Shown here: one piece after another, positions 1-55,741 of the stretch
Layout: the number at the start of each line of letters is the position of its first letter
Numbering within the stretch: the first letter of the stretch is position 1
Virus record (IMG/VR): IMGVR_UViG_3300012919_000008
Coordinates: 1-55,741 of that record
DNA from: a virus
DNA: 55,741 nt
Direction: 5' to 3' (one strand)
Made by a program: the position numbers and the translations under genes
Notes under the pieces: generated by a model
What the model saw: the letters and a program-made list of their open reading frames with translations, nothing else
The model's database searches: none
What the model was told of the DNA's origin: nothing

Positions 1-1138
1 CAAATGAACCTGTAGTTGCAATATCTACATACTGTATTGTTGTATGCGCTCCAGAAGCCCCAATACCTACAAGTAATCCCATAGCAGCAGGGGGAAATCC
101 AGTTTCGTTTTGAACTGCTGCCTCACTAGATGAACAAGCTCCTAATCCATCCCTTGCATCTGTTAAGTCTCCAAAGTCGGTGGCATTACCAGTTGTAGCT
201 ATAGTTACTGAGTCCATTGTATTAGTTGCACTTCCTGTATTACCACCTCCAAATATTCCTGTAGTTGAATTAGCACCCGCACTTAATTTTCTTCTTGCAG
301 CAGTAAGATCACCAAAGTCTGTACTATTTCCTGTACTTGCTATAGTAATATATTGTATTCTATTTACTATATCAGATTCAGAACCTCCACCAAACACTCC
401 TCTAGTACTAGAAGCACAACCAGCAGATTCATCAATAGTAGCAGCTAGATCCCCGAAATCTGTTCCATTTCCTGTTGAAGCTATGGTAACGTATTCAATT
501 ACATTTTGTTTAGCGTTACTAGATATAATCTGACCACCACTAAAAACTGCTCTTGTGGTAGATGCTAATCCAGCCATATCTAGTTTTGCAGCAGTAAGGT
601 TACCAAAGTCAGTAGCGTTACCAGCAGTAGGTATTGTTATATAATCAATTACATCTATCTTATCTGAAACATACCCACCAGCAGATAGTCCTCTAACATT
701 ATTAGATGTACCAGTTACCATAGACAGATTATTATTTAAATCGCCAAAGTCAGTTGCATTTCCAGCACTGCTATATGTTACAAAATCTATAACATTTCCT
801 CTTCCATCAGAAGCTTCTCCACCAGCCCACAATCCTCTTGTGTCAGAGCCATATGATGACATTAATATTCTACCTACTGATAAATCTCCGAAGTCTGTAG
901 CATTGCCTGATGATTCTGGAGCTATCTTATCAATTATGTTTGAAAAACTAGCAGTACCTGCTCCACCACCAAATAGCATTGTGGTAGGAACATTAGTAGC
1001 ATCAGGCCAATCACCTGCTTGACCAAACAATAGTGGATCATGTAAATGCCACACACCAGATGCAGTTGCCGTTGAAAGATTGCTGGATGGCTCGACAGGA
1101 CTTGGAGATATTATGGAGCCTAAATATCGTTCAGTCAT
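1..1138 (-). CDS. DFGDL-repeat (kelch-like) tail/adhesin protein, C-terminus cut by window edge
   Basis: The frame runs from an ATG at 1138 to the left edge, giving about 379 residues without a stop. It is built from repeats of about 45-50 residues with the pattern GG-x-NxIDYVTIASxGNxTDFGDL, resembling the double-glycine blades of kelch-type beta-propellers. Such repeats are common in tail or adhesin proteins of marine phages. It is a paralogue of the next two genes upstream. The ATG overlaps the previous stop as TAATG, and the GGAGG ribosome site lies inside the previous gene's last codons. It ends at a point equivalent to the middle of its paralogues, so a large C-terminal part is probably missing. 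Confidence 0.8.
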   Translation of the reverse strand, partial: MTERYLGSIISPSPVEPSSNLSTATASGVWHLHDPLLFGQAGDWPDATNVPTTMLFGGGAGTASFSNIIDKIAPESSGNATDFGDLSVGRILMSSYGSDTRGLWAGGEASDGRGNVIDFVTYSSAGNATDFGDLNNNLSMVTGTSNNVRGLSAGGYVSDKIDVIDYITIPTAGNATDFGNLTAAKLDMAGLASTTRAVFSGGQIISSNAKQNVIEYVTIASTGNGTDFGDLAATIDESAGCASSTRGVFGGGSESDIVNRIQYITIASTGNSTDFGDLTAARRKLSAGANSTTGIFGGGNTGSATNTMDSVTIATTGNATDFGDLTDARDGLGACSSSEAAVQNETGFPPAAMGLLVGIGASGAHTTIQYVDIATTGSF

Positions 1139-3081
1139 TACGATAGTCCTCCATGTGAGTTTGATGCTGCAAACTTTGGTCCATAGTTACCTGCTGTTAA
1201 GTCTCCATAATCAGAAGCATTTCCTGTACTAGCTATAGTAACTTTATCTAATTGCAATACAGATAGATTAAGTTGTGCTGCGTGAATTAATCCAGTAGTT
1301 TTATCTGACACTCCAGAAGCCCTATCTGAAGTGCTAGACAAATCTCCAAAATCTGTAGCATTACCTGTACTAGCTATAGTTACATACTCAATAACGTTTT
1401 GATAAACATTACCATCTGTCGCTCCTCCAAATGATAAAGCTCTAGTGTTAGAAGATAATGCGTTATTAAAAAGTTTAGCAGCTAAAAGATCACCAAAATC
1501 AGTAACGTTACCTGTAGAAGCTATCGTTACATATTCAATTACATTTAATCTATTACTTCCATCATATCCACCTAAAAATAATCCTCTTGTTGTGCTAGAT
1601 GCACCACCAAATCTTTCTTTTGCAACGCTTAAATCCCCAAAATCTGTGCTGTTTCCTACTGACGCTATAGTTACATACTCAATAACATTAAGCCTACCCC
1701 CACTTGCTGCCCTACCACCACCAGTTATACCTCTAGTGCTACTACTAAAACCTGCACTATTTGATTTACCTTCAGCTAAATTACCAAAGTCAGTAGCCTT
1801 TCCTTTAGTACTAAAAGTTATAAACTCTATTACATCTTGTTTACCACTAGATCCTCCTTGTGGTTCAGCTTCACCACCAAAAGAAATACCTCTAGTTGTT
1901 GAAGCTGCACCATTTCCTATACCGTAAGCTGGATTTATGAGATCTCCAAATACACCAACTTGACCATCACTAGCTATATTCACGTACTCTATAATAGATT
2001 CAGCTTCATTGTTTGCATAACCACCACCTAGCACACCTATAGCTGCTGGAGCAAAGAATGATTCGTTTTGTACTGATGGAAATTCAGCAGATGCAGCAGA
2101 GTGTCCAGACGTAGCAGTTGCTAGATCTGCAAAATCTGTAGCGTTTCCTGTTGATCCTATGGTTATTTGATCAATCGTATTTACTGTTGTTGCACCTGCG
2201 TTTGTGCTTCCTCCTAGATACAGACCCTTTGTAGTGTTTGATATTCCTCCTGCCCTAAATGTGCTTTGACTCAAATCCCCAAAATCACTAGCGTTACCAG
2301 TAGAACCCATCGTAATGTAATCAATAACATTTACATTGTCATCAGCAGTTCCGTCTGTGTTACCGCCCATAAATACACCTCTTGTAGAAGAAGCGCATCC
2401 AGAAGCATGAATAACAGAATTAGTCCTATCTCCGAAATCTGTGCTGTTACCTGCTGAAGCAATAGTAACATATTCTATTGTGTTAAGCACAGTGTAAGAA
2501 CTATTTATACCTATAGCACTAATACCTCGCGTTGTAGTTCCTACGATGCCTGTTTGCCCTGCTGATGAAGCGACAGACAAATCTCCAAAATCTGTGGTGT
2601 TGCCCGTGCTTGGAATAGTTATATATTGCATAACATTGTGATAACTACCTGCATCTCCACCAGCAAATATTAATCGAACATTATTATTTCCAATAGAATT
2701 GAGACTAACCCTACCGTCTGTTAAATCACCAAAGTCAGATAAATTACCACTGCTACTATATACTTTATAATCTATGACGTTGCTACGATCTGAACCTCCT
2801 CCTGTTCCTTCACCACCTGCCGTAACAAATCGAGTATCACTGCCACCTCCAGCAACTCGCGTTCTAGCTACTGTGAGATCACCATAATCTGTAGCATTTG
2901 CTGTATTAGATATTTGTAGCATCTGCACTTGATTTGAACCAGCCGAAGCATCAGCAGATCCAGAAGCAACATTTCCTCCAGCTATTAAAGATCTAGGTAA
3001 TAAATTAGCATCAACAGGAAAAGCAGAATTATACTGATACTTTGTCTGTAGTTTCCAAACGCCTGAGAATGATGGAGCCAT
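1138..3081 (-). CDS. DFGDL-repeat (kelch-like) tail/adhesin protein
   Basis: This 647-residue protein consists almost wholly of repeats of about 45-50 residues ending in TDFGDL. A different central segment (VQNESFFAPAAIG) divides two repeat blocks. The repeats suggest a beta-propeller or repeat adhesin displayed on the virion, inferred from pattern and position after the tail fibre. It starts in TAATG overlap with the upstream paralogue and ends in the shared tail SNSHGGLS, whose HGG codons supply the GGAGG ribosome site for the next gene. Near-identical junctions on both sides indicate tandem gene duplication. The receptor or glycan target is not known. Confidence 0.82.
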   Translation of the reverse strand: MAPSFSGVWKLQTKYQYNSAFPVDANLLPRSLIAGGNVASGSADASAGSNQVQMLQISNTANATDYGDLTVARTRVAGGGSDTRFVTAGGEGTGGGSDRSNVIDYKVYSSSGNLSDFGDLTDGRVSLNSIGNNNVRLIFAGGDAGSYHNVMQYITIPSTGNTTDFGDLSVASSAGQTGIVGTTTRGISAIGINSSYTVLNTIEYVTIASAGNSTDFGDRTNSVIHASGCASSTRGVFMGGNTDGTADDNVNVIDYITMGSTGNASDFGDLSQSTFRAGGISNTTKGLYLGGSTNAGATTVNTIDQITIGSTGNATDFADLATATSGHSAASAEFPSVQNESFFAPAAIGVLGGGYANNEAESIIEYVNIASDGQVGVFGDLINPAYGIGNGAASTTRGISFGGEAEPQGGSSGKQDVIEFITFSTKGKATDFGNLAEGKSNSAGFSSSTRGITGGGRAASGGRLNVIEYVTIASVGNSTDFGDLSVAKERFGGASSTTRGLFLGGYDGSNRLNVIEYVTIASTGNVTDFGDLLAAKLFNNALSSNTRALSFGGATDGNVYQNVIEYVTIASTGNATDFGDLSSTSDRASGVSDKTTGLIHAAQLNLSVLQLDKVTIASTGNASDYGDLTAGNYGPKFAASNSHGGLS

Positions 3082-5204
3082 TACGATAATCCTCCATGTG
3101 AGTTTGATGTACTTAATGCCCTATAGTAGTTTCCTTTTTGTACATCAAGATCTCCCCAATCTGCTGCATTACCTGTTGAAGCAATAGTAAATTTATCTAT
3201 TCTTAAACCATTTGAGGAGTCACCTCCTGCATGAACAAGAAGAGAAGTTTTGTCTGATACAGCAGAAGCATATTGAGTTGCAGTGGACATATCTCCAAAG
3301 TCAGTAGCGTTACCAGTACTAGCTATAGTAATATAATCTACAACATTGGAAGCTGATCCAGTAGTACCACCTGCAAATAAACCTCTTGTGTTAGAAGATC
3401 CTGCACCACCTACATATCTAGCAACCGTTAAGTCACCAAAATCTGTAGTATTTCCTGTACTAGCGATAGTAACATACTCCATGATATTCTGATAATCTGC
3501 TCCAGTGTCGTACCCACCCCCAATAACCATTCTCGTTGTACTACTTAATGAATTTAAAGTGGTTCTTGCGCTACTTAAATCACCAAAATCAGTGGTATTA
3601 CTAGTACTAGCAATGGTAATATATTCCATTGTATTTGAATTACTACTAGTAGCAGTGTTGTAACCTAAAGCATAAATACCTCTAGTAGAATTACTAGATG
3701 TTGTTCCAGAATACGCTGTTGCTGAAGCATCACCAAAATCTGTATTTTGACCTTTCGTTGAGAAAGTCGCATATTCTATAACATTAACTGCTGTAGGAGC
3801 GAGAATACCTCCCATAGCAACAGCCCTTGTGGTAGATGCTGCACCACCTTGAACACCACCCTTTTTCTGTGTCAAATCACCAAATTGTGCATGATTTCCA
3901 TCCGTAGCAATATCTAAATAAATTATGGCAGTATCATAATTTGAAGTAGAACCTGTCCACCAAAGTCCACCACCCATTAAACCCATAGCTGCTGGAGCGA
4001 AATATGATTCGTTTTGTACTGCTGCTTCATCAGAACAGTGACCACCTATTTTTTGTGATGCAACTCCTCTAAGATCTCCAAAATCTGTTGCATTGCCAGT
4101 TGAGGCAATGGTAATATAATCAATCACATTTTGATTTTGTCCACCAGCAAATACACCTCTAGTAGACGTTGCTGCTCCAGCAGGATCAAACACTCTAGTT
4201 ACGCTAAGATCTCCGAAATCTTGACCATTGCCAGTGGAAGCTATAGTAACATAATCTATAACATTTGTATTAGAGCCAGTATATCCTCCAGCAAATACGC
4301 CTCTAGTAGAACTAGATAAAGCAGTACCAGTACGAGCAGATGAAAGATCACCAAAGTCTGTCGCATTACCAGCACTTGCTATAGTAAAATATTCTATAAC
4401 ATCAAAGCCAGAAGAAGCAAAACCACCACCATGAATAGCCCTAGTTGATGAACCACAAGCACCTGCATAACCTTTAGCAGCAGATAAATCACCAAAGTCT
4501 GTTGAATTGCCAGTTGAGGGTATAGTGACGTATTCAACTTTATCTACAGCACTAGCATTATTAAATCCACCAAAGTGCATACTTCTTACGTTGTTAGATG
4601 TAGAAGTTGAATATCCTCTAATTTCAGATAAATCTCCAAAATCTGTAGCGTTGCCTAATGACGCAATCGTTACATAACTTATAATATTTGAATACCCACC
4701 AGATTTGTAACCCTCATAAAACAAAGCCCTTGTGTCAGATCCAGAAGCTGCTGAAAACAGTGCATCATCTATTGTATCACCAAAATCAGCAGCATCACCT
4801 GTTGTTGTGACGGTTATGTAATTTATTTCTTTATTAGCACCTCCACCTGAACCAGTTTTCATTCCTATAAATAAAGCTCTAGCTAATGCAGGAGTAAAAC
4901 TATCAGTAGCAGCAGACAATGGGCCATTACCATAATCATTGATTGCCCATACTCTTGCTGTGTAGCTAGTGCCGTTTGTCAATCCAGTGATGGTTACAGG
5001 TGATGCAGAGTTAGTTGCACCAATAACATTTGTACCGTCTGTGGCTGAAGCACCATATAATGTAATAGGATCATCACCAACATCAGAAGGCCCAGTAAAT
5101 GCTACTGATACTTGTCCAGAACCAACAGTAGCTGCACCTATAGTTGGGGCATCAGGCACACTAAGATTGTCCTGACCTCCTATAAAACTTCCTCTGCGAA
5201 CCAT
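3081..5204 (-). CDS. Fibronectin type III plus DFGDL-repeat tail/adhesin protein
   Basis: This 707-residue paralogue of the two genes downstream differs at its N-terminus. Residues of about 13-105 form a fibronectin type III-like domain (starts VPDAPTIGAA, contains GLTNGTSYTARVWA and ends near SFTPA), a fold frequent in phage tail proteins for carbohydrate or protein contact. Kelch-like DFGDL repeats follow, in two blocks separated by a VQNESYFAPAAMG segment. The end SNSHGGLS overlaps the next start as TAATG. It lies 13 bases after a small gene and continues the tail operon. Surface adhesion is an inference from domain type and position. Confidence 0.82.
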   Translation of the reverse strand: MVRRGSFIGGQDNLSVPDAPTIGAATVGSGQVSVAFTGPSDVGDDPITLYGASATDGTNVIGATNSASPVTITGLTNGTSYTARVWAINDYGNGPLSAATDSFTPALARALFIGMKTGSGGGANKEINYITVTTTGDAADFGDTIDDALFSAASGSDTRALFYEGYKSGGYSNIISYVTIASLGNATDFGDLSEIRGYSTSTSNNVRSMHFGGFNNASAVDKVEYVTIPSTGNSTDFGDLSAAKGYAGACGSSTRAIHGGGFASSGFDVIEYFTIASAGNATDFGDLSSARTGTALSSSTRGVFAGGYTGSNTNVIDYVTIASTGNGQDFGDLSVTRVFDPAGAATSTRGVFAGGQNQNVIDYITIASTGNATDFGDLRGVASQKIGGHCSDEAAVQNESYFAPAAMGLMGGGLWWTGSTSNYDTAIIYLDIATDGNHAQFGDLTQKKGGVQGGAASTTRAVAMGGILAPTAVNVIEYATFSTKGQNTDFGDASATAYSGTTSSNSTRGIYALGYNTATSSNSNTMEYITIASTSNTTDFGDLSSARTTLNSLSSTTRMVIGGGYDTGADYQNIMEYVTIASTGNTTDFGDLTVARYVGGAGSSNTRGLFAGGTTGSASNVVDYITIASTGNATDFGDMSTATQYASAVSDKTSLLVHAGGDSSNGLRIDKFTIASTGNAADWGDLDVQKGNYYRALSTSNSHGGLS

Positions 5205-5216
5205 TAAGAATCCTTA

Positions 5217-5579
5217 TTAAGCGTCATCAATTTCTTCGTATGAACATACTGCACTTAGATCTCCAGCAGCAGATGCTTGTATTTTTAGTACGTCATTTTC
5301 CATTAAGTATAGACCCATATTCTTATCAATTACAACTAGCGTTGCATCAGCAGGAACTGATATTGTTTTTGCTAGATAGTAATCAGCAGAACTACGTGTT
5401 ATCCACACATCAATAGAGGCAGCATTAGTTCCATCTATATTTGCTATAACAAGCGAGTTAATCTTTTGTACTTTGTTAGAGCCACAAGTTAGCAACGAAA
5501 CAGCAGAAGCTGCAACGTCTGCATCAAACACTGTGTTTGCATAAATAGAACTAACAGCTACAATATTTGGATTTGCCAT
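5217..5579 (-). CDS. Small conserved virion-associated protein of unknown function
   Basis: A 120-residue acidic protein without transmembrane segments, rich in Ala, Val and Ser and probably mostly beta-structured. It contains stretches such as NKVQKINSLVIANIDG and IDVWITRSSADYYLAK. It is placed between the long tail fibre and the kelch-like proteins, 14 bases after the fibre gene, with a good ribosome site (AGGAG) before its ATG. Position and composition suggest a small tail or fibre-associated structural component. No catalytic motif is visible, and the family is not one I can name. Confidence 0.7.
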   Translation of the reverse strand: MANPNIVAVSSIYANTVFDADVAASAVSLLTCGSNKVQKINSLVIANIDGTNAASIDVWITRSSADYYLAKTISVPADATLVVIDKNMGLYLMENDVLKIQASAAGDLSAVCSYEEIDDA

Positions 5580-5593
5580 TATTTATCTCCTAA

Positions 5594-8017
5594 TTAACCA
5601 AATACCATCGCCATAGCGATAGCTTTACCTGTAGATGCTTTTGCATCAAGTTGAGTTTGTATTGCACTAGTTACTCCTGCTACATAATTTAGTTCAGCAG
5701 CAGTTGCTGATACATTAGTACCACCAATATCTAGAGTAGTCATTGAAACTTCTCCAGCAACAGTAAGAACACCATCAGCTAATGTCATTAAGTCGGTATC
5801 GTCTGTATGACCTATAGTTGTACCGTCAATTAATACATTATCAATATCTAAAGATCCACCTGATATAAGACCAGTGGTTGTAATAGTAGATGACCCAGTA
5901 TCTATATTACCAAAACCAGAAGTTATGCTACCAGAATCTAGAGCACCTGTTGTAACAATACCTGTACCACCTGCTATAGGACTAAAGAGAGATGTTACAT
6001 TAGTTCCCCCTATAGTTATAGCATCAGCCTCTACTGTACCATCAAAGAATGCATCTTTAAACTCTAGTGCATCTGTTCCTAAGTCTAATATTGCATTAGT
6101 ACCCGGTGTTAGTGCACCATCTGTTAATATTAGTTGTTTCTCATTACCTGCATAAAAGTTAATTGTATCAGCAGTTTCAAAGTCTATCTTAGTCTCATCA
6201 TCCTCACCTATCTTTATATCTGTTGCAAGTAATGATGTAATACCTGTCTGTGCTGCGTTGATAGTAAAGGTTAAGTCATAAGGGTCACCGTCTGATCCAT
6301 CTGAAGTATCTGTCCAATCAATATCAATACCACCACCTTCAACAAACTTAACTTCACTATCTTTTGTTATCTGTACTTCTGTACCATCACCATCTTCTAA
6401 AACAAACTGCATGTTAGCTGATTGTGAATCTACGTATGCTTTAATAGATTGCTGTGTAGCTAGTTTAGTTGCAGAGTTAGATGACATATCATCTTCATCA
6501 GCCACAGCAGTACCACTAACACCTGTGTTTAACACTGGACTTGTAAGTGTCTTATTAGTCAGTGTTTGTGTTGCTGTATCACCAACTAAGTTAGATGTAG
6601 TAGCTGGTAGTGTAAGAGTAACATTACCACCAAAAGCACTGTGAGCAGGAGCCTGTAACTGAGCATAATGAGCATTAGATACTTCACAGTAAAATCTAAC
6701 ATAACTTTGTGCTCCAGAGTTTTTAATTGATATACCACCTGATTGCATATCAATACCATTAGAGCCATCTATTCTAACAACACCTGTACCGTTTGGTGTT
6801 AGTGTAATATTACCATCTGATACAGAAACAATATCTTCACCATTTACATCAAGTGACCCACCCAACTGAGGTGTAGTATCTTCTACTACGTTAGCAATAC
6901 TAGCACCTGAAACAGCTAAACCAGATACTAATGTGCTTCTGGTAATTTTCTTTAGTCCACCACCAGAAGTATCTATAGCTAAAAATACATCGTCATTAGC
7001 TACGGTAGATATTTCACTTAGATCACCTACAGCAGTTGGATTAAAGTTTGTGCCATCTGCTATTAGTAACATACCAGAAGTGTTAGTACCCATAGTCAGG
7101 TCATCACCTGATATGGTTAAGTCACCTGCAATTGTAACATCTGCACCAGAGAATGTCAACGCTGTTGTTGTACCTGATTTAATAATTAAGTTACCAGAAC
7201 TGTTAGTCAATGCACCATACTGTGTGCCATCATCTTTTAGTAGTACATCTGCACCATTTGCATCAAGAACAACATCACCTGCTGTATCTATTATTAGATC
7301 GCCTGTATCGTTTACTATGTATGAGTTTGTACCACCATGATATAGATTAAGATCTTCACCTGCACCTATTGTAAGTCTACCTGTGGCACTGTCACCTGTA
7401 AGATCATCTGCATCAGCATCTACGTCTATCTTAACTAAACCACCTGATGTTATATTAGATGCACCATTATCAATGTTACCAAAGCCAGAAGTTATGCTAC
7501 CAGAATCTAATGCACCTGTAGTTACTAAATTAGGCATAGCTGTTATTTCATCATCAAGATATGCAGCTAATGTTTGCACAGTTGTTTGACGCATAGTTCC
7601 AGCATCATTTATAATTAAACCATCGCCATCTGCAATTGCTGTTGTGCCTACTGTACTATCACCGTCCATTAAATTTAATTCAGCACCTGTAGTTGTGATA
7701 GTTGTACCGTTTAAACTAATAGCATCTAAGTATGCCACACCATCTAAGTACAGATCTTTAAACTCCGATCCACTAGAGCCTATATCAAATGCATCATCTG
7801 TAGATGGTGTAATATTAGTTGCTGCTATAGTAAGCTGTTGTGCTGGTCCTAGTTTAGTTATAGCACCACCCTCTGCTGCTGTGCCGTCATGCGTATGCCC
7901 TGATGTACTAAAAGCAGTTACAATGGCATCAAACTCTCCATCAAAGTCAGATGCATTAATAATGTTACCATCGGCTATATTATTAGCAGTATCGTTACGT
8001 GTATATCCTGTTCCCAT
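5594..8017 (-). CDS. Tail fibre protein
   Basis: This 807-residue protein has the look of a phage tail fibre: a short N-terminal virion-binding part (contains GHTHDGTAAEG), then long low-complexity beta-rich repeats. It carries segments seen in many fibres, such as TATQTLTNKTL and AAELNYVAGV, and ends near AIQTQLDAKAS. The segment TTGALDSGSITSGFGNID occurs twice almost unchanged, showing internal duplication. It starts 6 bases after the tail-tube B-like gene. The role is adsorption to the host surface. No chaperone or endosialidase C-terminal domain is recognisable. Confidence 0.85.
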   Translation of the reverse strand: MGTGYTRNDTANNIADGNIINASDFDGEFDAIVTAFSTSGHTHDGTAAEGGAITKLGPAQQLTIAATNITPSTDDAFDIGSSGSEFKDLYLDGVAYLDAISLNGTTITTTGAELNLMDGDSTVGTTAIADGDGLIINDAGTMRQTTVQTLAAYLDDEITAMPNLVTTGALDSGSITSGFGNIDNGASNITSGGLVKIDVDADADDLTGDSATGRLTIGAGEDLNLYHGGTNSYIVNDTGDLIIDTAGDVVLDANGADVLLKDDGTQYGALTNSSGNLIIKSGTTTALTFSGADVTIAGDLTISGDDLTMGTNTSGMLLIADGTNFNPTAVGDLSEISTVANDDVFLAIDTSGGGLKKITRSTLVSGLAVSGASIANVVEDTTPQLGGSLDVNGEDIVSVSDGNITLTPNGTGVVRIDGSNGIDMQSGGISIKNSGAQSYVRFYCEVSNAHYAQLQAPAHSAFGGNVTLTLPATTSNLVGDTATQTLTNKTLTSPVLNTGVSGTAVADEDDMSSNSATKLATQQSIKAYVDSQSANMQFVLEDGDGTEVQITKDSEVKFVEGGGIDIDWTDTSDGSDGDPYDLTFTINAAQTGITSLLATDIKIGEDDETKIDFETADTINFYAGNEKQLILTDGALTPGTNAILDLGTDALEFKDAFFDGTVEADAITIGGTNVTSLFSPIAGGTGIVTTGALDSGSITSGFGNIDTGSSTITTTGLISGGSLDIDNVLIDGTTIGHTDDTDLMTLADGVLTVAGEVSMTTLDIGGTNVSATAAELNYVAGVTSAIQTQLDAKASTGKAIAMAMVFG

Positions 8018-8023
8018 GTTATG

Positions 8024-10051
8024 TTACCTTCTTGCGTGTGTAGCATATTCCAATGTTAATGCGTCAAGCGCATATGGAACATCTGTGTTATTATCTGCTT
8101 CAAACTGTGCAGACACTGTATTTCCTGATCCTACTGTCTGTGCAGAAAATACCTTTTGTAGTTTAGCTCCAAAAGTAGCTGTGCCAAATACACCTGTACC
8201 AAAAAATTGAGAAGCATTACTAGATGCATTTGTAAATGTAACTGCTGGCATTACAACAGCCCCACTTTCATCAAAGTCAAACTTTAAGTTTAGATCAAAG
8301 TTAACTCTACCTTCAGGGTCTAAATAGAACTGTGCTTTATATATTGTCTTTCTAAGTCTTGGATCATTGATTGGATAGAACGGTGTAGCAAATGTAGTAG
8401 CTATATTATTACCATCAAAACTAGATGTGTCATTCTCCATTCTATGTAAGAAACCTTCTTTACCAGAAAAGATAACAAACTCTGTAGTGCCTGAATAAAC
8501 ACTGGCACATGCTGTTACCTGTATACCCCTAGTTTCTGCAAAGTCAATTACAGATTCTTCACCCGGTGATGCAAACTGTGTAAATAATATTCCTTGTGCA
8601 TTAGGTCTAGTAAAGTTTACATTCCAACCAAACAACCTATACTGTGATTTATTACGTACAACTAAACTAAAAAAGTCTGTGTGTAGTTTTACAAACTCAT
8701 TAAATGTACCCTGTATCTTTTTAGTTATAGGTGCTAAACCAAAGTCACCAATACGTTCAGTAGCACTAAGAAGTCTTAGACCATCAGGAGCCATAAAGAC
8801 AACATCACCACCTATCTCTTGTACACTGTCAGTCTGTGTACATCCTATGTCACGTGTTATAGGTTGTAAGTTAAACGTTGCTAGTGCATCACCATTTAAT
8901 CTAAAAATAGATGAGGTAGTAAAAACTATAAGCTGATCTCTAAAACTTTTTATTGCAACAATGTCAGCATCTAATCCTATACTACCAGCACCGTTACCAC
9001 TTTCAAAGTCTGTAGTAGTGAGTGGTGCACCAAAACTTAACACTCTACCTTTACCGTAGAATATGTGGTTCTTATGTGTAGCAACAACCTTTGCACCTAT
9101 CACATCTGATGGTGCACTGTCTAACACAGTAAATGTAGTACCATTATATAATGCAGGTGCATTTGTTCCGTCTACTATTACAAGTGTTGTAGTTCCTGTA
9201 AAGTCCACTTCATCAAAACGTGTATTAACTGCACCTTCTCTATCACTAGAAATAAAAGTTATAACTGCATTGTCTGCTGGACTACTCGCTAGTTCAGGAT
9301 GAATAGTTATATTTACTTCTTTACTAGCCGAATCAGAATATGATGAGACAGTTGTTTCAACTCTATACACGTTATCTATTGCAGCTAGGTTACTGCCATC
9401 AGCATTAGATATTGTAAATACATCACCTGCTTGTGGAAATGTATCAAAACCATCTGCCACTAATGTTGTGCCTGTTTGACTAGCACCGTCAACTAATGGT
9501 GTGCCATAGTTAGGTTTATTTATTTTAGTGTAACCACTACCTGATGTTTCTACTAAGTCAGCATTCATAGCAACGACAGCTTTAGCATTAAAGTATGTCA
9601 TGCCATTTGCATAGTTAGCTGTAGTAACTGTAACAAACGTAACCACTGCACCATTAGCAGGGCTTGAAGCTAGAGAACTAGTAAGTGTTAGTGTGACCTC
9701 ATCTCTAGCAGCATTATAACTGACACCACCTGAAGCTACTGTGTATGTGCCAGATACACCATCTATTGTAAGTGTGTCACCAACAGCAGGTGTAGTATGT
9801 ATGGCTCTTAATGCTAATGATGTACCTGATTGAGATGCACCATTTACAACTGGATTACCATATGGAGCTATGATAGCACTATCAAACTTTTCATATCCCT
9901 GTATACGTTTGTAACCTCCATCAATAGATGGTTCATAGTTACGTAGTATACGTGCAGAACCGGGTGCATTAATAGCCTGTTGCAGTGGGCTAAGATTAGT
10001 TATAAGCCCACCCTTAAACTCTATTCTAAAAGTCTCCCAAGCGTCAGGCAT
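8024..10051 (-). CDS. Putative tail tubular protein B (tail nozzle)
   Basis: This 675-residue protein follows the tail tubular A-like gene with a one-base overlap, in the usual podovirus order A, B, fibre. The N-terminus (GGLITNLSPLQQAINAPGSA, then LRNYEPSIDGGYKRIQGYE) resembles the opening of gp12-like nozzle and stabilisation proteins, which refer to marking and counting element coordinates. A beta-rich body follows, with two repeated blocks around residues 70-140 and 185-265 (NGASQSGTSL and DGASQTGTTL). It would form the distal tube of the short tail. The assignment rests on order and general resemblance and not on a catalytic motif. Confidence 0.65.
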   Translation of the reverse strand: MPDAWETFRIEFKGGLITNLSPLQQAINAPGSARILRNYEPSIDGGYKRIQGYEKFDSAIIAPYGNPVVNGASQSGTSLALRAIHTTPAVGDTLTIDGVSGTYTVASGGVSYNAARDEVTLTLTSSLASSPANGAVVTFVTVTTANYANGMTYFNAKAVVAMNADLVETSGSGYTKINKPNYGTPLVDGASQTGTTLVADGFDTFPQAGDVFTISNADGSNLAAIDNVYRVETTVSSYSDSASKEVNITIHPELASSPADNAVITFISSDREGAVNTRFDEVDFTGTTTLVIVDGTNAPALYNGTTFTVLDSAPSDVIGAKVVATHKNHIFYGKGRVLSFGAPLTTTDFESGNGAGSIGLDADIVAIKSFRDQLIVFTTSSIFRLNGDALATFNLQPITRDIGCTQTDSVQEIGGDVVFMAPDGLRLLSATERIGDFGLAPITKKIQGTFNEFVKLHTDFFSLVVRNKSQYRLFGWNVNFTRPNAQGILFTQFASPGEESVIDFAETRGIQVTACASVYSGTTEFVIFSGKEGFLHRMENDTSSFDGNNIATTFATPFYPINDPRLRKTIYKAQFYLDPEGRVNFDLNLKFDFDESGAVVMPAVTFTNASSNASQFFGTGVFGTATFGAKLQKVFSAQTVGSGNTVSAQFEADNNTDVPYALDALTLEYATHARR

Positions 10052-10800
10052 TATAGTGCATCCAAGCTAGATCCTGCTGTTGTTCTTGCAGACCCTAATC
10101 TACGTCCACCTGTACTTGCAGGTATCATATAAGATCTCATGTAATGGTATCTGTTAATAAGCATAGAACGCATTGCCTTAATACCTTCATCTGCTCTTTC
10201 TTTTAATATAACAGCATCCTGTGTATTACCTCTAAACATCAAAGCGTAAAACATAGCAGAGTCTACAACAACATGTTTAAACCTATCTGGTATTACCATT
10301 GTGTCATCGTGTGCAGATAGATCGCTTTGAAATACGTAGTAATCAAAAACTAATGTGTACGCTTGATCGGGTGGTTCTACTAAACCATACTTTAAGTCAG
10401 GTCCATGAAAAACAAAACGTGGCAATGCACGTTGCTGACTTGTTGCATATTCCTGATCTACATATTTTTCTAAATACTCATCATAAGTTATTATTGCTAG
10501 TTTTCTAGTGTCATTTCCTAATGTAGCATTCTCTTTAATTCTAAATGATTCAAAGTCAATTAACTTTGCATCTGTTGGAAATGCATAACGTGTAGTACCA
10601 GCAACTAATGTTTGTTCTTTTTCTGAATGATTAAAAGGCCACTCGTATTCACTCTCATTAATATAACGTATACCTGAGTTAACTGCATCTTTTGCGTGTG
10701 CATAAAAACCTGTAGCTGAAGCAAAGTTAGAGCTAGTAAGCTCCACCTCGTTCAGCCTTTTATTTATATCATTTACTAATGTTAAAAATGTTGTAGCCAT
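10051..10800 (-). CDS. Putative tail tubular protein A (head-tail adaptor)
   Basis: This 249-residue protein resembles gp11/gp4-like adaptors of podoviruses. The N-terminal helix region FLTLVNDINKRLNEVELTSS and the segment INESEYEWPF are typical of the family, followed by a beta-rich middle and a helical C-terminus with VVDSAMFYALMFRGN. Such proteins sit under the portal and connect it to the nozzle. It lies after a hairpin that separates it from the capsid genes and overlaps the next gene by one base. Family assignment is moderately secure. Confidence 0.68.
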   Translation of the reverse strand: MATTFLTLVNDINKRLNEVELTSSNFASATGFYAHAKDAVNSGIRYINESEYEWPFNHSEKEQTLVAGTTRYAFPTDAKLIDFESFRIKENATLGNDTRKLAIITYDEYLEKYVDQEYATSQQRALPRFVFHGPDLKYGLVEPPDQAYTLVFDYYVFQSDLSAHDDTMVIPDRFKHVVVDSAMFYALMFRGNTQDAVILKERADEGIKAMRSMLINRYHYMRSYMIPASTGGRRLGSARTTAGSSLDAL

Positions 10801-10816
10801 AGTATATCCCTAAGTA

Positions 10817-10845
10817 GAAAGGGGCAGGTTTATCCCACCCCTTTC
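10817..10845 (-). terminator. Hairpin after capsid genes, possible weak terminator or attenuator
   Basis: GAAAGGGG and CCCCTTTC form an 8-base-pair perfect stem with an inner GG/CC extension. It lies just after the stop of the 164-residue capsid-associated gene and before the tail tubular A-like gene. No run of T follows, so it is not a classic intrinsic terminator. It could lower read-through or protect the 3' end of abundant capsid mRNA, as structures after capsid genes do in other podoviruses. Confidence 0.5.
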
Positions 10846-10852
10846 ACATGTG

Positions 10853-11347
10853 TTACGCGAGTGTATCACGATCCACTTCGTCTGCACCTACTGTGCCTAT
10901 GTCATCAACGTCTAGCAATAATGCAAAGACACGGATAACACCAGCCGTTGTAGTTCCAGTTTGTGCCTGAATCAATACGTCAAGCGTATCAGCAGTTGCA
11001 CCAATAGTGATAGGGCCATTACCTGCACCCACACTGTAATCACCTGCTGATGCAGCGTCGAAGTCAAAGCCATCAACGTATGCGTCAACGTCAGTGCCTG
11101 TTACACCTAGATCTAATGCACAGTCAGTAGAAGTACCAGCATGAACTGTTGTTACTTCAAAACCAGCATCCAGAATCATAGTGTTAGCAGGAACTGTGAT
11201 TGCTTCAATAATATCAGCAGCAGCTAGTGCTGTACCTTTAGCGGTAGCAGCAGCACCGAAGTCGATACTATTTTGCACAAGATAAGGGGTTCTTCCTCTA
11301 GGGCTATTGCCTCTAGCTGACGAAGATAATGTTGTTACTGTAGCCAT
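10853..11347 (-). CDS. Capsid-associated small structural protein, possible decoration protein
   Basis: This 164-residue acidic, Ala/Thr/Gly-rich protein has a predicted beta-rich character (segments ITVPANTMILDAGFEVTT and GVIRVFALLLDVDDIG). It directly follows the major capsid gene at 13 bases and shares its promoter. Genes at this place often code for head decoration or stabilising proteins. There is no recognisable enzyme motif. The acid C-terminus DEVDRDTLA is notable. The role is inferred only from gene order and composition. Confidence 0.6.
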   Translation of the reverse strand: MATVTTLSSSARGNSPRGRTPYLVQNSIDFGAAATAKGTALAAADIIEAITVPANTMILDAGFEVTTVHAGTSTDCALDLGVTGTDVDAYVDGFDFDAASAGDYSVGAGNGPITIGATADTLDVLIQAQTGTTTAGVIRVFALLLDVDDIGTVGADEVDRDTLA

Positions 11348-11360
11348 TATTCAGTCTCCC

Positions 11361-12419
11361 TTATACTAAGCAATAACGAGCAGTTGAGATAGCTTCTGGT
11401 CGAAGTATCTTACGCCCATACAAATGCATTCCTCTGACAATGTCAGCGAAGCTATCAGGATCACGATAAGTTTCGGTCTTGTTAATCTGTTCAGCAGTTG
11501 CCACAGCAGATGAATGACCAGCTACAAGCACACCAAAGTTACTGGCGTTTGTGCCACCAGTGGTTGATGGTCCTGTTCCTACAGAAGGTAGGTTGTTGGA
11601 CATGTACACCTTGAAGCCATGAAGATTGTTCAAGACTAAACCATTTTGTAATCCAGTTCCACCAAAGTCGCTATTTAGAAGACGAGAATCTTCATCTTTT
11701 AGAACTTCAATAAAAACTGGGTCAACAACAAGCCAACGGTTATTAGTGTCAACATTCTGCTGATCTAAGAGTCTAGCCATACGTGCCACTATTTGTAGTG
11801 GGTTTGCATTACCAGAACCGGGAGTAGCAGAAGTTGCACCACCTGCACGTGCTTGAATACCAATTGCGTTACTGGAAGAACCACCAAAAGAATCAGCCAT
11901 GATTTTCATGGAAGATAGTAGTTCATCAGAACCAGCAGTTGATACTGCTTTTGCACCGTTAACTGTAGTGTTAGCAGTGTCAGGAGCACTGTGTATTGCT
12001 GACTGTTTAAAACCAGATAGATAACCAAGTACGTCTTGGTCATACTGATCAGATAGTCTGTAAGCTGCACGATCACTTGCAAGTTGCTGGAAGTTAATGT
12101 GCGAATGAGCTTCTTCAATGTCATCGACTTTAAATGCAAAGTAGTTTGCTTTGTCAATGGTTAGTGAGAACTCTTCGTCATCCAGATCTTGTGGAGTGAT
12201 TGTAGTACCACGTGCATACTCTTTGACCGTGATCTCTGGTTCTTTGATCACTTTAACGCTATCGCCCATGTTGGCGATTTCACCAAAGTAATCGCTATTA
12301 GTAATAGCTTCAACAATTGAAGCCTTACGAAAAGCTACTTGTACCTGCTTAGAGTAGATAATTGGTGAAAAATTACCATTAGGCAGGTTGCCGTAGCCTG
12401 TAGCGGTTGAAAATGCCAT
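11361..12419 (-). CDS. Major capsid protein
   Basis: This 352-residue protein has features of a podovirus major head protein: the opening TATGYGNLPNGNF, the early segment VEAITNSDYFGEI, then VKVIKEPEITVKEYARG and DKANYFAFKVDDIEEAH, which match the spine region of HK97-fold capsid proteins. The end has a typical HLYGRKILRPEAI strand. It lies between scaffold and head-tail connector genes. A strong ribosome site (AAGGAG) precedes the ATG, and the gene has a dedicated promoter 200 bases upstream, as expected for the most abundant virion protein. Confidence 0.9.
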   Translation of the reverse strand: MAFSTATGYGNLPNGNFSPIIYSKQVQVAFRKASIVEAITNSDYFGEIANMGDSVKVIKEPEITVKEYARGTTITPQDLDDEEFSLTIDKANYFAFKVDDIEEAHSHINFQQLASDRAAYRLSDQYDQDVLGYLSGFKQSAIHSAPDTANTTVNGAKAVSTAGSDELLSSMKIMADSFGGSSSNAIGIQARAGGATSATPGSGNANPLQIVARMARLLDQQNVDTNNRWLVVDPVFIEVLKDEDSRLLNSDFGGTGLQNGLVLNNLHGFKVYMSNNLPSVGTGPSTTGGTNASNFGVLVAGHSSAVATAEQINKTETYRDPDSFADIVRGMHLYGRKILRPEAISTARYCLV

Positions 12420-12616
12420 TTTATTTTCTCCTTATACGACATCCCAATGCGTATCAAAACATATACGCTATGTTATCTACTTTAAGGGCCGATTGATAAA
12501 GAGGTGGTATATGTAAGGCCAACTACACATAGGCTCTTCTTATTCGGGTATCTTAGAAGTTTGGTGTAGTATCTGTGGGTAGTCTTTTGAAAAGGGCCAC
12601 ATTACTACTAATTATG

Positions 12617-12648
12617 CATAGTTATATGCACAATTATCTGTTTGTCAA
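12617..12648 (-). promoter_or_regulatory. Promoter for the capsid genes, TTGACA-N16-TATAACTATG
   Basis: On the minus strand TTGACA (12648-12643) is followed, 16 bases on, by TATAAC (12626-12621), continuing as TATAACTATG. It lies just after the scaffold stop codon, in the only sizeable gap of the structural operon (12420-12654). The same extended -10 sequence is found in two other promoters of this genome. Transcription would start near 12614 and leave a leader of nearly 200 bases before the capsid start. Confidence 0.75.
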
Positions 12649-12654
12649 CACCTT

Positions 12655-13509
12655 TTATCGTGCTGAACCAGATACGTCATAAATAAACTTACCGTTACGT
12701 ATAGCTTCCATTATGTCATCTGAATGCTTCTCATATTCTCTTGCAGACATACGTTGTACATCAGATTCTTTATATGAGTTGCCACTATCGTCACTGGCAG
12801 GTTTACTTCTTTTACCTTTAGTGGATACAGACTTTGCTGCATCCTTAGATGATGATTTTTTTGCAGTTATGTTTCTGTCTGCTTTATATAAGTCAATAGC
12901 TCTAGCAGCAGAACGTGCGTCATTGTCATTCTCATACAGAGCATTCTGTACCCATTGTGGTTGTTCTTCTGCCCATGTGTGAAAGTCATCATCGTTTCTT
13001 ATATCTTCAAAATCAGGGTGCATTTGTAGCAACTCAGTTTCTGCACGTTGCTTACTTACACTCTGTTGCATATCGTCTAGAGCTTTTACCTTTTCTTCTA
13101 GACTAGCTTGTTGTTCAGCAGCTTTCTTAATAGCAATTGTTTCTACTATACCTGCAACATCAGGATACTCTTTAGCCCATGTTTCTATATCTTCGTCAGA
13201 CTTAGGAAGTTGTATTTGCTTCTTGGTTGACTGCTCTAGTTGCGCTTTAAGATTACTTATCTCTGCTTTTAATTCGTCTGTTTGTTTTTGCTGATGCCTA
13301 CGTAGATCAGAATATCTCTTCTTAAAAGTTCTTTCTTCTGCATTCTTAGGTTCTTCTTCTGCTTCTTCTGATGAGGCATCTTGCTTTTGTCCTTCAATTA
13401 ACTCTTGCAGTTCTTCCTCTTCCTGTTTTAACTTTTCTTCTCTTGAGTATGGCCTAGATATAAACGCTGTTTTCTTAGGTTCTACTTCTACTTGTGTTAC
13501 GTCTGACAT
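12655..13509 (-). CDS. Scaffolding protein
   Basis: This 284-residue, highly charged protein is predicted largely alpha-helical, with coiled-coil stretches at about residues 20-110 and 120-160, and a small C-terminal domain. Low aromatic content, abundant Glu/Lys/Gln and its position directly before the major capsid gene are hallmarks of head assembly scaffolds. The C-terminal segment MEAIRNGKFIYDVSG probably contacts capsid. The start is preceded by AAAGGAAA. Scaffolds are needed for procapsid assembly and then leave the particle. Confidence 0.82.
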   Translation of the reverse strand: MSDVTQVEVEPKKTAFISRPYSREEKLKQEEEELQELIEGQKQDASSEEAEEEPKNAEERTFKKRYSDLRRHQQKQTDELKAEISNLKAQLEQSTKKQIQLPKSDEDIETWAKEYPDVAGIVETIAIKKAAEQQASLEEKVKALDDMQQSVSKQRAETELLQMHPDFEDIRNDDDFHTWAEEQPQWVQNALYENDNDARSAARAIDLYKADRNITAKKSSSKDAAKSVSTKGKRSKPASDDSGNSYKESDVQRMSAREYEKHSDDIMEAIRNGKFIYDVSGSAR

Positions 13510-13578
13510 TTTATATTTCCTTTCGTTGGGGCTATGGTAGCCTTATTAGGGGCATAGGTAGCCAACACATGTGGTTTA

Positions 13579-15417
13579 TTATCTTGAAGCTAAACCACCA
13601 CGCTTCATCTTCTTTTGTTTTTTTCTTTTAGATATAAAACCACCTTTATTTAATTGACCTCCTGCTGGTCCGTCAGGTGTTCCAACTCCTACTCCTGCTC
13701 CCGCTGCATCTCCAGCAGTTTGAGGTCCACCACCCATACCTGATGGATCTCCTGCTGCTGGTCCCGCTGCTGGTCCTGATGGTCCTGCATCACCTACACC
13801 ACCTGACATGCCAATAGGTTCTCCTACTTGTGGATCTGGATCTGGTGTTGTTTGATCTTTTGTTTTAGCTTTATCTTTTAATTCTTTTTCTTTATTGCTT
13901 ATCAAACCAGCTAAAGTAGGATTTGTTTTACCAAGGGACAGATCATCTCGCATCTGATTGGATATAGATATTCCTAATTGTTCTGCTTTATCCATCTGCT
14001 CTTTTGCATCTTTACCTATAACCTCATTGTCTTGGTTAGTGCTAAAATCTGGTGTGCTGTAACCACCTATAGCGTTAGCAGTAGATCCCGGTGGTGCTTC
14101 ACCTGCTCCGACAGCGGCTGCGTGTGCTACAACTTGAGATTTTGAAACTCCTGTTGCTCTCGATACAGTGTCTCTTGCTATGTCAACACCATATAAAGCA
14201 CCTAGAGCTTTTTCTGCATCAGAAATAGCTGTGTCTAATTGTGCATCGTATGCTGCCATTTCTTGAGCAAATCCAATTGGATCATTTTTCATCATTTCTG
14301 CCATTGCTTTCGCATCTTTATCATCTTGCTTTTTACCAAAGCTAAAATCAGGTAACTGCATACCAAGGGCTTTAGCTCCTACTTTTGATGCTACAGATGG
14401 TCCTAACATCATCTCTCCTATAGTCATTGCAGTTCCAACAATATCTGATGCTACTTTACCAAAACCGCTAGATATACTCTGACCATACTGTGCTTGCTCA
14501 AGAGGTGACATCTCACTAAAACCTTTACCGCTTACATCAGGGTCCATGCTAGACCTTGCTTTTTTTAATGTAGTTGTTTCTTCTGGTTTTTCAGGTTGTG
14601 CTCCTGCTTCTTGTTGTTGCTCGGGTGTTACTTCAGTATATCCCGGTGGTGGCTGATATGATGGCACACCTCTAAAGAAAGGTATAAATAGTTGATTACC
14701 CTGTGCATTTCTAAATTCTTTTACCTCATAGTTAAACTGAGGTTGTCCTACAAGTTGCTCAAACCTACCTGAAGCAGGAACATTAGCAAAGTCACTTAGA
14801 TCACCACCAGTTTGTAATTTAACTGGCATACCACCTTTAGCCATATTCTGTAACATAGCTGATGTATATTCTTCTGTTTTTCTCTGCTCTGCATTTTTTC
14901 TATTTTCAGGAGTGTCCTCTATAAAACCTTGAGGTATGGGTGTTACAGGTACGTCATTAAATACAGCTATTAAACGTGTGTCTGACGGATTGTCTGGATC
15001 AAAGTAACGCTTTTGAAATAATGATTTGTTTGTAGATTCTACAACACCACCTACGTTCATCTTTTTGTCGTCATCTTTCTCGTCAGTTATAGTGCCACCA
15101 ACGATAATTAAATCGGATGGCTCAAAAGGTACATCTTCATCTAGCACAGCTTCGTCAGAGTTACCCATCTGACCCATGTCTTCCATACGTTGTAATCCAG
15201 CTTTTGCCTCATCACGTAACTTCATTAAAAATCTTAACCCTAGAAAGCGTGTAACGTCAGCAGGAAACACAAACTCTCCCGGACTTAGCTTTGCATCTAT
15301 GTCATCTCTAACTTCTTCTTTAAGAGAACCAGTGGGTACATCATTTCCTGACACAGGATCTTTTGTACCACCCTCATCTTTTAGTCCACCTAAATCAAAC
15401 ATTTCCATCTGTTGCAT
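13579..15417 (-). CDS. Structural protein of unknown role between portal and scaffold
   Basis: This 612-residue acidic protein lies between the portal and scaffold genes. The N-terminal part has a conserved-looking block (DAKLSPGEFVFPADVTRFLG, then KLRDEAKAGLQRMEDMGQMG) seen in related marine phages. The C-terminal 90 residues are a Gly/Pro/Ala-rich linker that ends in a very basic tail (KRKKQKKMKRGG). A mixed acidic body with a basic tail could suit DNA or capsid contact. It may be an internal head or ejected protein; this is an inference from position. It overlaps the small gene before it by 23 bases. Confidence 0.65.
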   Translation of the reverse strand: MQQMEMFDLGGLKDEGGTKDPVSGNDVPTGSLKEEVRDDIDAKLSPGEFVFPADVTRFLGLRFLMKLRDEAKAGLQRMEDMGQMGNSDEAVLDEDVPFEPSDLIIVGGTITDEKDDDKKMNVGGVVESTNKSLFQKRYFDPDNPSDTRLIAVFNDVPVTPIPQGFIEDTPENRKNAEQRKTEEYTSAMLQNMAKGGMPVKLQTGGDLSDFANVPASGRFEQLVGQPQFNYEVKEFRNAQGNQLFIPFFRGVPSYQPPPGYTEVTPEQQQEAGAQPEKPEETTTLKKARSSMDPDVSGKGFSEMSPLEQAQYGQSISSGFGKVASDIVGTAMTIGEMMLGPSVASKVGAKALGMQLPDFSFGKKQDDKDAKAMAEMMKNDPIGFAQEMAAYDAQLDTAISDAEKALGALYGVDIARDTVSRATGVSKSQVVAHAAAVGAGEAPPGSTANAIGGYSTPDFSTNQDNEVIGKDAKEQMDKAEQLGISISNQMRDDLSLGKTNPTLAGLISNKEKELKDKAKTKDQTTPDPDPQVGEPIGMSGGVGDAGPSGPAAGPAAGDPSGMGGGPQTAGDAAGAGVGVGTPDGPAGGQLNKGGFISKRKKQKKMKRGGLASR

Positions 15418-15535
15418 TTACATGATCCCTTAACCGTTTAATTCTACTGTAGGCTGTAAGAGCACCCTGCGCTCTGTGTATTGCTACCATGTCATTTGAC
15501 TGTTCTAAAACTTTTATCTCTCGTTCTAGTAACAT
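15395..15535 (-). CDS. Small helical protein after the portal gene
   Basis: A 46-residue protein starting at the ATG at 15535, 11 bases after the portal stop. It is helical and charged (MLLEREIKVLEQSNDMVAIH, then RAQGALTAYSRIKRLRDHV). The same frame stays open back to 15754 inside the portal gene, but that longer form would overlap the portal by about 200 bases and has a composition typical of a shadow frame, so the short form is preferred. Similar short proteins with a RAQGAL-type motif sit beside portal genes in other phages. No good ribosome site precedes this ATG, so the start is uncertain. Confidence 0.6.
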   Translation of the reverse strand: MLLEREIKVLEQSNDMVAIHRAQGALTAYSRIKRLRDHVNATDGNV

Positions 15536-15545
15536 ATCTATATAA

Positions 15546-17669
15546 TTACTGAAGTGTTGCCATTGGCGGTTGTTGCTGACCAGTGGCTTGAGCTTCTGGA
15601 GCAGCTCCTTGTTGTGGTCCACTGAACCCTTGCTCACCCGGTGTTGGTGCTTGTCCTGTTCCAATCGTTCCTCCTCCTGTTCCTGCTGTATCCATTGGGT
15701 TAGTGCCGGGAGGTGGAGGTGTTCCAGCTTGTTGTGGTGGCTGTTCTGGTCCAAAAGTTTTCATTATCTCAGCCTGTATAGATGCTTCATCCATGTTGTT
15801 TGTAACTTTGTCTGGATCAAGATCAAGAGACTTTGCAATCTCACGAATGATATAATTAAACTTAGCAAACGGTGCAAGTGCTGGATTAGATGTAACACTT
15901 AAAAATTGCATCAATCTTTGACTACGCACTTCATTAGCCATCAAACTTTCTGTCCCACGTGCCACTACTTCAAGATCTCCTTTGATTGATGGATCAAAGT
16001 CAAACTGCATATTAAACTGAAATAGTCCTTCTCCCAACGGTTTTAGTAGATAGTCATCTACGTTTTTAATTACTGTCTTAATGCCACCTGCTGCTGCACC
16101 CATCAACATAGATATGCCTGATGCAGTTCTACCTACACCTGCTATACCTGTCTGTCCATGTGCAAAAGATGGAAAGCCTGTGCTCTCATCTGAAAGCTGT
16201 CTAGCTTTATCAAACATCATCATGTTCTCACTAGAAACATTTGGATACTTTGTACCAAACAATGCCTGTCCCGGTGCACCACCCTGTCTTCTAAACACTT
16301 TACCCGGATAAACCGTAAGATCCTGTCCGGGTACTAAGTTTGTTTCGTCTACCTCTATAAGTAAGTTACCTGAAAGCACAGCATTGTCTACTGCCATACG
16401 CATAAAGCCATTCATTAATGTCTGTGTATCGTCCATGTTCTCTGCAATACCAACACCAAAGAAGCTGTAAGGATTAAGTTCATAGGGTGCTGCAACGTAT
16501 GGTATACGTGCTGGTTTAAACGGATTAAGAACTACACGTAGTAGTCTACCGTTACATACCCATATGTTTGCCTGTAACTCATCTAGGTCTTTTAGATCTT
16601 GTGGTATGTCAATCTCTTGTTCTTCTAGTAGATCTGTATCTACAGTACCCCAATACTCCATAACCTCAAAACGATCTATGTCATGCTCTGGTGCATAATC
16701 TGATAGATCGTCTTCCCAATACAGTTTAGTGTAGTTTTCACCTTCTGCTATCACTTCTTCAATCACGCTGTCTCTAAAGTATGGACGCTTCTTAAGAGCA
16801 CGTAGTTGTGATCGTGACATCTTATGCCTCTCTATCACATACTGTGCTTCATCCATGTTATTAGCGTCTGGATCTGGATAAAAGTTCCACACAGATACAT
16901 GTGATACCTGTGGTACTGTCTTAAACATAGGATCGTATTCACCGTCTTCATTCCAGTTAGGGTATTCTTTGTCAATAGCAAATGGCCCCTTCATTACACC
17001 TGTGCCAAATAAGGACATCTCAAATGCTGTGCTTCTTAAATGTTTACTTGCACCTGATTCTTCTAACTGATCGTGTATCTTTTTCTGCATTCGTTTTGCT
17101 GCAACCATTGCAGGGCTAACTGTAATTGCAGAGCCTGTCTGACCCACACCTTCTCTAACACCTTCTAAGCCTCCTAACTTATTTTGATATTCACCTAGTC
17201 TGTCCATCAAAGACTGTTGTGTAGCTCCCGGTTCTAAATCATTACCATCTCCAGCAAATCCATACGGACTGTTTAGTATATTAGTTACCTCTTCTGTTTC
17301 TTTAGGGTCAAAGTGCACATCACCTGCTACACCGTCAGGTAGTTGTGTTGGGTCTATACTTAGTGGAAACTTTTGATTAGCAAATAGTACATCAACTATC
17401 TGTCCGTATGCAGCTAGAGTTTTTGTCTTTGTTATCTTTATAAATACTCTAGATCTTTCTGATTCTGTAAACTGCACATCAGAACCGTACAGTCCTCTGT
17501 AATTACGATATGCTTTTATCCAACGCTCTTCATCTTGATACCTATAGTCTTCTGCTCTTTTATATCTTTCATTAATATATGGTATTAAATTAGATATACC
17601 TTCATCCATAGACTCTTCTGCATCTTCAAGATGAATAGCATCTTCTTCCATAATAAAATCATCTGTCAT
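15546..17669 (-). CDS. Portal protein
   Basis: A 707-residue protein when started at the ATG at 17669, which has a ribosome site AAGGAAAA; the frame is open 10 codons further to 17699. It resembles large podovirus portals: an N-terminal EERWIKAYRNYRGLYG segment, a mid-part with VSVWNFYPDPDANNMDEA, then FGVGIAENMDDTQTLMNGFM and a Gly/Pro/Gln-rich C-terminal tail from about residue 640. It forms the dodecameric DNA channel at one capsid vertex. It sits between terminase and scaffold genes. The first codons overlap nothing if the later start is used, as the terminase ends at 17680. Confidence 0.88.
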   Translation of the reverse strand: MTDDFIMEEDAIHLEDAEESMDEGISNLIPYINERYKRAEDYRYQDEERWIKAYRNYRGLYGSDVQFTESERSRVFIKITKTKTLAAYGQIVDVLFANQKFPLSIDPTQLPDGVAGDVHFDPKETEEVTNILNSPYGFAGDGNDLEPGATQQSLMDRLGEYQNKLGGLEGVREGVGQTGSAITVSPAMVAAKRMQKKIHDQLEESGASKHLRSTAFEMSLFGTGVMKGPFAIDKEYPNWNEDGEYDPMFKTVPQVSHVSVWNFYPDPDANNMDEAQYVIERHKMSRSQLRALKKRPYFRDSVIEEVIAEGENYTKLYWEDDLSDYAPEHDIDRFEVMEYWGTVDTDLLEEQEIDIPQDLKDLDELQANIWVCNGRLLRVVLNPFKPARIPYVAAPYELNPYSFFGVGIAENMDDTQTLMNGFMRMAVDNAVLSGNLLIEVDETNLVPGQDLTVYPGKVFRRQGGAPGQALFGTKYPNVSSENMMMFDKARQLSDESTGFPSFAHGQTGIAGVGRTASGISMLMGAAAGGIKTVIKNVDDYLLKPLGEGLFQFNMQFDFDPSIKGDLEVVARGTESLMANEVRSQRLMQFLSVTSNPALAPFAKFNYIIREIAKSLDLDPDKVTNNMDEASIQAEIMKTFGPEQPPQQAGTPPPPGTNPMDTAGTGGGTIGTGQAPTPGEQGFSGPQQGAAPEAQATGQQQPPMATLQ

Positions 17670-17679
17670 TACATTTTCC

Positions 17680-19236
17680 TTAATATCCGAAGACTGCATC
17701 TGCTACTTGCATCTGGCTAGGTGGTTTTCTACTTGGATCGTAATCAAACAAGTTAAACCTTGGTCTTGACATTATACCATACCGTAATGCATCATACAAG
17801 TGGTCTTCTGCGTGTGTATCTATATCTTCAGGATTGCGTTTGTCTATCGGTAATGCAGGTAGTTGCGATATTAGATTTGTACATCCTGAAAAGAATACTA
17901 ATCTAGGTTCTTCTGTAAACTCATCTACCTGTAATCTTCTGTGTATCTCGTTCTTACCCGATACCCTACTGCCTTTACTTCTGTCTGATGGCCTCCACCT
18001 GCATCCTCTTTGTATCATCTGCTCTGCAAGTGATGGTCCTGTGTCACCACGTTTGTGCCAGAGAGAACTATCCAGCACACCATACTTTATATTACCGTCA
18101 CCTTCTTCTAGTTCTAGTACCATCTCTGCTAAATCAACAGCTAAAACTTTTGATACGTACAACTCTCGATATACTATTATCTGCTCATTCGGTGCAACAG
18201 CAAACCAAAGTACACCACTATAAGAACCATAGCCATAGTCACATGCCCTAAACTTAACCCAATTATTTGGTATATCAAAAGGCTCAACTACGTGTATACT
18301 TCTGTTAAACTCTGTAAACGCTGCACCTTCTTTTATATCCCAATCGCCCTCTAGCAATTGTTTTCTTTGATGTTCAGGCAACGATAATAGCATTGCCTCG
18401 TAGTCACCTGTCTCAGCTAGGTATGGGTTATCTGCTAACCTAGCTGGTATAAACTTTCTTCTAAATAATGCTTTACCTGCTTTTGCGTGTCCTGCTGGAT
18501 ACTTTAGTGTTTCACCTGTTTCTATATCCGTAGCTGGAAAACTCTTGTTGTATGGAGCAGGATCAATAAACATTTTCTTGACCCACTGATGTCCCGGTCC
18601 TCCGGGGTTTGTTGTAGCCCTCATGTATACACCTAGTTCTGGTGCAGTGGAACGTAGACGAGATCGCATATAGTTCCATGCGAAAGGTGTAGACCATTGC
18701 GTTAGCTCATCAAAACCTATCCAGCTAAATGCTAGACCCTGATAGCGCATTACGTCATCATCTCTATCCAGATATGACATCCAAAGTTTTGCTCCAGATG
18801 GTGCGGTCCACTGCATTTTTCTCTCTGACCATTTTATACCGGGACATACTTTTGGGTATAACTCCTGCGACTTAGATATAAGTTCTCTTAACTCCTCTGT
18901 TGTATGTCGCAGTAACAATCCACTAAAAGATGGATGGTCAAAGTATCTGGTAGGATCAGCTAACATTGCGTAGCTCTTACCACCTCCAGCACTGCCACCG
19001 TACAATACCTCTCGTTCTGGTGCAGCTAAGAACTCTGTCTGTGGTCCTTCGTTTGGTTTAAATACTACATTAAGCTCTCGCTCTAATTCTGTAGTGTCAT
19101 ACTCCAGCCTCTGAGGGGCCAACTCTTTTTGCACCGACTCTGCTGGTTTCGATTTCTTCTGCCTTTTTGATCGCCTTTTCCGCATACTCTGCCCACTTGC
19201 GGAGGCTTCTAGCTTTGTCCTTACGCTGTCGCTCAT
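17680..19236 (-). CDS. terL: Terminase large subunit
   Basis: The ATP-driven DNA packaging motor. In the 518-residue frame, Walker A is GGSAGGGKS (80-88), Walker B is WIGFDEL with D176 and E177, and the C-terminal RuvC-type nuclease shows D333 (ACDYGYG), E358 and D389 (VLDSS). The length is normal. The first 46 codons overlap the previous gene by 140 bases in another frame, and this N-terminal part is basic and low in complexity, so the true start may be a later ATG (19185) or GTG. It is followed by the portal gene, as usual. Confidence 0.92.
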   Translation of the reverse strand: MSDSVRTKLEASASGQSMRKRRSKRQKKSKPAESVQKELAPQRLEYDTTELERELNVVFKPNEGPQTEFLAAPEREVLYGGSAGGGKSYAMLADPTRYFDHPSFSGLLLRHTTEELRELISKSQELYPKVCPGIKWSERKMQWTAPSGAKLWMSYLDRDDDVMRYQGLAFSWIGFDELTQWSTPFAWNYMRSRLRSTAPELGVYMRATTNPGGPGHQWVKKMFIDPAPYNKSFPATDIETGETLKYPAGHAKAGKALFRRKFIPARLADNPYLAETGDYEAMLLSLPEHQRKQLLEGDWDIKEGAAFTEFNRSIHVVEPFDIPNNWVKFRACDYGYGSYSGVLWFAVAPNEQIIVYRELYVSKVLAVDLAEMVLELEEGDGNIKYGVLDSSLWHKRGDTGPSLAEQMIQRGCRWRPSDRSKGSRVSGKNEIHRRLQVDEFTEEPRLVFFSGCTNLISQLPALPIDKRNPEDIDTHAEDHLYDALRYGIMSRPRFNLFDYDPSRKPPSQMQVADAVFGY

Positions 19237-19516
19237 GCTTTATTCTTTTCTGTAATCCAAGGTGTGATATATACCTTCCTGTATTCTTACTTAACCATGC
19301 TGCAACTTCACGCAACGAGTACTGTCTAAGATACATTTTAGCTTTCTCCAGATGATCCAACTCTTCTTTGATTGGCAAGAGCAGGTCTTCGTCTTCTGGA
19401 TCAACTTCGTATCCGAAGGGTATTGTTCTAGCAATACGTGGTACAGGTAGCCACTCATTTTCTTCCTTTATATCTGTTGGTTGCGGTAGTTTCCATTTGC
19501 CTAAACTTCTGTCCAT
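19097..19516 (-). CDS. HTH protein next to terminase, candidate terminase small subunit
   Basis: This 139-residue basic protein has an N-terminal part (IPFGYEVDPEDEDLLLPIKE) and a helix-turn-helix-like region SLREVAAWLSKNTGRYISHL followed by a basic helix. This layout matches small-terminase-like proteins of marine phages that bind packaging sites. It overlaps terL by 140 bases and the previous gene by one base. A second candidate small terminase, the 124-residue gene at 19978-20352, lies nearby, and sequence alone does not decide which one serves. Confidence 0.62.
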   Translation of the reverse strand: MDRSLGKWKLPQPTDIKEENEWLPVPRIARTIPFGYEVDPEDEDLLLPIKEELDHLEKAKMYLRQYSLREVAAWLSKNTGRYISHLGLQKRIKHERQRKDKARSLRKWAEYAEKAIKKAEEIETSRVGAKRVGPSEAGV

Positions 19517-19977
19517 TACTTTTTAGCCATGCCCACTCTAGTACGTAGTGGTGGTTTCTTTTTAGGCAGCGGTGGTGTTTTTCTTTTAGGCTTTGATCTA
19601 GGTAATGGTGGTTTCTTTTTAGTTTTAGATTTTGTAGTAGTCTTTTTTCTAGCTACTGCATTTGCACCCACTGCAAAACTAACACCAGCACCTTGTAATA
19701 ATGCATTAACAGCATCTGTCTGTGTTTGTGTTTTACCTTCAGCTATTCTGTTTATTGCTCTATTCATTCTTTGATTACCTATAAGAGCACTTGGTTTTGT
19801 AGCACCTTTAATATTTAAATTTTGATCTGCCATTAAATCATCAAATGTTTCCATAGCATTTTCTGAATTTCTTTTTTGTGTGCTATTCAACGGTTTATTA
19901 CGAACTGTTTTTTTTAATTGCTTTTTAGCAACTCCAATTAATCCTTTAAGCACTTGTTTAGTTACAAATGATCCCAT
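19516..19977 (-). CDS. Basic protein with Pro/Lys-rich tail, unknown function
   Basis: A 153-residue, strongly basic protein. Residues of about 1-110 are ordinary and predicted helical (QVLKGLIGVAKKQLKKTV). The C-terminal 45 residues are a repeated Lys/Pro pattern (KKKPPLPRSKPKRK, then PPLPKKKPP). It lies between the two terminase-related genes and overlaps the next start by one base. Such a tail could bind nucleic acid, but that is a guess. I do not recognise the family. Confidence 0.6.
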   Translation of the reverse strand: MGSFVTKQVLKGLIGVAKKQLKKTVRNKPLNSTQKRNSENAMETFDDLMADQNLNIKGATKPSALIGNQRMNRAINRIAEGKTQTQTDAVNALLQGAGVSFAVGANAVARKKTTTKSKTKKKPPLPRSKPKRKTPPLPKKKPPLRTRVGMAKK

Positions 19978-20352
19978 CTAATCGTCCTCTTCTGCTTTTG
20001 CTTTAGGTGGCATTAGCATCACACCACCTGTTGCTTCTACTTGCATTTTCTCTGTCTTCACCAAACCTGTACGATCTAGTAACTCTTTAGCTGCTGACAT
20101 CTTATCTCGTATGCCTAGCTCTGTTGGATCTAGTAGTGCACCTGCCATAGCTACAGCAGCTCTAGGTGCATTACGTGCCATGTATTGTTGTGTGGCTTCT
20201 AATATCTCTTCTTTCAAACTCTTAACTATATTAGTTGTAGAAGATCCCTCTGCATATCCAGCTAGTTTCTTTGCAGTTGCTACATCACCATTTGCTTCAT
20301 CAAATAGCACCTCTAGAAACTTTAGCTGGTTCTCTGTATATTGTCTAGCCAT
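19978..20352 (-). CDS. Candidate terminase small subunit
   Basis: This 124-residue protein has a helical N-terminal DNA-binding-like region (TENQLKFLEVLFDEANGDVA, then AKKLAGYAEGS) followed by helices with APRAAVAMAGALLDPTE and SAAKELLDRTGL, a pattern frequent in small terminase proteins. It lies two genes before terL and overlaps the endolysin end by 8 bases. The small subunit recognises packaging DNA and regulates the large subunit. The alternative candidate is the HTH gene that overlaps terL. Confidence 0.65.
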   Translation of the reverse strand: MARQYTENQLKFLEVLFDEANGDVATAKKLAGYAEGSSTTNIVKSLKEEILEATQQYMARNAPRAAVAMAGALLDPTELGIRDKMSAAKELLDRTGLVKTEKMQVEATGGVMLMPPKAKAEEDD

Positions 20353-20836
20353 TTAGCATTCCTGTTTTCATAATGTTACTTAGTCTTAGTGCTCTACCTT
20401 TTACCTGATCTGCCCATTTAGAATCTAACATCTCTAGAGCAGCAGTGCTATAATCACCTTTATGTATTGCTGCCCACATCTTTTTAAATCTATTTAAACG
20501 TGGCATACCTAAGTTAAATGCCATATTTATACATACCATCTGTCTAGCTTCATCTAGTTCTTCCACACATGGATGTGCTCTACATAATTCTTTTTCAACT
20601 ATAGCTATATCATTTCTTAGAAGATACCTAGCTCCATACAATGTAAGACCATTCATGTATACGTCCTGCAAAGATGTGTAACCTAAATGTTGAAGCTCTT
20701 CATCTGTTAAGCCTCTGTCTTCTAAGTTTCTGCCCACTCCTATTGTATCTATGTCAAGTGAATCAGTATAGACCTGTAATTCCATACCTTCATCAGCTAT
20801 CAACATCTCTACAAGTTTGTGTGAATCATACTTCAT
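20345..20836 (-). CDS. Endolysin, T4-lysozyme type (GH24 muramidase)
   Basis: This 163-residue protein shows the T4-lysozyme catalytic triad E16, D25 and T31 with the exact T4 spacing (E-x8-D-x5-T) in DEGMELQVYTD and DTIGVGR. It has the family length and a C-terminal helical lobe (MVCINMAFNLGMPRLNRFKK). It cleaves the glycan chains of peptidoglycan at lysis. There is no signal peptide, so it needs a holin; two holin-like membrane genes lie immediately upstream in the same operon. Confidence 0.9.
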   Translation of the reverse strand: MKYDSHKLVEMLIADEGMELQVYTDSLDIDTIGVGRNLEDRGLTDEELQHLGYTSLQDVYMNGLTLYGARYLLRNDIAIVEKELCRAHPCVEELDEARQMVCINMAFNLGMPRLNRFKKMWAAIHKGDYSTAALEMLDSKWADQVKGRALRLSNIMKTGMLNG

Positions 20837-21055
20837 CTATTTCTTCTTTGGCATTGCAAAACCAAAGTATGCACCAACAAGTGCAGACAATGAACCGTAC
20901 ATCATCATAAGAATACTGTCAGCCTCTGCAAATCTAGTAGGCCATATTAGTACAGCAGTCGTAGCTATAAGCATTGTACCTAATGCAGTCCATGCCATGT
21001 AACGTCTGTTAGATTGATATGCAACTTTGTCTACTATTACGTTTTCTTCTGCCAT
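20837..21055 (-). CDS. Two-TM membrane protein, holin or antiholin candidate
   Basis: A 72-residue protein with two predicted transmembrane helices (about residues 19-38 and 47-66) and a basic C-terminus MPKKK. It ends one base before the endolysin start and follows the 3-TM holin-like gene. Small two-TM proteins next to endolysins usually act as holins, pinholins or antiholins. A TAGGAG ribosome site precedes the ATG. The exact lysis role cannot be read from the sequence. Confidence 0.68.
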   Translation of the reverse strand: MAEENVIVDKVAYQSNRRYMAWTALGTMLIATTAVLIWPTRFAEADSILMMMYGSLSALVGAYFGFAMPKKK

Positions 21056-21064
21056 GTTTCTCTC

Positions 21065-21451
21065 CTATTTTTTAAATAGTTTAGTGGCACTACGTACCCC
21101 AAACGATGCAGCTACGATTACTGAAAGGGCATATTTATACCAATCAGGCATCAACTGCAATTGTGCAAAACCTATTTGTACTATGTCTTCACAACCGGGA
21201 ACAAACGCCAGTACCAAAGGTATCGAAAATAAAATTGTAAGCCACTCATCTTTCCAACTACCCTCACTTGCTTTAGCCTGTGCTATATCCCAATCTATCT
21301 CACCTGTAGCCTGTCTCTCTTTTATCTTAGCTTCAGATTTAATAGTAACAATTTTAGCTTCTGTCTTAGCTTTCTTTTCAGCTACGTGACCATCTAACCA
21401 TGTACCAGCTAGGTTAGCTATTGGTCCTATCAAAGATCCTAAACCAAACAT
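21065..21451 (-). CDS. Holin-like membrane protein
   Basis: A 128-residue protein starting at the ATG at 21451, which overlaps the previous stop as TGATG and has AGGAG upstream; a GTG one codon earlier is possible. It has an N-terminal hydrophobic segment, a Lys/Glu-rich helix (residues about 25-60), then SWKDEWLTILFSIPLVLAFV and a last hydrophobic helix YALSVIVAASFG. This order fits the three-TM holin family used by phages and gene transfer agents. It stands two genes before the endolysin. Confidence 0.75.
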   Translation of the reverse strand: MFGLGSLIGPIANLAGTWLDGHVAEKKAKTEAKIVTIKSEAKIKERQATGEIDWDIAQAKASEGSWKDEWLTILFSIPLVLAFVPGCEDIVQIGFAQLQLMPDWYKYALSVIVAASFGVRSATKLFKK

Positions 21452-21699
21452 CACACTCTCCTAAAACGTGCAGTCTTCTTTGCTATCTTTTTAGGTTGTT
21501 TAGCATGTTGTTTTTTACTTGCACGTTTAGCTCTAGTAGTAGCAGCATACTCACTTGGTGATAAGGCTTTTATTGCAGCAGTAGGTAAGTATCTTTCTCC
21601 TGTTGCTTTTGGTCCCTGCGTAGATGGCTTACCTGATTTTGTTCGCCACTTCTGTCTACCCCAAGCTGATAGGCTTTCCTGTCGTTTAGTCTTCGCCAT
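21451..21699 (-). CDS. Small basic protein with SLSAWGRQKWRTKSGKPS motif
   Basis: An 82-residue basic protein from the ATG at 21699; the frame is open to 21738, but those codons lie inside the Cys-rich gene. The N-terminal motif KRQESLSAWGRQKWRTKSGK is found in small proteins of varied phages and large DNA viruses, of unknown function. The rest is Ala/Lys-rich (ATTRAKRASKKQHAKQPKK). It overlaps the Cys-rich gene by 14 bases and the holin-like gene by one. It may bind nucleic acid, judged from charge alone. Confidence 0.7.
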   Translation of the reverse strand: MAKTKRQESLSAWGRQKWRTKSGKPSTQGPKATGERYLPTAAIKALSPSEYAATTRAKRASKKQHAKQPKKIAKKTARFRRV

Positions 21700-21838
21700 T
21701 AGATTCTTCTTTATCGTGACAGCCACATTTGCAAACATTAGGGTCGCAATTACATTCTATACAACTGTCACATTTACACGTATTGTCTTCTACCATTGTA
21801 TAAGTCCTACCTTCATAGTAACGTCTGTAATAACCCAT
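21686..21838 (-). CDS. Cys-rich metallothionein-like small protein
   Basis: A 50-residue protein, too short for usual gene callers. After MGYYRRYYEGRTYTMVEDNT it has eight Cys within 20 residues in CxC, CxxC and CxCxC arrangements, followed by His (CKCDSCIECNC and CKCGCH). It ends with an acidic tail. This density and spacing resemble metallothioneins or another metal-binding knuckle. It begins 7 bases after the previous gene and overlaps the next by 14 bases, so it fits the operon. The start is supported by the frame and the gene order more than by its weak ribosome site. Function is inferred from Cys pattern only. Confidence 0.7.
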   Translation of the reverse strand: MGYYRRYYEGRTYTMVEDNTCKCDSCIECNCDPNVCKCGCHDKEESNGED

Positions 21839-21845
21839 GTGACCA

Positions 21846-22139
21846 TCAACTCTTATAGCCACCACCTTTTGCTTTATATTGCTTTGCTAGCATTTGAGCT
21901 TTTCTCGCTGACCATTGCCCCGGAGCACCGCCTTTTCCACCAGCCTTAATACTATTAAATAATCTTTTACGCATACCCGGCTGAGTGTAGTTACCTGATT
22001 TATTTACAGTGCTCCCACCTGATTTTAGTTTAAGCGCACTAAGTTGCTTAGACTGCTTCTTATGTGCAGCACTAGCTTTAGCTAACTTACCTGCTACTTT
22101 TTTTACTACTCTTTTTGCTTTTGTGTTTTGTTTTGCCAT
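21846..22139 (-). CDS. Small basic protein with GGAPGQWSARKAQMLAKQYK motif
   Basis: A 97-residue basic protein. The N-terminal half is Lys/Ala-rich, and the C-terminal half has the conserved-looking run GMRKRLFNSIKAGGKGGAPG followed by QWSARKAQMLAKQYKAKGGG. This C-terminal motif occurs in many phages and some large DNA viruses, with unknown function. It overlaps the end of the previous gene by 53 bases. It could be a nucleic-acid-binding or particle-packaged protein, but there is no direct evidence. Confidence 0.7.
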   Translation of the reverse strand: MAKQNTKAKRVVKKVAGKLAKASAAHKKQSKQLSALKLKSGGSTVNKSGNYTQPGMRKRLFNSIKAGGKGGAPGQWSARKAQMLAKQYKAKGGGYKS

Positions 22140-22809
22140 TTGAATACAGATTGTTAAAAGTTACAGATGGGTCTAAGTAAGACTCATGTCCTTCTGCTGA
22201 ATGTGACCACTGTGAGGGTGTAAAGTCTGGTGCACCCTCTCCAGTGCGCCATAAAGCAGGACTCGTAGCCCTGACCCTATTGTTAGGTAATGCTACAAAG
22301 TTCCCTGTCCAGTTACCAGCATCTGTTAAGTATAGTACATGTGATTGCTTATGCTGTGCAGGATCATCTGCAATATCATTACCTGTGTAGTCCACGGTAA
22401 ATAAATATTTACCTGTGTAGAAATCACCTCCTATTTTACATAACCAAGGCGATGAACTTACTCTGTCTAATACGACTGTACTATGGTCACGTGACTCACA
22501 ATCCCAAGGTTGACACAGATGGTCTTCCATAGGTTCAGGCCAATATTCTAGAGGTATGTCAGCTACCAATGCTTGTATTGGCATTCTAGCCCACATAGCT
22601 CCACCATGCACGTTTTCTGTAGGTCCATCTTCCCTATCTATCTCACATCCTGTAAATACAATATGAAAGCTAAGTGATCTATCTGGTATTGTATTCACTG
22701 CGAATGCTATCGCATGAAGAAAGTCACCGTGATAATTTTGATGGTTACTAGTAAACTCTCTTCTAACCCAACAATTAAAGTGGGGTACGTTACTAATTAG
22801 ATTGGGCAT
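22087..22809 (-). CDS. Conserved protein of unknown function
   Basis: A 240-residue protein with no membrane segment. It has several Trp, Cys and His residues (FNCWVRREF, HLCQPWDCESRDHSTV, VHGGAMWARMPI) and a Lys/Ser-rich end (KHKSKKSSKKSS). The start forms TAATG with the preceding 38-residue gene. The His/Cys/Asp pattern could bind metal, but I do not recognise a family. It is the largest gene in the cluster of small basic proteins, which suggests that it is not a simple packaging peptide. Confidence 0.65.
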   Translation of the reverse strand: MPNLISNVPHFNCWVRREFTSNHQNYHGDFLHAIAFAVNTIPDRSLSFHIVFTGCEIDREDGPTENVHGGAMWARMPIQALVADIPLEYWPEPMEDHLCQPWDCESRDHSTVVLDRVSSSPWLCKIGGDFYTGKYLFTVDYTGNDIADDPAQHKQSHVLYLTDAGNWTGNFVALPNNRVRATSPALWRTGEGAPDFTPSQWSHSAEGHESYLDPSVTFNNLYSNGKTKHKSKKSSKKSSR

Positions 22810-22925
22810 TACCTACGTCTGGTAGCTCCACCTCTGGACATTTTTTTAGTTTTCATACCACCGTATCTCATTTTGGTGGCTCCTCCTTTAGCCATTTTCT
22901 TTGTCTTCTTTTTGTGCATAGGCAT
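22809..22925 (-). CDS. 38-residue Lys/Arg/Met/Gly-rich peptide
   Basis: A very short gene with ATG at 22925, a strong ribosome site AAGGAGAA located in the end of the previous gene, and a stop that overlaps the next start as TAATG. The product is made of a repeated pattern, KKxxKGGATKMRYGG and KKMSRGGATRRR, so it carries two copies of a GGAT module in a very basic background. Coupling on both sides supports it as a real gene. Nucleic-acid binding is plausible from charge only. Confidence 0.65.
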   Translation of the reverse strand: MPMHKKKTKKMAKGGATKMRYGGMKTKKMSRGGATRRR

Positions 22926-22927
22926 GG

Positions 22928-23221
22928 TTATGTTCTCCTTTTTTTGTTTGCCGATCTAAGTTGCTCCTTCGCCTTTTTCGCTATAGCAACAACCTCATTC
23001 TTTCCCATCACTTTAGCACGTTGCTCCATAACTGTCAAGATTTGTATCTTACGTGCAAATGGTTTTTTTATCTTCTTTACTTTTGCTACTGTCTTCCTAG
23101 CGTCAGCAGGTGTAGCAAACTTTATGCTCACAGTGTCCTCTGGGTTTTCATCTGTGTACAGTCTACGTCCACTACCCTTTGGTTTTTTACCTGTACCCTT
23201 TTTAGGATCAGGTTTAGACAT
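22928..23221 (-). CDS. Small basic protein of unknown function
   Basis: A 97-residue, Lys/Arg-rich protein. It opens MSKPDPKKGTGKKPKGSGRR and has a predicted helix-strand core around VSIKFATPADARKTVAKV followed by helix KVMGKNEVVAIAKKAKEQL. It overlaps the previous gene by 8 bases and is coupled to the next gene through an internal ribosome site. It belongs to the series of small basic late genes at 21451-23828. I do not recognise a family. Confidence 0.65.
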   Translation of the reverse strand: MSKPDPKKGTGKKPKGSGRRLYTDENPEDTVSIKFATPADARKTVAKVKKIKKPFARKIQILTVMEQRAKVMGKNEVVAIAKKAKEQLRSANKKRRT

Positions 23222-23546
23222 TGTATCCCATCTTCTTAACTACGTCAGGTCTAACTTTAGCTAATGCTTTTAAACCTTTCATGTTATCTTTTACTTGTCC
23301 ACCAGCAGCGTACATATGCTTTTTCATATTTGCTGTACCACCATAGGCCATTGCAGGTTTCTTAACAGCACCACCCATAGATTTTTGCATAGGTTTATTT
23401 CCTTTTGTTTTTTTAGCTTCTTTTGCTTTTAGTTTTTCTATACGTTTTTCCGCATAGTCTACCGCATCCTGTAAAGATGCATCAGGTTTATACTTTTGAT
23501 ATTCAGCTATATATCCCTCTCTTAAACTATCATACTTATCTGCCAT
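23214..23546 (-). CDS. Small basic protein of unknown function
   Basis: A 110-residue protein with a helical N-terminal part containing SLQDAVDYAEKRIEKLKAKE and a flexible C-terminal part with repeated Met/Gly/Lys (KKPAMAYGGTANMKKHMYAA). It lies one base after the gene at 23547-23828. The late operon order and tight spacing support it. A GG-Met-Lys repeated style is shared with the 38-residue neighbour, suggesting a common origin or role among these small late proteins. Confidence 0.62.
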   Translation of the reverse strand: MADKYDSLREGYIAEYQKYKPDASLQDAVDYAEKRIEKLKAKEAKKTKGNKPMQKSMGGAVKKPAMAYGGTANMKKHMYAAGGQVKDNMKGLKALAKVRPDVVKKMGYNV

Positions 23547-23828
23547 TTAACACTTCCACTTCCTTAGAGCTTTATTGATCCTTGAGTTTGGATCATTTCT
23601 AGTTTTTGCACTAGTGAGCTTCTTTTTCATGCCACCCATTCTAGCACAGAAAGACTTACGTCGATTAGCAGCCTTTGATCCTTTTTTAACTTTGCCAGTT
23701 ACAGGTGCTTTTAAATTATGCCCTGCACGTTTAGCCTTTGCCCTACCTGCTGCCGTTAAACCTCCAGTAGGACTCTTATCTTTCTTTGTAAACTTTACAG
23801 GTCTACGTTTTCTGCCCGGTCTAGCCAT
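23547..23828 (-). CDS. Small basic protein, SPTGGLTAAGRAKAKRAG family
   Basis: A 93-residue protein from the ATG at 23828 (AAGGA lies 10 bases upstream; a TTG at 23843 is a weaker alternative). It is very basic and has the conserved-looking blocks KSPTGGLTAAGRAKAKRAGH and GSKAANRRKSFCARMGGM, then NDPNSRINKALRKW. Proteins with these blocks are found in many phages and have no known function. It overlaps the upstream gene by 8 bases. A role as a DNA-associated virion protein is possible but unproven. Confidence 0.72.
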   Translation of the reverse strand: MARPGRKRRPVKFTKKDKSPTGGLTAAGRAKAKRAGHNLKAPVTGKVKKGSKAANRRKSFCARMGGMKKKLTSAKTRNDPNSRINKALRKWKC

Positions 23829-24012
23829 CTTTCCATCCTTCAAGTAACATGCTTTTCTCTACATGCTCTAAGGTATACTTTACACCTGTAGCTTTCTCTA
23901 TTGCTGTACGCACATAAAACACATCACTGTGGGGTATGTGTAAATACTTTAGGGTTTTATTCTTTAGTGCCTCGTAAAATTCTACTAAAACATCTTCTGT
24001 GTATAGTTTCAC
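23821..24012 (-). CDS. Small protein of unknown function, GTG start
   Basis: A 63-residue protein. The start codon is GTG at 24012, overlapping the stop of the preceding 33-residue gene as GTGA, which indicates translational coupling. It contains VLVEFYEALKNKTLKYLHIP and EKATGVKYTLEHVEKSML, probably helical. No motif is recognised. Confidence 0.6.
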   Translation of the reverse strand: MKLYTEDVLVEFYEALKNKTLKYLHIPHSDVFYVRTAIEKATGVKYTLEHVEKSMLLEGWKDG

Positions 24013-24110
24013 ATGCCAATCTTTCCAAACGAAAATGCAAGTGCTACAAAACCAGCTATCACAAGTACAGCTACGATTAACCTCATAGCATCTCTGTCTA
24101 ACATTATCAT
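24009..24110 (-). CDS. 33-residue single-TM peptide
   Basis: From the ATG at 24110 (or the ATG at 24104), the frame encodes MIMLDRDAMRLI followed by the hydrophobic run VAVLVIAGFVALAFSFG and a short end. It predicts one transmembrane helix with N-terminal charges. It starts 7 bases after the previous stop and overlaps the next start as GTGA. Its position in the lysis-side operon makes a membrane role likely, but nothing more can be said. Confidence 0.55.
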   Translation of the reverse strand: MIMLDRDAMRLIVAVLVIAGFVALAFSFGKIGM

Positions 24111-24117
24111 CTGTATT

Positions 24118-24354
24118 CTATTGCCTATACGTGATAGTATATTCTTGTAGTCCATCTATGTGCTCCTTATATGGGTCTAGATCTATGCTTGCAATTACGG
24201 CATCAATATTACTGTGCCAATATCTTAAAAATCTATTTATACGTGGATATTCTGGTATTACATCTACAGTGCCCCACGTAAATTCCTGCACTAAGTTGTT
24301 ATAGTCTGGCAAAAAGTAATAAACACGTAGTAATACTGGTTCTCTAACTAGCAT
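24118..24354 (-). CDS. Small protein of unknown function
   Basis: A 78-residue protein with aromatic-rich composition (LRVYYFLPDYNNLVQEF, RYWHSNIDAVIASIDLD). There is no membrane helix, signal or known motif. It is the second gene of the late operon, 6 bases after the membrane peptide at 24361-24522. The upstream spacing is compact and the frame is uninterrupted. Confidence 0.6.
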   Translation of the reverse strand: MLVREPVLLRVYYFLPDYNNLVQEFTWGTVDVIPEYPRINRFLRYWHSNIDAVIASIDLDPYKEHIDGLQEYTITYRQ

Positions 24355-24360
24355 ATAACT

Positions 24361-24522
24361 CTATTTAGAGTTCCACAGATCAAATAAACTCTTTACTTTC
24401 TCTTTTAGTACGACAATATCACCATGCATTTTAGCTAACACGATAATTAAAGTTACTATGCCCAGCAATATAGGCCAAGCACGGATAAATAAATCTATAA
24501 TAGAGATTGATTCAGGATTCAT
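24361..24522 (-). CDS. 53-residue single-TM protein, first late gene
   Basis: From the ATG at 24522 the frame gives MNPESISIIDLFIRAWP followed by a hydrophobic helix (ILLGIVTLIIVLA) and a charged helix with VVLKEKVKSLFDLW. The layout of one membrane helix plus a short charged helix resembles the XhlA-type small membrane proteins linked to lysis; the gene at 54550-54786 has the same plan. It is the first gene behind the strong minus promoter at 24629-24661. Function is inferred from layout. Confidence 0.65.
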   Translation of the reverse strand: MNPESISIIDLFIRAWPILLGIVTLIIVLAKMHGDIVVLKEKVKSLFDLWNSK

Positions 24523-24532
24523 TTAATTGCCT

Positions 24533-24556
24533 CACTATAAGTGTACACTTAAGTGT
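24533..24556. promoter_or_regulatory. Clustered CACTT/AAGTG inverted half-sites in the late leader
   Basis: Two overlapping or adjacent palindromes are visible: AAGTGTACACTT (24539-24550) and ACACTTAAGTGT (24545-24556), with CACTATAAGTG at 24533-24543 beside them. All use the same CACT(T)/AAGTG arms. They lie in the leader between the late promoter and the first late gene. This is a typical place for repressor operators or for RNA hairpins. Confidence 0.55.
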
Positions 24557-24601
24557 TATATCTAAGTATTTTTTAGTTTTATTTAAGGGAGTTTTTAGTG
24601 T

Positions 24602-24616
24602 ATCACTTTAAGTGAT
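24602..24616. promoter_or_regulatory. Perfect palindrome ATCACTTTAAGTGAT, operator candidate
   Basis: ATCACTT-T-AAGTGAT is a perfect inverted repeat just downstream of the -10 of the late minus promoter (about 14-28 bases after the TATAAC element). Its half-site (G)ATCACTT recurs at 25127-25134, in the spacer of the early plus promoter, and at 26041-26048. This links both divergent promoters to one possible regulator. Confidence 0.55.
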
Positions 24617-24628
24617 CTATTATATGTA

Positions 24629-24661
24629 CATAGTTATACTCATTAGATCAACCCCTGTCAA
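24629..24661 (-). promoter_or_regulatory. Main late promoter, TTGACA-N17-TATAACTATG
   Basis: On the minus strand a perfect -35 TTGACA (24661-24656) and a -10 TATAAC (24638-24633) are 17 bases apart, and the sequence continues as TATAACTATG. It precedes the first gene of the minus-strand module, which has a leader of about 100 bases. AT-rich A-tracts lie directly upstream. The same 10-base -10 element is present in two other promoters here. Confidence 0.8.
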
Positions 24662-24700
24662 CTAAAAAATTAAAAAATACTAAAAATAATTAAAAATATC
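24662..24700 (-). promoter_or_regulatory. Spaced A-tracts upstream of the late promoter (UP-element-like)
   Basis: Four A/T runs of five to six bases lie at roughly 8-10-base intervals immediately upstream of the late -35 hexamer. On the minus strand they read as T-tracts. Such tracts bend DNA and often act as UP elements that contact the polymerase alpha subunits. It fits a strong promoter. Confidence 0.5.
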
Positions 24701-25063
24701 GTAAATGTGTGTCTAATATGCAACATATTATTGTCAGTTGCTACTGTGGTTAACACTTAATTTTCCTAATCTGTGTGTTTGTACAAGCATATATACGTAC
24801 CAACGGGGGGTGGACCATGCCCTGACTGCCATTTTTTTAAAAATAATCTTTTTTTTGAGACATTTTTTAAGATCCGCAGAAAATAAGGCTTTTTTGTCTC
24901 GACTCAAGATTTAAAAGGCAACTGATATGGCATCAGTTCCTTTCATTTGATCTTTTCGATGGTGGGGTTTTTGGGTGGTGCTCTTTTGACAACAGACAAC
25001 TATGAAATGAAGCACCCTATCCCCTCACTTCAAATGGTCCACAAAATACCACCCCATCAAATC
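24701..25063. other. Rest of divergent intergenic region, no gene seen
   Basis: No convincing reading frame or tRNA is present in this 360-base stretch. It contains long T-runs (24830-24900), a GAGACA/TGTCTC inverted pair at 24857-24862 and 24895-24900, and a clear hairpin AACTGAT-ATGGC-ATCAGTT at 24920-24938. GGTGCT/AGCACC arms lie at 24977-24982 and 25011-25016. The AT-rich part could include the replication origin, but no specific origin element is recognised. Confidence 0.35.
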
Positions 25064-25080
25064 GGTGGGACTGTCCCACC
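25064..25080. promoter_or_regulatory. Palindrome GGTGGGACTGTCCCACC, copy 1
   Basis: A perfect 17-base inverted repeat with one central base. It lies 34 bases before the -35 of the first early promoter. Three more copies of its 15-base core GTGGGAC(T/A)GTCCCAC are found at 26050-26066, 26903-26917 and 29906-29922, all in the early module and at or next to gene starts. It is probably a binding site for a dimeric regulator. Confidence 0.65.
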
Positions 25081-25087
25081 TTAAATT

Positions 25088-25110
25088 ATTTCGGCTGCAG
25101 TAGCTTAAAC
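25088..25110 (+). repeat. 23-base direct repeat, copy 1
   Basis: A 23-base sequence that includes TTTCGGCTGCAGTAGCTTAA occurs unchanged at 26018-26040. The two copies, each beside a GTGGGAC palindrome, bracket the first early gene together with its promoter and terminator. The core CTGCAG is palindromic. This copy ends 3 bases before the -35 of the early promoter. Confidence 0.7.
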
Positions 25111-25113
25111 CAT

Positions 25114-25142
25114 TTGACTGTATTTGATCACTTCTATATAAG
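25114..25142 (+). promoter_or_regulatory. Early promoter, TTGACT-N17-TATAAG
   Basis: TTGACT (25114-25119) and TATAAG (25137-25142) are each one base off consensus and separated by 17 bases. It lies 55 bases before the first early gene. A GATCACTT half-site shared with the late operator sits in the spacer at 25127-25134, which would suit repression. It differs from the TATAACTATG promoters, consistent with immediate use by host polymerase. Confidence 0.7.
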
Positions 25143-25196
25143 AGTAGTTATTCCACATCGTTTGAATGTGGTTTTTAACCAATGAGGTAAACAAAA

Positions 25197-25799
25197 ATGA
25201 AAAAGTTAGATACTACAAAAGAATTAGAATTCGTTGCAGATATTGCTCAGGAACTATTACCGAAAATTAAAAAAGGTAATCAAGAATTCAGGAAAGAAGT
25301 ATTTTCGGGTCGAACATCTGAAATGCTCACTTCTATGAATAAGCTACTTGATGTAGATGATAAGTTTCAGTGGGGTGATACTTTCAAAGGTTACACAAAG
25401 GAACAAAGGAAAGCCTATGTGTTTGTAGCTAAGAATTTGCACCATGCAATCAAGTTAAACAAAGAAAATGGTTATCATAAGCTAATCACTAAAAAAGATG
25501 GTAGCACCGAAAATAAGAAAGTTGATTTCTACAGTGGTACATCTATGGAGGGTTTAGAAAAAATGCTCCGTAGGTACATTGCTTATCTTGATGGTCCATC
25601 TGCTAAAAGCTACCAATCATTTGAAAAGCTAATTGATCACGTAGTTGAACACGTTCAAACGCAAGGTTACAACTACAAAGAATTAGTTGAATGTTGCGCT
25701 CAATTGTTAGGCTTTGAAATTGATAGTGATAGTTCTGATATTAACGTCTTAGAATTAGATCCTCTAACAATCGAAAAGAAATCCAAAAAAGTAGCTTAA
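25197..25799 (+). CDS. First early gene, unknown function, own promoter and terminator
   Basis: A 200-residue charged protein without membrane segment or known domain. Parts such as EFVADIAQELLPKIKKGNQE and GLEKMLRRYIAYLDGPSAKS look helical. The ATG has GAGG 9 bases upstream. It is the only gene between a plus promoter (25114) and a strong terminator (25822), and its neighbourhood is bracketed by two copies of a 23-base repeat and a palindrome. Being first expressed, it may act in host takeover or regulation. That is an inference; nothing in the sequence shows the activity. It also fits the layout of a phage moron gene. Confidence 0.8.
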   Translation: MKKLDTTKELEFVADIAQELLPKIKKGNQEFRKEVFSGRTSEMLTSMNKLLDVDDKFQWGDTFKGYTKEQRKAYVFVAKNLHHAIKLNKENGYHKLITKKDGSTENKKVDFYSGTSMEGLEKMLRRYIAYLDGPSAKSYQSFEKLIDHVVEHVQTQGYNYKELVECCAQLLGFEIDSDSSDINVLELDPLTIEKKSKKVA

Positions 25800-25821
25800 T
25801 ACTTTAAACCTTTTTAACTTA

Positions 25822-25852
25822 GGGTGATAGCTTCGGTTATCACCCTTTTTTT
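25822..25852 (+). terminator. Strong intrinsic terminator with UUCG loop
   Basis: GGGTGATAGC pairs with GTTATCACCC around a TTCG tetraloop (one G-T wobble), followed by seven T residues. It lies 22 bases after the stop of the first early gene. It separates this gene from the next transcription unit. Confidence 0.9.
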
Positions 25853-25873
25853 ATGCCTAGATTTAGAACCCAT

Positions 25874-25947
25874 TTAAACGCTCATACAGCACCCTTAAAT
25901 CGTTTCTAGTACTATCCTACCTTAAACACCTTAAACGCTCTTACAGC
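25874..25947 (+). repeat. Imperfect 17-base direct repeats and TTAAAC motifs
   Basis: TTAAACGCTCATACAGC (25874-25890) and TTAAACGCTCTTACAGC (25931-25947) differ at one base. The hexamer TTAAAC also occurs at 25922, and within both copies of the 23-base repeat (25105, 26035). These repeats lie between the terminator and the next promoter. They may be binding sites or iteron-like elements. Confidence 0.5.
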
Positions 25948-25962
25948 GCATTCTCGACAGTC

Positions 25963-25992
25963 TTGACTGTATCCCATGCTCTAAGCTACTAT
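25963..25992 (+). promoter_or_regulatory. Possible second early promoter, TTGACT-N18-TACTAT
   Basis: TTGACT (25963-25968) shares the -35 of the first early promoter and is followed 18 bases on by TACTAT, a weaker -10. It is placed after the terminator and before the run of small early genes that starts at 26091, where a new promoter is needed. The 23-base repeat and a palindrome lie downstream in the leader. Confidence 0.45.
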
Positions 25993-26017
25993 AGGTATAG
26001 TTAGAAATCACTTATTG

Positions 26018-26040
26018 ATTTCGGCTGCAGTAGCTTAAAC
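26018..26040 (+). repeat. 23-base direct repeat, copy 2
   Basis: Identical to 25088-25110. It is followed at once by GATCACTT and then by palindrome copy 2, so the order of elements differs from copy 1, where the palindrome precedes the repeat. Confidence 0.7.
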
Positions 26041-26049
26041 GATCACTTA

Positions 26050-26066
26050 GGTGGGACTGTCCCACC
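26050..26066. promoter_or_regulatory. Palindrome GGTGGGACTGTCCCACC, copy 2
   Basis: A perfect 17-base inverted repeat identical to copy 1. It lies 24 bases before the ATG at 26091, in the leader of the second early unit. It could act as DNA operator or as an RNA hairpin close to the ribosome site. Confidence 0.65.
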
Positions 26067-26090
26067 GATTACTTGAAAGGTTTTTACTCT

Positions 26091-26309
26091 ATGAAATACA
26101 AAAGAATTGTAGAAAAATCGAGTGACAAATTGTCGAGTTGGTATCCAAAACAAGTTGGACGAGTTGTTGACGACATGTCGCTAATGACGAACCGACAATT
26201 TGACGAGATGTTTAGACGAGTATCGCATAAACCTAGACGAGTTGACACGAAGCTAAATGCAATGCTATCCATAATCAGACAACAACAAGGAAGGACGAGT
26301 ACTAAATGA
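26091..26309 (+). CDS. Small basic early protein, unknown function
   Basis: A 72-residue basic protein from the ATG at 26091; an in-frame TTG at 26073 is unlikely because it lies before the GAAAGG site. It contains KRIVEKSSDKLSSWYPKQVG and DTKLNAMLSIIRQQQG, probably helical. It opens the cluster of small early genes behind the repeat and palindrome and overlaps the next gene as ATGA. No family is recognised. Confidence 0.65.
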   Translation: MKYKRIVEKSSDKLSSWYPKQVGRVVDDMSLMTNRQFDEMFRRVSHKPRRVDTKLNAMLSIIRQQQGRTSTK

Positions 26310-26608
26310 CAAAACACGTTTTGCTTCACGATGACTACGTGAAACGCAAGAAACAGTTTGAGGAAAAAGGTAGAACTGCTTACCTTGCAAGTGACGTCGA
26401 AAATTTTGCCAGCCTTACAGCAGAGTTTATGGCGTTTGTCGATACATACATTGACGGCATAACCGACAAGTATTTGAAACGAGATCGTCTGTTTTGTAAG
26501 ACGCTTGTCACACAAAGACAAATCATTAAAGACTACGAAAGTTTTATTGATGACATAAAGCAAAGGGTGGACGATAACTTTGCCGAAGTAGCGAGAGGAG
26601 GTGACTAA
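26306..26608 (+). CDS. Small early protein, unknown function
   Basis: A 100-residue charged, helical protein, for example LTAEFMAFVDTYIDGITDKY and QIIKDYESFIDDIKQRVDD. It overlaps the previous gene by four bases (ATGA), indicating coupled translation. The next small gene starts directly at its end. I do not recognise a family or motif. Confidence 0.65.
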   Translation: MTKHVLLHDDYVKRKKQFEEKGRTAYLASDVENFASLTAEFMAFVDTYIDGITDKYLKRDRLFCKTLVTQRQIIKDYESFIDDIKQRVDDNFAEVARGGD

Positions 26609-26767
26609 ATGACAATGGACATAGTGACGAGAGGTGACGACGAGAAGATTGCGTACCTCGAAATGGAGAACTTAGCAGTGATGCGTGACAATCGTATCCT
26701 TGCCAATCTGATACTCAAACAAGAGAAGTTAATTGAAAGGTTAAAGAGAAAGGCGATAGAGATATGA
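26609..26767 (+). CDS. 52-residue early protein, unknown function
   Basis: A short gene with ATG at 26609, 8 bases after an AGGAGG ribosome site in the previous gene. The product is MTMDIVTRGDDEK followed by a helical, charged part with EMENLAVMRDNRILANLILK and ends KRKAIEI. Its stop overlaps the next start as ATGA. Coupling on both sides supports it. Confidence 0.6.
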   Translation: MTMDIVTRGDDEKIAYLEMENLAVMRDNRILANLILKQEKLIERLKRKAIEI

Positions 26768-26922
26768 ATCAAGTTGATAAATTCTTTAATGACTTTGTTA
26801 TGCTTCACAATGCCATGCAAGCCAAGACAGAGCAGGACACTAGACGCACAAAGTTAGAGGAGATCGACAGGACATGGGCAGCCATACAAGCCATTGACAC
26901 AAGTGGGACTGTCCCACGATGA
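26764..26922 (+). CDS. 52-residue early protein whose end encodes a palindrome
   Basis: It starts ATGA-coupled to the previous gene. The product opens MNQVDKFFNDFVMLHNAM and has a helical middle QDTRRTKLEEIDRTWAAIQ. The last residues TSGTVPR are encoded by palindrome copy 3, so the regulatory-like site is inside the coding sequence. It is coupled to a membrane peptide that starts at 26919. Unknown function. Confidence 0.6.
   Translation: MNQVDKFFNDFVMLHNAMQAKTEQDTRRTKLEEIDRTWAAIQAIDTSGTVPR
26903..26917. promoter_or_regulatory. Palindrome GTGGGACTGTCCCAC, copy 3, inside a gene end
   Basis: The 15-base core of the early palindrome, within the last codons of the gene at 26764-26922 and one base before the ATG of the next. 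Its preservation inside coding sequence argues that the site itself is selected. Confidence 0.55.
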
Positions 26923-27008
26923 CAGCACTTGACGAACTGACGATTGTCGCACTATGCTTTGTCATAGTAGTGATTGGTTTATATTGTTTTCAACGAGGAG
27001 ATTTATGA
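26919..27008 (+). CDS. 29-residue single-TM peptide
   Basis: ATG at 26919 overlaps the previous stop as ATGA. The product, MTALDEL then IVALCFVIVVIGLYCF and QRGDL, is a single membrane helix with an acidic start. It ends just before the next gene's start. There is no separate ribosome site, so it would depend on coupling. Small early membrane peptides are common in phages. Confidence 0.45.
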   Translation: MTALDELTIVALCFVIVVIGLYCFQRGDL

Positions 27009-27009
27009 C

Positions 27010-27735
27010 ATGCCATATCGAGGTAAATTAATTGCTAGTGGTGCAGATGCCAAGACCATCAAAGGTAATGGAGAGAAGTATGAGACAGCCATTATGTACC
27101 TCATGCCTGACGACATCCTGTGTCCTTGGTCAAAACGTGCCAAGTGCAAAGACCCATGCCTAGTGTCAGCAGGTCGAGGTAAATTTAGCAATGTCGAACA
27201 GGCACGTATACGTAAGTCTAACTTATATCACAATGACAGGGACACGTTCATGGACATGTTGCAAACAGACATCCACAAGTTTCGTAGCTACTGTCACAAA
27301 CGAGACATACAACCTTGCGTCAGGCCTAATGGCACTAGTGACATACCCTTTGAGCGAGTGCCTGTTGGCAACAAGACCATCATGGAAGAGTTCGATGACG
27401 TAATCTTTTATGACTACACCAAGACGGTTAATCGTGTGTACAAAGATCCGTATCCACTGACGCTATCCTACAGTGGTGCTGACCCTGTGTATCAGTCCAA
27501 GGTAGAGAAAGCTATGCGGGAATTACCAGACGTAAACGTGGCAGTTGTGTTCAGGACACAGCAGATGTTGCATGACGCAATGGACTATGGTTTTATGGGC
27601 AGAGAGGTAATACATGCAGACAAAGACGATATGAGATTCCTAGATCCCAAGGGTACAATAGCAGGACTAGTAGCCAAGGGATCAGCTAAGACAGACACAT
27701 CAGGTTTTGTAGTTGACTACGACAGGAGGAACTAA
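27010..27735 (+). CDS. Conserved phage Cys-rich protein with RxNGTSD motif, unknown function
   Basis: A 241-residue protein from the ATG at 27010, with CGAGGAG upstream; in-frame upstream codons to 26974 lie inside the TM peptide. It has a Cys cluster (CPWSKRAKCKDPC), then RPNGTSDIPFE, IFYDYTK, a segment LTLSYSG, VAVVFR, and the end GLVAKGSAKTDTSGFVVDYD. This order matches a phage family related to mycobacteriophage gp88-like proteins, with unknown activity. Cys residues may bind metal or an Fe-S cluster. I am fairly sure of the family resemblance, but not of function. Confidence 0.7.
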   Translation: MPYRGKLIASGADAKTIKGNGEKYETAIMYLMPDDILCPWSKRAKCKDPCLVSAGRGKFSNVEQARIRKSNLYHNDRDTFMDMLQTDIHKFRSYCHKRDIQPCVRPNGTSDIPFERVPVGNKTIMEEFDDVIFYDYTKTVNRVYKDPYPLTLSYSGADPVYQSKVEKAMRELPDVNVAVVFRTQQMLHDAMDYGFMGREVIHADKDDMRFLDPKGTIAGLVAKGSAKTDTSGFVVDYDRRN

Positions 27736-27915
27736 ATGGTAAAAATACCTGACGATATGGATGTACCACGTATCCGTAGAGATACGAATAACCTTGATAA
27801 TGTAATGTGGTTAGTACGCAATTTGTCTGTGAGAAACAGTCAACACCCTGAGTTTAAAAACGTATTCTCACAGGTGTTAAAGCTAAAAGCGAAACATTGG
27901 GAGAAACTAAGATGA
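27736..27915 (+). CDS. 59-residue basic protein, unknown function
   Basis: It starts with ATG at 27736, directly after the previous stop, with AGGAGG 6 bases upstream. The product contains MVKIPDDMDVPRIRRDTNN and LVRNLSVRNSQHPEFKN, ending in a basic helix LKAKHWEKLR. It overlaps the methyltransferase start as ATGA, so it may regulate or partner it; this is only suggested by coupling. Confidence 0.6.
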   Translation: MVKIPDDMDVPRIRRDTNNLDNVMWLVRNLSVRNSQHPEFKNVFSQVLKLKAKHWEKLR

Positions 27916-28847
27916 TCAACACAGTATTTTCAGCATGTGATGGTGGCTCTATGCTACAGGAAGCTATGGTTAGGGCAGGTGTATTATCACCTGTCTACAG
28001 ATACTATGCCAGTGAGATAGACAAGTATCCTATCAAAGTGACACAGGCTAATTGGCCTGATACCCAACAGGTAGGTGACATACACAATGTAGACCTACAC
28101 ACATTCAACGGTGATCCTATTGACTTCATGGCAGGTGGGTTTCCTTGCCCCTCATTTTCAGTGGCAGGTAAAGGCAAGGGCTTTGACGATCCTAGAGGAC
28201 AAATCTTTTGGGAGATCGTGCGTTTGAAAGAGGCACTCAAACCCAAGTGGTTTCTGTTTGAGAACGTGCCTATGAAGCAGGAGTATCAGGACGTTATCAA
28301 CAAGCATCTAGGTGTGGAACCTATCGAGATTAATAGTAGCCTTGTGTCGGCACAGAACAGACGTAGACTATACTGGACTAACATACCACAGTCAGGTCTA
28401 CCAGAGGACAAAGGCATCATGCTCAAGGACATACTAGAGGATGGTTATGTGGACAGAGATAAGTCCCATTGCCTAGATGCTAACTACTGGAAGGGTGGTA
28501 ATCTTAAGACATACTTTGAGAAGCACAGACGACAGCTAGTATTTAGTAAGGATCAGATGTGTCACGTTGGTGACGCTGACCTCAACGGACATGGCTATCT
28601 TAAACGTGTCTACCATTCGTCAGGGAAAGCTCCAACCCTGACAAGTAACGGTGGTGGCAATCGTGAGCCAAAGGTTTATGTCGAGCCAATGAAGTATCGT
28701 AAGCTGACACCTCTGGAATGTGAGAGATTGCAGACACTGCCAGACAACTACACCAACCATGTATCTAACACTCAAAGATACAAAGTATGCGGTAATGGAT
28801 TTACCGTAGACGTTATTGCCCACATACTGAAAGGACTAAAGATATGA
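27912..28847 (+). CDS. DNA (cytosine-5) methyltransferase
   Basis: A 311-residue C5-methyltransferase from the ATG at 27912. Motif I is FSACDGGSML, the catalytic Pro-Cys of motif IV is in GGFPCPSFS (C79), motif VI is ENV (117-119), motif VIII is QNRRRLYW (148-155), motif IX LTPLECERLQTLPDNY and motif X KVCGNGFTVDVIAHIL. It transfers methyl from AdoMet to cytosine in DNA. The target-recognition region (about 170-260) is short. No restriction endonuclease is nearby, so self-protection against host enzymes is more likely than a restriction system. Confidence 0.92.
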   Translation: MINTVFSACDGGSMLQEAMVRAGVLSPVYRYYASEIDKYPIKVTQANWPDTQQVGDIHNVDLHTFNGDPIDFMAGGFPCPSFSVAGKGKGFDDPRGQIFWEIVRLKEALKPKWFLFENVPMKQEYQDVINKHLGVEPIEINSSLVSAQNRRRLYWTNIPQSGLPEDKGIMLKDILEDGYVDRDKSHCLDANYWKGGNLKTYFEKHRRQLVFSKDQMCHVGDADLNGHGYLKRVYHSSGKAPTLTSNGGGNREPKVYVEPMKYRKLTPLECERLQTLPDNYTNHVSNTQRYKVCGNGFTVDVIAHILKGLKI

Positions 28848-29191
28848 GTACAGACTACAGAGTTGAAATGCAGCAGGAAGAAAAGCTAAGAGAAATAATG
28901 GAGAAACAGGTTGATGCACTAGTTAAGGTGAGTATTCCAGAAGAGGATGCTTACGAAATGTTAGAGGCTTGGCATCTAAAAAATGGATATCCATTTATAA
29001 AAACTGATCTTAAAGTGTATGATGTAGTTAAGCTATGGGAGGAGCAGACAGGCAGGACTATACCCACAGATATTGTAGACGCTATGAAGTTTCTGCAATG
29101 GCAGGGACGCAATGGTGACACACGTAAGTTCAAGGACAGGAGCATAATACAAGTGCTCAGATATTTTATTAAATACTATGAGGAGAAGTAA
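28844..29191 (+). CDS. Early protein of unknown function
   Basis: A 115-residue charged, helical protein, with regions EEKLREIMEKQVDALVKVSI and DAMKFLQWQGRNGDTRKFKD. It overlaps the methyltransferase end as ATGA and is followed by another small gene 1 base later. Translational coupling suggests joint expression with the methyltransferase. No known motif. Confidence 0.65.
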   Translation: MSTDYRVEMQQEEKLREIMEKQVDALVKVSIPEEDAYEMLEAWHLKNGYPFIKTDLKVYDVVKLWEEQTGRTIPTDIVDAMKFLQWQGRNGDTRKFKDRSIIQVLRYFIKYYEEK

Positions 29192-29192
29192 T

Positions 29193-29411
29193 ATGGACCA
29201 TGATTTGTTTCAAGAGTGGTTAGACAATTGTCCTGCGGAGATCAAGTCATATAATGTACATGGAGATATAGTAGTGGCAACATTCCATGTGCCATCTGAG
29301 CATGACCCCAATGCCTATGATCATGGCAGAGAGATGCAGGACGAACCTGAACAGTATGAGAGTGATCACAGTGTAAGGTCATACATTTATGGAGATGGGA
29401 GAATGCAATGA
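29193..29411 (+). CDS. Small acidic early protein, unknown function
   Basis: A 72-residue acidic protein from the ATG at 29193, chosen over an ATG at 29178 because AGGAG lies 7 bases before it. Features include MDHDLFQEWLDNCPAEIKSY and a His/Asp-rich middle. It overlaps the next gene as ATGA. Its acidity, as for DNA-mimic proteins, is worth noting but not proof. Confidence 0.6.
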   Translation: MDHDLFQEWLDNCPAEIKSYNVHGDIVVATFHVPSEHDPNAYDHGREMQDEPEQYESDHSVRSYIYGDGRMQ

Positions 29412-29611
29412 GTATCGACAGTGTATATCACATATTGGTGCAGGACTTCATAGGCAGGGACATATATGTTCCTTGGAGAACTACACCACACGAAAAACAC
29501 GTGGAAGAACACCACTATCCATCTGCTAAAAAGGCAGACAACCTAGTACCCACCAGACCAGCACCACCGATAGACACTAATCGTGGCACTAACTTGGACA
29601 TACTGGCATAA
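29408..29611 (+). CDS. Small early protein, unknown function
   Basis: A 67-residue protein that opens MSIDSVYHILVQDFIGRDIY and ends in a Pro-rich, extended part (VPTRPAPPIDTNRGTN). It is ATGA-coupled to the previous gene. The second half looks disordered. No motif recognised. Confidence 0.6.
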   Translation: MSIDSVYHILVQDFIGRDIYVPWRTTPHEKHVEEHHYPSAKKADNLVPTRPAPPIDTNRGTNLDILA

Positions 29612-29629
29612 TCATAAAGGAGAAAACAA

Positions 29630-29905
29630 ATGCCTAGAACTAACTTTGGAAAAACAAGAACCCATGACAACCCATATGCTATCTACTCAGATGGTAGAGG
29701 TTGGGAGTGGAGAGTGTTGAAGACCTACAAACATTCATCTGCTGAAAAGAATGACGGCTTTGCTAGATGGTATGTGTCAGCCACATCTCCCCTGATGCAC
29801 AAAGGATCTTACGAGTATGGTGACACATATTGCAGAGACATAAAGGATAACTTCTTAGTGAAGTTAGTATCTGCTGACGAAGAGTGGATGAAAGAGTATG
29901 GTTGA
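29630..29905 (+). CDS. Conserved small phage protein, unknown function
   Basis: A 91-residue protein with a strong ribosome site (AAAGGAG) 8 bases before its ATG. Its sequence contains HDNPYAIYSDGRGWEWRVLK, then FARWYVSATSP and YGDTYCRDI, a compact beta-type pattern seen in small proteins of other marine phages. It is the last gene before palindrome copy 4 and a probable promoter. Activity unknown. Confidence 0.68.
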   Translation: MPRTNFGKTRTHDNPYAIYSDGRGWEWRVLKTYKHSSAEKNDGFARWYVSATSPLMHKGSYEYGDTYCRDIKDNFLVKLVSADEEWMKEYG

Positions 29906-29922
29906 GGTGGGACAGTCCCACC
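29906..29922. promoter_or_regulatory. Palindrome GGTGGGACAGTCCCACC, copy 4
   Basis: Begins at the base after the preceding gene's stop and has the central base A instead of T, so it equals the other copies read on the opposite strand. It sits 30 bases before an extended -10 promoter, a position that suits an activator or repressor. Confidence 0.65.
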
Positions 29923-29935
29923 ATTTAGGTTATAC

Positions 29936-29958
29936 TTGACACGACATACTGGTATAAT
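29936..29958 (+). promoter_or_regulatory. Probable promoter with extended -10 TGGTATAAT
   Basis: TATAAT (29953-29958) is a perfect -10 and is preceded by TGG, forming an extended -10 that does not need a good -35. A TTGACA at 29936-29941 is only 11 bases away, too close to be its usual partner. The site precedes the gene at 29997 in one of the few gaps of the early module. Confidence 0.6.
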
Positions 29959-29996
29959 GTACTGTATATCCAACTTAACCAAAAGGAGAGTCTGTT

Positions 29997-30245
29997 ATGA
30001 CAACAGCAAACAAAATACAAAAGCAATTAGAACTACGTGGACGTATACTTAACAGGGACTTTATCTTTAGGAAGCGAGTTAAGAAAAGGAGATGGGAGTT
30101 TGGTAAAGAACTCAAAGAGTTTAAGTCTTATCAGTTTGGCAAGTACTCTATCTATCTTTCCAAACAACCTATCGTGTTCTGGAACATGCAAGGGCTAGTG
30201 TCCACAACTAAGCGTGACTATTCTGTGCAGCCCATACTTAGATAA
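29997..30245 (+). CDS. Small basic protein, unknown function
   Basis: An 82-residue basic protein with AAAGGAG about 9 bases before its ATG. It contains KIQKQLELRGRILNRDFIFR, then KKRRWEFGKELKEFKSYQFG and a short C-terminal part. It is the first gene after the promoter at 29936-29958. Charge suggests nucleic-acid contact, without a recognisable domain. Confidence 0.65.
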   Translation: MTTANKIQKQLELRGRILNRDFIFRKRVKKRRWEFGKELKEFKSYQFGKYSIYLSKQPIVFWNMQGLVSTTKRDYSVQPILR

Positions 30246-30266
30246 CAGGACGAGAGGAGGTCTGTT

Positions 30267-30443
30267 GTGCGTATCAAACCAATCAATCCAGTTGCACGTG
30301 AGATGGCGTACAATAGACCTCGCACTCAAATTGTAAAACCCAAAAAGGGAAAGGGGTCATACAGCAGGAAGAGGAACAAACATAATGATGCAGTCACAGT
30401 TGACATTTCAAAAGATGCCAGCAAAAAAGGTGGCACTTACTAA
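30267..30443 (+). CDS. 58-residue basic protein, GTG start
   Basis: It starts with GTG at 30267, 6 bases after AGAGGAGG, one of the best ribosome sites in the region. The product opens MRIKPINPVAREMAYNRPRT, followed by a basic part KPKKGKGSYSRKRNK and the end SKKGGTY. Small proteins with an INPVAR opening and RxxQxVxPKKGKGSY run are frequent in phages. Function unknown. Confidence 0.65.
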   Translation: MRIKPINPVAREMAYNRPRTQIVKPKKGKGSYSRKRNKHNDAVTVDISKDASKKGGTY

Positions 30444-30534
30444 ACCAAAGAGAGGTGCATGGAAAGTAGAAAGGCGTAAGCAACGTAAGTTTAAATACAA
30501 CCAAAGGAGCATGGAATATTATGGTAGACACTGA
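30385..30534 (+). CDS. 49-residue basic protein overlapping its neighbours
   Basis: ATG at 30385 in another frame than the previous gene, overlapping it by 59 bases and the next gene by 14. AGGAAGAGG lies about 9 bases upstream. The product contains TFQKMPAKKVALTKPKRGAW and ends SMEYYGRH. Heavy overlap on both sides and high basic content make it less certain than its neighbours. Confidence 0.45.
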   Translation: MMQSQLTFQKMPAKKVALTKPKRGAWKVERRKQRKFKYNQRSMEYYGRH

Positions 30535-30787
30535 CATAGAGGACTTACTAAATTGGTGGTACAACAAGCCTGTCAATTGGGCTGGCACGTACAAGGAAGA
30601 CAGTGATGGTGTAGTCACACTCACTCTGTTTAAAAGACCAGCAGCGCGTAGCAAAGAGGAGAGTATAGATGACCAGCTGCAACGTGCTAGAGGTAGAGCA
30701 CCCAAGCAGGAGTATGGTGGGTACGATGGGCCTGACCCCACTACACATGGGGATTGGCAACACAATGGTAGGTGTACAGATTTTTGA
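30521..30787 (+). CDS. Small protein of unknown function
   Basis: An 88-residue acidic-to-neutral protein with Trp-rich start (LLNWWYNKPVNWAGTYKED) and a Gly/Asp-rich end. AAAGGAG lies about 12 bases before the ATG. It contains VVTLTLFKRPA, a short beta-like stretch. It precedes the SleB-type hydrolase by 12 bases. No family recognised. Confidence 0.62.
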   Translation: MVDTDIEDLLNWWYNKPVNWAGTYKEDSDGVVTLTLFKRPAARSKEESIDDQLQRARGRAPKQEYGGYDGPDPTTHGDWQHNGRCTDF

Positions 30788-30799
30788 GGGGGTGTATTT

Positions 30800-31237
30800 A
30801 TGTTAAGTGAAACCATACTTGCAGTAGGTGCTACGATCACGTGTCTTGCTCAGAACATTTACTTTGAGGCACGTGATCAACCTACCATAGGACAACGTGC
30901 AGTGGCAGAGGTGGTGTTGAACCGTGTGCATGATCCACGTTGGCCTGATACTGTGTGCGAGGTGATACGTGAAGGACCAACGTATAGTTGGAAGCAGGAC
31001 TACCCAATCAAACACAGGTGTCAGTTCAGTTGGTATTGTGATGGCCTATCAGATAAACCAAAGGACCAACGTGCGTGGTCAAAGGCTATTGCCATAGCAG
31101 AGGACGTATTCTTTTCATATGGCTTATCAATTAACACGGTGGACGGTGCTACCTTTTACCATGCCACTAACGTAGACCCGGAGTGGAGAAACGTAGAGTA
31201 CATAGTAACAATAGAAGATCATATATTTTATAGATAG
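30800..31237 (+). CDS. SleB-type cell wall hydrolase
   Basis: A 145-residue protein of the SleB/Hydrolase_2 family, which cuts peptidoglycan. It shows the catalytic-type Glu E23 in NIYFEARDQPTIGQ, then AVAEVVLNRV, WPDTVCEVI, CQFSWYCDG and ATFYHA. The first 18 residues are hydrophobic and may serve as signal or anchor. It lies in the early module on the plus strand, away from the late GH24 endolysin. It could be a virion-independent lysis helper, a cell wall remodeller, or a superinfection-related factor. The fold assignment is strong, the role is not. Confidence 0.85.
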   Translation: MLSETILAVGATITCLAQNIYFEARDQPTIGQRAVAEVVLNRVHDPRWPDTVCEVIREGPTYSWKQDYPIKHRCQFSWYCDGLSDKPKDQRAWSKAIAIAEDVFFSYGLSINTVDGATFYHATNVDPEWRNVEYIVTIEDHIFYR

Positions 31238-31246
31238 GATAATGAC

Positions 31247-31741
31247 ATGAATATATTTTTTATAGACAAAAATCCAATCAAAGCAGCTCGACAACTATGT
31301 GACAAGCATGTGGTCAAGATGGTATTGGAAACTGCTCAGATGTGTAGCACTGCATTACATGAGTGGTGCTTTGAGGATGAACCTATATTGAAAGAGATAT
31401 ATAAACCTGCATACAAAAATCATCCCATGACTGTATGGGTACGAGAGAATGATGCCAACATGACATGGGCTGTAGCACATGGTCTTGAGATAGGCAGAGA
31501 GTACACACGTAGATATGGCAAGCACCATAAGAGCACAGCTATAATGAAGAAGATAGCTGCATATATGTTTCACGATAACTTTGACGAGGACTTCAGGTTA
31601 CACACCACACCACCACAGTGTATGCCAGACCAGTTTAAGTGTGACGATTATGTAGAGGCGTATCGCAACTACTATCGCACAGATAAGGCACACATATTAC
31701 AATGGACAAACACACCACAACCTACATGGATTGCAGCTTGA
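31247..31741 (+). CDS. Conserved phage protein, CDKHVVKM family
   Basis: A 164-residue protein. It opens MNIFFIDKNPIKAARQLCDK and continues HVVKMVLETAQM, then KNHPMTVWVREN, YGKHHKST and MPDQFK, VEAYRNYYRTDKAHI, WTNTPQPTW. This conserved pattern with several His residues is seen in many bacteriophages. It is sometimes annotated as a DNA repair enzyme; I cannot confirm this from sequence. It starts 9 bases after the SleB-type gene. Confident as a gene, not as to function. Confidence 0.72.
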   Translation: MNIFFIDKNPIKAARQLCDKHVVKMVLETAQMCSTALHEWCFEDEPILKEIYKPAYKNHPMTVWVRENDANMTWAVAHGLEIGREYTRRYGKHHKSTAIMKKIAAYMFHDNFDEDFRLHTTPPQCMPDQFKCDDYVEAYRNYYRTDKAHILQWTNTPQPTWIAA

Positions 31742-31742
31742 C

Positions 31743-31811
31743 ATGGAATGGGAAATAATATATTTAATCATGATGATTGTTGCGACTAACATCATGGGCT
31801 TTGGAGACTAG
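31743..31811 (+). CDS. Possible 22-residue membrane peptide
   Basis: MEWEIIYLIMMIVATNIMGF then GD, one hydrophobic helix. It fills the gap between two genes and its ATG is one base after the preceding stop, but there is no ribosome site, and the next gene's site lies in its end. It may be noise. Confidence 0.3.
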   Translation: MEWEIIYLIMMIVATNIMGFGD

Positions 31812-31812
31812 T

Positions 31813-31974
31813 ATGATAGACAATTACTCTAGATTTTATAGACTGCCTAAGTATATACAGAAAGAGATAAAGTCTAAATATGATAAACCTTTTACTGTAG
31901 AGGCCATAGAATACGGCGAAAATTTATTTGAAGAACAAGTAGAAGAAGACATACAAACATTTCAAAACTATTAA
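31813..31974 (+). CDS. 53-residue protein of unknown function
   Basis: From the ATG at 31813, with TGGAG 6 bases upstream; the frame extends back to 31777 in codons that belong to the membrane peptide region. The product opens MIDNYSRFYRLPKYIQKEIK and ends in an acidic part EEQVEEDIQTFQ. No domain. Confidence 0.58.
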   Translation: MIDNYSRFYRLPKYIQKEIKSKYDKPFTVEAIEYGENLFEEQVEEDIQTFQNY

Positions 31975-31986
31975 AGGAGACTAACT

Positions 31987-32211
31987 ATGCCACAATACAA
32001 AGTACACCTATTGGTAGATCTTCTTGATTGTGAAGAACATGAGTTAGATAAGTTAATGTATGTGGTAAAAATATCACACGATATGGTAGAGCAACTGGAG
32101 TTGCACACGCCAGATAGTTTAGTAGCGTATGCGATAAATGACGCTGATCAAAATTATCCTGACGCTGATATATACTTGAATCATATAGAGGAAATACATT
32201 CAATACATTGA
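31987..32211 (+). CDS. Small acidic protein, unknown function
   Basis: A 74-residue acidic protein with AAAGGAG 7 bases before its ATG. It opens MPQYKVHLLVDLLDCEEHEL and ends in NYPDADIYLNHIEEIHSIH. The acidic character resembles DNA-mimic or inhibitor proteins of phages, but this is not decisive. Between two compact neighbours. Confidence 0.62.
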   Translation: MPQYKVHLLVDLLDCEEHELDKLMYVVKISHDMVEQLELHTPDSLVAYAINDADQNYPDADIYLNHIEEIHSIH

Positions 32212-32225
32212 GAAAGGAGACCAAT

Positions 32226-32573
32226 ATGACCTATTCAGTCAGATTTATTATAGGTTCATTAGCATTGGTAGTGGTGCTGATGGTGTTAACATTTGTAGCA
32301 AATGCACAGCCAGTGGCATGTGCACCTATGAAAGAAACAATGCGTAAACTTTTACACGAACACAAGGAACTGCTTATATTCAGAGGCATATCTGCACGTG
32401 GACACATAACTATAATCCACTTAAATGAAGATACTGGCAATTGGACTGCATCAGTGATAAGACCAACTGACCCCACACTAATGTGTGGCGTAGATGCAGG
32501 AACAACAGGAGAGCTTATAGAAACTAATGATCAGGCAAACACCGAAAACTTTTGGTGCACTGACTGTGGCTAA
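32226..32573 (+). CDS. Exported protein with signal peptide
   Basis: A 115-residue protein from the ATG at 32226 with AAAGGAG upstream. A clear signal peptide (FIIGSLALVVVLMVLTFVA, then cleavage at NAQ-P) is followed by a small domain with four Cys (VACAPMKE, LMCGVD, FWCTDCG) that could form disulphides in the periplasm. It has RGISARGHITII and NTGNWTAS-like segments. Early exported phage proteins often modify the envelope or exclude superinfecting phages. Function inferred only from location. Confidence 0.72.
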   Translation: MTYSVRFIIGSLALVVVLMVLTFVANAQPVACAPMKETMRKLLHEHKELLIFRGISARGHITIIHLNEDTGNWTASVIRPTDPTLMCGVDAGTTGELIETNDQANTENFWCTDCG

Positions 32574-32775
32574 CAAAAAGATGTACTCTGATTTAGTTAC
32601 AGAGTTAGTATGGAAAGCTGCACATGCCGATCCCACTTACGACATACACAGAGCTAAAGTAGTATCTGATCTGTGTAAAGTGCCTGTAGCCACACTAATG
32701 AAAGTAGTAAGACACGCTCAAAGAACACCTAAAGCAGTTAGTTGGGATGTAATCAGTAACAAAATTATACAATAG
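32527..32775 (+). CDS. Small protein of unknown function, start uncertain
   Basis: The frame has ATG at 32527 (82 residues), which overlaps the previous gene by 47 bases. A GTG at 32566 next to the preceding stop, or the ATG at 32581 (64 residues), may be the true start. The body is helical: YSDLVTELVWKAAHADPTYD and ATLMKVVRHAQRTPKAVSW, somewhat like a small DNA-binding fold. No family recognised. Confidence 0.55.
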   Translation: MIRQTPKTFGALTVANKKMYSDLVTELVWKAAHADPTYDIHRAKVVSDLCKVPVATLMKVVRHAQRTPKAVSWDVISNKIIQ

Positions 32776-32785
32776 GAGACATATT

Positions 32786-33253
32786 ATGCGTAAACCTATG
32801 ACAAAAGAACAGCGAGAAGCATCAGCTAAACGTCTTGAAAAAGCACGTGCAGCCAAACGTAAACCTGCCAATTTAAGTGTGCATGAGAGTGTACGTAACC
32901 TAGACAGTAGTCACCCTGTGAGCGTGGACAAAGTTAAGTCTTGGATTAAACACAACCAAGAGATGCTATCTTCTCTAAAAATGTCTTGTAGAAGAGATAA
33001 GGTTATACAGAAAAAACTTAACAATGAAATGAATATACTAGAAATGTATATACATAACATGAAGTTTTATTTACGCACTGGTTTGTGGCTAGACAGTGTG
33101 TACGGTAAAGACAGAGAGCACAGTGTAACTAGAAAGTGTACTGTTATGGCTTACGATAAGAATGGTAACGTTAAAAGATCAGTAGGTGTGCATTACCCTG
33201 ACATAGGACTGTACACAAAAGAGATGCAACAACAAGAAATGGAAGCGACATGA
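32786..33253 (+). CDS. Basic protein before the integrase, unknown function
   Basis: A 155-residue basic protein with AGGAG upstream. The start is Lys/Arg-rich (KEQREASAKRLEKARAAKRK), followed by a helical middle (NNEMNILEMYIHNMKFYL) and a beta-type end (VMAYDKNGNVKRSVGVHYP). It overlaps the integrase start as ATGA, suggesting common translation. DNA-binding is possible by charge. No motif recognised. Confidence 0.65.
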   Translation: MRKPMTKEQREASAKRLEKARAAKRKPANLSVHESVRNLDSSHPVSVDKVKSWIKHNQEMLSSLKMSCRRDKVIQKKLNNEMNILEMYIHNMKFYLRTGLWLDSVYGKDREHSVTRKCTVMAYDKNGNVKRSVGVHYPDIGLYTKEMQQQEMEAT

Positions 33254-34131
33254 GGCCAATATCTGTGAAACGATTAGTCAACCTTTACGTGCAATCACCT
33301 GAGTTTAATCGCTTACGTGATAAAACTAAAGTAGACTATACAAGGTTCTTAAAAGTGTTGACAGATAGATTTGGAGAGAAGACAGCCAACAGTGTGACAG
33401 GCAAGGACGCAAAGATAGCCTACGAAGAGTGGGTTAAGCGTGGCATACAGTTAGCCAATCATGTAGCTGTTGTGTCTGGCAGGGCATACAGGTATGGGTT
33501 AGACATGGAGTATGTCAAGAACAATCCCTTTGCTTTGGTGCGTAAGCTAACACCTGCATCACGTAATGTAGTGTGGACAGAGGATCAGGTACGTGAGTTT
33601 CTTAACGTAGCCTATGGTGACTTTGTTTACCGTAACGTGGGACTGATAGTGCAGATGGCATACGAGTGGTGTCAACGTGTAGGTGACATGCGTATGCTTG
33701 AGTGGCAGTGCATAGACTTTGATAACAACCGTCTGAACCTGATACAATCTAAGAGAGGTGCAGTGGTGCACTTACCTATATCTGAATCTCTGTTGGATAT
33801 GTTAAAAGAACAGAGAGATGACTTTGACTTTCAGAAGTATGTCGTTCCCATGCCGACTCCTAGAGATGGAGAGTACATACCATTCTCTATGGAGAGGTTA
33901 TCTAAGATAGGCAGGAGGATTATGCGACAAGCAGGGCTACCTGAAGAGCTTAGACTTATGGACTTACGTAGAACTGGCACAACTGAGATGGTAGAGGCAG
34001 GTGTACCACTACCACAGATCATGTCTGTGACAGGACACGCTAATCCACAGTCAGTTAAACCCTACATAAAGAACACTTTCCTTAGTGCTAACAGTGCGTT
34101 GACTGCACGACAACAGTTTAAGGAAGAGTGA
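33250..34131 (+). CDS. int: Tyrosine recombinase (phage integrase)
   Basis: A 293-residue tyrosine recombinase. The N-terminal SAM-like domain (residues about 1-100) is followed by the catalytic domain with R143 (WCQRVGDMRMLEW), K168 (QSKRGAVVHLPI), R240 in MDLRRTGTT, H263 (TGHANPQSV) and the nucleophile Y272 (PYIKNT). The usual first His of HxxR is Met237. It cuts and rejoins DNA at att sites. HMO-2011-type phages often carry such a gene without other signs of lysogeny, and no repressor or excisionase is recognisable here. It sits before HNH and primase genes. Confidence 0.9.
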   Translation: MRPISVKRLVNLYVQSPEFNRLRDKTKVDYTRFLKVLTDRFGEKTANSVTGKDAKIAYEEWVKRGIQLANHVAVVSGRAYRYGLDMEYVKNNPFALVRKLTPASRNVVWTEDQVREFLNVAYGDFVYRNVGLIVQMAYEWCQRVGDMRMLEWQCIDFDNNRLNLIQSKRGAVVHLPISESLLDMLKEQRDDFDFQKYVVPMPTPRDGEYIPFSMERLSKIGRRIMRQAGLPEELRLMDLRRTGTTEMVEAGVPLPQIMSVTGHANPQSVKPYIKNTFLSANSALTARQQFKEE

Positions 34132-34132
34132 T

Positions 34133-34531
34133 ATGCCATCTCGTAAAGAATATTATGTTGATTATCGTAAAAAATTACGTGACATTAACACTTACGAAGA
34201 CATAACAATGAAATGGTTAAACTATAAAATTTATAGAGTTAAGAGACAAAAAAAATCTAATGTTAGCTTCACGCTAACAGCAAAACAACTATTAGAACTA
34301 ATTCCTAAAGATTTAAAATGTCCTGTATTTAAAACTAAGTTTACATTTGGTAGAGATAACTTACTACATAACCTATCGTTAGATAGGATTGACAATAACA
34401 AAGGGTATGAAAAGGGTAATGTTGTGGTGGTATCTACTAGAGCAAACATAATGAAGAGTTCAGGCACTGTAAAAGAAATGTATCAGGTTGCAGATTTTTA
34501 CTATGAGTTAGAAAGGAAGCTGCATGATTGA
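34133..34531 (+). CDS. HNH-like endonuclease
   Basis: A 132-residue protein. The C-terminal part shows CPVFKTKFTF, SLDRIDNNKGYEKGN and VVVVSTRANIMKSSGT, the pattern of phage HNH/endonuclease-VII-like proteins, where the D-R-I-D-N and N residues belong to the metal site. The N-terminal half is basic. It begins one base after the integrase and overlaps the primase by 8 bases. It may act in recombination or be a free-standing homing-type nuclease. Confidence 0.75.
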   Translation: MPSRKEYYVDYRKKLRDINTYEDITMKWLNYKIYRVKRQKKSNVSFTLTAKQLLELIPKDLKCPVFKTKFTFGRDNLLHNLSLDRIDNNKGYEKGNVVVVSTRANIMKSSGTVKEMYQVADFYYELERKLHD

Positions 34532-35279
34532 ATATATTAGAAGTTTAGATATTGCTGACGGTAGCTCAATACGTATGGACTGCCCTGAGTGCAAAGGACG
34601 TAAAACATTTACAGTGACCAACAACAATGGGCAGCTACTGTGGAATTGTTATAAAGCATCGTGCAATGTAAGAGGTACACACAAAATGAGAATGTCTGCT
34701 GAATCCATATATAGGAGATTAAATATGATTGAAGACAATACGATCACAGACTTTTGTATGCCAGTAAACATAGTGCCTTTGAGCAGTGAGTATGAACAGG
34801 CAATGGCATGGGCATTTGGTTGGGGTCTGTCACCAAATAGACATGGCTTGATGTATGATATACGTGAACACAGAGTTGTGTTTCCTGTAGTGCATGAGGG
34901 TATAACTGTGGACGCTACAGGCAGAGCAATAGGAAAGCGTTTGCCTAAATGGAAAAGATATGGTAGTAACAGGTTGCCTTACACATATGGTTATGGTAAG
35001 GTCGCAGTTGTTGTGGAGGATTGTATAAGTGCTGCTGTCGTTGGAGATGACCGACATACAGGGGTAGCGTTAATGGGAACTTCAATGTCTAACGAACAAA
35101 AACAGTATCTATCACAATTCTCTACAGCATTAGTTGCTTTAGATAGAGATGCAGTAAGCAAAGCCTTACAGCTAGCAAGGGAGTTAGACGGTGTAGTGGA
35201 CAAAGTTAAAGTTCTAATGTTAAAGGACGATTTAAAGTATGGGAATGATAGGGATATAGAATTACTTAACATGGCTTGA
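34524..35279 (+). CDS. DNA primase (zinc ribbon plus TOPRIM)
   Basis: A 251-residue primase of compact phage type. The zinc site is C20-x2-C23 with C42 and C47, and the TOPRIM catalytic residues are E165 (VVVEDCISA) and D207/D209 (ALDRDA). It makes RNA primers for the phage polymerase. It lacks a helicase domain, which is provided by the next gene. It overlaps the HNH gene by 8 bases and ends just before the helicase, so primase and helicase are co-expressed. Confidence 0.86.
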   Translation: MIEYIRSLDIADGSSIRMDCPECKGRKTFTVTNNNGQLLWNCYKASCNVRGTHKMRMSAESIYRRLNMIEDNTITDFCMPVNIVPLSSEYEQAMAWAFGWGLSPNRHGLMYDIREHRVVFPVVHEGITVDATGRAIGKRLPKWKRYGSNRLPYTYGYGKVAVVVEDCISAAVVGDDRHTGVALMGTSMSNEQKQYLSQFSTALVALDRDAVSKALQLARELDGVVDKVKVLMLKDDLKYGNDRDIELLNMA

Positions 35280-35290
35280 AAGGAGAAGTT

Positions 35291-36517
35291 ATGGAACTTT
35301 CTCTAATAAGAAATCTAATGGACAAAGATTTCTACAATAACAACAAAGGTACTAGATGTCCCGACAAGTTATTTACTAAAGATGTCCAGAAGATTAAACA
35401 CTCAATAGATAATGCTATGGCAACCTATGATCGCAGTGTCTCACCAGAAGAAGTTGAGGCACTTTTTTTGTCAGCTAATCCTACACTCACGACAGCACAG
35501 AAGTCTGTGTACAAAGATATGTTTACACAACTGAAAGAAACAAATTTATTAGACAAAGATATAGCACATGACATAATGAGTACACTCTTCAGGCAGGTTG
35601 TAGGTGAAGAGGTTGCCAACATAGGGTTTGACTTTGTAAATGGTGATGCCACTACATTAGAACCATTACGTAGAATTATAGAATCATATGCAGACGATTT
35701 CATTCCTAGTGTTCAGATTGAATGGGATGAAACAGACATATTAACTCTTATCGAAGAACACAGCCTAGAACCAAAATGGAAATTTAACATACGTAGTTTA
35801 GCACGTAGGGTATCTGGCGTAGGTCCGGGACATTTGATTGCTGTAGGTGCTCAACCTAACACAGGCAAGACCAGCTTTCATGCGAGTCTAGTTATGGGTG
35901 ACGGTGGCTTTGCAGATCAGGGTGCTAGAGTTGCAGTCTTATGTAACGAAGAAGCTACAGGGCGTGTTCGTATGCGTTATATAAATGCATCACTAGGTAT
36001 GATGGGAATAGATATGTTAAAAGATATTGATAAGCATAGACAGGCAGTTAGACCTAAATTTAATAATGTCAAGATTGCAGATGGTACAGTAAGAAATATG
36101 GATTGGGTAGAGGCAGTATGTAAATCTTACAAACCAGACATATTAGTGCTTGACATGGGAGATAAATTAGCTAAAACTTCAACAACCTTAAGTACGCATG
36201 AGCTACTAAAACAGAACGCAATACATGCTAGGCAGATTGCAAAGCAACATAACTGTGCTATATTTTATATGTCTCAGTTATCTGCTGAAGCTACAGGTAG
36301 AGTTGTTCTAGACCAAACCATGATGGAAGGGTCGAAAACAGGTAAGGCAGCAGAAGCAGATTTAATACTGTTGCTTGCTAGAAATACTATAACAGGAGGG
36401 GGAGATAATGACGAAGATCCTGAAAGACATATCACCGTTGGTAAGAACAAGATTACAGGCTGGCATGGTGTTGTTACATGCGAATTAGACAATCAAATAT
36501 CTAGATTTACATCATAA
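35291..36517 (+). CDS. Replicative DNA helicase, DnaB-like
   Basis: A 408-residue RecA-fold helicase from the ATG at 35291 (AGGAG 6 bases upstream; an earlier TTG is unlikely). Walker A is GAQPNTGKTS (186-195), Walker B ILVLDMGD (284-291), then IFYMSQLS and TMMEGSKTGKAAEADLIL as in DnaB-type motif 4. It unwinds the fork on the 5'-3' strand. Preceded by the primase. The N-terminal 160 residues are not typical and may be the partner-contact region. Confidence 0.87.
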   Translation: MELSLIRNLMDKDFYNNNKGTRCPDKLFTKDVQKIKHSIDNAMATYDRSVSPEEVEALFLSANPTLTTAQKSVYKDMFTQLKETNLLDKDIAHDIMSTLFRQVVGEEVANIGFDFVNGDATTLEPLRRIIESYADDFIPSVQIEWDETDILTLIEEHSLEPKWKFNIRSLARRVSGVGPGHLIAVGAQPNTGKTSFHASLVMGDGGFADQGARVAVLCNEEATGRVRMRYINASLGMMGIDMLKDIDKHRQAVRPKFNNVKIADGTVRNMDWVEAVCKSYKPDILVLDMGDKLAKTSTTLSTHELLKQNAIHARQIAKQHNCAIFYMSQLSAEATGRVVLDQTMMEGSKTGKAAEADLILLLARNTITGGGDNDEDPERHITVGKNKITGWHGVVTCELDNQISRFTS

Positions 36518-36528
36518 GGAGGACACAC

Positions 36529-37251
36529 ATGGTAAATATATTTAGACCCAAACCAGATGCAGAGGAACAGATCTTCTTTCCTTTTGGACCTGTTATGGGT
36601 TACAAGAGACTAAGTGCAAAGTTTGTAGCAGATATGAATGCACTCTTTGATAAAGACGTTGCATCTATGACAGACTACTCTGATCAGTTAGTTGGTAAGG
36701 TAAAGCAGGAGTTGTTCTTTACAGATGAGATGAGAGATACATTCTTGAATGAGATCAAACAGTTTGTAGGTAGCTACAATAACACAGCTACGATACGTAA
36801 CTCGTATGGACAGAACATGCTAGACACAGAGAAGAATAATTATTCTGTGCAGTTTATATCAGGTTGGATGGTGCGTCAGTTTGAGAACGACTACAACCCA
36901 TTGCACCTACACACAGGGTGTAGAATGTCATGTGTTGGCTATCTTAAACTGCCTGATGGCATTGACTCTGAATGGGAAGAGGACTACAAGGATCATCATC
37001 CTTCACATGGACACATACAGTTTGTACATGGCACTGCCAGCACATATAGTGCTACAAACTTTATGGTTAAGCCACAGGTGGGTGACTTCTATTTGTTTCC
37101 TAGTGAGTTGTTTCACTGTGTTTATCCGTTTAAAACTAAGGGTGAACGTAGATCCTTTAGTGTAAACTTTAACTTCCTTGAGATCCCAAAGAAAGTGGAG
37201 CAAGCAAATGATGGAACAGTTAAAGCATCTGTCGTTGGTCAAGAAGGGTGA
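36529..37251 (+). CDS. 2-oxoglutarate/Fe(II)-dependent oxygenase-like protein
   Basis: A 240-residue protein of the 2OG-Fe(II) oxygenase double-stranded beta-helix type. It has LHLHTGCRMSCVGYLKLP (H126 and H128), HIQFVHG, GDFYLFPSELFHCVYPF (H196) and ERRSFSVNFN (R207/R208), which resemble the two metal His and the 2OG-binding Arg. The substrate is unknown: DNA base, protein or small molecule. It lies between helicase and polymerase and overlaps the polymerase start by 44 bases. Related genes are common in marine phages. Confidence 0.78.
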   Translation: MVNIFRPKPDAEEQIFFPFGPVMGYKRLSAKFVADMNALFDKDVASMTDYSDQLVGKVKQELFFTDEMRDTFLNEIKQFVGSYNNTATIRNSYGQNMLDTEKNNYSVQFISGWMVRQFENDYNPLHLHTGCRMSCVGYLKLPDGIDSEWEEDYKDHHPSHGHIQFVHGTASTYSATNFMVKPQVGDFYLFPSELFHCVYPFKTKGERRSFSVNFNFLEIPKKVEQANDGTVKASVVGQEG

Positions 37252-39301
37252 CAGACAAGTGAAACTTACCTTAGACGTTGAGAACACAACTATAAAACGT
37301 AACGGTAAGTTACATCTAGATCCTTTTGAACCTGAGAATACACTGGTTATGGTGGGTATGTTAGATGATCACGGTAACGAAACAATAGTTACCTTTGATC
37401 ACAGTGAGGTGTCACCCACCACTGACGGACATAAGATAGTGCAGGATGCTTTGGATAAAGCTACTGTGCTGATAGGCCACAACATCAGTCACGATCTTGT
37501 GTGGTTATGGGAGTCAGGATTTAAATACTCTGGGGCTGTGTTTGATACTATGATGATGGAGTACATTATACAACGTGGCATCAAACAGCCACTGTCTCTT
37601 GAAGCATGTGCTGAGAGATACGAGCTAGAGACTAAGAAGCAGGACACCCTTAAGCAATACTTTAAGAAGGGTAAGTCTGTACGTGACATACCACATGCAG
37701 AGTTGTCAGAGTATCTTAGTGCTGACTTACATGCAACACAGCAATTGGCACATGAATTAAATATAAAATTTAATACTGCTAATGACGTAGGCTTAGATAG
37801 GATTAGGCAACTTACAAATAGAATGGTTGTGCTGTTATCTAAGATACACATGCGTGGATTTAAAGTAGATAGTGACGCACTAGAAGAGGTGCGTGTTACA
37901 TTTGAAGAAGAGAGAAAGGAGATAATAAAATACTTAGATGTTAAAGTAAGAGAACTTATGGGTGATGTGCCCATCAACTTGAGTAGTCCAGAACAGTTGT
38001 CTACTCTTATTTATAGTCGTAAGCCTAAGAATAAAACAGTGTGGATGAACGCACACGAACCTTATATGTCTGATGCAAGTTTCAAAGACTTGGTGCGTGA
38101 TGAGACTGACATAGTTTATAAGGCTAGTTTAAAGCAGTGTAAAACCTGCTATGGTTCAGGCAAAATAAGAAAGGTAAAGAAGGATGGCAATCCGTTTGCT
38201 AAAGAAACAAGATGTCCCACGTGTGGTGGTGACGGTTATCACGTTATTCCTACTAACACTATTGCTGGTCTAAAGTTTGTACCTCCTAGTGCTAAGTGGG
38301 CTACAGCTAGTGGCTTCTCCACCAACAAACGTAATCTTGAGCTACTAGCTAATGCTGCGAGAAGAAAAGATATGCCAGAGGCTCTTGAGTTTTTGGAGAA
38401 GGTGCAAAGGTTGTCTGCATTGGACACATATCTTTCTTCTTTTGTGGGTGGCATAAAGAATAATATTAAAGCTGACGGTATGCTACATGTTAAACTAAAC
38501 CAGCATATGACATCTACTGGAAGATTAAGCGGTAAAGAACCTAACATGCAGAACATGCCTAGAGGTGGTACGTTCCCTGTCAAACGTGTATTTGTATCAC
38601 GCTTTGATGGTGGGCATATCGTTGAGGCTGACTTTGCTCAACTAGAGTTTAGAGTCGCAGCTTTCTTGTCTCAAGACCCTGTTGCAATACAAGAAGTTAC
38701 AGAGGGTTTTGACGTTCATGCTTATACTGCTAAAGTTATATCTGATGCAGGGCAACCTATGAGTAGGCAGGAAGCTAAAGCACATACCTTTGCACCACTA
38801 TACGGTGCTAGTGGGTATGGTAGATCAGAGGCAGAGGCTACATACTATACTCACTTTAATGAGAAGTATGAGGGCATTGCAAGATGGCACAAGTCTCTTG
38901 CCAAAGAAGCACTTAACAATGGTAAAATTACTACTCCGTCAGGCAGGGAGTTTTCTTTTCCTGATGTGGTACGTAGTCCTAGAGGTAGAGTAAGTCACTT
39001 TACCCAAATCAAAAATTATCCTGTGCAGTCTTTTGCTACAGCAGATATAGTGCCGTTAGCTTTGTATTGGTTTGATATGATGCTACAACATCAGCAATCG
39101 TGCGTAGTAAATACAGTGCATGACAGTATTGTAATTGATGTTCATCCTGAAGAACACTATGAAGTTATTAGCACAGTAGAAGATGTCAACCATAATATTA
39201 CATGGCTAATACAGGAGCATTTAGGTGTAGACTTTAATGTTCCTCTATTATTAGAAGCAAAAATAGGTAATAATTGGCTTGACATGAAGGACGTTGCGTA
39301 G
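37208..39301 (+). CDS. polA: DNA polymerase, family A, with DnaJ-type zinc insertion
   Basis: A 697-residue replicative polymerase from the ATG at 37208 (GGAG 7 bases upstream). The 3'-5' exonuclease has D23/E25 (LDVEN), D96 (HNISHD) and Y169-D173. The central part has two DnaJ-type motifs, C311KTCYGSG and C336PTCGGDG, which would bind zinc. The polymerase domain has TGRLS (437-441), motif A D475 (EADFAQLEFR), motif B R520/K524/Y532-G533, and motif C VHDS (638-640), where Ser replaces the usual Glu. The insertion is a hallmark of HMO-2011-type phages. Confidence 0.94.
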   Translation: MMEQLKHLSLVKKGDRQVKLTLDVENTTIKRNGKLHLDPFEPENTLVMVGMLDDHGNETIVTFDHSEVSPTTDGHKIVQDALDKATVLIGHNISHDLVWLWESGFKYSGAVFDTMMMEYIIQRGIKQPLSLEACAERYELETKKQDTLKQYFKKGKSVRDIPHAELSEYLSADLHATQQLAHELNIKFNTANDVGLDRIRQLTNRMVVLLSKIHMRGFKVDSDALEEVRVTFEEERKEIIKYLDVKVRELMGDVPINLSSPEQLSTLIYSRKPKNKTVWMNAHEPYMSDASFKDLVRDETDIVYKASLKQCKTCYGSGKIRKVKKDGNPFAKETRCPTCGGDGYHVIPTNTIAGLKFVPPSAKWATASGFSTNKRNLELLANAARRKDMPEALEFLEKVQRLSALDTYLSSFVGGIKNNIKADGMLHVKLNQHMTSTGRLSGKEPNMQNMPRGGTFPVKRVFVSRFDGGHIVEADFAQLEFRVAAFLSQDPVAIQEVTEGFDVHAYTAKVISDAGQPMSRQEAKAHTFAPLYGASGYGRSEAEATYYTHFNEKYEGIARWHKSLAKEALNNGKITTPSGREFSFPDVVRSPRGRVSHFTQIKNYPVQSFATADIVPLALYWFDMMLQHQQSCVVNTVHDSIVIDVHPEEHYEVISTVEDVNHNITWLIQEHLGVDFNVPLLLEAKIGNNWLDMKDVA

Positions 39302-39311
39302 TATAACTATG
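39279..39311 (+). promoter_or_regulatory. Promoter TTGACA-N17-TATAACTATG for ssDNA-binding/RNR cluster
   Basis: TTGACA (39279-39284) lies in the last codons of the polymerase gene, and TATAAC (39302-39307) follows 17 bases on and continues as TATAACTATG. It drives the gene at 39346 and probably the chain to MazG at 45040. It has the same core as the late and capsid promoters, but lies on the plus strand. Confidence 0.75.
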
Positions 39312-39345
39312 CTCTTTTGAAAAATTGTGTAGAGGAGAAAAACAC

Positions 39346-40260
39346 ATGGCAATTATGGAATCATTAGATACTAACAACTACGAGGTAATGGCTAGGGCAA
39401 TGGGTATAACAGCCGATGCTAACAGCAAGAGTGGTCAGAGCAGTTTAGCTAGACTACGTATAAGCCATACTCCGATCATGGGAGATACAGAAGTTAAAGG
39501 TAAGAAGGTAAAGATGGAAGTAGTTCCGGGTGGGTATTATAGATTAGATGTACCAGAAGGTAATGACGGTGTGTCGGCAGGTCTGTATTATGCACCTGCT
39601 GCTACCATGAGAACCTTCTTACAGAGGTTTATGTACAAGAGATTTATCAAGGGGTCTGGCAGTGTTCCTAACAGGTTTGTTAAGACTGTTATGGGTGAGT
39701 CTTTAAACATAGATCTCAAAGATAATGATGGTGGCTTTAACTGTGGTAAGCCTACAGGTTGGATCAAAGACTTCAAAGCATTACCACAGTCACAACAGAC
39801 ACTGATTAAAGAGATTAAGCGTACACGTGTGGTGTTTGGTCTGATAGATTTTAAAGATGTAGTGAATGATAATGGTGAAGAGGTTAAACAAGAGATAGAG
39901 TCTTTACCTTTTATATGGGAGATAGATAACCGTAGTGCTTTTAAACTATTAGGTGATACCTACAATGCGTTTGGTAGAAAGAAGTTACTGCCTATATCAC
40001 ATAACATATCACTAGGCACTGAAGAACAGACACTACCAAACGGTAGTAGCTTTTATCTTCCTAGTGTGTCTCCCGATTTCAACACTGCTTTAACCATATC
40101 AGAAAAGGATACAGATACCTTCAGTAACTTTATGGGGTGGGTGGACAACTATAACGACTACATAATCAGTGAATGGAACAAGAAGTCAGATGCACTCTCT
40201 CCTGCTGATGAGAAAGTGCTAGAAGAGTTTCATTCTCTTGATGATGAAGCACCCTTCTAA
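39346..40260 (+). CDS. Putative single-stranded DNA-binding protein
   Basis: A 304-residue protein from the ATG at 39346, with GAGGAG upstream. The middle is beta-rich, and it ends SLDDEAPF, an acidic tail with terminal Pro-Phe very similar to the DDDIPF tip of bacterial ssDNA-binding proteins that recruits partners. It lies directly between polymerase and recombination nuclease and has its own promoter, fitting a protein needed in large amounts during replication. No known SSB fold is recognisable in the main domain, so the assignment rests on tail and place. Confidence 0.62.
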   Translation: MAIMESLDTNNYEVMARAMGITADANSKSGQSSLARLRISHTPIMGDTEVKGKKVKMEVVPGGYYRLDVPEGNDGVSAGLYYAPAATMRTFLQRFMYKRFIKGSGSVPNRFVKTVMGESLNIDLKDNDGGFNCGKPTGWIKDFKALPQSQQTLIKEIKRTRVVFGLIDFKDVVNDNGEEVKQEIESLPFIWEIDNRSAFKLLGDTYNAFGRKKLLPISHNISLGTEEQTLPNGSSFYLPSVSPDFNTALTISEKDTDTFSNFMGWVDNYNDYIISEWNKKSDALSPADEKVLEEFHSLDDEAPF

Positions 40261-41139
40261 ATGAACCATCCTGCCGAACTGACGTTAGCACAATACATGA
40301 CAGATGCAGCCAATGGTAAGGCTGTAATGTCTGATGCTACTATTGAGAAGATAGGCCAAGACGTTATGGATGCGCTAAAGCGTCAGTTTGGTGGAGGTAA
40401 TAAGCGTAAGGAGTTTGCATTGAGGATGTCTAATGTAGGCAGACCTTCATGCCAACTGTGGTTCCAAAAGAATCGTCCTGATGAAGCTACACCTCTGCCA
40501 AGTAACTTTGTTATGAACATGATGTTAGGAGATATAGTAGAGGCAATATTTAAAGGACTGTTAACAGAAGCAAAGGTAGCGTTTGAAGATGCAGATCACG
40601 TTGCATTAGAGATACCTGAAGCAGATGTTACAATTAAAGGTACATATGATATAGCTATTGATGGTGCAGTAGATGATATTAAATCTGCATCTGATTGGTC
40701 ATATCGTAACAAGTTTAAATCTTTTGCATCACTGAAAGAGAGTGACTCTTTTGGTTACATAGGACAGTTAGCAGGGTACGCACAAGCCTCTGGTTTAAAA
40801 GCTGGAGGTTGGTGGGTAATAAACAAAGCCAATGGTAGCTTTAAATATATTCCTGCTAACGGCCTTGACATGATGGAAGAGATGTATAAAATAAAGAAGA
40901 CTGCTCTAGCTATAAAGAGTGAAAAACTAGAACGGTGCTTCGATACTATTGATGAAACATTCAATGGTAAAAAGACAGGCAATAAAATACTAGGATCAGA
41001 ATGTAGCTGGTGTTCTTACAGATATGCCTGTTGGCCTACGTTAAGAGAACTGCCAGCATTAAAGTCACGTGCAAAAGAACCTAAGATAGTATCTTACGTG
41101 CACATAAAAGAGGAGGACAATGATGAAAGAATTTCCTGA
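40261..41139 (+). CDS. PD-(D/E)XK nuclease with Fe-S cysteine cluster (Cas4/RecB-like)
   Basis: A 292-residue nuclease. The catalytic core has D130 (GTYDIAID), D139-I-K141 and Q169xxxY173, the RecB/Cas4 signature. C64 together with C248-x2-C251-x5-C257 would hold a 4Fe-4S cluster as in Cas4 and AddB. It starts on the base after the stop of the putative ssDNA-binding gene. It probably processes DNA ends in recombination or degrades host DNA. It overlaps the following FG-motif gene by 20 bases. Confidence 0.83.
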   Translation: MNHPAELTLAQYMTDAANGKAVMSDATIEKIGQDVMDALKRQFGGGNKRKEFALRMSNVGRPSCQLWFQKNRPDEATPLPSNFVMNMMLGDIVEAIFKGLLTEAKVAFEDADHVALEIPEADVTIKGTYDIAIDGAVDDIKSASDWSYRNKFKSFASLKESDSFGYIGQLAGYAQASGLKAGGWWVINKANGSFKYIPANGLDMMEEMYKIKKTALAIKSEKLERCFDTIDETFNGKKTGNKILGSECSWCSYRYACWPTLRELPALKSRAKEPKIVSYVHIKEEDNDERIS

Positions 41140-41269
41140 AGAAAGTTATCTTGAGGCAAACCCAGATGTTAAAGAAGCTGTCGAGAAGGGACAGTTTAGA
41201 AATGGCAAACATCACTATGACATATTTGGCAAAAATGAAAAGAGAGAGGGGCTAGAGGGGTACTTCTAA
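41120..41269 (+). CDS. 49-residue protein with one YLxxNPDV/FG-repeat module
   Basis: ATG at 41120 or 41123, with AGGAGG 3-6 bases upstream inside the nuclease gene. The product contains a single copy of the module SYLEANPDVKEAVEKGQF, HHYDIFG and KNEKREG. The same module occurs about five times in the N-terminal half of the virion protein encoded at 51223-54543 on the other strand. It is too short for ordinary annotation. The good ribosome site, clear frame and domain match support it as real. It could bind the same partner as the virion protein. Confidence 0.72.
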   Translation: MMKEFPEESYLEANPDVKEAVEKGQFRNGKHHYDIFGKNEKREGLEGYF

Positions 41270-41275
41270 CCAGTG

Positions 41276-41728
41276 ATGAATTACGCTAAGTATGCTCATG
41301 CAAGGAAGTATGGGTACAGGTCAGGGCTAGAAAAGAAACTCGCTGATTATCTTGAGTCAATCAAAGTAAAGTTTGATTACGAAAGTATTAAGATCGAGTG
41401 GGAAGATCTAGCCTACCGTACCTATACTCCTGATTTTATATTGAACAACGGTATAATCATTGAGACAAAGGGTATGTTTACAGCAGCAGATAGGCGTAAG
41501 CATCTCTGTATAAAACGACAACACCCTAAGTTAGACATAAGATTTATTTTTGAAAACAGTAGACGCAAGCTAAGAAAAGGTGCTAAAAGTACATACGGAC
41601 AATGGTGCTTTAAATATGGTTTTGAATATGCTAGTAGAGTTGTGCCTGAAGAATGGTTAAAAGAAAAAGGTAAAAATAAACATAACAAGTTTATATGTTT
41701 CACAGGAACAAAGAGGAGAATACTATGA
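41276..41728 (+). CDS. Endonuclease I, T7 type (Holliday junction resolvase)
   Basis: A 150-residue junction-resolving enzyme from the ATG at 41276. The catalytic residues match T7 gp3: E19 (SGLEKKLADYL), D53 (YTPDFIL), E63 and K65 (IIIETKG). The region ADRRKHLCIKRQHPKLDIRF also fits. Related enzymes resolve branched DNA before packaging and degrade host DNA. It follows the FG-module gene by 6 bases and overlaps the next start as ATGA. Confidence 0.9.
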   Translation: MNYAKYAHARKYGYRSGLEKKLADYLESIKVKFDYESIKIEWEDLAYRTYTPDFILNNGIIIETKGMFTAADRRKHLCIKRQHPKLDIRFIFENSRRKLRKGAKSTYGQWCFKYGFEYASRVVPEEWLKEKGKNKHNKFICFTGTKRRIL

Positions 41729-42081
41729 CAGATACACCAATAAAAATTATTGATAAGGACCATGTAAATGACTTTGGTATACGAATACGTCCTGTCATGG
41801 AGGGTGATAAGTGGACAGGTGAACTTATGTTTGCCTTACTAGCAAATAACAAGAATACATTAGATCCTATTATTATGGAACAAATAATTTATATACAGCA
41901 CTTAATGTGTTCTTCATATTATGTAATGAGAAACGATCCTTTAATATATAAACAGCTAGAAGAATTTGCTATGAAGCTATCAGAAGTAGCTAGTAAATAT
42001 AGGTCAGAACCAGAAGTAACTAAGCGTGAAGATAACGTAGTTCACATAGATTTTAAAACAAAAACAAAGGAACTTGCATAA
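41725..42081 (+). CDS. Early protein of unknown function
   Basis: A 118-residue protein from the ATG at 41725, which overlaps the endonuclease stop as ATGA; AGAGGAG lies 7 bases upstream. It has an acid-to-basic mixed composition and helical parts such as LDPIIMEQIIYIQHLMCSSY and LEEFAMKLSEVASKYRSEP. It is followed by the DUF3310-like gene in TAATG overlap. No family recognised. Confidence 0.65.
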   Translation: MTDTPIKIIDKDHVNDFGIRIRPVMEGDKWTGELMFALLANNKNTLDPIIMEQIIYIQHLMCSSYYVMRNDPLIYKQLEEFAMKLSEVASKYRSEPEVTKREDNVVHIDFKTKTKELA

Positions 42082-42374
42082 TGGGAGTGCTAACTATGGG
42101 TGATGAAACTATTACTATTGAAGACACTAAAGGCATGGGTGGGCCATTTACCTTTTCATCTTTTGATATGGTAAACCATCCACCCCACTATAATCAAAGT
42201 GGTGTAGAATGTATAGATGCTATTAGTGCTGCCACAGGTGATAACTTTAAATATTATTTACAAGGTAACATAATGAAGTATCTGTGGAGATTTGATTACA
42301 AAGGTAAGGCTGTAGAGGATCTTAATAAAGCTAAGTGGTATCTTGATAAGTTGATAGAACACATGGAAGAGTAA
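42081..42374 (+). CDS. DUF3310-type protein
   Basis: A 97-residue protein with the signature VNHPPHYNQSGVECIDAI, then YLQGNIMKYLWRF and KAVEDLNKAKWYLDKLI, typical of the DUF3310 family found in many phages; its function is not settled. The start is ATG at 42081 (TAATG with the previous stop) or the ATG at 42096, which has GGGAG upstream. It sits among nucleotide metabolism genes. Confidence 0.82.
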   Translation: MGVLTMGDETITIEDTKGMGGPFTFSSFDMVNHPPHYNQSGVECIDAISAATGDNFKYYLQGNIMKYLWRFDYKGKAVEDLNKAKWYLDKLIEHMEE

Positions 42375-42535
42375 TGAAATTAAAAGTATTTTTAACATTG
42401 TCTATCGACACAGAAGAGTACCCAATACCCTCTGATGGGGATGTAGCATCTGAAATAAATGATGCATTGCGTGAGTATCTGCATGACCTAGACGGTGCAG
42501 AGATAGTGACACTAAAAACTATTATGGAGAGATAA
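42374..42535 (+). CDS. 53-residue protein before ribonucleotide reductase
   Basis: ATG at 42374 overlaps the previous stop as TAATG. The product opens MKLKVFLTLSIDTEEYPIPS and has an acid helix DALREYLHDLDGAEIV. It ends 2 bases before the reductase start and contains its ribosome site (GGAGA). Tight coupling on both sides supports it. Unknown role. Confidence 0.62.
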   Translation: MKLKVFLTLSIDTEEYPIPSDGDVASEINDALREYLHDLDGAEIVTLKTIMER

Positions 42536-42537
42536 CT

Positions 42538-44469
42538 ATGCACACTAATAACTATTTAACTTCTGACTATCAAAACTTTATTGCACTATCTAGATACGCT
42601 AGGTGGAAAGAGGATGAGCAAAGACGAGAGGGTTGGTTAGAGACAGTAGAAAGATACTTTGACTACTTAACTACTTATATAAAAGATACATATGACTATG
42701 CTATGCCAGACAAACAGCGCAAAGAGCTAGAAGGTGCAGTGCAAGATCTAGCCGTTATGCCTAGCATGAGAGCATTGATGACTGCTGGTGCACCACTAGA
42801 CAAGTGTCATGTGGCTAGTTACAACTGTTCTTATCTACCTGTAGATACACCAAGAGCATTTGATGAAAGTATGTACATACTTATGTGTGGCACAGGTGTA
42901 GGCTTCTCTGTTGAGAAAGAATACGTAGATAAGTTACCTACCGTACCTAATAAACTAGACCCCACCAGCACAGTAATAGTAGTGCAAGATTCACGTGAGG
43001 GTTGGGCAAAAGCTCTAAGAGAACTTATATCTACTTTATACGTGGGACAGATACCTATGTGGGATGTTAGTGAGGTAAGACCTGCTGGATCAAGATTAAA
43101 AACATTCGGTGGTAGAGCCTCTGGACCCGGACCACTTTTAAATTTGTTTAACTTTTGTGTTCAGACATTCTGTAATGCAATTGGACGTAAGCTATCATCA
43201 ATAGAATGCCATGATATTATGTGCAAGATAGGTGAAGTAGTGGTCGCTGGAGGTGTAAGACGCAGTGCACTTATCAGTCTGTCTAACATTGAAGATGAGC
43301 AGATGAGACATGCAAAATCAGGAGAGTGGTGGGATCATGAAGCACAACGTGGTATGGCTAACAATAGTGTAGCATATGATAGTAGACCACACATGGGTAC
43401 ATTTATGCGAGAGTGGTTGTCTTTGTATGATAGTAAGTCAGGCGAACGTGGTATATTCAACAGACAGTCAGCAGTAAAACAAGCAGCTAAAAGTGGCAGG
43501 AGAGATACTGAGCATACGTTTGGATGTAACCCATGCTCTGAGATAATACTAAGACCATATCAGTTCTGTAACTTATCAGAGGTTGTTGCACGTGAAACAG
43601 ATACGATGGATAGTCTCAAGAGAAAGGTTAAATATGCAACCATACTAGGCACTATGCAGTCTACACTAACTAATTTTAAATACCTACGTAAGATATGGAA
43701 AGATAACACAGAAGAAGAAAGACTACTTGGTGTGTCTCTTACAGGTATTATGGATTGCCCACTACTAAATGGTAGTCAAGGTAGTTTAGAGACAGTGCTA
43801 ACAGAACTAAAGAAAGTAGCAGTAGAAACAAACAAAGACATGGCAAAGAAGCTAGGTATTAACGTATCCACTGCTATCACCTGTGTTAAACCATCAGGCA
43901 CTGTGTCACAGCTAGTTGATAGTGCCAGTGGCATACACACAAGACACAGCAGGTACTACATTAGAACTGTACGTGCAGATGATAAAGATCCCATGACACA
44001 GTTTATGAAAGATATGGGTGTGCCAAATGAACCAGCATCAACTGGACCGTCAGGAATTACGGTATTTAGTTTTCCTATGGTCACACCAAAGAGTGCTATG
44101 GTACGTGATGATATGACCGCAATAGATCAGTTAAACATATGGTTGACCTACCAGAACTATTGGTGTGAGCATAAACCATCTGTAACCATATCTGTGCGTG
44201 AACATGAATGGATGGATGTAGGTGCTTGGATATATAAAAACTTTGATGATGTTTCAGGCATTAGTTTCTTACCGCACTCTGACCACTCGTATGATCAACC
44301 ACCCTATCAAGAGGTAGACAAAGAGACATGCTTAGAAATGGTAGCACGTATGCCTACTAATATTGATTGGAGTAAACTGTCAGACTACGAGAAAGAAGAC
44401 AGCACTATAGGTTCTAGAGAACTAGCGTGTACAGCAGATGCTTGCGAGGTAGTAGACTTAACTAATTAG
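42538..44469 (+). CDS. Ribonucleotide reductase, class II (adenosylcobalamin-dependent)
   Basis: A 643-residue monomeric-type reductase. Active-site residues are N331, C333 and E335 in FGCNPCSEIIL, redox Cys C97 (YNCSYLPV), and the C-terminal pair C631/C636 (CTADAC) that regenerates the active site. MCGTGVGFSVE and KPSGTVSQLVDSASGIH fit the family. It makes deoxynucleotides for phage replication using vitamin B12, so the host must have cobalamin. Class II enzymes are typical of HMO-2011-type and other marine podoviruses. Confidence 0.93.
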   Translation: MHTNNYLTSDYQNFIALSRYARWKEDEQRREGWLETVERYFDYLTTYIKDTYDYAMPDKQRKELEGAVQDLAVMPSMRALMTAGAPLDKCHVASYNCSYLPVDTPRAFDESMYILMCGTGVGFSVEKEYVDKLPTVPNKLDPTSTVIVVQDSREGWAKALRELISTLYVGQIPMWDVSEVRPAGSRLKTFGGRASGPGPLLNLFNFCVQTFCNAIGRKLSSIECHDIMCKIGEVVVAGGVRRSALISLSNIEDEQMRHAKSGEWWDHEAQRGMANNSVAYDSRPHMGTFMREWLSLYDSKSGERGIFNRQSAVKQAAKSGRRDTEHTFGCNPCSEIILRPYQFCNLSEVVARETDTMDSLKRKVKYATILGTMQSTLTNFKYLRKIWKDNTEEERLLGVSLTGIMDCPLLNGSQGSLETVLTELKKVAVETNKDMAKKLGINVSTAITCVKPSGTVSQLVDSASGIHTRHSRYYIRTVRADDKDPMTQFMKDMGVPNEPASTGPSGITVFSFPMVTPKSAMVRDDMTAIDQLNIWLTYQNYWCEHKPSVTISVREHEWMDVGAWIYKNFDDVSGISFLPHSDHSYDQPPYQEVDKETCLEMVARMPTNIDWSKLSDYEKEDSTIGSRELACTADACEVVDLTN

Positions 44470-44478
44470 GAGATGGGT

Positions 44479-44688
44479 ATGAGAAGGAACTTAAATAAAA
44501 ACGATGCACCTCTGAAGATACAGTTTAAGAAAGGCTATCATGCATTTCAAAGAGGTGCTAAGTATACCAACCCATACAGGCATAACTCTATGCAATATAG
44601 AGAATGGGAGAGAGGCTATAACAAAGCCTACTTTGAGAATCTGAGAAAGGTAAAGTATGAAGAACAGCTTAGAACAGTCAGCAATTAA
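44479..44688 (+). CDS. Ribosome modulation factor-like protein
   Basis: A 69-residue basic protein from the ATG at 44479 (AGGAG 7 bases upstream; ATG at 44473 is too close). It has KKGYHAFQRGAKYTNPYRHN followed by EWERGYNKAYFENL, matching the ribosome modulation factor pattern GYxA-x3-G-(x)n-PY-(x)n-W-x2-G-[WY]-x2-A. Bacterial RMF dimerises ribosomes in stationary phase. A phage copy could adjust host translation. It follows the reductase by 9 bases and overlaps MazG by 32 bases. Confidence 0.68.
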   Translation: MRRNLNKNDAPLKIQFKKGYHAFQRGAKYTNPYRHNSMQYREWERGYNKAYFENLRKVKYEEQLRTVSN

Positions 44689-45040
44689 CTGGTTAAAAGA
44701 AAGGTATGCTATGTTAGATTTTAATGATTATCAAAAGATAGCAAAGACTACAGCAATATATCCTGAACAATACAAGATAACATACCCTGCACTAGGACTC
44801 GTAGGTGAGGCAGGTGAGGTAGCCAACAAAGTTAAAAAGATTGTACGTGACGGTGAGGATAATATGCCTAGTGATTGGAAGGAACAGTTAGCATCAGAGA
44901 TAGGTGATGTACTGTGGTATTGTGCAGCACTAGCATCAGATTTAAACATGTCACTTGGAGTGATTGCTGCACAGAATAAAGAGAAGTTAGAAGCTAGGTT
45001 GAAGAAGGGTACATTGAAAGGTAGTGGGGATAAGAGGTAG
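44657..45040 (+). CDS. mazG: MazG-like nucleotide pyrophosphohydrolase
   Basis: A 127-residue MazG-type enzyme with the metal-binding EExxE/ExxD set: E51 and E54 (GEAGEV), E81 and D84 (SEIGDVLW). It hydrolyses nucleoside triphosphates or lowers ppGpp in related systems. The ATG at 44657 has AAAGG upstream; the internal ATG at 44711, also with AAAGG, matches the usual family start and may be used. It is the last gene of the plus module, with one base to the convergent gene. Confidence 0.86.
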   Translation: MKNSLEQSAINWLKERYAMLDFNDYQKIAKTTAIYPEQYKITYPALGLVGEAGEVANKVKKIVRDGEDNMPSDWKEQLASEIGDVLWYCAALASDLNMSLGVIAAQNKEKLEARLKKGTLKGSGDKR

Positions 45041-45041
45041 C

Positions 45042-48000
45042 CTAACGCATTTTCTTCATTATTTGTTTTTGTCTCTTTTCTATTACTAGTTCTGATTCTT
45101 CTGTTATTTGCTTTTTTATTATAGACTGCTTTTGTTTTATAAGATCAACTATATATCTAAGGTCAGCTACATTAGTAAGATCTGCTCGTTTTCCTGTATC
45201 TCTATAAAATTCAAGCTGTGCATCCTGTTTATCTGCTTTAGATCCTGTTTTCTTATAAGCATTATAGGCAGCTATATATCTAACTTCCTCATTGACAGGG
45301 TTCTCTAATCTTTGTTTTGTTAAATTAGACACAACGCCCTTTTTTACTTTTATTAGTCGTCCTATGAAAGTACGCATCTTATCCCTTACATACTCTTTCT
45401 TTCCAAAAGCTCTCTCCCCCTCTTTTGTTATGTAACCTGTTCGTAATCTAATAATCTCTCGCTCTTTTTTTGGCAGAGAAAGCCACTCCTTCTCATATTC
45501 TTTTTCCATAGCTAATGCGTTTTCATATATGCCAGACATATAATTTTTTAACAGTGCTTTTTGTGCTCTAGCAACAGATGGGGTGTTACTAAATTTACTA
45601 ATTTTAAAATCATATATACCATATTTCCTAAAAAATCTACCCATAGGTGTTGTCTTTTTAATGTTCAACCCAAAAGTAACATTTAATCCTTCAGTTAACT
45701 TTGTCTTAGTATCCTCACCAAATAGACTCACTCGCATTCTAGGATTAGTCATGGTTGGCACAGTTGGATCTGCTTTCATAGCTTCGTAAAGATCAAAAGG
45801 ATCAGGGTATCTAGCCTTTAAATATCTCATTCGTTCTCTTTTAAAATTACTTATAGGCTCCCCATCACTATCTAATTCACCGGGAATTATATCATAACTA
45901 GTGTCTAGACTTCCTACAGGTCTATTACCAAAGGCTACGTCTGCTTGGTAAAACTGTTGAAAGTATTGACCAAAACTCATATAATAATTTGTAAATGCTT
46001 TTTCTAAAGCTACCATTTGATTAGGTGTTAGCTTTATATTTTCTGGATCTATATTTCTACCAGCTACTCCTTGAGTTATACCTACTATGTGCTCTACAAA
46101 GGGAGACACTGAACCCCAATAGTTTCGTCCTGCCTCTGCACCTGCTAAAATTTTAACTGCATTCTTGTACCCATCCCTATTTACTACAAAGTCTGCTAAA
46201 TCACCCTCAAACATTTCATATGCTATTCTAGATGCTAACGCTAAATCTGGAATAGGCGATAGTGGTCCTAAATTTACATCGTAATTTAACACTCTAGCTG
46301 TATCAGGTTCGTTGGGCAATTCCTCATCATTTAAAGAAATTATACCATAACCTGCACCTATGGCAGAAACACCAACTATATTTCTAGATATTCTCTCTCT
46401 GTCTTTTGCATTTAGTGGTGCTTTAAACGCTGCCTCAAAATCTACATTCATTATTTCATCTACTTCTTTTTTAATTTGGGCTTTTGTTTTTTTAGATGTA
46501 ACAGACTTAACTATTTTACTTGTTGTGGAAGTAGCACTACGAACACCACCAAATTCATAGTTAAGTAAGTAATACATTCTTTTAGTTGCAGGTATAGAAC
46601 TACCAAGCATGTATTGACCTATTAGTTCTGCTTTGTTAAATAAAAATCTAGGAAACGCAGTGGTAAATGCTGTTAGTCCATAGTTAACTAAAAAATTTGT
46701 AAACTGTCTAAATACTTTTATTTCTGGCTGTTTAGCATAGGTATCACTAAGACCTTTCATAGTGGCACGTTCAGCTAACTCTAAAAATCCCGGCTTACCT
46801 TCAGGAACTAGAGAAGGATCATTGTTTAATAGTTGTTGTATTTTACCCTCTCTTAAGGTTGTAAATAAATCTATACCATATTCTAACCTAACCTGTCTTT
46901 GTAAGTCAGCAAGAACAGATGCCCTACGTATGGTAAACTCTTGAAGCCTGTTTGGTATGTTAGCCCACTGTACTGAATCTTCAAAAACTTCAAAAACTTG
47001 ATCTACTCTTCTAGCAGTTTGAGCTAACATATTATTACCTAGTGGGATGTTACCTTTCTTTGCTTCCTGTATATCGCTAAATATTTCAAACATTCTATTG
47101 TATTTATCAAATAGCTGTGGTCTTTTGTATATATATTCTAGAGTATCTTTAGCATCTGCTTGATTACTAAATATCCATGCTGTTTGTTTTAAAGAATCTT
47201 TCCAACTGGTTGAACCGGGTAGAAGCTCTTTCATACCTAGCTTAAAACCCTTGTCAGCCGCAGTATACATTGCACCATCTAGAACATTACCTAAAACTTC
47301 CATAGGACTACGTGCTATTATATGTGCTTCCGCATTTCTAAATGCAGTTTTTAGTGCAGCAACAAGTATACCTCTACGAATACCTTCCACTCGTATTAAT
47401 AAATTACCATAAAAATTTATATTTTCTCTTAGTAGTTTATCTGCATTAAAATCTTTATCTGTTTGTGCGGCTTTGTTTCTGCCCACTATCGTTCCAAATT
47501 TTTGAAGTATTTTACCCGCCTGTGATGCAGTAGATGTTGCAGTTAATATAAACTCTTCAAAAGACAAACCATACTTTGACAGTGTGCTTAACAACTCTGG
47601 ATCAGATACTAAACGATTACCATCTTTATCAGTAGCTATTACTACCTCTGTAATTTGATCTAACAAATTACCTTTATCGCCTTTTTTCTTAGCCTTAAAG
47701 TTATCAGGAAATCTTTTTCTAAAGTCAGTAGCTAATGCAATTAAACCGTTTAGTTTATCAGGTTGTAGTAAAGGCTCAAATGCAGGTATGAAGTTAGGGT
47801 CTGCCTTATCTAATATACCAGCTTTTTTATCTGCAATCGCTTGACCTGAACTTTTTACTAGATCCATATCTATTTGTAGATTGCCTTTACTATCTACTTT
47901 ACTTATTTTTACACCTACCTGTTCTTCAAAACTTTTTATTAAATCATTTCGCACACCTACATTAGCTTCTGCAATCTTTCTATTTCGTGCTTCTATCTCG

Positions 48001-49001
48001 CTCATTACCTGACTTTCCATCTGCCTTGCTTCTCTTGCTGTCATCACAGATAGTTTTGTAGGATCTTCTCTAATAGCCTGTGCTTTTTCTGTGCCTCTAA
48101 TATCGACTACTTCATCTTTAAATTCTTTTTTAACAGGGTCGTAAGTTCGTATAGTAGTTTTAAAACCTGCATCCATATCTAATCCAACAAGACGTTCTTC
48201 ATCAGTTGCTGGTAACATTGGTCCAGCACTTTTGTCTGTCGGTTGAAATAACTCTACCTTTGTAGGCTTAGTATATGCTGGCATTGCCTTGGCTGCTAAA
48301 AGAGGCACACCTACTATAGGAAAATCTAGAGATTCAGATAACATAAGAAAATCTTTTACTATTTTTTGAGCAGTTTCTGCTGGACCCATTTTACCACCTG
48401 CTACACGATCCACTACAGATGCCTGTAGCAAGTCATAATAATTTGGATGCTTATCTCTTAGATATATCATGCCAGCTTCTATACCATCTGCCGTATATCC
48501 TATACCTTTAAAAAATCCATGTAGGAGGTTCATAGAGTTTCTAAATACCTTAGGTCCAACAACATTACCAAATGTTTTAAAGGCATTGTCCTCTGGTAAC
48601 TTATCTATCACTTCTTTTTGTATGCGGTCATCTCTAAACTCTTTTATAAACATACCGCTAATACCACCTACGGTGTATGGCTCTTCTTCTTTTTCAATTT
48701 TTTCTATAGGATCCATTATAGGTTTAAAACTTTTTGTAGCAGCACCTACAAAATCTACGTCACCTTTTCTCTCAATAGGAACCTCTTCACCGTATAAATT
48801 TACACGTGTTTTAGGCTCACCTATAGTAAAACCTAACTCTTCTGGCTGTTCATCAGATGCAGTAGGAATAGTGCTCACAGGTTCTTCTTTTGCTTGTACA
48901 GGTTGAGTTACAGACAACATGCGCTGACTTCTCATTGCATTCTCTCTTGCTGTTTCCATAGCACGTAGTTGTTGTTCCATCTGTTCTTCTGTTAATCGCA
49001 T
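45042..49001 (-). CDS. Very large virion protein, ejection/internal protein candidate
   Basis: A 1319-residue protein, the largest in the window. It is mostly helical and charged, with hydrophobic stretches near 840-900 (FTNFLVNYGLTAFTTAFPRF, GYGIISLND) and basic segments such as KSVTSKKTKAQIKKEVDEI. Large helical genes at the end of the late module in podoviruses often encode internal virion proteins injected with DNA, as in T7 gp16. No lytic transglycosylase motif is visible. It overlaps no neighbour and faces the early module tail to tail. The role is an inference from size and place. Confidence 0.68.
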   Translation of the reverse strand: MRLTEEQMEQQLRAMETARENAMRSQRMLSVTQPVQAKEEPVSTIPTASDEQPEELGFTIGEPKTRVNLYGEEVPIERKGDVDFVGAATKSFKPIMDPIEKIEKEEEPYTVGGISGMFIKEFRDDRIQKEVIDKLPEDNAFKTFGNVVGPKVFRNSMNLLHGFFKGIGYTADGIEAGMIYLRDKHPNYYDLLQASVVDRVAGGKMGPAETAQKIVKDFLMLSESLDFPIVGVPLLAAKAMPAYTKPTKVELFQPTDKSAGPMLPATDEERLVGLDMDAGFKTTIRTYDPVKKEFKDEVVDIRGTEKAQAIREDPTKLSVMTAREARQMESQVMSEIEARNRKIAEANVGVRNDLIKSFEEQVGVKISKVDSKGNLQIDMDLVKSSGQAIADKKAGILDKADPNFIPAFEPLLQPDKLNGLIALATDFRKRFPDNFKAKKKGDKGNLLDQITEVVIATDKDGNRLVSDPELLSTLSKYGLSFEEFILTATSTASQAGKILQKFGTIVGRNKAAQTDKDFNADKLLRENINFYGNLLIRVEGIRRGILVAALKTAFRNAEAHIIARSPMEVLGNVLDGAMYTAADKGFKLGMKELLPGSTSWKDSLKQTAWIFSNQADAKDTLEYIYKRPQLFDKYNRMFEIFSDIQEAKKGNIPLGNNMLAQTARRVDQVFEVFEDSVQWANIPNRLQEFTIRRASVLADLQRQVRLEYGIDLFTTLREGKIQQLLNNDPSLVPEGKPGFLELAERATMKGLSDTYAKQPEIKVFRQFTNFLVNYGLTAFTTAFPRFLFNKAELIGQYMLGSSIPATKRMYYLLNYEFGGVRSATSTTSKIVKSVTSKKTKAQIKKEVDEIMNVDFEAAFKAPLNAKDRERISRNIVGVSAIGAGYGIISLNDEELPNEPDTARVLNYDVNLGPLSPIPDLALASRIAYEMFEGDLADFVVNRDGYKNAVKILAGAEAGRNYWGSVSPFVEHIVGITQGVAGRNIDPENIKLTPNQMVALEKAFTNYYMSFGQYFQQFYQADVAFGNRPVGSLDTSYDIIPGELDSDGEPISNFKRERMRYLKARYPDPFDLYEAMKADPTVPTMTNPRMRVSLFGEDTKTKLTEGLNVTFGLNIKKTTPMGRFFRKYGIYDFKISKFSNTPSVARAQKALLKNYMSGIYENALAMEKEYEKEWLSLPKKEREIIRLRTGYITKEGERAFGKKEYVRDKMRTFIGRLIKVKKGVVSNLTKQRLENPVNEEVRYIAAYNAYKKTGSKADKQDAQLEFYRDTGKRADLTNVADLRYIVDLIKQKQSIIKKQITEESELVIEKRQKQIMKKMR

Positions 49002-49007
49002 ATTCTG

Positions 49008-50498
49008 TTATTCTCCCACTTGCTTAAGTTTATACATATTTATTAGTTCTTGTTTTGTTGTAGCAGTGAAGTAAAAATTATCAGAAAAAATATCTGGATC
49101 TAATATACCTAAACCTGTATATATAGCAAACACTCCATTTATTAAAACAAAGTCACCTACCCTTAGTTTACCTTTATCAGCAGCTTCCAATGCCTCCCTA
49201 TTTGTATTAAATTCATTGGGTGCTGAAGTTTTAGTTGAACCAGATATAATTTGTGATTTTATTTTGTTTTTTATTGCAGTTTCTACAGGTGTTTTTAACC
49301 TTGTAGGACTTTGTACCATAGCTACAATATTTCCAGCAGTCTTATCTGTTTCATTTTGAATCATAAGTTTAGCAGATCGCGCAGTTTCTGTAACTATGCC
49401 TATCTGCCCCTCCTTACCAGCACTTGTCAATCTATCTATTTCAATTTCATCTAGCTTATCCATTCTAGGTCTTACCCTTTTAAATCCACTTACAATCTCC
49501 GACAATATCATCGTAGACATATTATACTCTTCTATTGTTACATCTCTACCTTGAGCAGCATCTTGAAATTTCTGACTTAATTTAGTAACTACAGGATTTG
49601 AATATAACATTGCACCGTCTTGCACTATAGCTTTAGCATTTTTAAGTGCTGATTCAATGATAGTCTTTGGCTTTTCTGTGTATCTTCTATCTACATCAGT
49701 AACGGTAGGTGCTCTGTTATTTGGGTAATCAGAAAGTGCTTTTCCTAATTTCGTAACCAGATTCTCTAGTTTAGATATTTTATCTGCATCGTTAGGATTA
49801 AGTGTCCCATTTTCTTTTTGTATTGAAAGTTCAATAAGTTTTAATTTGGATTCTTCATATGCTTTTTTTAATGAGTCTCCTTCATTATCCATTATATTTC
49901 TAAGTCTGTCTGTATCTATACGTGCAGCCACTACTTGTTCTGTTGGTTGTTCTACATCTGCTGATTCAGGTTTTAAACCTAACGCTCTAGCAGTCTGACC
50001 ATAATCAACTGTAACTGGACCCCTTGTAAGACTTCGCTCACCTATCTGTACAGTTTCAGGTATGGGAACAGCATCAGGATCTGTGAAAGGTTTGACAGAA
50101 TCTTCCGTTATAGTTTGTATAGTAGATTTATCGCCCTCAAAAGTGCTGTTAGAACTACCCAACTCTGGGTGCGTTATCTCTACCAAAGAAGGTAGATCTA
50201 TCCCTTTAGTAAATTTTAATTTCATAGCATTTTCATAAAACTCTTCACCAGCACCCTGCTTAACTAAAGCAGATGCAGCCTGTTTACTATACCCTACTGT
50301 TACTAGTTTTTTATACATTTCAACTGCTTCTTTATTAGCTTTACGTTTAGAATCTCTTTTTCTCTGTGATCTATCTATAAAGCTAGTTATTAATTTACTA
50401 CGGATAGCGGCATTCTCTTTTGCCTTTAAAGCGTCCTGCTCTCTAACAACATCTGCAATTGCACCACCAACATCACCTATAACATTAAATATACTCAT
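49008..50498 (-). CDS. Virion-associated protein, unknown role
   Basis: A 496-residue, mainly helical protein. It opens MSIFNVIGDVGGAIADVV followed by the basic helices SFIDRSQRKRDSKRKANKEA. Heptad-like helices include DSLKKAYEESKLKLIELSIQ. It is located directly before the 1319-residue gene (6 bases) and overlaps the previous gene by one base. It may be an internal virion or ejection protein partner, like the second and third internal proteins of podoviruses. There is no motif to settle this. Confidence 0.6.
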   Translation of the reverse strand: MSIFNVIGDVGGAIADVVREQDALKAKENAAIRSKLITSFIDRSQRKRDSKRKANKEAVEMYKKLVTVGYSKQAASALVKQGAGEEFYENAMKLKFTKGIDLPSLVEITHPELGSSNSTFEGDKSTIQTITEDSVKPFTDPDAVPIPETVQIGERSLTRGPVTVDYGQTARALGLKPESADVEQPTEQVVAARIDTDRLRNIMDNEGDSLKKAYEESKLKLIELSIQKENGTLNPNDADKISKLENLVTKLGKALSDYPNNRAPTVTDVDRRYTEKPKTIIESALKNAKAIVQDGAMLYSNPVVTKLSQKFQDAAQGRDVTIEEYNMSTMILSEIVSGFKRVRPRMDKLDEIEIDRLTSAGKEGQIGIVTETARSAKLMIQNETDKTAGNIVAMVQSPTRLKTPVETAIKNKIKSQIISGSTKTSAPNEFNTNREALEAADKGKLRVGDFVLINGVFAIYTGLGILDPDIFSDNFYFTATTKQELINMYKLKQVGE

Positions 50499-51043
50499 TA
50501 TATTCTCCTAGACATTAATCCAACAGGTTCTTCTTCAACCTCTTCTTCTTCTTCTGCACCTTCGTTAGCAAACGCATCAAACTCACTAGTATCTAACATG
50601 TCATCTTGAGCCTCACTAGCCATTTCTTTATCTGCTAATGCAATCTGTGTATCTGTCATAATTTCTCTGTCTTCTTCTTCTGTTCCAGTTTTAAATGGAA
50701 CATTTTCATTCTCAGCTATTAGTGCTAAACTTTCAACCAATGCAGGTAGCACAAGTATACCCACATCTACACTGTGATAACCCTCCATCACAGATCCTAG
50801 CTGTAGTGCATTAGCTATGATAGTCAACGGTATGCCATTCTCAATGACATCTAGTAAGTCATCCTTAAACTTATCATTATCCATTCTTTGCATGTAAAAC
50901 TGCATGGCCTCATCTACAGTGGAGTACTGTGGTGGTTTCTGCCAAGGTCTGCCACCATACTCTGCTGTTAGACTTTCTCCGGGAATAGGACCATCTATGT
51001 TTATAGGTTCTCTAGCTCTCATCTGTTCTGTTCCTTCTAGCAT
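50498..51043 (-). CDS. Conserved acidic protein with PGESLT motif, virion-associated
   Basis: A 181-residue acidic protein. The opening INIDGPIPGESLTAEYGGRP and WQKPPQYSTVDEAMQFYMQR, then GIPLTIIANALQLGSVMEGY resemble a family found in tailed marine phages next to structural genes. The end is very acidic (EEEEEVEEEP). Such acidic tails can bind basic partners or DNA mimics. It overlaps both neighbours, by 1 and 32 bases. Its molecular role is unknown. Confidence 0.65.
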   Translation of the reverse strand: MLEGTEQMRAREPINIDGPIPGESLTAEYGGRPWQKPPQYSTVDEAMQFYMQRMDNDKFKDDLLDVIENGIPLTIIANALQLGSVMEGYHSVDVGILVLPALVESLALIAENENVPFKTGTEEEDREIMTDTQIALADKEMASEAQDDMLDTSEFDAFANEGAEEEEEVEEEPVGLMSRRI

Positions 51044-51206
51044 TTCTTAGTTGTGTAAAGTAATATCTAGCTATATCACCGGGTGACATATCACCTTCTT
51101 TTCTTCTACTACCACCTTTTGATAATAAACCTCTCTTTGGTTTTTCCTCCTCTATCTCAAGTGGTGTAATACTTTTGTATGCTATTCTAGCTGGATCATT
51201 TATCAT
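51012..51206 (-). CDS. Small basic protein, unknown function
   Basis: A 64-residue protein opening MINDPARIAYKSITPLEIEE with a basic middle (KPKRGLLSKGGSRRKEGD) and a helical end (DIARYYFTQLRNARRNR). It overlaps the next gene by 32 bases. The late operon position suggests structural or assembly use. It is not recognised further. Confidence 0.58.
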   Translation of the reverse strand: MINDPARIAYKSITPLEIEEEKPKRGLLSKGGSRRKEGDMSPGDIARYYFTQLRNARRNRTDES

Positions 51207-51222
51207 TGTTTATTTCCTTACG

Positions 51223-54200
51223 TTATATAGGTAACAAACTACCTATCACACTATCTTTCTCTGCTGTTAGGAATGTACCAATCAACTTACCAAAGCCAAT
51301 TGCAGACTGCTGATCACGCTTTGCTGCCTCTACATCAGTGGTCACTTTTGCCTGTAGTTCTGCAATAGCTAGTCTTATCTGTCTGTCACGCTCATTCTCA
51401 GCACTTTGATATGCAAACTCCATAGTGTCTGCATAGTACTGCCAGAGATCGTTATATGCAGTATTAGATATGTCTAGTAATGCAGCAGCATTTAATTCAT
51501 TGGCTCTGTTGATAGCTTGAGTATCAGCAGTTGCTATGGATCTTCTCCACTGTGCATTGCTTTGATCTATCACCAATCTATTCTGTGCATTAAACTGATC
51601 ACGTTGATTGGCTAGTTCCTCGTTAAATCTATTTATAACATTTTCTTGACCCGCATTAAACTGCTCTATGGCATTTTCCTGTGATTTATTAAACTGACTA
51701 GTTTGTGTAGCTAAGTTAGCGAAAAACTGATCCGTTTGATTTTGAGATGTTGCATTAAATTGTCTAGCTGCGTTTTCAGCAGCACTATCAGAAAGTATAG
51801 CCTGTATACGATTCTGTGCGTTAAATATCTCAATCTGTTGATCGTTCGATGCTTCAGTTAAATCTTTTTGTAAGAATGCTTGTGCAGCCTGTACAGCAGC
51901 CTGTTGCCTGTTATTTAAATTAGCTACATCTAACTGTGCTAATGAAGATGCTTCTGCTAGAGTCAAAGCCTGTTTGTTACTAAGATCCTGCAATCTTAAT
52001 GTGTTTACTGCTCTGCTGTTCTCTAACACAACCTGTTGTTCCGCAGTAAAGTTTCTATCTGCTATGTCAGCTACTCTAGCCGCATTAGTAACACGTGCCT
52101 GAAACTCTTGCGTGAACTCTTGTCCTATTGCAGTTGCACGTTGCTGTGCATAAAACGCTGCCATCTGTTGTCTATTAGATAAGTTCTGCCCTTCAAACTG
52201 TGCCTGTATTTGTGCATCTGCTTGTGCTATAGGCAGGGCTGCCTCCATTGCTGCTTGCACGATAGCCTGTCCAGCTATGGATGATGAACCTAAACCACGC
52301 CTAACCATCTCAGCAGTAGCGGCTCTCATTGCACCTGCTGCCCAAGGTGGGTTTATAGGATTACCTACCTCATCTACTTTTTCAAACTCAGCTAGCAATG
52401 TAGTAAGTTGACCTTTTACTGTGGCTGTTTCACTAGGAGTTGCTGTAGCTGCTGCTATCTCTTCTACAAATTTTGCTGCATTTTCTGCTATTGCATTATT
52501 TAGCACAGTTTCTTGTGGAGTCATATCAGGTCGTGTGGCAGCAACTGCTTGTGCTACCTCTTCAGTTTCAGGTGCATCAAGACCTGTAACAGCAGACCCA
52601 ACCTGCTGTGCAGCTTTAGGTGTAGCTAAAACTCTACCTGTAACAGCGTCAGAAGTAAAAGTTACATCTTGTCCTGTAGTGCCAGTAGTTACATCTTCAA
52701 CACTTCTTTGAGCTTTGTCCACTGTTGCTGTACCTATTGTGGTAGGTTTAGTGGTAGCTGTAGCATCTGAAGGATCTCCAGCTTTTGCAACACTAGCTGT
52801 TAAATCACCTGAAACTTCTCCTAATCCTGTAGTGGTAGGTAGTGTTGTTCCTGTTGGAACCGCACCACCGGGCTGTGCTATTTTCTGTGCTTGTAACTTA
52901 GTGTCACCTACAAGTGTAGGAGTTTCTAATCTAACAGTAGAAATACCACCTATAGTTTGTTGTCCTGCATACGGAGATACAGGAGGTACTAGAGCATCTA
53001 TCTTAGGTCTAGTACCCTGCAACATCTCCTGTCTACCAAACTGTATAAAGTGTTGACGTAATTCAAAGTCACTTAGATTGGCTAAGTCAGGATTGTTATC
53101 TCTATAGATAGCTAACTCTACATTGTTTAGTATCTGTGCATTTCTATCAAAGTTAGTAGCACCTGCTGCACCACCAATCTGTATGTATGTTCTACGTAGT
53201 TCTGTAGGTGTAAGATTTTCATATGCATCATTAGAGTATCTAAATGCTTCTAGCTGTGCAGGTGTTAAATCAAACTGCACTAGTCTAGGTCTACCACCTT
53301 CTGCTATCTCTCTTCTACCAAAGTCAGCATAGTGTGCTCTAGCTTTTGCAAGTGTAGCTGGATCATTGTTAGGACCAAATGCCTCACGTAAATCAGGATA
53401 CTGGTCTAAGTAGTCTATGATAACCTGATCTGACACACCATCAAAGTTACTAGGTGCATTAGATAAACCTGTTACAGGATTAATATTCTCCTGATTACCA
53501 AACGCATTAAAGTGTGCCTGTGCTAATCTTTGATTTTTTTCTTCTTCAGATAAACCCTGTAATGTAGCAGGATCTATACCGAAAGTTTCACCTCCTGCTA
53601 TAGCCTGTGCTATGTCAGGTCTATTAGCTAAATACGTGCTACCAACAACAGATCCGGGTGGTGGTGCAGGTGGTTGTGTATCTGTATCTGTAGTTGGTTG
53701 TGTATCTGTGCCTGTATCTAGTGCAGTTACTCGTACACCCGGTTGATACTGTCCAACAGGTAACTGTGCATTTCTAAATTGTGGCATTGCATTTATAGCT
53801 GCTTGTTGTTCTGGAGTATTAGAATAAAAGTTACGTATGTGTTGTTGTTCTGGAGTCAAACTTTCATTAGGTGTAGATGATAACTCTTGTAGTGTAGCAA
53901 ATGTACGGTTAGGATCAGGTTGTATAGGTTGTGTAGTTGTGCCTTCTCCTGCTGATGGTGTAGTAGTGTCTGTTGTTGGTGGTTGTGTTACAGTATCTCT
54001 GTCATCTGTGGGTGGTGGTACAAAAGTTTGTGTTACACCAGTACCAAGATCTCTTTCTTCTTTAAAACCAAACTCTCTAAAATGTTTTAGTCCTGCTTCA
54101 GCTACTTTAGCTCTATCTCTACCTCCTGTTTCTGGGTTAATAGGAACTTGACCAATTACATCTGGATTAGCCACCGCATATAATTCAGGATTAAATCCTT

Positions 54201-54543
54201 GTGGTAGTTGAGTTAATCTTTGCTCACCACCACCAAACTTTCTATAGTGATCTTCTGCACTAGAAAACTGACCCTGTGATATAGCCTGTAAAACATCTGG
54301 ATTTGCTGTTAAGTATTCTTCTCTATTAAAACCCTCAGGTATAGCAAACCCACCTTCTTGAAACTTACGCACGTAACCACCACTAGCCATGAGCATAGCT
54401 TTGTTTACGTAGCTATTCATCATCTGTTGCTTATCAGGGTTTTCCTGTAAATATTCTTGAAAGCCTGTCATTGGACCTGTGTAGCCCATTCTATCAGCTA
54501 TCTTACGCATTCCTGATTCTTTAAAACCTGCTAACTGTGCCAT
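51223..54543 (-). CDS. Large virion protein with YLxxNPDV/FG repeats and coiled-coil tail
   Basis: A 1106-residue protein. Residues of about 75-500 contain five modules of the type YLxxNPDVxxA...HYxxFGxxE, for example EEYLTANPDVLQA and HYRKFGGGEQR, separated by Pro/Thr/Gln-rich linkers. The middle (about 500-680) is Thr/Val/Ala-rich and beta-like. The C-terminal 380 residues are helical with repeated Phe-Asn/Gln motifs (QFNAGQENVINRFNEE, RDQFNAQNRL). It probably belongs to the tail or internal virion set; similar Asn/Gln-rich helical proteins occur in cyanophages. A single module of the same type is made by the early gene 41120-41269. Confidence 0.7.
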   Translation of the reverse strand: MAQLAGFKESGMRKIADRMGYTGPMTGFQEYLQENPDKQQMMNSYVNKAMLMASGGYVRKFQEGGFAIPEGFNREEYLTANPDVLQAISQGQFSSAEDHYRKFGGGEQRLTQLPQGFNPELYAVANPDVIGQVPINPETGGRDRAKVAEAGLKHFREFGFKEERDLGTGVTQTFVPPPTDDRDTVTQPPTTDTTTPSAGEGTTTQPIQPDPNRTFATLQELSSTPNESLTPEQQHIRNFYSNTPEQQAAINAMPQFRNAQLPVGQYQPGVRVTALDTGTDTQPTTDTDTQPPAPPPGSVVGSTYLANRPDIAQAIAGGETFGIDPATLQGLSEEEKNQRLAQAHFNAFGNQENINPVTGLSNAPSNFDGVSDQVIIDYLDQYPDLREAFGPNNDPATLAKARAHYADFGRREIAEGGRPRLVQFDLTPAQLEAFRYSNDAYENLTPTELRRTYIQIGGAAGATNFDRNAQILNNVELAIYRDNNPDLANLSDFELRQHFIQFGRQEMLQGTRPKIDALVPPVSPYAGQQTIGGISTVRLETPTLVGDTKLQAQKIAQPGGAVPTGTTLPTTTGLGEVSGDLTASVAKAGDPSDATATTKPTTIGTATVDKAQRSVEDVTTGTTGQDVTFTSDAVTGRVLATPKAAQQVGSAVTGLDAPETEEVAQAVAATRPDMTPQETVLNNAIAENAAKFVEEIAAATATPSETATVKGQLTTLLAEFEKVDEVGNPINPPWAAGAMRAATAEMVRRGLGSSSIAGQAIVQAAMEAALPIAQADAQIQAQFEGQNLSNRQQMAAFYAQQRATAIGQEFTQEFQARVTNAARVADIADRNFTAEQQVVLENSRAVNTLRLQDLSNKQALTLAEASSLAQLDVANLNNRQQAAVQAAQAFLQKDLTEASNDQQIEIFNAQNRIQAILSDSAAENAARQFNATSQNQTDQFFANLATQTSQFNKSQENAIEQFNAGQENVINRFNEELANQRDQFNAQNRLVIDQSNAQWRRSIATADTQAINRANELNAAALLDISNTAYNDLWQYYADTMEFAYQSAENERDRQIRLAIAELQAKVTTDVEAAKRDQQSAIGFGKLIGTFLTAEKDSVIGSLLPI

Positions 54544-54549
54544 CTTATA

Positions 54550-54786
54550 TTACCTTTTTTCTAATACCTTATCTAGCTTATCTTCTAGACGGTGTAGTGC
54601 TTCTGTTACCATACGCATGTCTTCTCTAAGTTCCTGCTTAGTTGAGTAGTCTTCTCTAGTTCTATTAAGTAGTATGTCTATGCGTTTAACTTCAGCCATT
54701 AGATTTCTAAACATCCATATGGCAGGACCAATGACTAAAGTTAAAACAACATTCCAAAATATTACTGGTGATATTTCTTCAAACAT
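54550..54786 (-). CDS. Single-TM coiled-coil protein, XhlA-like lysis candidate
   Basis: A 78-residue protein with a short N-terminus, one hydrophobic helix (IFWNVVLTLVIGPAIWMF) and a charged coiled-coil with MAEVKRIDILLNRTREDYST and MVTEALHRLEDKLDKVLEK. The layout resembles XhlA-type proteins which help holins, and also the first late gene at 24361-24522. It lies among virion genes rather than beside the endolysin. A tail-associated membrane role is possible. Confidence 0.65.
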   Translation of the reverse strand: MFEEISPVIFWNVVLTLVIGPAIWMFRNLMAEVKRIDILLNRTREDYSTKQELREDMRMVTEALHRLEDKLDKVLEKR

Positions 54787-54797
54787 AGTTTACCCTC

Positions 54798-55142
54798 TTA
54801 CAATGTAGCATTACATGCATCTAAAGCATCCCATACTCTCTTAGCATGGGCAGCATTATCAAACGCTACAGTCTTCTCTGGATCATCTGGATCTGGATCA
54901 GTCCAATCACCTGATACAGAAGTTAAATATGTTTGAAGAGCCTCTTTACTTGCAATCTCTTCAAAGTCTCCACTACCACCATCTTTAACAATGCCAATCA
55001 TAACATTATCTCTAGGTGCAGCAGTATCACTATCTACCACCACATACACTCCATGCATACCCATTGGGTCATGTCCAAAATGTAAAAAGTCTGGTATTGT
55101 TCCATCAGCGTTTAGCCGATACTTGCATACTTTGTAAGCCAT
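54798..55142 (-). CDS. Small virion-associated protein, unknown function
   Basis: A 114-residue acidic protein. It opens MAYKVCKYRLNADGTIPDFL and continues HFGHDPMGMHGVYVVVDSDT, with a C-terminal VWDALDACNATL; GGAGGA precedes the ATG. It has two or three Cys and a compact beta/alpha pattern. It is placed between structural genes. No catalytic motif and no known family recognised. Confidence 0.6.
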   Translation of the reverse strand: MAYKVCKYRLNADGTIPDFLHFGHDPMGMHGVYVVVDSDTAAPRDNVMIGIVKDGGSGDFEEIASKEALQTYLTSVSGDWTDPDPDDPEKTVAFDNAAHAKRVWDALDACNATL

Positions 55143-55153
55143 ATTAGTTCCTC

Positions 55154-55741
55154 CTATTCGGCTGCTTCTAACTGAGGTACATTAGTCAATGATGTAGGAT
55201 CAAAGACATCGAACCCTCTACTATTTGCAAACTTAGCTGGACACCCTGCCCATTTGTCTGCACAACCCTCTAACCATTTTACTGTCGCTTCATGTTCAGG
55301 GGCTTTACCTTCGCTAATAACTTTATTTTCCCACTGTAGATATGCAAACACTTCAGCTTGTGCTTGTGCTGCATTAATACCTAGATCAAATAGATATATT
55401 AAGTTACCCTCATCTATCTGACCACCTCTAGGTCTAGCACTGTTTAGTGCCTGTTTCATACAGGTCATTATATGGTATCGTGCTTCTTCTAGCTCGTAGT
55501 CTGCTTCAGTAAGTTCGTCTTTACCTATATGCTCCATTAGTTTGTCATACTGATTAGTAAAGAAGTTCATCTTACGAATAGCACCTTGCACACTATTCTG
55601 ACCATTTGTTAGACCAGTTTCTAATTCTAGTATTTCTATCTCTAGCATCTCTTTGTCTAGATCATCTGTACATTCTTCTAGCTCACGTTGTTTCTTTTTA
55701 AGTTCTACCTCTTTCTTCTTCATATTAATAAAGGCTTCTTG
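55154..55741 (-). CDS. Helical protein, probably continuing past the right edge
   Basis: The frame has ATG at 55723 (189 residues), but it remains open to the edge (QEAFIN before that Met), and there is no ribosome site upstream of the ATG, so the true start is probably outside. Residues show a coiled-coil start (MKKKEVELKKKQRELEECTD), then LEIEILELETGLTNG, a helical middle and FDLGINAAQAQAEVFAYLQW. It ends NVPQLEAAE. Conserved-looking in marine phages, unknown role. Confidence 0.6.
   Translation of the reverse strand, partial: QEAFINMKKKEVELKKKQRELEECTDDLDKEMLEIEILELETGLTNGQNSVQGAIRKMNFFTNQYDKLMEHIGKDELTEADYELEEARYHIMTCMKQALNSARPRGGQIDEGNLIYLFDLGINAAQAQAEVFAYLQWENKVISEGKAPEHEATVKWLEGCADKWAGCPAKFANSRGFDVFDPTSLTNVPQLEAAE

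Follow-up and report, generated by a model that had tools for sequence, protein, structure and literature searches.

A putative palindrome-binding regulator encoded by the first early gene of an HMO-2011-type phage

The window analyzed here is an entire viral record (IMG/VR IMGVR_UViG_3300012919_000008; 55,741 nucleotides). Its DNA polymerase, which carries a DnaJ-like insert, is 67% identical to that of Puniceispirillum phage HMO-2011 and 64-65% identical to those of Roseobacter phages CRP-345 and CRP-1. The right arm encodes this polymerase together with an integrase, a primase, a helicase, endonuclease I and a ribonucleotide reductase. Judging by these genes, the window is an HMO-2011-type phage, a type that is among the dominant marine phages (PMC9038755). 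The early region also encodes a Pyr_excise domain (pyrimidine-dimer DNA glycosylase; 31247-31738) and a Hydrolase_2 domain (cell-wall hydrolase; 30800-31234). The close relatives compared with the window were the contigs L002, L057 and L034, the last of which stops inside gene 1. A scan with a conserved control-region motif brought in HMO-2011 and nine further uncultured relatives, and profile scans gave 37 and 46 further loci, which overlap in part.

A conserved non-coding element at 24700-24820, in the divergent control region, is 99-100% identical in L002, L057 and L034 and 83% identical over 76 nt to HMO-2011; it could be a control region or an origin. It adjoins a likely leftward promoter, TTGACA-17-TATAAC (24634-24661, minus strand), a pattern match that is conserved in relatives and faces away from the early region. 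To the right lies gene 1 (25197-25799, plus strand), an intact ORF of 200 aa that, as a preliminary description of this DNA had said, has its own promoter. This is a sigma-70-type promoter, TTGACT-17-TATAAG (25114-25142, plus strand), predicted from its sequence pattern and from its conservation in four genomes as TTGAC[TA]-N17-TATAA[CG]. A standard promoter scan misses it because the last base of its -10 box is G. The pattern TTGACN-N15-17-TATAA has four matches in the window, including this one, with 0.9 expected. A hairpin in the leader, close to where the RNA is predicted to start (25153-25171, plus strand), which the preliminary description had not mentioned, shows two compensatory pairs across four phages. 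The UUCG terminator that had been reported is present at 25821-25846 (plus strand) as an intrinsic terminator with an 11-bp stem, a TTCG loop and a T-run; its pairs are kept in L002 and L057, and compensatory changes are seen in relatives. A search of Rfam for a known RNA element gave no match at threshold. This segment is the first early transcription unit and is self-contained.

The elements around gene 1 are ordered palindrome-repeat-gene-repeat-palindrome. The 23-nt direct repeat, ATTTCGGCTGCAGTAGCTTAAAC, is exact at 25088-25110 and 26018-26040, with both copies in one orientation (plus strand) and 0.00 expected by chance. The palindrome, GGTGGGACTGTCCCACC, with the core GTGGGACTGTCCCAC, is exact at 25064-25080 and 26050-26066, with 0.01 expected by chance, and the first copy is kept in L002, L034 and L057. 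The duplication of control elements, both repeat and palindrome, is therefore real. Copy 1 of the repeat is a 21-22 bp insertion between operator-like palindrome 1 and the -35 box. Palindrome 2 lies within the leader of gene 2 (26091-26309, plus strand; 72 aa), downstream of a likely promoter, TTGACT-18-TACTAT (25963-25992, plus strand), whose hexamers and spacing are conserved in L002 and L057. The palindrome occurs at two other positions as well. Copy 3, at 26902-26918, lies upstream of a GP88-like gene and has two mismatches to the 17-mer with the 15-mer core intact, and copy 4, at 29906-29922, has an extended -10 box 30 bp downstream. These copies had gone unmentioned, and with them the palindromes on the two sides of gene 1 keep their exactness and lose the role of borders that had been given to them. 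CACTTAAGTG was considered as a second repeated operator of the window and was rejected, as its count was not above chance. In the conserved non-coding stretch past the terminator, TTAAACGCTCNTACAGC is repeated at 25874-25890 and 25931-25947; it is iteron-like and partly degenerate in L057. An attachment-site reading of the 23-bp repeat was also rejected, since no tRNA was found in the window and the repeat stands only beside two operators.

A unit with its own promoter and terminator, and with repeats and palindromes on both sides, might be mobile cargo, and the preliminary description had proposed a moron gene, acquired as the segment between the 23-bp repeats and losable by recombination between them. 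The divergent alleles described below, which imply that the gene body is exchanged, would also suit this explanation. Relatives were therefore compared for presence or absence of the repeat-bracketed segment, as that description had advised. The gene was always present, an outcome that the description itself had set against a moron. In both L002 and L057, gene 1 keeps its place, with the promoter/leader before it and the terminator after it as in the window; L034 is alike up to the contig end inside gene 1, and the other relatives examined have a similar-sized first gene. No fused-repeat (excision) site was found in L002, L057 or L034. The repeat occupies both sites in L002 and neither in L057, which nonetheless keeps the gene, and the 5' site is empty in L034. 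The palindrome, moreover, has its two further copies elsewhere. For the sampled relatives the moron reading is refuted, and overall we regard it as highly improbable.

The repeat has a history of its own. An exact scan of viral contigs found it only in L002, in two copies. The alleles of gene 1 fall into two classes, window and L034 versus L002 and L057, and all four combinations of repeat presence and allele class occur at the 5' site, so the repeat and the allele move independently. The repeat appears to be a separate, recent insertion beside two operators, not an excision border. Among the relatives with the control motif, the first rightward gene of substantial length codes for 170-217 aa wherever the contig reaches far enough (the truncated contig L101 has only a 109-aa ORF), and more distant HMO-2011-type phages also have a first gene of 170-217 aa at the gene 1 position. 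This makes it a core position of the HMO-2011-type group and not cargo. One gene downstream, gene 3 (26306-26608) is exactly absent from L002, with a junction at the 12-bp direct repeat ACTAAATGACAA (window 26301-26312 and 26604-26615; L002 ~1908-1920); a repeat-to-repeat deletion of the sort sought thus exists one gene away. In L057, gene 3 is instead followed by an additional gene of 72 aa. Flanking repeats around an isolated first early gene need not mark it as cargo.

What survives of the acquired-cassette claim is an exchange of the gene body between phages, not a moron bracketed by repeats. The flanks are 79-100% identical to those of the relatives, except for 70% identity in L057 across the 3' operator/repeat stretch, and gene 2 is 94-97% identical. 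Over most of its length, the coding sequence of gene 1 has 36-60% identity to the other allele class, and the proteins are only 23-43% identical across alleles. The last 20 codons of the window gene are 100% identical to those of L002. The dS of gene 1 is 1.5 between the window and L034, 0.74 between L002 and L057, and otherwise saturated, compared to mostly 0.04-0.3 for neighboring genes; the L002 methylase, at 0.56, diverges too. Since dS is high together with dN, gene 1 points to the import of divergent alleles by homologous recombination and not to rapid point evolution alone.

This pattern bears on another possible explanation, in which gene 1 encodes a fast-evolving host-takeover or anti-defence protein that is made first, a role for which the preliminary description had named it a good candidate, and the palindromes are bound by another protein, such as the product of gene 2 or a host factor. 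The first early gene, with a strong promoter, is where such a protein would be expected, and alleles of 23-43% identity within near-identical flanks resemble an arms-race locus. Gene 2, with 93-94% amino acid conservation, is an alternative candidate for the operator binder, as it is conserved along with the operators. However, the dS values argue for allele import over point diversification, and in relatives the first gene and the operators covary, as described below. There was also no match to defence-related families, including a search of the window protein against PADLOC, a library of defence-system proteins. We consider this explanation unlikely, and a DNA-binding regulator has the stronger support.

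The four palindrome copies in the window are all in the early region, and their positions are shared by L002 and L057. HMO-2011, CRP-1, CRP-345 and ~45 uncultured relatives (about 50 in all) each have their own repeated early-region palindrome, usually in 3-7 copies and in ~4-5 copies per genome where the sequence suffices. The palindrome is GTGGGACWGTCCCAC in the window lineage, AGTCCGACAGCGGACT in HMO-2011, TGTCACGGCGTGACA in L107, and GTCCAATGTTGGAC, GTCCAACCTTGGAC, GTCCGATGTCGGAC or GTCCTACCTAGGAC in other relatives. The sites change jointly within a genome, for example among GTCCG..CGGAC, GTCCA..TGGAC and GTCCT..AGGAC. No copy was found in the 39.5 kb of later sequence in HMO-2011 or in CRP-1. 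In relatives the first site lies 110-460 bp upstream of gene 1, and sites occur both between and inside genes; 34 of 192 are within gene 1 and are translated there as a linker of the S[ND]VGQ type. An internal copy is also present at corresponding positions in the integrase genes of L084 (CRP-1; ~6867) and L083 (CRP-345; ~7078). In L107, a more distant relative, the stretch 8056-10680 holds a different first gene (217 aa) and a six-copy palindrome, TGTCACGNCGTGACA, which together are a candidate for an independent gene-operator pair.

Site positions relative to promoters provide some indication of the sign of regulation. At ~17 loci in relatives, the site abuts a conserved TATACT/TATAAT -10 box with its centre at ~+6, and the count of sites in the 0 to +19 bin is 4-fold above control. 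Judged from these predicted promoters, such a placement is repressor-like. For the phages of the window lineage, operators 3 and 4, and operator 1 when the repeat is missing, would be about 51-55 bp upstream of the predicted starts, a geometry more in keeping with an activator than with a simple repressor. The gene 1 protein could then activate early/middle promoters from about 50-55 bp upstream of the start. Operator 1 in L034 and L057 and operators 3 and 4 would indeed be centred near -51 to -55, and the 21-22 bp repeat insertion preserves the helical face. Nevertheless, the predicted starts are consensus matches only, operator 2 is downstream of its promoter, and in relatives the operators overlap the start, making the activator variant quite doubtful. 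Repression would be more likely than activation and is favoured by the relatives, and the geometry of the window lineage is compatible with activation. In L175, L177 and L187, for example, a conserved promoter block, TAGTGAAAGTGT..TCACTTAGATATACTAGACA, directly adjoins an operator at +2100 to +2650 from gene 1, and an AAGTG/CACTT inverted motif in this block suggests a second regulator.

The relatives were also used to look for covariation between the gene 1 protein and its operators, with 43 non-redundant sequences and 165 columns of the protein. For the inner operator base, residue 86 was the best of the 165 columns, with Q paired with non-A in 16/16 cases and R with A in 24/27. An initial set of 33 sequences had given residue 86 as the one column with an identity shared by both G-operator clades and not seen in the A-operator group. 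The strict one-to-one Q86/R86 rule from that set was dropped when more sequences gave three exceptions, L161, L162 and L165, which have R86 with non-A operators and indicate that residue 86 is not the sole determinant. For the outer operator base, residue 69 was the best column (R with purine 31/31, Q with pyrimidine 7/7 and N with mixed 3/3). Residue 85 (K/R) was rejected as the outer-base determinant; L191, which has R69, R85 and a purine outer base, favours residue 69. On a tree constructed with residues 66-90 omitted, both Q69 and Q86 have multiple origins, and the changes mostly coincide. In 20/20 comparisons with 10 control families of proteins encoded at these loci, gene 1 had the better column. 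The HMO-2011 model has a confident helix-turn-helix-like segment (72-77, 85-96), and residues 69 and 86 are either next to it or within it. These results make it very probable that the first gene of the HMO-2011/CRP-1 family encodes an operator-binding regulator. The tight coupling of the operators to gene 1 in relatives also makes a host-encoded binder of the palindromes less likely.

The window lineage has one operator common to all its phages, and the covariation evidence comes from the relatives. Like HMO-2011 gp74, CRP-1 gp01 and CRP-345 gp01, which are annotated as 'hypothetical protein' and are 205-210 aa long, the window protein is encoded by the first rightward early gene after the conserved control element, and its position, its size and the presence of a set of palindromic operators match. 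The window and HMO-2011 models have the same order of helices, judged by eye from element lists. Sequence similarity of the window protein to the family is marginal. With hhalign, the window protein aligned collinearly with the gp74 family at P 0.0076 and a probability of ~5%, and 0/100 shuffles were as good; the trimmed core gave 3/100 and was not significant. This alignment places TKEQRKAYVFVAKN of the window protein on the recognition-helix segment of the family. K68, E69 and R71 (K68-E69-x-R71, a helix start of the form KE[QE]R) are invariant across the alleles of 23-43% identity, and the operator is unchanged. The operators of the two groups differ, GTCC-N6-GGAC in the relatives and GGGAC-N-GTCCC in the window, and the second site of the relatives is often inside gene 1. 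The claim that the protein is unrelated to known families held, as it had no match above threshold in Pfam, PHROGs, the PDB (sequence and fold) or a viral fold library. The structure prediction that had been recommended did yield a model, which was poor (mean pLDDT 56), and neither it nor the HMO-2011 model gave a significant fold match. No homologue was found in isolated phages, and a pattern scan of bacterial and archaeal genomes found no cellular or prophage homologues. Position, helix order, the KE[QE]R start and the weak profile similarity suggest that window gene 1 probably encodes an operator-binding regulator. That it binds its own palindrome and belongs with the HMO-2011 gp74 family as a homologue is inferred, as is whether it represses or activates. 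In the window lineage, the product of the conserved gene 2 is an equally possible binder.

Our main reading, to which we assign a probability of roughly 0.6, is that the first early transcription unit encodes a palindrome-binding regulator, most likely a repressor, whose alleles are exchanged. The gene 1 product would be a small helical DNA-binding protein that most likely sits as a dimer on 15-17-bp palindromes. Its operators would be in the gene 1 control region (25064), in the gene 2 leader (26050) and ahead of another two early genes (26902 and 29906). Repression is its most likely action, which may serve early shut-off and/or immunity in the integrase-carrying members of the group, with autoregulation. 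Homologous recombination in the conserved flanks would swap the gene body, and the operators, promoter, hairpin and terminator would stay.

This arrangement can be compared to known phage regulators. Lambda-type CI and Cro are early helix-turn-helix regulators that act on palindromic operators, with specificity set by the first residues of the recognition helix, and the proposed system may be analogous on all three points. It differs in that there is no CI/Cro sequence or fold match and in that its operators are spread over ~5 kb and are not clustered at two control regions. The L5-type (Cluster A) mycobacteriophages have stoperators, asymmetric 13-bp sites that number up to ~30 per genome and have one predominant orientation (PMC6550527, PMC9283540). 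Their repressor system is alike in having many lineage-specific sites, some at promoters and some not, and in that sites and repressor change together (PMC6550527, PMC9283540). Here, however, there are 4-7 palindromes confined to the early region. The HMO-2011-type system would therefore resemble operator/stoperator systems in its logic without being a member, since site type, number and distribution differ. No account of early regulation or of a repressor/operator in HMO-2011-type phages was found in the literature searched. A comparative paper on these phages gives core genes and integrases, and neither 'promoter' nor 'early' was found in its text.

A broader proposal, for which we see about an even chance, is that these proteins form an undescribed family of early regulators in HMO-2011-type phages, possibly the missing immunity repressor of the integrase-bearing members. 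A two-residue code (69 and 86) would read the outer and inner bases of the palindrome, and the window lineage would be a strongly diverged member, with the half-site arrangement GGGAC-N-GTCCC, that swaps alleles and keeps its operators. CRP-3 is known to lysogenise (PMC6918029). If the proposal is true, gene 1 would be a candidate lysogeny switch for integrase-bearing members. A first-gene regulator with a residue-to-base code would also allow the immunity groups of uncultured marine phages to be predicted from sequence, and a protein-to-DNA code would be readable across a very abundant group of ocean viruses.
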